DNA of 22,952 nt from a virus. This document shows positions 1 through 22,952 of this stretch, one piece after another. The position numbers and the translations under genes are program-made. Numbering within the stretch: the first letter of the stretch is position 1; the number at the start of each line of letters is the position of its first letter. The stretch lies in the IMG/VR virus record IMGVR_UViG_3300046513_000333, positions 1 to 22,952 of that record; one strand, written 5' to 3'. The notes under the pieces are model-generated. The model was not told where the DNA came from, made no database searches, and worked only from the letters and a program-made list of their open reading frames with translations.

Positions 1-122
1 GCACCAAGCGCGGACGGCTCGACATTTTGCGCAGCCTGATGATCAAGAACGGCCAGTTCGAGACCACCGACCTGCGCCTGCAGTTGGTCGCCGGCTTTCT
101 GGCCGGGATGCCCGAGGCGTGA
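1..122 (+). CDS. C-terminal fragment of an unrecognised protein
   Basis: An open frame enters from the left edge (first full codon at 3) and ends with TGA at 120-122, giving the last 39 residues. The tail is basic then hydrophobic (TKRGRLDILRSL... ending AGFLAGMPEA). I do not recognise the family. It reads in the same direction as the XRE gene that begins about 20 nt later, so it is probably the preceding member of the same early array. Confidence 0.6.
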   Translation, partial: TKRGRLDILRSLMIKNGQFETTDLRLQLVAGFLAGMPEA

Positions 123-141
123 TGGCCAGGTGACTGCGCAC

Positions 142-372
142 ATGGACAAGAACAACGGGCTGGGCCAGACCATCAAGGCGCTGCGCAAGCTGCGCGGCAT
201 GACCCAGGCCCAGCTGGCCGAGCTGGCCGGAGTCGAGCGCACCAGCATCACCAACATCGAGCGCGGCAACCAGACGCTGACGGTGCTGACCATCAACGCC
301 ATCGCCGCCGCGCTTGGCTACCAGGTGCGCGTGCAGTTCGTGCTGGCCAAGCCCACGGAGTCATGTCCATGA
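142..372 (+). CDS. Small XRE-family helix-turn-helix regulator
   Basis: A 76-residue protein that is almost entirely one XRE/Cro-type HTH domain. The first helix is LGQTIKALRKLRG, followed by MTQAQLAELAGVERTSITNIERG, in which the recognition helix (VERTSITNIE) is canonical, then a helix INAIAAALGYQ. Such single-domain proteins bind operator DNA as dimers and usually act as phage or plasmid repressors or antitoxin-like regulators. No toxin partner is adjacent. The ATG at 142 is used here; a GTG at 130 would add four residues, and neither has a strong ribosome binding site. Its last 10 nt overlap the next gene. It may regulate the array it sits in; its target operator was not identified. Confidence 0.85.
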   Translation: MDKNNGLGQTIKALRKLRGMTQAQLAELAGVERTSITNIERGNQTLTVLTINAIAAALGYQVRVQFVLAKPTESCP

Positions 373-557
373 GCCTTAACCTGCTACGCCTGTTTGCCCG
401 CTTCGCCTTGGTGGTGCAGCACGCAACAGGCGTGTATGCCGCATACGGCACGCTGGTGATGTTCAACGAAGGGAAACCGCTACTGGCGTTGCTGTGTCTG
501 TGCTTGGTCGCCGTAACGGCAGCTCAGGTTGTACCCAAGGTCCCCGGCGATGATTAG
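363..557 (+). CDS. Small two-helix membrane protein
   Basis: 64 residues, overlapping the XRE gene by 10 nt and therefore probably translationally coupled. Two hydrophobic stretches are visible, roughly residues 5-34 (with LVVQHATGVYAAYGTLVMF) and 39-57 (PLLALLCLCLVAVTAAQVV), separated by a short NEGK turn. This suggests an inner-membrane hairpin. I recognise no family. Small two-TM proteins in phage early regions can be superinfection-exclusion or membrane-signalling factors, but nothing here proves that. Confidence 0.6.
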   Translation: MSMSLNLLRLFARFALVVQHATGVYAAYGTLVMFNEGKPLLALLCLCLVAVTAAQVVPKVPGDD

Positions 558-618
558 TCTTTGCACAACAAATGTTTCGCATAATCAACATTATGTCAAA
601 TTAATAACATTAAAATTT
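556..618 (+). promoter_or_regulatory. AT-rich non-coding island with a palindrome
   Basis: About 60 nt of strikingly AT-rich DNA in an otherwise GC-rich array. It contains a perfect inverted repeat CATAAT-caac-ATTATG (580-595) and two copies of AACATTA. The palindrome overlaps possible -10 hexamers (CATAAT), but no -35 element lies at good spacing. It is probably an internal promoter/operator for the genes from 619 onward. The frame stays open through it, but the codons are unlike the neighbours. Confidence 0.35.
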
Positions 619-1080
619 ATGCATCGCACTGAAAACGCCAGCTGGCAATACATCACTCATGTGTCGAACCTGTCCACGGTGCCCATCCCGTTCGAGGTGT
701 TGGCCATGGCCGGGCGCTGCTTCGCCGAGATCGCGCCGACACAGCCAGAACGCGGTCCGAAGAAGCAATGCTTCGCCAACGCCGCGCAGCTCGCGCGCAG
801 CACCAGCGGGTTGCACTACGTCGAGGGCTATGCCGTGGCTGGCCGGCTGATGCTGCCGCTGGCGCATGCCTGGTGCGTCGATGACGAGGGCCGTGTCTAC
901 GACCCCACCTGGCCCGACGGCCGCGACTACTACGGCGTCGTGTTCGACCGCGACCGGGTCGAGGATTTGCGGCAGATGACTGGATCGCATGACGTGCTGA
1001 CCAATCTGGAGGCGCTGCGCATCCGCGACCTCGATCACATCAAAGCCATGCTGTTCGCCGCAGTCAGGCGGTTGCCGTGA
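619..1080 (+). CDS. Transglutaminase-like (Cys-His-Asp) phage protein
   Basis: 153 residues. The central part has a Cys (C51 in KKQCFANAAQLA), a His (H83 in LAHAWCVDD) and an Asp (D95 in GRVYDPTWP). This order and spacing are typical of the transglutaminase/papain-like fold, in which Cys-His-Asp form a catalytic triad. The phrases QCFANA, YVEGYA, HAW and DPTW recur, to my knowledge, in a family of uncharacterised phage proteins. Plausible activities are amide hydrolysis or transamidation; none is demonstrated. I chose ATG 619 because the in-frame extension back to 550 runs through AT-rich, non-coding-looking DNA; GTG 661 is an alternative. The gene ends in a GTGA overlap with the next one. 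Confidence 0.7.
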   Translation: MHRTENASWQYITHVSNLSTVPIPFEVLAMAGRCFAEIAPTQPERGPKKQCFANAAQLARSTSGLHYVEGYAVAGRLMLPLAHAWCVDDEGRVYDPTWPDGRDYYGVVFDRDRVEDLRQMTGSHDVLTNLEALRIRDLDHIKAMLFAAVRRLP

Positions 1081-1340
1081 ATCCGGTTCCCGACCTGGCT
1101 GCCGGCGACATCATGCAGCTCAACCCCGACCCTGACGTGACACGCAACGCCATGTTCTGCGCCTGCATGTTCATCGTCACCGAGCCGAAGCCATGGGGCG
1201 CGCAGGGCTACGTGCAGGCGCTGGGCGAGAACGGCCAGCGCGGCGGCCAGGCCTACTACCGCGCCACCTGGGAAGAAATGGAACCGACCGGCGGGCGTGC
1301 GGAATGGGTTCGATCAAATGGAGAAAACGACAATGACTGA
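1077..1340 (+). CDS. Hypothetical phage protein, 87 aa
   Basis: Starts with GTG at 1077, overlapping the upstream TGA (GTGA), which indicates coupling. The protein begins with a hydrophilic region (LAAGDIMQLNPDPD), then a hydrophobic strand (MFCACMFIVTEPKPWGAQGYV) and a YYRATWEEME segment. I infer a small beta-rich fold. No catalytic signature is visible and the function is unknown. Its last 8 nt overlap the next gene. Confidence 0.6.
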   Translation: MNPVPDLAAGDIMQLNPDPDVTRNAMFCACMFIVTEPKPWGAQGYVQALGENGQRGGQAYYRATWEEMEPTGGRAEWVRSNGENDND

Positions 1341-1851
1341 CAGCGACACCGTATCCGCCCTCTGGAAGACCCGCATCGCCGAAGCAAGGGCATCGCTCGA
1401 AAACATGATCGAGGCGGCGCACCTGGCCGGCTCGCGCGCGGCAATCGAAAAGTTCTTCGACGAGGTCGAGCAGCTGGCCGAGGGGATCGAGGACGACGAC
1501 ACCTTGCGCAACCGGCTGGCTGCCCTGCTGACCGGCGTGGCCGCTGGCCTGAAAGGCCCGCCGGCGCCGCTGCATTTGCACGACTGGTCCGACCTGCCCG
1601 CCAAGGCCGAGGCGGCCCGCAACCGGATCGCCGAGCTAGAAGCGCAGCTCAAGACCATCAAGGAACACACCAGCGGCTTCGCGTGCTGGTGGGCGATGGT
1701 CGAGGCGCAAGAAGAACTGTGCGGCAAGCCGATCAAAGACGACACGACGGTCCTGCACTTCATGGGGTCCGGCGCCTCGACCTCCGTGCAAGCGCACGAA
1801 ATACGCCGCATGTTCGGCACCATCTTTGGATTGAAAGGACCGGCAACATGA
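1333..1851 (+). CDS. Hypothetical helical protein, 172 aa
   Basis: ATG 1333 is preferred over ATG 1318 because a GGAG lies about 9 nt upstream. The first 60 residues are predicted helical and acidic (ASLENMIEAAHLAGSRAAIEKFF). A middle helix (residues ~90-110, AEAARNRIAELEAQLKTIKE) looks like a short coiled coil, followed by a Trp-containing C-terminal region (GFACWWAMVEAQEELCG). I do not recognise the family. It ends in an ATGA overlap with the next gene. Confidence 0.6.
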   Translation: MTDSDTVSALWKTRIAEARASLENMIEAAHLAGSRAAIEKFFDEVEQLAEGIEDDDTLRNRLAALLTGVAAGLKGPPAPLHLHDWSDLPAKAEAARNRIAELEAQLKTIKEHTSGFACWWAMVEAQEELCGKPIKDDTTVLHFMGSGASTSVQAHEIRRMFGTIFGLKGPAT

Positions 1852-2063
1852 AATTATGGGACCTGCCCAATTGCAGCTACTTCAAGATCGATGGCGGGCT
1901 GCTCGTGCCGCCAGGTGCGCCGCCAGTGGACGTTGACACCGTCTACTGGCTGGGTAACATCGACGGCATGTTCTCATACTGTACCGCGCCCGACGGCACC
2001 GTCGTGCATGTGCAGTGCAACGCCGATGTGACCCCGCAACCCGACCCGGAAGCGCAAGCATGA
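1848..2063 (+). CDS. Hypothetical small phage protein, 71 aa
   Basis: Starts at ATG 1848 inside an ATGA overlap, with AAGGA upstream as ribosome binding site. The protein is rich in aromatic and beta-forming residues (LWDLPNCSYFKIDGG, DTVYWLGNIDGMFSYC) with a Pro/Asp-rich tail. Such short beta-type proteins are common in phage early arrays. Function unknown. Confidence 0.6.
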   Translation: MKLWDLPNCSYFKIDGGLLVPPGAPPVDVDTVYWLGNIDGMFSYCTAPDGTVVHVQCNADVTPQPDPEAQA

Positions 2064-2449
2064 CGTTCCACGTCCCTGATAAATACCGGCTGCGCACCGG
2101 CCCCTATGCCACCTCCGAAGCCGACGGCAACAACGGCGTGTTTTGGGTGCTGCTGCCGCGCAGCCAGAAGCTCAAGGTGCTTGCCTCCGACGGCGGCATG
2201 CCTGGCGAACAGGCCTGGGAACACGTATCGGTGTCGCGCAAGGACAGGTGCCCGACCTGGGAGGAAATGTGCATCGTGAAATCGCTGTTTTGGGATGATG
2301 ACGACTGCGTGGTGCAGTACCACCCTCCCCGCGCTGATTGGATATCAAATCATACCTATTGCTTGCATATGTGGCGCCCGGTCGGCATCGAGCTGCCGCG
2401 CCCGCCGTCGCTGATGGTCGGCATCGCCGACCTGGGGACGCTGGTATGA
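2060..2449 (+). CDS. DUF7694-like phage protein
   Basis: 129 residues, ATGA-coupled on both sides. After a variable N-terminus, the C-terminal half carries the signature I associate with DUF7694: RCPTWEEMCIVKSLFWDDDD (residues 63-82), then VVQYHPP and the closing CLHMWRP. These blocks are conserved in many phage proteins and small bacterial homologues of unknown function. Nothing in the sequence suggests a specific enzyme. The family assignment is from motif memory, not from a profile search. Confidence 0.65.
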   Translation: MTFHVPDKYRLRTGPYATSEADGNNGVFWVLLPRSQKLKVLASDGGMPGEQAWEHVSVSRKDRCPTWEEMCIVKSLFWDDDDCVVQYHPPRADWISNHTYCLHMWRPVGIELPRPPSLMVGIADLGTLV

Positions 2450-2616
2450 ACGTGAAACGCTGGTGCATCTTCGGCGTGGTTCTCAACCTGGCCTGCGCCG
2501 TCAACGACCTGTGCTATCCGACCCACTGGTGGCACTACCTGTTCGGCGTGCTGTCGCTGGGCTGCGCCGGCGTGTGCGCGTGGGCGCTGATCGCCCTACG
2601 CAAGGAGCTGCCATGA
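2446..2616 (+). CDS. Small two-helix membrane protein, 56 aa
   Basis: Begins in an ATGA overlap with the DUF7694-like gene and ends in another. Two hydrophobic segments (CIFGVVLNLACAVNDLCY and HYLFGVLSLGCAGVCAWALI) are separated by a Pro-Thr-His-Trp-Trp turn, with a basic C-terminus (ALRKELP). This is probably an inner-membrane hairpin. The small size and coupling support a real gene; function unknown. Confidence 0.6.
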   Translation: MNVKRWCIFGVVLNLACAVNDLCYPTHWWHYLFGVLSLGCAGVCAWALIALRKELP

Positions 2617-2846
2617 CCGGCCAGCGCAACGCCGCCCAGCAGGCCCGCCTGCGCTTCATCGACTTCCTGCTCGACCGCTTCGGCATGGTGAACCGCACCG
2701 ACATTACCGACTACTACGGCCTGTCGGAGCCGCAGGCATCGCTCGACCTGCGCGCCTATGACGAACAGGCGCCGGCCAACATGGAGTACGACAAAACGGA
2801 CAGGTGCTACCGACGCAGCGCCACCTTCACCAGGAGATTCCCTTGA
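2613..2846 (+). CDS. Winged-helix DNA-binding protein (DeoR/WYL-type N-terminus)
   Basis: 77 residues. The segment RLRFIDFLLDRFGMVNRTDITDYYGLSEPQASLDLRAYDE resembles the N-terminal winged helix of DeoR- and WYL-type regulators. Helix 1 is followed by a DITDYYGLSEPQASLDL helix-turn-helix, and the wing is around NMEYDKTDRCYRRS. No ligand domain follows, so it is a stand-alone DNA-binding module, probably an early regulator. It is coupled on both sides by 4-nt overlaps. Confidence 0.65.
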   Translation: MTGQRNAAQQARLRFIDFLLDRFGMVNRTDITDYYGLSEPQASLDLRAYDEQAPANMEYDKTDRCYRRSATFTRRFP

Positions 2847-3172
2847 GCGACGACGCTTTCCCCTTCGCTATCGGCTTCTTCGGCCCGGCCCACATGATGC
2901 AGGACTACGAACGCCAGGTCGCGCCGCCGATTGGGCAGGCCTGCCTGCTGTGCGAGGAAGCGATCGCCGAGGATGACATCGGCACCATCCGCGCCGGCCA
3001 GGTGATCCACTACGAGTGCCAAATGCGCAGCGTGATCGGTTCGGTCGGCCACCAGCTGCGCCGCTGCAGCTGCTTTGGCGGCACCGAAGAAGACCCGCCC
3101 GGTATGACCCGCCGCCAGGCCGCACAGGCCGCCTGCGCGCTGTGGGAAGTCGTGCAAAGGACACTGCCATGA
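2843..3172 (+). CDS. Putative zinc-binding phage protein, 109 aa
   Basis: I place the start at TTG 2843, which overlaps the upstream TGA and has AGGAG 6 nt before it; no ATG fits as well. Residues C34-x2-C37 and H56-x2-C59 form a possible C2HC zinc site (QACLLCEEA and VIHYECQ), followed by a CSC cluster at 75-77. The C-terminal region is helical (RRQAAQAACALWEVVQRTL). The protein probably binds zinc and perhaps nucleic acid; not recognised as a named family. Confidence 0.6.
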   Translation: MSDDAFPFAIGFFGPAHMMQDYERQVAPPIGQACLLCEEAIAEDDIGTIRAGQVIHYECQMRSVIGSVGHQLRRCSCFGGTEEDPPGMTRRQAAQAACALWEVVQRTLP

Positions 3173-3414
3173 ACGAGAAACAAGCGGCCTTCCTGCGCGA
3201 AATTTCCGAGGTCGCGAAAAAACTGGAGTTGCCACCGCTAGATTCGATGCAGGTGTTCGGCTACATCGCGGGCGGCCTGGCCATCAGTCAGATCGTGCAC
3301 AACGGCCTGCCAGAAGAAGCGACGCTCCAAGCATACTTGAGCGCCTTCGGTGACGGCTTCGAGGTGTCAGCTAACAAGCTGGAGCAGCTGCGCCAACGGC
3401 ACGCCAAACACTGA
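3169..3414 (+). CDS. Hypothetical protein, 81 aa
   Basis: Coupled to the upstream gene by ATGA. It is mostly helical: an N-terminal charged helix (KQAAFLREISEVAKKLEL), a central hydrophobic helix (VFGYIAGGLAISQIV) that is too short and mixed to be a clear membrane segment, and a C-terminal charged helix ending HAKH. Function unknown. It is the last gene before a 141-nt gap. Confidence 0.55.
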   Translation: MNEKQAAFLREISEVAKKLELPPLDSMQVFGYIAGGLAISQIVHNGLPEEATLQAYLSAFGDGFEVSANKLEQLRQRHAKH

Positions 3415-3555
3415 TTGAAAGCCACCAAATGAGTCACTGGAGAGGGAACCATTCCGACCCCATGGCGCGCGTCACACTGCTGCGTGGCGCCGCCGCCCTC
3501 CAGGCACGACAGGACTACCCATTAACACCAACCACACTAACCGAAGGAAACACAC

Positions 3556-3807
3556 ATGCAAGTCGATTACCTGGCCCACTATCGCAAACTGCGCGCCGAG
3601 ATCGCCCGGCTGGAGAACGAAGCGCAGGACGCGCAACGGCTGGCGCGCGCCCAGGCCATCCAGCAGATACTGGACCTGATGCAGAGCGCCGGCATGACCG
3701 TGGCTGACCTTGAAGTAAAGCCGCGCCCGCAGCGCGCGCCGTGGGGCACAAAAACCCGCGGCGGCGTGCCGGTCGCCGTGCTGAATACGGTTGAAAGCGC
3801 AGCATGA
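3556..3807 (+). CDS. Truncated H-NS-like protein (oligomerisation domain, degenerate DNA-binding end)
   Basis: 83 residues with a good GAAGGA ribosome binding site. Residues 8-52 (YRKLRAEIARLENEAQ ... AIQQILDLMQSAGMTVADL) have the coiled-coil/dimerisation pattern of the H-NS family N-terminus and parallel the next gene (AIAQIKTMLADYSIGATDL). The C-terminus is shortened: where the neighbour has TWTGQGVPPKWI this protein has TKTRGGVPVAVL, so the core tryptophan and the loop are lost. H-NS proteins oligomerise through the N-terminus and silence AT-rich DNA. A version without a working DNA-binding end would be expected to poison host H-NS filaments, as known for natural truncated H-NS-like proteins. 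That role is inference. Confidence 0.7.
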   Translation: MQVDYLAHYRKLRAEIARLENEAQDAQRLARAQAIQQILDLMQSAGMTVADLEVKPRPQRAPWGTKTRGGVPVAVLNTVESAA

Positions 3808-4103
3808 GTACCGTAAGCGAAGTGCAACAAATCCAGAAGCAGATCGCCGACCTGCAAGCGCGCGCGGCACTGCTCATCATGGAAGGGCGCGACGATGCCA
3901 TCGCGCAGATCAAGACCATGCTGGCCGACTACAGCATCGGCGCCACGGACCTTGGCCTGGTAGTGAAGGCGCCGCCGCGCATACGCGCGCCCAAGTACCG
4001 CAACCCGGAATCGGGCGCCACTTGGACAGGCCAGGGCGTGCCGCCTAAGTGGATCGAAGGCAAGGACCGCGAGGTGTTCCGCATTGTCGCGGTGCCGACA
4101 TGA
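3804..4103 (+). CDS. H-NS family nucleoid-associated protein
   Basis: 99 residues, the usual length for short betaproteobacterial H-NS proteins. The N-terminal coiled coil is residues 5-50 (QIQKQIADLQARAALL ... TMLADYSIGATDL), followed by a basic linker (VVKAPPRIRAPKYRNPESG) and the C-terminal DNA-binding motif TWTGQGVPPKWI (residues 73-84). In E. coli H-NS the loop is Q-G-R and the arginine enters the minor groove; here it is Q-G-V, so the key arginine is missing. It is ATGA-coupled to the truncated paralogue before it, which suggests the two are made together and may hetero-oligomerise with host H-NS. Confidence 0.88.
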   Translation: MSTVSEVQQIQKQIADLQARAALLIMEGRDDAIAQIKTMLADYSIGATDLGLVVKAPPRIRAPKYRNPESGATWTGQGVPPKWIEGKDREVFRIVAVPT

Positions 4104-4444
4104 ACAAGCCGCTGTGCGAGCTGAGCCACATAGAGGCGCTGGCCGCGCTGGAAGATGCAGAGCGCAGGCTGGCCGAGCTGGCGGCGGCGAAGGCGCCGAC
4201 GGCACGACGCGCACGCAGCCTGCGCCGGCCGGATGACGCCGAGGCGCTACCGCTGCCACCGCTGTACCACACCGTCATAGCCGAGATACACACGCTGCTG
4301 AACCTGCCCGAAGCGGCACGCACGTCAGCCGAGTGCGTGCTGCTCGATGCGCTGGTTGACGTGGCGATGATCTACGAACAGAGCAAGCTGCCCGGCTGGC
4401 TGTTCCCCGAGGTCCCACATGCCACCGAAGGAGAAAACACATGA
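4100..4444 (+). CDS. Hypothetical helical protein, 114 aa
   Basis: Coupled to the H-NS gene by ATGA. An Ala/Glu-rich helix (ALAALEDAERRLAELAAAKA) precedes an Arg-rich stretch (ARRARSLRRPDD) and a second helical region (YHTVIAEIHTLLNLPEAART). The basic patch could contact nucleic acid, but no known domain is recognised. Confidence 0.6.
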   Translation: MNKPLCELSHIEALAALEDAERRLAELAAAKAPTARRARSLRRPDDAEALPLPPLYHTVIAEIHTLLNLPEAARTSAECVLLDALVDVAMIYEQSKLPGWLFPEVPHATEGENT

Positions 4445-4659
4445 TCCGCGCCCTGGCCCACACCCAGGACGGCCCACTGCTGATATTCGGCCTATCGGCG
4501 GCCAACATCACCAAGCTGCAGGAAGGCCTGCCGATCTACGCCAGCCTGGACGTGTTCGGCATGCCGGGATCGTTTCTGATCGTCCCCGGCGACACCGAGG
4601 ACAGCATCGCGCAGGAACTGATGGCGGCCGGCATCGTCAAATTCAAGCCGGAAAACTGA
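4441..4659 (+). CDS. Hypothetical small protein, 72 aa
   Basis: Starts in an ATGA overlap after a GAAGGAG ribosome binding site. Pattern of short strands and one helix (PLLIFGLSAANITKLQEGLP, FLIVPGDTEDSIAQELMAAG), a small alpha/beta fold. Similar short phage proteins exist without assigned function. Its 3' end overlaps the end of the convergent leftward gene by 17 nt. Confidence 0.6.
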   Translation: MIRALAHTQDGPLLIFGLSAANITKLQEGLPIYASLDVFGMPGSFLIVPGDTEDSIAQELMAAGIVKFKPEN

Positions 4660-5161
4660 ACGCCCGCCGTTCTTGGCCAGGCTGGCGCATGCCGGCGATC
4701 TCCCCGATCGGCACGGTGTCGTAGACGTTGAAGGTGACGCCCATCTTGCCGTCCAGTTCCTTGGCCAGGTCGCCGACGAAGCAGATCACCGCGTTCACGT
4801 CAGCAGACATGCGGAACGCGGATATGACCTTGTCGCGCAGCGGCGTCTTGCCCATGGCGATGCCGTGAAAGACCAGCGTATGCAGGAATTCGCCATCGCT
4901 GCCGTACAGATACGGTAGGCGCATCAGCGCTTCGCACGCGCCCTGCCCGGCCAGCGTCAGGTGCGGCATGATACCGCCGATGCCATCCGGGTCGGGCAGT
5001 AGCTCCCCGCCCGACCAGCAGCAGTAGCGGATGGTGTTGTCAACCTCGACCTCCAACACCGACATGGACACCTCCACATCAGGCGCCCAGCCTTTTGCGC
5101 TGCGCAGCTGCTGCTCGGTCTCGGGGGTGGGCGAGGCGCCAATGATCATCTTCGATCTCAT
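4643..5161 (-). CDS. Unknown protein co-expressed with RepL
   Basis: 172 residues, starting in an ATGA overlap with the repL stop, so it is translated from the repL transcript. The sequence is alpha/beta-like: an N-terminal MIIGASPTPETEQQLRSAKG, then VSMSVLEVEVDNTIRYCCW, a region DPDGIGGIMPHLTLAGQGACEALMRL, and a C-terminal VNAVICFVGDLAKELDGKMG. No motif known to me is present. The position suggests a role in replication, copy control or partition of the element, but that rests on context alone. It runs tail-to-tail into the rightward array. Confidence 0.65.
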   Translation of the reverse strand: MRSKMIIGASPTPETEQQLRSAKGWAPDVEVSMSVLEVEVDNTIRYCCWSGGELLPDPDGIGGIMPHLTLAGQGACEALMRLPYLYGSDGEFLHTLVFHGIAMGKTPLRDKVISAFRMSADVNAVICFVGDLAKELDGKMGVTFNVYDTVPIGEIAGMRQPGQERRAFSFPA

Positions 5162-5763
5162 GCTGCTTCGTCTGTATCGGTGTGATTGACAGCCGGAACA
5201 GGACCTGGCGCCTGCGCCCGGTCCTGTTCGCGCAGACGGTATTCCTGCACGAACGCCAGGCGGTCGCCGTTCCAGATGAAATCAAGATTCACAAAAAACC
5301 AGCCCTGCGTCATCATGGGCGCGATGAAATTCTTGTCCTTCAACTCGCGCACGCCGCGCGAAAAGGTCGCCGGACTCAAATCGGGGAAGATCGCCTTGTC
5401 CAGATGCGTGTGGCTAAGGAAGATTTGATCCTCACCCATCTGCTTCTGCATTTCCATGTAAAGGACGGCGAACAACTTGGTGCCAGCGCTGGTCAAGTCA
5501 GCCAGGCCCTTGACACCGTTGACGTACAGCTTGATGAATTGCGTCTTATCGACTTGCTTGGATTGCCAGAAGCCGGCCCCGCCCAGCACCTCGCCGCTCT
5601 CTGCGCTCACGACGAGCATGCGTTCGTTGTCCTGGCTGGTGATGCGCTTGACGCCGCGATTGGTATTGGCCACAGCCCCCTTCAGAAAGGGATTAGTCTC
5701 GTACACGATATCACCGCGTCGTGTCTTGAGAACGGCGGGTGCGAAAGGTGGGATAGGTTTCAT
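5158..5763 (-). CDS. repL: RepL-type plasmid/phage replication initiator
   Basis: 201 residues. The order of blocks fits the RepL family (PF05732; plasmid RepL proteins and the phage P1 lytic initiator): VVSAESGEVL at 51-60, FIKLYVNGVKGLADL at 76-90, an AGTKLFAVLYMEM helix, then a winged helix (IFLSHTHLDKAIFPDLSPATFSRGVRELKDKNFI, 114-147) and the wing FFVNLDFIWNGDRLAFVQEY. RepL proteins start replication at a nearby or internal origin. I chose ATG 5763 because the longer forms (ATG 5793, TTG 5820) lie inside the promoter core on the same strand. No strong ribosome binding site is present. The gene heads a leftward operon with the 172-residue unknown gene. It is the main reason to suspect a phage-plasmid. 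Confidence 0.8.
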   Translation of the reverse strand: MKPIPPFAPAVLKTRRGDIVYETNPFLKGAVANTNRGVKRITSQDNERMLVVSAESGEVLGGAGFWQSKQVDKTQFIKLYVNGVKGLADLTSAGTKLFAVLYMEMQKQMGEDQIFLSHTHLDKAIFPDLSPATFSRGVRELKDKNFIAPMMTQGWFFVNLDFIWNGDRLAFVQEYRLREQDRAQAPGPVPAVNHTDTDEAA

Positions 5764-5791
5764 GGGGCATTTGAAATTTGGAAACCTTTGC

Positions 5792-5820
5792 ATTAAACAA
5801 CACCACATCAACAGTGTCAA
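5792..5820 (-). promoter_or_regulatory. Leftward sigma70-type promoter of repL
   Basis: On the minus strand, TTGACA (5820-5815, perfect -35) is followed after exactly 17 nt by TTTAAT (5797-5792, five of six matches to TATAAT). Transcription would start near 5785, giving a leader of about 22 nt before ATG 5763. This is one of the two best sigma70 matches in the window. Confidence 0.7.
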
Positions 5821-6060
5821 TCATAATGATAGGTTTTTTGATGTAACATTTCTCACGCAATGAAAGATAATCCCTCAAAGAGTTCGATCAATTTGGATGA
5901 ATTTTTGATGCATCCTCTTTCATCGTTTGAAAGAACTTCGATCAAAAACCAATCATAAATTGAAACAACGATCAAAATCACACAGTAAACTGAAAGAGTA
6001 ATTGCAGGATCTGAAAGTTTAGTTTCAGTTCCTGCAAATTGAAATCGTGCAACTCATTGA
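5821..6060. repeat. AT-rich iteron-like repeats, candidate replication origin
   Basis: Short direct repeats recur with the same polarity. TGAAA occurs at 5861, 5928, 5961, 5991, 6012 and 6041 (t at 6040), with spacings of about 33, 30, 21 and 28 nt, near multiples of a helical turn. CGATCAA occurs at 5885, 5939 and 5969. Two units combine both words (5927-5947 and 5960-5977). A small palindrome TCTTTCA-tcgtt-TGAAAGA lies at 5916-5934. Next to a RepL gene, this is what an initiator-binding region would look like; RepL origins can also lie inside the gene, so this is tentative. Confidence 0.45.
6002..6037. repeat. Palindrome with 15-bp arms
   Basis: Left arm 6002-6016 and right arm 6023-6037 are inverted copies with one mismatch, separated by GTTTAG. 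The core reads CTGAAA-gtttag-TTTCAG, flanked by GCAGGA and TCCTGC. No T-tract follows on either strand, so it looks more like an operator or initiator-binding dyad than a terminator. It lies just upstream of the possible rightward promoter at 6039-6067, where an activator or repressor could act. Confidence 0.7.
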
Positions 6061-6067
6061 TTATATG
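6039..6067 (+). promoter_or_regulatory. Possible rightward promoter
   Basis: TTGAAA (6039-6044, five of six) and TATATG (6062-6067, four of six) are spaced by 17 nt. It points toward the hairpin region and the DUF2325-luxR operon, and abuts the palindrome at 6002-6037. It could drive a short non-coding RNA ending at the terminator-like hairpin near 6502-6535, or a long leader for the gene at 6813. Confidence 0.35.
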
Positions 6068-6361
6068 CATTATTTTCTCCGGCCCCTTCTTACGTATTCT
6101 CTTATGCTTTCCCCAAGCCAAGACCTAAGCGAATTCCCATCTCATCTGAAACCGTTCAAACAGCCCTTGAGACTTGTTCACAGGCAACGATACCCACCAG
6201 CGTTCTCGGATCGTTGCGCCCCGATTTTGCTACGCAAAACCGCCACGCCCGGTTTCCGTTGAGTCCCAAGAAAAAATCCGACCCTTCCCTGGCGGCCTGC
6301 CGTGGTGCTGGCCACATCCGAGGGGCGCCCGCCGGGGGGGCGGTCTTTTGCTTTAGCGCCC

Positions 6362-6382
6362 TGATCCCCGTTCAGGGGATCA
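6362..6382. repeat. Hairpin TGATCCCC-gttca-GGGGATCA
   Basis: Perfect 8-bp arms around a 5-nt loop. It is the first of four compact, GC-rich stem-loops within 190 nt. Confidence 0.75.
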
Positions 6383-6452
6383 CGCCCACGCCGACTCTGC
6401 CGGCCGCCGGGCCGGTCAGCCACCGGCCAGCGCGTCTCGCCTTTTCCGCTTT

Positions 6453-6479
6453 TCCCCTATGGGCGTTAGCCCATCACTT
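6453..6479. repeat. 27-bp direct repeat, copy 1, containing a hairpin
   Basis: Identical over 27 nt to the copy at 6496-6522 (period 43 nt). Inside is a 6-bp stem ATGGGC with loop GTTA (6459-6474), followed by CACTT. Confidence 0.85.
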
Positions 6480-6495
6480 GTTGCTGTTCCTGGTG

Positions 6496-6522
6496 TCCCC
6501 TATGGGCGTTAGCCCATCACTT
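6496..6522. repeat. 27-bp direct repeat, copy 2, containing a hairpin
   Basis: Second exact copy. The same ATGGGC-gtta-GCCCAT stem-loop lies at 6502-6517, here followed by T-tracts. Confidence 0.85.
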
Positions 6523-6535
6523 TTTCCCTTTTTTT
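6502..6535 (+). terminator. Terminator-like hairpin plus T-tracts
   Basis: The stem-loop at 6502-6517 is followed on the plus strand by CAC, five T, CCC and seven T (6521-6535). It would stop a rightward transcript entering from the 6040 region. No upstream protein gene reads this way, which hints at a short RNA or an attenuated leader. Confidence 0.4.
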
Positions 6536-6552
6536 CAGGGGCGCAGCCCCTG
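6536..6552. repeat. Hairpin CAGGGGC-gca-GCCCCTG
   Basis: Perfect 7-bp arms around a 3-nt loop, directly after the T-tract. It belongs to the same cluster of compact stem-loops. Confidence 0.7.
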
Positions 6553-6702
6553 CGCGACAAGCGCGCCGCGCGCGGGCGCTGGCGACGCGCGGTCAGCCGA
6601 CTTTGTCACCAAATAGCAACTAGGCAACAACTACACGAAATCACAATGCCCTGTACAATATCGGGCGTTTTGCTTTGGAGCAGCACCTATGCCACGTGCC
6701 GA

Positions 6703-6732
6703 TTGTTACTTTAATATCAAAATTGGTATTTT
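6703..6732 (+). promoter_or_regulatory. Weak candidate promoter before the DUF2325 gene
   Basis: TTGTTA (6703-6708) and TATTTT (6727-6732), each four of six, spaced by 18 nt in an AT-rich stretch (6700-6800) about 80 nt before ATG 6813. AT content supports a promoter zone more than the hexamers do. Confidence 0.25.
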
Positions 6733-6812
6733 CCTCAGTGTATTTCCTTCAAGTTTGTGTGTATGGTTTGCTTTATGTCAACGCAGAACTTTTCACGAAC
6801 AAGTGGGACACC

Positions 6813-8198
6813 ATGAGTAAAATCCATTGGACCGAGCAGGAATTCAACGCACTGGCGCAGGCCTTGCGGCAGCAATTCCCCGATCGGGCCGCGGCCCAGG
6901 CCGCGACACCGCAGCAGTTCGTGTTCACCACCCACGAAGTGGTCGTGGTCATGCACGCCAACTTCCCGAGGGAGCGGCAGCGGGCGCTGACGCAGGGCAT
7001 GGTCAAGAAGCTGACGGCCAAGCTGATCGAGGCCGGCGGTGGCGTCCCGCCGCAGCCCCGTCAGCGCCTCAAGCCACCCTTTGCGGTCGTGCGCTGGACC
7101 CCGGAAGAATGGCGGCTGTATGCGCTGTCGCTGCTGACGCTATACCCGCAACTGGACCTACTGAACTCGCCCGACCTGGCCCGGCTCAGGCTCAACCACC
7201 TGAACAAGGCCTGCGCCATCATGGATAAGGACAGGCAGCGCACCTTCCACGCCCTTGGCGCCCCGATCGCGCGCCTGCAGGTGATCTACGCCGAGGCCAA
7301 ACGCTCAGGCGATCCGCTGTTCATGGGCGGGCGCCTGCCAGAGGTAGTGGCCAGCCCCGCCGCCCCGGCCAGGCTGCACCCGGTTGACAGAAAATCCGCC
7401 ACGACCCCGGCCAACTGCAAGATATTCTGGACCAAGACCGAATGGGTCAACGTCGCCGCCGAGCTGCACCGCCAATACCCGCATGCCAAGTACCCCGAGC
7501 GTAATAACCTGGGCGCGCTGAACCCGGCCGACGTGTACGGTGCGCAGATCGTGCTGCCCGACGAACGGCGCCGCAAAAACCTGAAGCAGGTCTCCATGTC
7601 GATACTGCGCGGGCCGCTGATCGAGGCGTTCAAGACGGTGCGCGCCATACAGGCCGAGGAAAGCCAGCAGAAGATGGCGGTGGCGCAGCAGGCGCATAAC
7701 GAGCTGCTGGAGCGCGCCGCCACCATCGCCGCCCAGCCGAATCCATGGGAGACCGCCGTCAGGCCCTTGGTCGATCTGCTGGTGCGCGAGATCAGTGCAC
7801 AGCTGCTGCCGGCGCTGCTCGAAGGCCTGGCAAAAACGGCCCCGCCGCGGCCGACACCGCCAGCGCACTTGTCTCTTGCGTCCACGGCACCGGTACGCAA
7901 GGTCATGCGCGTTGGCATCGTCGGCAACCGCAGCACCTACGCCGACGACCTTGAGCGGCGCTTCCCGTCCATTGAATTCGAGTGCATCGAGAGCAGCAAG
8001 AAGATCGACAGCGTGCGCAACTGCGACAAAGTGATCGTGCTGATCAAGTTCGTGTCGCATGAGCTGGCCAAGCATGCCCGCCGCGCGGCCGGCGAGCGTT
8101 ACGTGCCGATCAACGGTAGCGTGACCGACATGTACCGGGTGATTGGCGGCTGGTTGACCGATTCCGCGAAAGACACCAGTGTGGCTGCAGTTGGCTAA
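6813..8198 (+). CDS. DUF2325 protein with three W-T-x-x-E helical repeats
   Basis: 461 residues; start ATG 6813 (MSKIHWTEQEF), because the upstream in-frame extension to 6675 crosses AT-rich non-coding-like DNA. Three related modules are visible: HWTEQEFNALAQALRQQFP (W6), RWTPEEWRLYALSLLTLYP (W95) and FWTKTEWVNVAAELHRQYP (W206). Each is followed 46-49 residues later by a conserved ER/DR-x-R (R55, R141, R252). The W-T-x-x-E-W pattern resembles Myb/SANT-type helices, suggesting DNA or protein binding. A linker with a proline-rich end leads to a C-terminal domain (about 362-461) with VMRVGIVGNRS, a D-KVIVLIKFVSHELAKHA stretch and RYVPINGSVTDMYR, which matches the pattern of DUF2325. The function of DUF2325 is not established. 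Its stop overlaps the luxR-type gene (TAATG), so both are one operon. Confidence 0.75.
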   Translation: MSKIHWTEQEFNALAQALRQQFPDRAAAQAATPQQFVFTTHEVVVVMHANFPRERQRALTQGMVKKLTAKLIEAGGGVPPQPRQRLKPPFAVVRWTPEEWRLYALSLLTLYPQLDLLNSPDLARLRLNHLNKACAIMDKDRQRTFHALGAPIARLQVIYAEAKRSGDPLFMGGRLPEVVASPAAPARLHPVDRKSATTPANCKIFWTKTEWVNVAAELHRQYPHAKYPERNNLGALNPADVYGAQIVLPDERRRKNLKQVSMSILRGPLIEAFKTVRAIQAEESQQKMAVAQQAHNELLERAATIAAQPNPWETAVRPLVDLLVREISAQLLPALLEGLAKTAPPRPTPPAHLSLASTAPVRKVMRVGIVGNRSTYADDLERRFPSIEFECIESSKKIDSVRNCDKVIVLIKFVSHELAKHARRAAGERYVPINGSVTDMYRVIGGWLTDSAKDTSVAAVG

Positions 8199-8926
8199 TG
8201 CTCTGGTACGAACGTTGTGCCAGCACGTTGCTGGTGCCTGACCAGACGCTCGATGGTGCCCTGCGCGGCGCCGTCGCGCTGGCCAGCATGCTGGGCTTTG
8301 AACATTGCGGTTATACCCTGGAGACCATATTGCCGGTGAGTGCCCCCCGTTCCCTGTTTTTGACCAATCTGGACGGCGAATTGCAGACCAGAGTCGAGGA
8401 GCACCGCACACAGTCGGTCTTGCCCACGGCACGGCACGTGCGCCGTTCCGCCAAACTGATGCTGTGGCCGATCGAGGAAGCGTCGCCCGACCTGTTCTGG
8501 ATGGACATGCGCCGGCTCGGCGTGCGCGCCGGCTGGACCCTGGCCGCCACCGAGCGCACCCATGCCATCGGCCGCTTCACCGCGTTGCGCACCAGCGGCC
8601 CGTTCGGCGTGCGCGAATACGAGACCGAGCTGCCGCGCTGGACCATTTTGACCGAATTGATGGACGCGGCGGTGCGTCAGCTGGTCTACCCTACCCTGCT
8701 GGTGAACGACACGATCGCGCTGACGCGCGAAGAAACGGAAGTGCTGGCATGGACGGCCGATGGGGCCACCTCCAAGCAGACCGCGCGCCGGATGGATATT
8801 TCGCCGCGGCGGGTGGACTACCTGCGCGGCGTGGCGGTCGAAAAGCTCGGCTGCAACAACATCACCGACAGCGTGGTCAAGGCGCTGACCTTCGGGCTGC
8901 TGACGCGGCCGGTGGCGCCGCTATGA
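8198..8926 (+). CDS. LuxR-type quorum-sensing-like transcription factor
   Basis: 242 residues, the normal length of LuxR/TraR-type receptors. The C-terminal GerE helix-turn-helix is clear (about 172-235: LTREETEVLAWTADGATSKQ, then ISPRRVDYLRGVAVEKLG). The N-terminal part fits the autoinducer-binding fold (MLGFEHCGYTL near 31-41, TN at 56-57, GVRAGWTLA later). With TraR as reference, the acyl-homoserine-lactone contacts fall with exact spacing on L62 (W57), V66 (Y61), L75 (D70), P76 (P71) and W90 (W85). Three of five ligand residues are therefore replaced. It is a LuxR solo (no luxI nearby) that probably senses another ligand or none. LuxR-type receptors are known from some phages and would link host density to phage decisions. 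Operon-coupled to the DUF2325 gene. Confidence 0.85.
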   Translation: MLWYERCASTLLVPDQTLDGALRGAVALASMLGFEHCGYTLETILPVSAPRSLFLTNLDGELQTRVEEHRTQSVLPTARHVRRSAKLMLWPIEEASPDLFWMDMRRLGVRAGWTLAATERTHAIGRFTALRTSGPFGVREYETELPRWTILTELMDAAVRQLVYPTLLVNDTIALTREETEVLAWTADGATSKQTARRMDISPRRVDYLRGVAVEKLGCNNITDSVVKALTFGLLTRPVAPL

Positions 8927-9390
8927 GATTGGACGGCTGGGCTGGCTTTTATACGATCGGCGCCGACCGCGTGCCGGTCCCCTGCTTCGACGTGAGCGAG
9001 TGGGGAAGGTGGCACGCCAACAACCTGGCCGCCTGCCGGGTCGGCGACGACCGCACCGAACATTACCGGGTCAGCACTGTGTTCCTCGCGCTCGATCACA
9101 ACCACTGGCGACAAGATGACCCGATCCTGTTCGAGACCATGGTGTTCTTCACCGACGGCGAGTATGGCAACATGGAGCGCTATCGCACCTGGGCCGAGGC
9201 GGCGGCCGGCCACGAGCGCATCCGCTCGATGCTTGAACGCGAGTACGCCGATGCCCACCAGCTGACGCTGGATACGCTGCGCGCCCAGCTGGCGGCGCCG
9301 CGGACCAGCCGCAACGCCCGCGAGGGCCGCTACAACTTCAAACAGGGCGGCCGGCATCGGCGCACCCACGCACGACCAGGAACAGCATGA
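8923..9390 (+). CDS. Conserved phage protein, 155 aa
   Basis: ATGA-coupled to luxR. The region VSTVFLALDHNHWRQDDPILFETMVFF followed by a GNMERYRTWAEAAAGHE segment is, from memory, shared by many phage proteins of unknown function. The C-terminus is strongly basic (NAREGRYNFKQGGRHRRTHARPG) and could bind nucleic acid. No catalytic motif recognised. Confidence 0.65.
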   Translation: MRLDGWAGFYTIGADRVPVPCFDVSEWGRWHANNLAACRVGDDRTEHYRVSTVFLALDHNHWRQDDPILFETMVFFTDGEYGNMERYRTWAEAAAGHERIRSMLEREYADAHQLTLDTLRAQLAAPRTSRNAREGRYNFKQGGRHRRTHARPGTA

Positions 9391-9674
9391 TTAATCCTTC
9401 CATGCGCAAGAAATTACCGGAGTCAAACTGCCCCGCCTGCAATGCGCTGTGCAATGCGGCGGGCATACCTCAAGACGAGAGCGCTGTCGCCGGTCCTGGC
9501 AACTTCGTTGTGTGCATCGAGTGCGGCGAGCTGAACATATTCGACGTGGCCATGCGGTTACGCACGCCGACGACAGCGGAGCTGGACACGCTGTCGGCGG
9601 ATGAGATGATGGAAGTGTCCCTCTACAAGCGCGCCGTGGCGGCGGTGTCCGCCATCCTCGACAAAGAAAGCTGA
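9387..9674 (+). CDS. Zinc-ribbon-like protein, 95 aa
   Basis: ATGA-coupled to the preceding gene. Two CxxC knuckles (C15-C18 in NCPACNA and C43-C46 in VVCIECGEL) are spaced like a zinc ribbon. A helical C-terminus follows (DEMMEVSLYKRAVAAVSAIL). Proteins of this build are frequent in phage early regions; probable metal-dependent nucleic-acid or protein binding. ATG 9402 is a possible later start. Confidence 0.65.
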   Translation: MINPSMRKKLPESNCPACNALCNAAGIPQDESAVAGPGNFVVCIECGELNIFDVAMRLRTPTTAELDTLSADEMMEVSLYKRAVAAVSAILDKES

Positions 9675-9681
9675 TACACAA

Positions 9682-9921
9682 ATGCTCGTCCAATATCAAA
9701 CCAGCGTTGTTGCCCTGCCCCTGTGGGTCGTCTACGCGCACTCTGATGATTACCCGGACAGCTTTGTGGCTCGGCTGTGGGATTTGCTGACGAACTTGCC
9801 AACCAGCTCCCACCTGCTCGCGCCGACCCTGGACGCACTGCGCCTGCGCTTGCCGCCCGATCTGCATCGCATGGAGCGTGCAACGCACGACGAACCCCAC
9901 ATCGTAGAGACATGGATATGA
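9682..9921 (+). CDS. Conserved small phage protein, 79 aa
   Basis: The sequence is compact with a recognisable phage-type pattern: LPLWVVYAHSDDYPDSFVAR, then LAPTLDALRLRLPPDLHRM and the closing EPHIVETWI. I have seen this arrangement in many phage hypothetical proteins, with no function attached. It is 7 nt after the zinc-ribbon gene and overlaps the next one by 4 nt. Confidence 0.6.
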   Translation: MLVQYQTSVVALPLWVVYAHSDDYPDSFVARLWDLLTNLPTSSHLLAPTLDALRLRLPPDLHRMERATHDEPHIVETWI

Positions 9922-10232
9922 CACACGACTGCTACAAGCCCATCGACACGCCCGAGGGCGTCGTCATCGAGCCGTGCCCGGTGTGCAATGCCCGCGCCAG
10001 CCTGTGGCGCCACAGCGAAGCGCCGGATGCGCCCACCACCACCGCCGTCATGTGCAGCAACGGCGAGCGCTTTGGCCCGCAGGACGGGCTGGTCAACCTG
10101 GGCTGCCTGCTGTACATGCCCCCAGGGGACTTCCATCGCGGCACGATCCGCGAGGCGGTGCGCTACTGGAACGAGTACGCGCTGGCGTTGCGCGAACTGA
10201 GCCTGCAAAACCTCATCAACGCATGCGCATGA
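9918..10232 (+). CDS. Cys-containing protein, possibly Lar-like
   Basis: 104 residues (ATG 9918; ATG 9912 is also in frame). It has CPVC at 20-23 and a later single Cys at 46 (AVMCSNGE), ending in REAVRYWNEYALALRE. The CPxC start plus an A-x2-x-W-N end recalls the Lar restriction-alleviation family. The middle lacks a second CxxC, so Lar function is only a possibility. Coupled to its neighbours by 4-nt overlaps. Confidence 0.55.
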   Translation: MTHDCYKPIDTPEGVVIEPCPVCNARASLWRHSEAPDAPTTTAVMCSNGERFGPQDGLVNLGCLLYMPPGDFHRGTIREAVRYWNEYALALRELSLQNLINACA

Positions 10233-10456
10233 GCGCGCCCTATTACATCGCGGTCTACGGCGGCTTTCTGGTCGTCGAACGCTACCCGGACGACGTCGGC
10301 CGCGACATCACCAAGGTGTACACGGTGCCCAACGTGCGCCATGCCACGCCCTGGCCGGATTTTGGCGCTGCTGACGCCGCCGCCAAGTGGGCGGTCGGCC
10401 AGTTGTATCCGCCGGACTTGCGCTACTTCGCCATCCTGACAGGAGCATTCGCATGA
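10229..10456 (+). CDS. Hypothetical phage protein, 75 aa
   Basis: Starts at ATG 10229 in an ATGA overlap; ATG 10223 would add two residues. Aromatic, beta-rich sequence (YYIAVYGGFLVVERYPDD, RYFAILTGAFA). No known domain. Confidence 0.55.
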   Translation: MSAPYYIAVYGGFLVVERYPDDVGRDITKVYTVPNVRHATPWPDFGAADAAAKWAVGQLYPPDLRYFAILTGAFA

Positions 10457-10707
10457 CCGTGACCGTAGCTGGCAACACCTATTCCGTCACCAGCACCCGC
10501 GGCTGCCGCGTCATCGACGGCTGGGTGCCAATCACCGACATGGCCGTGCTGATGCGCGCCTGGGCCGACAAGGGCCAGCACGCCGACGACGAATGGGTCA
10601 TCGACGCCCTGCTGTCTGAGCATCTGGGCGTGAACATGGTCTGCGGACCGCGCTCGGCCACCACCGCATGGCGGGCCGCGCTGGGCCTGACGCCACCCAC
10701 CCCGTAA
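10453..10707 (+). CDS. Hypothetical phage protein, 84 aa
   Basis: ATGA-coupled. Two short beta strands at the start (VTVAGNTYSVTSTRG) are followed by a helical part (PITDMAVLMRAWADKG, EWVIDALLSEHLG). No recognised function. Confidence 0.55.
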   Translation: MTVTVAGNTYSVTSTRGCRVIDGWVPITDMAVLMRAWADKGQHADDEWVIDALLSEHLGVNMVCGPRSATTAWRAALGLTPPTP

Positions 10708-10718
10708 CGAAAGAGAAC

Positions 10719-11081
10719 ATGGAAAACGACCAACAACCGACCGATGACGCCACCACCATGAGCGCCGAGCAGGGCAACCAGGTGGCCTCGTTCGCCGCCT
10801 ACCTGACCCAGCAAATGATCGGCGCCATCCAAGCGGACGACAACGTGCTGGGCTGGGAAGACGTGGTGCTCGCCGCCGCGATGGCCTGTCGCGCCGTCGG
10901 CAATGTGGCCGTCATCATGGATGCCAAGGAAGCCGGCAAAGAACCCGATCAGCAGGAAGCCGACCAGCGCATCGCCGCCATCCTGGCCAAGGCGCACAAA
11001 GTCAAATTGGTCACCATGCAGGTTGCCAACATGGAAGAAGCCGACGCCTACATGGATGGCCTCGACAAGGGATTCCACTGA
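10719..11081 (+). CDS. Hypothetical acidic helical protein, 120 aa
   Basis: Preceded by GAAAGAG as ribosome binding site. Acidic N-terminus, then long helices (GNQVASFAAYLTQQMIGAIQ, EDVVLAAAMACRAVGNVAVI, DQRIAAILAKAHKVKLV). Likely an all-helical small protein. Not recognised. Its stop overlaps the next start (TGATG). Confidence 0.55.
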   Translation: MENDQQPTDDATTMSAEQGNQVASFAAYLTQQMIGAIQADDNVLGWEDVVLAAAMACRAVGNVAVIMDAKEAGKEPDQQEADQRIAAILAKAHKVKLVTMQVANMEEADAYMDGLDKGFH

Positions 11082-11737
11082 TGGACGGCATGAAGATTAT
11101 CGATATCCGCAACGTGCGCGACCGCAGCGACGAGGTGATCGCCGCGCCAGGCCGGCCGCGCATCATGCCGGCCGACTACTACCGCGCCACCAGCGTCGAG
11201 GAACGCGCCCTGCTGGGCGCCCGCAACGCGCTGTACGGCCTGCCTACTACCGAGCTGGTGGCGTGGGTCAGCAACGAGATTGGCGGGCGCAGCGCGATCG
11301 AGATCGGCGCAGGGCATGGCGCACTGGCCGGCGCGCTGGGCATTGCCGCCACCGATAACTGGATGCAGCAGGACCCGGCCGTCGCGGCAGTGTACGCGGC
11401 AACCGGCCAGCAAGCCATCAGCTACGGCCCCAACGTGTTCAAGATGGCCGCCGACGAGGCCATCGACTACTACAAGCCGCAGGTGGTGGTGGCGTGCTGG
11501 GTAACGCACAAGTGGCGCGAAGATCGGCCCGAGGCGGGCGGCAATATGTTCGGCGTGGACGAGGAAGCGGTGATTAACGCCTGCGAGAGCTACATTTTCA
11601 TCGGCAACGAGCAGGTGCACCGGCACAAGTCGATCTGGAACCGGCCGCACCGGATCATTTACCCGGACTGGCTGTACTCGCGCGCGCACAACGGCAGCCG
11701 GGATTTCATCGCGGTGTGGGGAGGCGATCATGGCTGA
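11081..11737 (+). CDS. Methyltransferase-like protein (class I SAM fold)
   Basis: 218 residues. SAIEIGAGHGALAGALGI (about 71-88) is a good glycine-rich motif I of class I S-adenosylmethionine methyltransferases, preceded by a helical region and followed by strands such as PQVVVACWVTHKW. No DPPY or other target-defining motif is present, so the substrate (DNA, RNA, protein or small molecule) cannot be named, and cofactor binding is not proven. The protein ends near the short Cys-rich gene, which it overlaps by 8 nt. Confidence 0.6.
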   Translation: MDGMKIIDIRNVRDRSDEVIAAPGRPRIMPADYYRATSVEERALLGARNALYGLPTTELVAWVSNEIGGRSAIEIGAGHGALAGALGIAATDNWMQQDPAVAAVYAATGQQAISYGPNVFKMAADEAIDYYKPQVVVACWVTHKWREDRPEAGGNMFGVDEEAVINACESYIFIGNEQVHRHKSIWNRPHRIIYPDWLYSRAHNGSRDFIAVWGGDHG

Positions 11738-11912
11738 CATTTCCATGTGCGCCAACCAGACCTGCCCCGACCGCCGCGCGTGCTACCGCTATATGGCCAC
11801 GGCCAGTTCCTGGCAGTCCTACTGCGGGTTTTGCCCGCCGCCAGGCGCGTCACGTTGTTCCGACTTCATCCCGATTCAGGCCGACAATCCGGCTAGAAAG
11901 GGCGACCAGTAA
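11730..11912 (+). CDS. Cys-rich small phage protein, 60 aa
   Basis: Six cysteines at 7, 12, 18, 32, 35 and 43 (MCANQTCPDRRACYRYMA ... CGFCPP ... CSDFIPIQ). The C-x4-C-P-x-R-x2-C-Y-R-Y-x-A opening and the DF-P-I end match a recurrent small phage protein type that I know only as hypothetical. It probably binds a metal. The overlaps on both sides show coupling. Confidence 0.65.
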   Translation: MADISMCANQTCPDRRACYRYMATASSWQSYCGFCPPPGASRCSDFIPIQADNPARKGDQ

Positions 11913-12256
11913 TGGACGACAAGATCGAGATCGAGCTTCGGCTGCCCGACGAGCTGGCGCGCAACCTGGCGCAGTTCGCCGTGGACGTGGGCCAGACCAT
12001 GGACGAGATAGTGGAAAGAGCGCTGGCACTGAACGTCGGGGCGTGGGAAGCGCGCCGGCGCGGCAGCCGCAACGGACGCGAGGGGCGCTATGTCGGCAAG
12101 CATCAAGGGCGCCACCTGCGCACCAGCAAGATGATGCGCCATTGGAGCAGCATGCCGGACGCCGATTTCGCCTGGGGTGTGGCCTCGCTACGTGCTGGCG
12201 AACCGCTGCCATTGCGCCGCCCGCGCTATATCGCCAAGGGGCAGCGCGATGGCTGA
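11912..12256 (+). CDS. Putative ribbon-helix-helix protein, 114 aa
   Basis: The first 45 residues (KIEIELRLPDELARNLAQFA ... MDEIVERALALNVG) have the beta-strand-helix-helix pattern of ribbon-helix-helix DNA-binding dimers. A basic middle (RRRGSRNGREGRYVGKHQGR) and a C-terminal helical part follow. Starts at TAATG. Probable transcription factor; no partner toxin is adjacent. Confidence 0.55.
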   Translation: MDDKIEIELRLPDELARNLAQFAVDVGQTMDEIVERALALNVGAWEARRRGSRNGREGRYVGKHQGRHLRTSKMMRHWSSMPDADFAWGVASLRAGEPLPLRRPRYIAKGQRDG

Positions 12257-12866
12257 CATGGATGCGATCCGCGCACGCGGCGCCGACCCGGACACGCTGA
12301 CGCTGGCGCAGTACCGCTCTGACGCGATCGTTGCGCGCATCGACCGCGCGGCGGCGAAGAAGTTGGCGGCGCAGGCCACGGCGGCCAACAGCAAGCAGGC
12401 CAAGGTGGTGCTGCTGCGCCAGCTGGCTGACGGCGTGGTCAAGGCGTCGGCAGGGATTGCCCCATGCAAAAAGGGCTGCAACCACTGTTGCAAAATGGCC
12501 ACATTGGTGACGGTGCAGGAGGCTGAAGTGATCGCGCGCGAGACCGGCGCCAAACTGAGCCAGCCAGCGCGCTTCAACCAGTTCACCAGTGAGTGGCGAC
12601 AGAAATACGAGGGGGTGGCGTGCAGTTTTCTTACCGAGCAAGGGTGTAGCATTTATTTGCATCGGCCGTATGCCTGCCGGGTGCATGTGTCGGTCGATGC
12701 CGACAACCTGCTGTGCGAGATCGTGCCGGGCGTGAAGATACGTGCGCCGAGCGTGAACGTGTCCTGGTATGACACGGCGTTCGTGACGGCGTTTGGCGGG
12801 GCGTTGACGATGAAGTATGCGGATATCAGGGAGTTTTTCGTGCCGAGGACCGGCACAAAAGCGTAG
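12249..12866 (+). CDS. YkgJ-type cysteine-cluster protein
   Basis: 205 residues. After a 70-residue helical N-terminal extension (with an Ala-rich region), the cluster C73-x3-C77-x2-C80-C81 (PCKKGCNHCC) is followed by an ACSFLTEQGCSIYLHRPYACRVHVS stretch. This is the pattern of YkgJ-family proteins (C-x3-C-x2-CC ... GC-x2-Y-x2-RP-x2-CR), thought to bind zinc or an iron-sulfur cluster; no reaction is firmly assigned. It overlaps the preceding gene by 8 nt. A second, shorter YkgJ protein is at 15768. Confidence 0.8.
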   Translation: MADMDAIRARGADPDTLTLAQYRSDAIVARIDRAAAKKLAAQATAANSKQAKVVLLRQLADGVVKASAGIAPCKKGCNHCCKMATLVTVQEAEVIARETGAKLSQPARFNQFTSEWRQKYEGVACSFLTEQGCSIYLHRPYACRVHVSVDADNLLCEIVPGVKIRAPSVNVSWYDTAFVTAFGGALTMKYADIREFFVPRTGTKA

Positions 12867-12910
12867 GACGCGACGCGGGCGAGCCGCGTGCTGAGGGAAA
12901 GAAGGCACGG

Positions 12911-13264
12911 ATGACAGCGCGTAAACCTTTGAGTTTGACACTGGAAGAACAAAGCCACCAGTGGTGCCAGCTGATGGCGGGCACCATTATTCGCGCGCGC
13001 CGCGGACGCCGCTGGTCGCAGCGCCAGCTCGGCGCCAAGGTGGGCCTGAGTCAATCGCAGATATCAGTGCTGGAAAGCGACCCTGACGCCATGCACGTCG
13101 GCCGCCTGTACGGCACCTTGCGCGCGCTCGGCATCGATCTGGTGCTGCAGCCGCTGTCGCCGGCCGATACGCCGTTGGTGCGGCGCCGGCGCAGCGATCG
13201 GCCGGCGGCACGCGACACCAGCGCAGCGAACGACCAGACCGGGGCACTCGGCCCGGCGGCATGA
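12911..13264 (+). CDS. XRE/HipB-like helix-turn-helix regulator
   Basis: 117 residues. HTH at about 22-58 (AGTIIRARRGRRWSQRQLGAK, then VGLSQSQISVLESDP), followed by RLYGTLRALGIDLVLQPL, which resembles the HipB type. A disordered, Arg-rich tail follows. No hipA is next to it. It lies 44 nt after the YkgJ gene with a GAAAGAAGG ribosome binding site, so it may start a new coupling group or carry its own promoter. Confidence 0.75.
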   Translation: MTARKPLSLTLEEQSHQWCQLMAGTIIRARRGRRWSQRQLGAKVGLSQSQISVLESDPDAMHVGRLYGTLRALGIDLVLQPLSPADTPLVRRRRSDRPAARDTSAANDQTGALGPAA

Positions 13265-13283
13265 ACGATACGGAGACCAGCAT

Positions 13284-13658
13284 ATGGCCGGCACGCGATT
13301 TTCCAAGCCAGAAGGGATCAGGCGTTTGAACCTGGTCGTCGATTACCTGACCCAACACGGCGCCGCCTGCCCCGAGCATATCGGCGCGCTGCTCGCTATC
13401 ACGCCGAAGTCGGCGCTGGTGTACCTGCACCGCCTGCGCATCGACGGCCGCGTGCACCGGCGTGCCGGGACCCAGCTGTGGGAGCCTGGACCCGATGAGG
13501 CATGGTTTACCACCGAACAACGGGGGGCCGGCACGTCGCCAGCACAGCGCAGTTTCGCCTACGGGCAAACCGGCCACGCGCGGCGCGACTACCTGGTCGA
13601 AGCGCTGTTCGGGCCGGCGCCGGCGTCAAACGACAGCGCCAACCTTGCGCAGGCATAG
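13284..13658 (+). CDS. Winged-helix protein, 124 aa
   Basis: GGAG lies about 9 nt before ATG. Residues 12-60 (LNLVVDYLTQHGAACPEHIG, LLAITPKSALVYLHRLRIDG, RVHRRAGTQLWEPG) form helix-turn-helix plus wing, as in MarR/ArsR-like stand-alone modules used by phages. The rest is a hydrophilic tail. Probably DNA-binding; no known family name. Confidence 0.6.
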   Translation: MAGTRFSKPEGIRRLNLVVDYLTQHGAACPEHIGALLAITPKSALVYLHRLRIDGRVHRRAGTQLWEPGPDEAWFTTEQRGAGTSPAQRSFAYGQTGHARRDYLVEALFGPAPASNDSANLAQA

Positions 13659-13660
13659 CC

Positions 13661-13948
13661 GTGGACAAGGAGACCAAGCGCGTGGTGCGTGCCGCCTGCG
13701 CGCGCGGCTGGACCCTGGCGCCGAACAACAAGCACCACGTCCTGCTGCATCATTCCGGGCGCAAGGTGACGTTCTCGATGTCGCCCTCGGACGGTCACGC
13801 CAGCAAGCAGGTGCAGCGCGATATCGAGCGGATCGAGCGCGAATATGCCGCCGCGAAGGACTTTTGTTCGCCAGACCAGTGCCTGTGCCGGGTGCTGCGC
13901 ACCGACCCCACCCATTGCGACATGGGCGTGCCCAGGAGCGCCGACTGA
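13661..13948 (+). CDS. HicA-like (dsRBD-type) protein, 95 aa
   Basis: GTG start at 13661, two nt after the previous stop. The N-terminal two thirds (ARGWTLAPNNKHHVLLHHSG, then KVTFSMSPSDGH) recall the HicA/dsRBD-like small fold with a GW...KHH...G-x-VT pattern; in HicA toxins a His in this place is catalytic. No HicB partner follows. A Cys-rich C-terminus (CSPDQCLC) is unlike HicA. The assignment is weak; it may be a phage version without toxicity. Confidence 0.5.
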   Translation: MDKETKRVVRAACARGWTLAPNNKHHVLLHHSGRKVTFSMSPSDGHASKQVQRDIERIEREYAAAKDFCSPDQCLCRVLRTDPTHCDMGVPRSAD

Positions 13949-14307
13949 TGCGCATACTGGTGACGGGCGGGCGCGACTACTGGCAGCGGGCCGTCGTTTT
14001 CCGCACGCTCGACGCCGTACATCGCAAGCATGGGATCACGCTTTTGATCGAGGGTGGCGCGGGCGGCGCCGATCACCATGCGCGCGGCTGGGCCAAGAGC
14101 CGGGGCGTGCCGTACCAGACGTTCTATGCCGATTGGCGCAAGTACGGCCGGGCGGTGGCCGGCAAGCTGCGCAACGGTCAGATGCTCAGCGAAGGCAAAC
14201 CCGAAGCGGTGGTGGCCTTCCCCGGCGACACCGGGACGGCCGACATGGTGGCGAAAGCCGAAGCGGCCAGAGTGCCGGTGTGGAAAACAGGAGGGTGGCC
14301 AGGATGA
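13948..14307 (+). CDS. SLOG-family (DUF2493/YspA-type) protein
   Basis: 119 residues with the full signature: ILVTGGRDYW at 3-12, IEGGAGGADHHARGWAKSRG at 34-53, ADWRKYGRAVAGKLRNGQML at 61-80, and AFPGDTGTADMV at 90-101. The family (DUF2493, cpYpsA-related SLOG) has a Rossmann-like pocket for nucleotides or nucleotide-derived ligands. The usual PGGxGT is PGDTGT here. Starts at TGATG. In phages its role is not established; nucleotide-signal handling in host-phage conflict has been proposed for the SLOG superfamily. Confidence 0.85.
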   Translation: MRILVTGGRDYWQRAVVFRTLDAVHRKHGITLLIEGGAGGADHHARGWAKSRGVPYQTFYADWRKYGRAVAGKLRNGQMLSEGKPEAVVAFPGDTGTADMVAKAEAARVPVWKTGGWPG

Positions 14308-15038
14308 ACGAACCGCGAATCAAAAGTGTGGCCGAGGTCGTGATGTTGATCATCGCCGCCTATGACGAGGAACTGGCCATCCTGCGCCGCGAACGCGACG
14401 AGGCCAAGTCGGCTGCGCGCCAGGCGGCGGCCAACGCCAGCCACTGGAAGTCGAACCATGCCGACCAGGTGGCGCGCTGCGCGCTGCTGCGTGAGCGCCT
14501 TGACCTGCCGGTCGATCGGATTCCGGCTTATAAGGAACTGGTGCGCCTGCAGCAGGCACAGGCGCAGCAGGGCGAAGCCAAAGCGCCAGCGCCACTGTTT
14601 GACCGCAAGCTGGCCGATCTGGAGCGGCGCGGCTACCAAGTGATTGGCCGCATTCTGCACAAGGATGGTGAGTACGCGCTGTTCGATAACTCGTGCCGCT
14701 GGCTCACCAAGCCGCAGTATCAACGCCTGATGCACGAACAGGACGGCTCGCTGTTTGCCCAGCCTGCTGCGCCAGCACCGGCCCTGAGCGACAAGCCATT
14801 CTGCTACATGAGCGAAACTTACGAGGTTGCGCTACTCACCGAGCCGCCGAAAGCAGGTAGCCAGTACGCCGATATGTTCCCGGTGTATCGCACCCGGCAG
14901 ACCACCTTGAGCGTTGAATTCGTCCACATCATTACCGAAGCGTTGGCCGTTGCCACCACGCCGCTAAACCAGGATCGTCAGAAAATCATCGCGGCACATC
15001 AGGCATTGGCCGCGCTGGCCGCCAGGGAGGCAAAATGA
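14304..15038 (+). CDS. Coiled-coil hypothetical protein, 244 aa
   Basis: ATGA-coupled to the SLOG gene. N-terminal helix (SVAEVVMLIIAAYDEELAIL) then a coiled coil (about 24-60, LRRERDEAKSAARQAAANAS). The middle segment RRGYQVIGRILHKDGEYALF ... WLTKPQYQRLM looks like a small beta domain. The C-terminal part is again helical (QKIIAAHQALAALAAREAK). Similar proteins occur in phages; no function known to me. Confidence 0.6.
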   Translation: MNEPRIKSVAEVVMLIIAAYDEELAILRRERDEAKSAARQAAANASHWKSNHADQVARCALLRERLDLPVDRIPAYKELVRLQQAQAQQGEAKAPAPLFDRKLADLERRGYQVIGRILHKDGEYALFDNSCRWLTKPQYQRLMHEQDGSLFAQPAAPAPALSDKPFCYMSETYEVALLTEPPKAGSQYADMFPVYRTRQTTLSVEFVHIITEALAVATTPLNQDRQKIIAAHQALAALAAREAK

Positions 15039-15289
15039 AGACCAGCGACATCGTGCTGACCACCAATGTCAAACTGCGCAACCGGGTGGTGAAGCCGACC
15101 ATGCAGGCGACCTTTAAATCCAACCCCGGCACGGCCCTGTGCTTCCTGTACTGCGGCAGCGTCACGCCGGAGGAAGACCCGGTGCTGCGCGCCAAGCGCG
15201 TGTTGGAGTGGATGGGATGGGTGCTGCCGCCCGCCGAAGGCGACGATGAAGGCATCGCTGCGGCGATGACCACCGGGAAGGCATCATGA
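15035..15289 (+). CDS. Hypothetical protein, 84 aa
   Basis: ATGA overlap at the start. VLTTNVKLRNRVVKPTMQAT is followed by a hydrophobic strand (GTALCFLYCGSV) and an acidic C-terminal half (RVLEWMGWVLPPAEGDDEG). Not recognised. Confidence 0.55.
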   Translation: MKTSDIVLTTNVKLRNRVVKPTMQATFKSNPGTALCFLYCGSVTPEEDPVLRAKRVLEWMGWVLPPAEGDDEGIAAAMTTGKAS

Positions 15290-15390
15290 GCGACGAAGCC
15301 ATCAAGATCATTTCCAGTGACGCGCGCATACTTGGCTTTTTTGCGCTGATAGGGTTCATCGCCTGGCTCTATTTTCACGACGGCCGATAA
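15286..15390 (+). CDS. 34-residue single-pass membrane microprotein
   Basis: A very short gene beginning in an ATGA overlap and ending in TAA at 15388-15390, 9 nt before the next gene. A polar N-terminus (MSDEAIKIISSDAR) is followed by one transmembrane segment (ILGFFALIGFIAWLYF) and a short basic end (HDGR). The overlap, the clean start and stop and the membrane helix support it as real. Function unknown. Confidence 0.6.
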   Translation: MSDEAIKIISSDARILGFFALIGFIAWLYFHDGR

Positions 15391-15399
15391 GGAGGCATC

Positions 15400-15771
15400 A
15401 TGAGTGACGACAATGTGATCCACGCTTTCAAGCCGGCCGAGCTGCCCGAGCAGACCCTGACCATCGACAAGCCGCCGGCTGGCAAGCCACTGCACTGCGT
15501 TCACGGCGCGCTGCGCATCGACCCGCACGAGCGAGTCGTGGCCTGTGCCGATTGCAGGCAGGTACTTGATCCGTTCGACTTCCTGCTGTCAAACGCGGCG
15601 ATGTTGCAGCGCGCCTGGCAGGACCACGCCTATGTGAAACGTGACCTGGGCGAAATGCAGGATCGCGTGACCGAATTGAAGAAAGAGGAAAAGCGCCTGC
15701 GCGCACAGATCAAGCGGCTGGGCGACAAAATCACCATCGTGGACGTGCGCGGCAAGACCACGCTGTCATGA
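15400..15771 (+). CDS. Zinc-finger plus coiled-coil protein, 123 aa
   Basis: Strong GGAGG ribosome binding site. C33-x-H35 and C49-x2-C52 (LHCVHGA ... VACADCRQVLDPF) form a possible zinc knuckle. A helix/coiled coil (about 80-112, RDLGEMQDRVTELKKEEKRL) follows. This build is frequent among phage proteins of unknown function. ATGA-coupled to the next gene. Confidence 0.65.
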   Translation: MSDDNVIHAFKPAELPEQTLTIDKPPAGKPLHCVHGALRIDPHERVVACADCRQVLDPFDFLLSNAAMLQRAWQDHAYVKRDLGEMQDRVTELKKEEKRLRAQIKRLGDKITIVDVRGKTTLS

Positions 15772-16133
15772 GTAAGCCTAAACAGGGCCAGATCGTGCGC
15801 ATGTTCCGCGCCGCGATCCCGACATTCACCTGCGTGCCGGGCTGTACCGACTGCTGCGGCCCGGTGCCGGCCAGCGAGTGGGAGCTGAAACGCCTGCCCA
15901 GGCTGGACCCGGCCACGCGCGCCGCCTGCTACACGGCCGATGGCCTGTCCTGCCCGCACCAGGGGCCGCTTGGGTGCATGGTGTACGAGGAACGCCCGCT
16001 GGTGTGCCGCCTGTTCGGCACGGTCGAGAAACTGCCCTGCCCGCACGGCCGGCGCCCGGCCAAGTTGCTCGATCCACAGGTCGAGCGCGAAATCCTGCGC
16101 TACACCAGCAGCGTCAAGCACGCGCTGCTATGA
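15768..16133 (+). CDS. YkgJ-type cysteine-cluster protein (short)
   Basis: 121 residues. Cluster C22-x3-C26-x2-C29-C30 (TCVPGCTDCCG), then SCPHQGPLGCMVYEERPLVC and R, the YkgJ pattern. Without the long N-terminal extension of the protein at 12249, it is nearly just the metal-binding core. The family probably binds zinc or an iron-sulfur cluster. ATGA-coupled on both sides. Confidence 0.8.
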   Translation: MSKPKQGQIVRMFRAAIPTFTCVPGCTDCCGPVPASEWELKRLPRLDPATRAACYTADGLSCPHQGPLGCMVYEERPLVCRLFGTVEKLPCPHGRRPAKLLDPQVEREILRYTSSVKHALL

Positions 16134-16345
16134 GCGCGGCAAGCCGGCTGCTCGAACCGGGCGCGATGGTGACGACCGATTTCTCGGGGCGCATCACGAC
16201 CCACAAAATCCTGCTGCGCTATGCCGGCCGTTGCCAGAGCGGCATCCTGTTCGAGGTGCACCCGCCAGTGCCCAAGTCGAATAACCAAGGCATCTGCGCC
16301 GACTGGTTCGAGCTGGCCGAGAGCGGCCAGGCCCCGCTGTTCTAG
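16130..16345 (+). CDS. Hypothetical small beta protein, 71 aa
   Basis: ATGA-coupled start. PGAMVTTDFSGRITTHKILL is followed by SGILFEVHPPV and a WFELAE end. The strand-rich pattern suggests a small barrel (SH3-like). No function recognised. A 60-nt gap with a hairpin follows. Confidence 0.6.
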   Translation: MSAASRLLEPGAMVTTDFSGRITTHKILLRYAGRCQSGILFEVHPPVPKSNNQGICADWFELAESGQAPLF

Positions 16346-16366
16346 GAATCTAACCACACACCCGCC

Positions 16367-16388
16367 GCCGCGCCGGGAGTCGCGCGGC
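16367..16388. repeat. Hairpin upstream of the Acb2-like gene
   Basis: GCCGCGC (16367-16373) and GCGCGGC (16382-16388) are perfect 7-bp arms around 8 nt. No T-tract follows, and the AAGGAG ribosome binding site of the next gene lies just downstream. It could be an mRNA structure or a weak transcription block. Confidence 0.5.
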
Positions 16389-16405
16389 ACCTCAAGGAGA
16401 ATGCA

Positions 16406-16672
16406 ATGGAACATCAGAACCAACTAAGCCAGGCCGATATCGACACCATGGCCGAGATCACCGCCGTGGGCGAGACGCTGTGCGCACTGCACGACAAGAT
16501 CGAGGCCGCAGTCAACGACAACTACCAGACGCTGGGCGGCTTTGAGGCCAGCGCGACACCGGAACTGGACACCGCCTATGCGGCCTGCGAAGCGGTCAGC
16601 GAGGCCAAGCGCAACCTGCAAACCGGCCTGATGTGGCTCAAGCGCGCTGTGGTGAAACCTTCCAGCTTCTGA
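16406..16672 (+). CDS. Acb2/Tad1-hairpin-domain protein, likely cyclic-nucleotide sponge
   Basis: 88 residues, the family's usual size. The N-terminal helix LSQADIDTMAEITAVGETLCALHDKI and the C-terminal helix ending NLQTGLMWLKRAVVKPSSF reproduce the Acb2-type pattern as I know it (LS-x2-EI-x-LMN-x-IK-x2-G near the start; LQTGFMALVRAVAQP near the end). Acb2 proteins sequester cyclic di- and trinucleotides and so block CBASS immunity; related members act on Thoeris signals. Differences are seen: the Tyr-Arg before the first helix is absent and MN-x-IK is MAEIT, so ligand specificity may differ. Good AAGGAG ribosome binding site. It is the last gene of the rightward array. Confidence 0.72.
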   Translation: MEHQNQLSQADIDTMAEITAVGETLCALHDKIEAAVNDNYQTLGGFEASATPELDTAYAACEAVSEAKRNLQTGLMWLKRAVVKPSSF

Positions 16673-16681
16673 TTCCGGCAA

Positions 16682-17068
16682 CTAGACGAGGCGCGCGCGG
16701 AACCACGCCGCCAGATCGGGTTCTGTCATGGTGCCGGCGGCGACAGCCAGCACCGTGCGGATCGCTTCGGCCGGCTCGAACGTCAGCTGGCAACCGTTCA
16801 GGCGCAGGAACAGACGCGCGGCCAGCCAGGCCGTGCGCTTATTGCCGTCGCTAAAACCATGGCTGCTGGCCAGGCCGTGGCAATACGCCGCCGCCAGTTC
16901 GGCCGCATCCGGTGACGGCTGGCCGTACATGTCGCGCATTTCCGGCCGCACCAGCGCCGCCTTGACCGCGTTCAGGTCACGCACCCCGTCCAGCCCGCCG
17001 TGTTCGGCCAGCTGGGCGTCGTGCATGGCCAGCACCACGTCCTCGCGCACCCATACCCAGGCCGTCAT
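16682..17068 (-). CDS. doc: Doc-type toxin (Fic fold)
   Basis: 128 residues, Doc size. The Fic motif HGFSDGNKRTAW (H70-N76-K77-R78) is intact, with the typical upstream region (GVRDLNAVKAALVRPEM) and a C-terminal LAVAAGTMTEPDLAAWFR. Doc of phage P1 phosphorylates EF-Tu and stops translation; this protein probably does the same, since all motif residues are kept. It is preceded in an ATGA overlap by the AbrB-type antitoxin and ends 9 nt from the convergent acb2-like gene. Confidence 0.88.
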   Translation of the reverse strand: MTAWVWVREDVVLAMHDAQLAEHGGLDGVRDLNAVKAALVRPEMRDMYGQPSPDAAELAAAYCHGLASSHGFSDGNKRTAWLAARLFLRLNGCQLTFEPAEAIRTVLAVAAGTMTEPDLAAWFRARLV

Positions 17069-17292
17069 TTGGCCAGCACGCGCAGGATGTCGCGGTCCTC
17101 GCGCATGATCTGTTCGGCCAGCTCCATCTGCCGGCCAAATTCCGGGTTGTATGGGGTGATCCGCAGCGCGCCGTCTGGCGCCTCGGTCAGGTAAATGATG
17201 TCGCCCTTGGCGACATTCAGCTTGGCCTTGGCTTCTTTGTTCAGGATGAACCCTTCCGAGCCGCCCACCGTTGTCAGTTTAAATTGCATCAT
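17065..17292 (-). CDS. AbrB/MazE-type antitoxin of Doc
   Basis: 75 residues. Start ATG 17292 has AGGAGG 7 nt upstream; the adjacent ATG 17289 is also possible. The N-terminal half is a swapped-hairpin AbrB domain (QFKLTTVGGSEGFILNKEAK, KLNVAKGDIIYLTEAPDG), and the C-terminal helix (FGRQMELAEQIMREDRDILR) would neutralise Doc. It differs from the Phd antitoxin of P1; AbrB-type partners of Doc are known. It should repress its own promoter through the palindrome at 17304-17325. Confidence 0.85.
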   Translation of the reverse strand: MMQFKLTTVGGSEGFILNKEAKAKLNVAKGDIIYLTEAPDGALRITPYNPEFGRQMELAEQIMREDRDILRVLAK

Positions 17293-17303
17293 GATCAACC
17301 CTC

Positions 17304-17345
17304 CTATATAAGAAAAATTATATAGTGGATTGCCCGGCACGGCAA
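17304..17345 (-). promoter_or_regulatory. Promoter and palindromic operator of the toxin-antitoxin operon
   Basis: On the minus strand, TTGCCG (17345-17340) and a perfect TATAAT (17322-17317) are spaced by 17 nt. A perfect inverted repeat CTATATAA-gaaaaa-TTATATAG (17304-17325) covers the -10 and transcription start. Binding by the AbrB-type antitoxin would block RNA polymerase, as in typical autoregulated toxin-antitoxin operons. Confidence 0.75.
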
Positions 17346-17354
17346 GCGCCGCCC

Positions 17355-17789
17355 TTAACCGCCCTCGAAGGTCTTGCGTTCCAGCGCGCGCCGGATCGTC
17401 AAGCCCTTGACCGGGCGCCCGCCCGCTTTGTTCCAGCGCGGGAACTGCGCGCCGGCCTCGCTCCAGGCCCGCGCCAGGCACTTGCGGCGCAGAGTGGACG
17501 CCTTGAACGCGCCCAGCCCCAGGTTGTAGGCGAACGAGGTCACGGCGGCCAGCCTGGCCGGCTCGCTGGCCAGTGTCGGGCACAGCTGCAGCACGCGCAG
17601 CATGCAGTATCCGGCCTCGCTGCGCAGCAGCTGCTCGCATTCGGATGGCGTCTTGCGCATGCCCTCGACCACGCCTGCCGTGGAGCCGAAGCAGATGGTC
17701 CACACACCAACGATATCGCGGTAGGCGCACAGGCGGCATCCCTCGAACACGCGCAGGATGCGCAGCAGCAGTTCCATGGCATCGCTCAC
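17355..17789 (-). CDS. Endolysin, GH24 lysozyme
   Basis: 144 residues. The catalytic E16-x8-D25-x5-T31 spacing equals that of T4 lysozyme (E11, D20, T26), in FEGCRLCAYRDIVGVWTICFG. The remaining fold includes AVTSFAYNLGLGAF and RWNKAGGRPVKGLTIRR, typical of phage lambdoid GH24 enzymes. It cleaves the glycan strand of peptidoglycan. There is no signal-anchor segment at the N-terminus, so export depends on the holin. The usual Gly of WTIGYG is Cys here. It overlaps the holin gene by 4 nt. Confidence 0.9.
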   Translation of the reverse strand: MSDAMELLLRILRVFEGCRLCAYRDIVGVWTICFGSTAGVVEGMRKTPSECEQLLRSEAGYCMLRVLQLCPTLASEPARLAAVTSFAYNLGLGAFKASTLRRKCLARAWSEAGAQFPRWNKAGGRPVKGLTIRRALERKTFEGG

Positions 17790-18271
17790 TTGATCACCCC
17801 GTTGTTGCGGTCCACCGTCCTGCCCACGAACCAGAACGACAAAATTCCTCCGAGTATGGCGCGGTCCTCGGCGTCATAGATTTTCAGCAGCGTGTCCCAG
17901 GTGTCCAGCCCCGACTTCATGGCCACGACGAACATGGCGACCTTGGCCAGCGCGTACATAGCCAGGAAGAAGTAGGTCGTCGCGGGGCGCACTAGGAAGT
18001 TGAGCGCATCGACCCAACGCATGCCGGTGGGCTGCATCTGCCCTTTCAACGCCTCGCCCAGCGCGTTCAGATCGGCGACGTTGAAATCGACCTGGCCCTG
18101 CGTCTGGATTTCCTGCTGGCGCATGGCCGAGCGGGTCTTCTCCAGCTCGGCCTGCTTGTCCATCATGGCCAGTTCATGCGAATTGTCGGCTTTCTTGTTC
18201 AGAAAGGTCAGCACTTCCGGCAGCAGGCGCATCAGGCCGCCGCCCAGCATCGATAGCAGGCTCAGTATCAT
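17786..18271 (-). CDS. Holin, GTA three-TM type
   Basis: 161 residues. An N-terminal hydrophobic segment (ILSLLSMLGGGLMRLLPEVL), a charged helical middle (AELEKTRSAMRQQEIQTQGQ), and two further hydrophobic segments (ATTYFFLAMYALAKVAMFVV near 97-116, AILGGILSFWFVG near 137-149). This matches the 'holin of 3TMs, gene-transfer release' family (PF11351). It would form membrane lesions that free the endolysin. The gene is followed by the lysozyme in a 4-nt overlap. Confidence 0.8.
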   Translation of the reverse strand: MILSLLSMLGGGLMRLLPEVLTFLNKKADNSHELAMMDKQAELEKTRSAMRQQEIQTQGQVDFNVADLNALGEALKGQMQPTGMRWVDALNFLVRPATTYFFLAMYALAKVAMFVVAMKSGLDTWDTLLKIYDAEDRAILGGILSFWFVGRTVDRNNGVIK

Positions 18272-18284
18272 CAGATTTCTCCTT

Positions 18285-18596
18285 TTACTTGCGTTGTTCC
18301 GCGCGCAGGCGTTCCAGCATGTCCAGGCGCACCTGAATGCTGTCGATGCTGCGCTCGCAGATAAACAGCTTGTCGCGCATGGTGTCGATGCGGGTGTCGC
18401 GGTCGTCCAGGCGCTTTTCCATCTTGGCGTTGCTGGTAATGAGCTGATCCAGCTTGTTGCTCTGGCCGGCTATGTTCCACAGCGTCACAGCCAAGGTCAG
18501 CAGGATCGAGCCGCCAGACGACAGCAGCCAGTGCAACGGCACGGCCATGCGCCGGTCACCATTGATACGAATTTCTTGCGGTGACGAATTGGACAT
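18285..18596 (-). CDS. Membrane-anchored coiled-coil protein of the lysis cassette
   Basis: 103 residues; ATG 18596 has AAGGAGG 7 nt upstream. A basic N-terminus (RINGDRRMAVPLHW) is followed by one membrane segment (LLSSGGSILLTLAVTLWNIA) and a long coiled coil (residues ~45-103, IDTMRDKLFICERSIDSIQV). Topology resembles inner-membrane spanins, and the place next to holin and lysozyme fits, but the usual outer-membrane partner gene was not seen and phages also carry unrelated proteins of this build. Confidence 0.65.
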   Translation of the reverse strand: MSNSSPQEIRINGDRRMAVPLHWLLSSGGSILLTLAVTLWNIAGQSNKLDQLITSNAKMEKRLDDRDTRIDTMRDKLFICERSIDSIQVRLDMLERLRAEQRK

Positions 18597-18621
18597 GACA
18601 ATCCTCCTTGGGACGGGCAAA

Positions 18622-18641
18622 GCCCCCGTAGCGCCGGGGGC
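18622..18641 (-). terminator. Hairpin between the giant gene and the lysis cassette
   Basis: GCCCCCG (18622-18628) and CGGGGGC (18635-18641) form a 7-bp GC stem with a 6-nt loop, followed on the minus strand by TTTGCCCG. The T-tract is short, so it may be a partial terminator that lowers lysis-gene expression. Confidence 0.45.
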
Positions 18642-18663
18642 GGGGACGCACCGGCGCGGCCGG

Positions 18664-21600
18664 TTACGGGGTTTCGTCGGCGAAGGCGCCGGCGGCGCGC
18701 GCATCGCGGCGCGACTTCGGCAGGAAGATGCCCTCCTTGGCCTGCGCCACATGCTGCATGCGCAGGCGCACGCTATGCTGCAGGTGCAGCGGCGCGATCA
18801 TGCGGCTCGGGTGCAGCGCATTGAATGCTTGGATCGCCTGCAAGGTGCTGGCCGGGTCTTCCTGCTGCATGACGTGGTGCGCATACTGGTTCATCAGCTG
18901 CTGGCGGCGCTGCTGCAGGGCCTTGTCGGTCTGGTAGATCGCGCTTTTTCCCGCCTGCGCCTCACGGCCGCGGCTCGGCGAGAAGCCGAGGAACTGGCCG
19001 GCATCCTCGGCCAGCGTGGTCTCCGGCACCAGCTCGATGCCGGTGCGGTCCTTGATCCCCTCCTGGGCGTAGCGCAGGGTTTTCAAAGGCCCGCGCAGGA
19101 ACGCCGGCACCATTTCCTCCAGCCCGCGCTGCCAGTCGTTGTTGTGGGCAATGGTGTACATGCCCTTGGACGCATTCACGGCCATGCCGGCCACCGGCCC
19201 CAGCAGCCCGGTCAGATACGACTCGGCCAGCGGTGCGCCGGCCAGCCCTTCCTGCACGTCCGGCAGCAGCAGCGAATTGAGTCCGACGCGCGCTGAGATA
19301 TCCCACGGCGTCAGGCGCGACAGGCCGTGCGCCAGCACTTCGCCGGCCTTGTCGCCGAAGGCGTCGGCGAACAGGTTGCGCAGCGCGATCTCGGCGTCCC
19401 ACGGCTCGTCGTCCGAGCCGCCGACCATCGAGGCGGCGGCCAGCAGCATACCCACCACCGGCAGGCCCAGTACGCCAGCGGCCAACGCATGGGTCGTCAA
19501 CAGGCCGGCGATGGTCTTGGCGGCCTGGCGATCGCCCTTGACCGCGCGCACCGCGTTGCGGGAGAAGGTGTAGATCATGTTCTGCGCGTATTGCTTAAAC
19601 AACAACACCACGCGCGCCACGTCGCCCTGCATCACGCGCGCGCGATTACCTGAGCTGTAATCGAAGTGGCTGGCGTAGGTGTCCTGCACCGAGGCGGCGT
19701 AGGCGGCGTCGTGGTCCATGCCCTGCTCGCGCGCCAGTCGGTAGCTGGCCAGCGCGGTGGCCTGGCGGTTGAAGCGCTCGGCGTGGTGGAACATAAACGA
19801 GAACACTTTCATGGTCGTGCCCATGGCGCCGTGCAGCGCGCTGTCGTTGCCGGCGGCGATGCTGGTCAAATCATGCGCCAGCGTCACATCAACCAGCCCC
19901 GACTTGATCCATTCCTCGTAGGCGCGCAGCTCGTCGCCTTTCAGCACCTTGCCCATGTCGTTGTGGCCGCGCACCGCGTCCTGCGAGGCGGCGGTCAGCG
20001 CCGAGGCGGCCTTGCCGAAGCCGTAGCGCCCGCCCAGGATCGGGTAGGCCACCAGCGCCGTCTGCGTCAGGTTGACCGCAGCCGATGCCGGCGACAGGCC
20101 CAGGTAGAACACGTAGCCGGCCGAGGTCAGCCAGTTCGACAGCTTATTGTTCTTCGGATTCATGTAGATGTCATGCCGCTTGAGCATTTCATCGATAACC
20201 TGCTGCGCCTTGACCTGGTCATAGCCGGACTCGCGCCCGACCGTATTGGCGTAGTGCTGCATGTCGTCCAGCGTCTGCGCCAGCTGGTCGGCGTAGTTCA
20301 GCTTGGCCAGGTAGCGCGCGCCGTGGAACATATGATTGGCGAACGCGCGGCGCGCATCCTGCGAGAAGCCGGGCGTGCCCTTGCGGTGGATGCCGTGCTT
20401 GGCCCACGACAGGTCCGGCAAGGACGTCAGGTACAGCTGGTTGATCGCATCCTGCAGGGACGGGTCCATGCCGGTGGTCTTGAACATGTTGAACATTTGC
20501 TGCAGGAAGCCGCGCCCAACCGAATCGCGCGCCGCGTTGTACTCGGCGCGAAGGGTCACCTGCGCCACCTGATAGCCCTGCTCTGGCGGGTACTGTTTCA
20601 TCAGCTCGGCGCGCAGGGCCTGCGCCTCGCCCATGGTTTCGGCGAAGTGAATCGCCTCGCGCGCCTGCCCCATGGCCGGGTTCGGATTGGCGCCGCGCCA
20701 GTTCACCTGCACCATGTAGTCGCCAAAGCGCGCCAGCGGGAAGTAGATGCCCTTGATCTTGCCGAAGAACTCGGCATCCATGCGCGCCAGCATCGCGGCG
20801 CGGTTCGGATTGCCGGCCATGGCGCGGCCGATGCGGTCGTGCACGGCCGCCTTCACCGCGGCGTAGTGCTTCTCGTAGGCGTTGGAGGCCTCGGTGAAGA
20901 TCGCCTTGGCTTCCTTCGACAATGCCACGTAGCGCGCGCGCAGCTCGGTGTAGTTGGTCCTGATGTCGCCCATGTCATATGGCTTGCGCGGATCGATCTG
21001 CAAGCGGGTGGCGTCGTGCATCAGTTCGGCCAGCGCCTGGTGGTCTTTGAGCTTGCCCCAATTGGTGGCGATGGTATCGGCCTGCGCGCTGGTGTCGTTC
21101 TTCTCGGCGTCCATCTGCATGGCCAGCTTGTTGTACAGCGCCATCAGGTTGTCCTTGATCCCTTGCGGGAACAGGTGGCCGTACACCTCGACCAACTGCT
21201 GGCGGCCGAGGAACTGCAAGGCCAGGCGCCGGTAATCGACAAACTTGTTCTTGATGCTGGTGACGGTCAGCGCCTTGAGGGTCGATCCGACCTGGCGCGA
21301 CATGTCGGCCGGGCTGCGCGAGAACAGCGGGCCGGCTAAATTCCCGACGTCTTGAGTGTAGCGAGAAACTGCGGCATCGAAGTCGCTGCGGCTAACAGGG
21401 TCAGCGTCTGCGCCAGCTTGTCCGGCCACTCGCCCGTCATCTTCTCCTGCCTGGCCAGCGTTGCGAAGGTCGTCAGCACGTCCCGCATTTCTGGCAGAGT
21501 AGGCGCCAGCGTCCGAGAGTTCGACGCCACGATTTCGTACATCGGCGTGCCGGATGGTGTCGTTGAGGGCTTGGTAGATATCATGATTCTTGTCCAGGAT

Positions 21601-22952
21601 CGAACGCAGCTCCTGCCGCGTGCTGCTCAGGTTGAACGTATCACTTGATTCTAGCAGGGTTTGCACACGCTGCATTTCGCCGATGAAGCGCTGGCTGTGG
21701 TTCATTTCCTTGAAGTGGGCGATTTCATGGATCATGGTGGCGACCATGGACGTGGCGATGCGCTTGGTGTTGCTGGCCGGCGCCGCGCTGTACTCGTCAT
21801 CGACCGCGCTGATGGCCGGGTTCATGAACATGCCCCGGAACGGCGTCATTGTGTGCACGCCGTAATACTCCTTGTCGAAGCTGGTGCCGATGGCCACTTC
21901 GGCCATGCGGCCGTAGTGGTCCGGGTCCTCGGCCACCATGGCATCGCGCAAGGACATGAACAGACGCCCATAGTCGCGCAGGTAGCGGTCGAAGCGGGCG
22001 CCGAAGCGTTCGCGCATGAGCTGAGTGATCGGCGTCACGGTCTCCGTGTCCTGCATGCTTTTGTGCAACGCTTCCAGCGCGTCGGCGGCGGCATAATAGG
22101 CCTCGTCAGCATTTGACGAGGCCTCTGAAGCCTGGTTGACGTTTTCAGTGAGAAGGTCGCGCCGCGGGTCGCCATAGGGGACATCGCTGCGCTGACGGTA
22201 CAGATCGGTGTACACCTTGCGCAGGTCTTCGCGCCGTGCATCGGCCTGCGCCACCGCTTCCTCCATCTGTCCGACCTGGACCCGCTGCGCGGGGGTGCCA
22301 AACAGGACCACGTCCAGGTTATCGTGGATCATCGGGCGGGCCGGGTCGATCTCGCTCTGGTCGATCTTGAACTTCGACACGTCGATCTTGATTTGCGCCA
22401 GGTCGTTGGCCGTCAGTTCGGGCACGGCGCGGCCGTTGACCGTCATGCGGCCGGCGTGAATCTCGATCCGGTCGCCCTCATTGATTTGCAACATGTTCTG
22501 GCGGGCGCTGTCATCGATCTTCGGCGCCAGCTGCATCTTGTCCGACACGCTGCCGTCGGCGTTGATGTATTCGATCTGACCGAAGCCAGCCGCGTTCTCG
22601 GCCGCCTTGTTGCTGCCGTAGATCACCGACAGGTACTTGGTGATCTTGCCGAAGTCATCCGACACGGCTGGCGAAAAGCCCTGCCGGTTGAGGGCGAACG
22701 GGTAGCCCGCGTCTTCCGGTTTCAGGCGCGGCTCGACGTTGATGTACATTTTGCGCGGGATATTATCGGCGTTGTAGTCGAGCGGGTTTTCCTTGATCGA
22801 GAAGCCAAACTGCCACAGCCCGTTCGACAGCACATTGACGTTCGAGCCGTAGTTTTTTTCTTCCTGCTTGGAGATGATGATGCGCGCCGTGCCCCAATCG
22901 AATTTGACGGTGGAGAACGTGGTGTAGTCGTCCTTCGGGAAGTTGCGGCCAA
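18664..22952 (-). CDS. C-terminal 1,428 residues of a giant PLxRFG-type phage protein
   Basis: The frame is open from the right window edge to the stop at 18664, so the start lies outside. Visible parts from the N side: beta-rich region (about 1-180); helical segment; a zinc-peptidase-type motif HEIAHFKE (408-415) with HSQRF shortly after; a Gly/Asp/Arg-rich linker near 490-520 with repeats of NAG and QAG; a long helical region; then PLARFG (738-743) and about 690 residues after it. The PLxRFG motif marks a roughly 700-residue C-terminal domain of very long phage proteins (NCBI 'PLxRFG' family). A hydrophobic segment (LAAGVLGLPVVGMLLAAASM) lies near 1,150. Such giants are multidomain proteins thought to travel in the virion and enter the host with the DNA; exact function unknown. 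Confidence 0.8.
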   Translation of the reverse strand, partial: GRNFPKDDYTTFSTVKFDWGTARIIISKQEEKNYGSNVNVLSNGLWQFGFSIKENPLDYNADNIPRKMYINVEPRLKPEDAGYPFALNRQGFSPAVSDDFGKITKYLSVIYGSNKAAENAAGFGQIEYINADGSVSDKMQLAPKIDDSARQNMLQINEGDRIEIHAGRMTVNGRAVPELTANDLAQIKIDVSKFKIDQSEIDPARPMIHDNLDVVLFGTPAQRVQVGQMEEAVAQADARREDLRKVYTDLYRQRSDVPYGDPRRDLLTENVNQASEASSNADEAYYAAADALEALHKSMQDTETVTPITQLMRERFGARFDRYLRDYGRLFMSLRDAMVAEDPDHYGRMAEVAIGTSFDKEYYGVHTMTPFRGMFMNPAISAVDDEYSAAPASNTKRIATSMVATMIHEIAHFKEMNHSQRFIGEMQRVQTLLESSDTFNLSSTRQELRSILDKNHDIYQALNDTIRHADVRNRGVELSDAGAYSARNAGRADDLRNAGQAGEDDGRVAGQAGADADPVSRSDFDAAVSRYTQDVGNLAGPLFSRSPADMSRQVGSTLKALTVTSIKNKFVDYRRLALQFLGRQQLVEVYGHLFPQGIKDNLMALYNKLAMQMDAEKNDTSAQADTIATNWGKLKDHQALAELMHDATRLQIDPRKPYDMGDIRTNYTELRARYVALSKEAKAIFTEASNAYEKHYAAVKAAVHDRIGRAMAGNPNRAAMLARMDAEFFGKIKGIYFPLARFGDYMVQVNWRGANPNPAMGQAREAIHFAETMGEAQALRAELMKQYPPEQGYQVAQVTLRAEYNAARDSVGRGFLQQMFNMFKTTGMDPSLQDAINQLYLTSLPDLSWAKHGIHRKGTPGFSQDARRAFANHMFHGARYLAKLNYADQLAQTLDDMQHYANTVGRESGYDQVKAQQVIDEMLKRHDIYMNPKNNKLSNWLTSAGYVFYLGLSPASAAVNLTQTALVAYPILGGRYGFGKAASALTAASQDAVRGHNDMGKVLKGDELRAYEEWIKSGLVDVTLAHDLTSIAAGNDSALHGAMGTTMKVFSFMFHHAERFNRQATALASYRLAREQGMDHDAAYAASVQDTYASHFDYSSGNRARVMQGDVARVVLLFKQYAQNMIYTFSRNAVRAVKGDRQAAKTIAGLLTTHALAAGVLGLPVVGMLLAAASMVGGSDDEPWDAEIALRNLFADAFGDKAGEVLAHGLSRLTPWDISARVGLNSLLLPDVQEGLAGAPLAESYLTGLLGPVAGMAVNASKGMYTIAHNNDWQRGLEEMVPAFLRGPLKTLRYAQEGIKDRTGIELVPETTLAEDAGQFLGFSPSRGREAQAGKSAIYQTDKALQQRRQQLMNQYAHHVMQQEDPASTLQAIQAFNALHPSRMIAPLHLQHSVRLRMQHVAQAKEGIFLPKSRRDARAAGAFADETP

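Follow-up and report, generated by a model that had tools for sequence, protein, structure and literature searches.

The 22,952-base IMG/VR record analyzed here over its whole length (the window) carries a luxR-type gene (8198..8926, + strand) whose 242-residue product belongs, by its domains and fold, to the LuxR family. Because the residues that grip acyl-homoserine lactones (AHLs) in other family members are swapped for greasy ones, gene control by this protein is probably independent of the usual signal. The best reading of the comparisons below is an AHL-blind phage regulator, a LuxR-solo variant carried on a phage-plasmid, that probably controls genes without listening to AHLs. An earlier note on this DNA had described a phage-borne LuxR solo with a degenerate pocket and an intact DNA-binding domain.

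The gene was delimited by translation of its open reading frame, by Pfam matches, and by three orthologues; its frame is open in three further records at 82 to 86% identity. Both domains of the family score above the Pfam cut-offs. Residues 22 to 132 (8261..8593, + strand) match the autoinducer-binding domain (Autoind_bind, PF03472; 37.8 bits against a cut-off of 23, E 1.6e-9), an assignment shared by a fold match to the ligand-binding domains (LBDs) of QscR, CepR2, and LasR, and residues 175 to 229 (8720..8884, + strand) match the GerE/LuxR DNA-binding domain (PF00196; 42.1 bits against a cut-off of 23.5, E 6.4e-11). The earlier note had assigned the protein to the LuxR family while allowing that a profile search might find something other than an autoinducer domain at the N terminus; the search agrees with the assignment. 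An AlphaFold2 model built from six sequences, including three distant viral LuxRs, reached a mean pLDDT of 70.9 and a pTM of 0.56, and a first model, whose alignment comprised four near-identical sequences, was set aside for its poor quality (pLDDT 43). Searches with Foldseek and VIA-align placed full-length QscR as the top fold match (TM 0.82 to 0.83, Z 22.5 to 22.8, over ∼231 residues), followed by CepR2, RhlR, SdiA, and LasR. The structure prediction that had been proposed as a check thus superposes on QscR, with LasR among the further matches, and speaks to the fold and not to the cavity: according to the model the LuxR fold is retained in the phage protein, and the model is silent on whether the cavity is open.

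QscR is also the best PDB sequence match (3szt; E 1.6e-19, 25% identity), and the alignment runs gap-free from residue 28 to residue 97, pairing L62, V66, L75, P76, and W90 with W62, Y66, D75, P76, and W90. This is exactly the gapless pairing that had been claimed, as is the replacement of three contact residues (W62, Y66, and D75) by the aliphatic residues L, V, and L. Two positions extend the earlier picture: the sixth motif residue is kept (G112, equivalent to TraR G113), and a fourth anchor, Tyr58 (TraR Y53), has become Leu. The codons of the lost anchors lie within 8369..8422 (+ strand; alignment to 3szt), with L58 (TraR Y53) at 8369-8371, L62 (W57) at 8381-8383, V66 (Y61) at 8393-8395, and L75 (D70) at 8420-8422. 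In TraR and LasR structures, the AHL is held at its lactone carbonyl, amide, and acyl oxygen by the equivalents of W57, D70, and Y53. The six-residue motif thereby reads LVLPWG in the phage protein versus the canonical WYDPWG. All four phage members have LVLPWG and lack the motif of AHL sensors, and none of 39 other LuxRs has it; this comparison set comprised the 30 best LuxRs from 399 genomes of the Aromatoleum order, six LuxRs of plasmid and phage records, and three of other viral contigs. Eight positions are invariant in 39/39 of these proteins (Y58, W62, Y66, D75, W90, W101, G112, and R131), and the phage clade keeps W90, W101, G112, and R131 while changing exactly Y58, W62, Y66, and D75. 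Six further pocket residues of the clade (G38, T40, E42, F54, V81, and R126) were never seen among the 39.

Among LBD positions with at least 85% conservation across relatives, the pocket has 3 kept and 7 changed residues and the rest of the domain 13 kept and 6 changed (P = 0.064), a count that is indicative because the positions that we take to form the pocket follow published LuxR structures and not a measurement on coordinates. Within the clade, 22/25 pocket positions are invariant versus 114/150 across the domain (P = 0.095), a weak test of conservation of the changed pocket because the clade holds only three distinct sequences. Summed pocket residue volume (3,558 versus 3,588 cubic angstroms) is near that of relatives, so the pocket is not visibly filled and would leave room for another ligand.

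The DNA-binding half has changed as well. Its helix-turn-helix (HTH) is recognizable, and the E-L-G signature of GerE-type domains (TraR E178/L182/G188) is retained as E179, L183, and G189, with W185, K216, and N221 also among the kept residues. Yet 9/22 positions with conservation of 85% or more among relatives differ, and the earlier statement that the HTH is intact was too strong. The changed residues include K190, I198, T205, F208, H209, N212, and K222, and the non-canonical recognition helix (ISPRRVDYLRGVAVEKL) contains T205R, H209L, and N212V. With 13/22 conserved positions kept, the operator has probably changed too, and we expect the phage LuxR to use a different one from its relatives.

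The gene resides in a phage lineage. Orthologues with the same motif were found in three other IMG/VR contigs (L002, 101 kb; L003, 98 kb; L004, 18 kb) at 82 to 86% identity; luxR sits at the same place in the 98- to 101-kb relatives, and the window is collinear with its relatives over most of its length. One 101-kb relative (G001) encodes a terminase large subunit, major head protein, portal, head closure, baseplate wedge, primase, helicase, ParA, and ParB, which upholds the claim that the receptor is phage borne. Virion and partition genes, the combination that defines a phage-plasmid, thus occur on one element, of which the window represents a 23-kb part, and this uncultured phage group can probably live as a plasmid. 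We rejected host contamination as the source of luxR because the gene keeps its synteny in contigs that encode phage structural proteins. The terminase has relatives in 37 IMG/VR contigs and one bacterial genome, that of Aromatoleum anaerobium (65% identity), where the homologue adjoins further homologous phage genes; from this homologue, the host is probably a betaproteobacterium. Among 50,697 phage records there was one remote, partial terminase match, and a search of the plasmid collection found no relatives there.

A search for homologues on other phages, also proposed earlier, yielded the three orthologues that share the motif and three unrelated viral contigs with canonical receptors. 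Two sets of records were rejected as phage LuxRs. “Acinetobacter phage MD-2021a” (CAKLQH020000009.1, our L008, and CAKLQF020000013.1) appears to be host chromosome; its records hold a lasI-type AHL synthase, an sdiA-like receptor, and nonribosomal peptide synthetase (NRPS) genes in a biosynthetic cluster. “Pseudomonas phage Y5” (OQ572407.1, our L009), labeled UNVERIFIED, has an RhlR-like gene with a canonical pocket and is probably host DNA.

The luxR gene is the middle member of an apparent operon and overlaps both neighbors, its start with the upstream stop (TAATG) and its stop with the downstream start (ATGA). The upstream gene (6759..8198, + strand; an in-frame ATG also occurs at 6813) encodes a 479-residue protein with three WTxxEW/F repeats, recognized by eye, and a weak C-terminal DUF2325 match; a family search found no HTH match in it. 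Orthologues occur in two large luxR-bearing relatives and divergent homologues in two luxR-free ones (G007 and G010), and a scan of the relatives found no further members. In G010, this repeat gene is matched as many as three times, with overlap or in tandem, at positions 423 to 2720 of contig C1 (G010:C1:423-2720). The downstream gene (8923..9390, + strand) encodes a conserved phage protein of 155 residues.

Three relatives with 81 to 93% identical terminases have no PF03472 match: G007 (101 kb), G010 (80 kb), and G016 (78 kb, incomplete). G010 preserves an empty site, where the 155-residue gene directly follows the 479-residue homologue and the stop of one overlaps the start of the other (CGCATGAAA, ATGA) with no luxR between; luxR in the window occupies exactly this junction. 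In G007, the flanking genes are kept apart by other small genes. Given the luxR-free ATGA junction, luxR looks like a recent cassette, and the simplest reading is a single-gene gain inside the operon, with loss in G010 as the alternative.

Between the operon and a divergently oriented neighbor (5158..5706, − strand; 182 residues, strongly conserved with omega 0.12 to 0.13), which looks replication protein-like by eye and has no match in a family search, lies a conserved 36-bp dyad with 15-nucleotide arms (TTGCAGGAtCTGAAA-N6-TTTCAGTTCCTGCAA; 6002..6037, intergenic, 0.7 kb upstream of the operon). It is perfect in both relatives and is the strongest conserved noncoding palindrome that we found; it could be an operator, another regulatory element, or part of an origin. 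A search for repeated-palindrome operators found only this single dyad. A 16-bp palindrome, ATGGGC-GTTA-GCCCAT, occurs twice (6459-6474 and 6502-6517); in relative G1 its loop is GCCA with unchanged stems, and it is absent from G2. One copy looks terminator-like, and we do not claim these repeats as an operator. In a check for an antirepressor gene, the 1-kb intergenic region showed small conserved frames that are not separable from conserved noncoding DNA, and an XRE gene is located 8 kb from luxR, at 142-372. Elsewhere in the window, a Fic/Doc toxin gene (PF02661) with a doc_partner-type antidote gene forms an addiction module (16682-17292, − strand) in a stretch missing from the aligned 101-kb and 98-kb relatives. 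Part of a giant gene (18664-22833, − strand; about 4,900 to 6,400 residues in relatives) has DarB-like antirestriction and LPD39 matches, and the window ends inside it.

The luxR gene is under weak purifying selection: omega between members is 0.44 to 0.55, below 1 (Fisher P = 0.0003 to 0.016) and among the highest in the window. It is therefore unlikely to be a dead gene. In a tree, the branch of the phage clade is very long, at 4.2 changes per site, and the closest bacterial source of the gene cannot be named from it. No close bacterial homologues were found among the bacterial genome contigs scanned with the clade alignment, and the LuxRs in the 399 genomes of the Aromatoleum order are only ∼30% identical, with canonical W, Y, and D. 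Consistent with the statement that luxI is absent, a PF00765 profile search gave no match on the window or its three relatives and found the annotated synthases in 3/3 control records. On these four phage records, the protein is a putative LuxR solo.

We tentatively favor, at somewhat less than an even chance, a LuxR transcription factor that arrived as a one-gene cassette in a phage-plasmid accessory operon and was re-specialized toward AHL independence and an altered operator. A phage-plasmid lineage, probably of Betaproteobacteria, would have acquired luxR and then re-specialized the receptor, which may now fold and dimerize without AHL. Its activity would be set by operon expression or by a protein partner and not by AHL concentration; a partner requirement has a precedent in the XRE protein needed by the receptors of phages Apop and ARM81ld (PMC10432266), and the 479-residue protein is the operon neighbor here. 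The changed HTH might recognize operators that differ from the lux box, probably within the phage-plasmid itself, and so adjust phage or plasmid genes.

Several other accounts fit parts of the evidence. Somewhat unlikely, although the leading rival, is that the protein senses a small, mostly apolar molecule other than an AHL, made by the host or its neighbors; folding and DNA binding would then depend on a ligand in the re-lined pocket, as they do in PluR and PauR. The near-normal pocket volume, the slightly higher conservation of the pocket within the clade, and non-AHL solos with changed motifs (PMC4414361, PMC10134790) are consistent with it; Y66 and D75, essential in PluR and PauR, are nevertheless both lost, and there is neither a candidate ligand nor a recognizable synthase gene nearby. 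The fuller proposal, in which pocket and operator were both re-specified and such a non-AHL cue lets the phage read a host signal, we regard as unlikely; if true, the protein would sense a signal outside known quorum-sensing chemistry. It is doubtful that AHL is still bound in a shifted mode through W90, F100, W101, and T128: these positions and G112 are canonical (T/S at 128), but the equivalents of W57, D70, and Y53, invariant in 39/39 relatives, are aliphatic here.

The dimer-forming fold retained in the model would also suit a decoy or anti-activator that forms mixed dimers with a host LuxR and so weakens quorum sensing in the host. QscR, whose solved structure is the closest, also interacts with other receptors, and the phage protein Aqs1 is an anti-activator that acts on LasR by another route (PMC13043044). 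The full-length DNA-binding domain with its conserved E-L-G speaks against such a role, which we consider quite improbable. Very improbable is that luxR is cargo in decay and serves no function at present. Its omega, among the window's highest, and the related phages that manage without luxR would agree with decay, but the frame is open in four records, start and stop overlap both neighbors, omega is significantly below 1, and structural residues are kept while the anchors change.

LuxR-type receptors are reported from few phages (PMC6456758, PMC10432266, PMC13345283), in agreement with the earlier note, and no phage LuxR with LVLPWG-type substitutions was described in the literature searched, which does not prove that there is none. 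The few characterized phage LuxR proteins listen to host AHL, and the present clade keeps the fold while all four AHL-gripping residues are gone in concert. If the protein is active, it offers a defined test of whether receptors captured by phages are made into switches independent of AHL or tuned to other signals, with the luxR-free site in a relative as a natural comparison.

The closest likeness among known systems is to QscR of Pseudomonas aeruginosa (3szt, 6cbq), an AHL-binding solo with the full-length fold, two-domain architecture, and pocket numbering in common; QscR has WYDPWG plus Y58 and binds 3-oxo-C12-HSL, whereas in the phage protein these residues are LVLPWG and L58 and the recognition helix is altered. 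The Aeromonas phages ARM81ld and Apop likewise carry a LuxR-type receptor on a plasmid-maintained phage; their receptors are solubilized by C4-HSL and encoded in an xre-luxR operon that has a small antirepressor gene opposite it (PMC6456758, PMC10432266). They have xre directly upstream, whereas the present luxR is preceded by the 479-residue gene, whose product has no detected XRE domain, and the match of the ARM81ld LuxR to our protein is confined to the HTH. The LuxRs of three IMG/VR contigs (L098, L099, and L100) resemble the present gene in lying on viral-classed contigs where no luxI was found and differ in having canonical WYDPWG and in belonging to contigs unrelated to the present phage. 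L098 (3300012001_000006; L137:8155-9276) is a phage-like contig whose luxR adjoins an integrase-like gene, and its HTH and that of the window protein have the stretch V.......RKLG..NIT in common. Two known groups of LuxR solos also have changes in this motif and no longer respond to AHLs. Those of the plant-associated OryR/XccR group carry W57M and Y61W (PMC10134790), where the phage protein has L and V. In the Photorhabdus solos PluR (TYDQCS) and PauR (TYDQYI), W, P, W, and G are lost and Y and D are kept, and alanine at the Y66 or D75 equivalents abolishes the response (PMC4414361); the phage protein has V66 and L75. Its motif is thus complementary to theirs, with W, Y, and D lost and P, W, and G kept.
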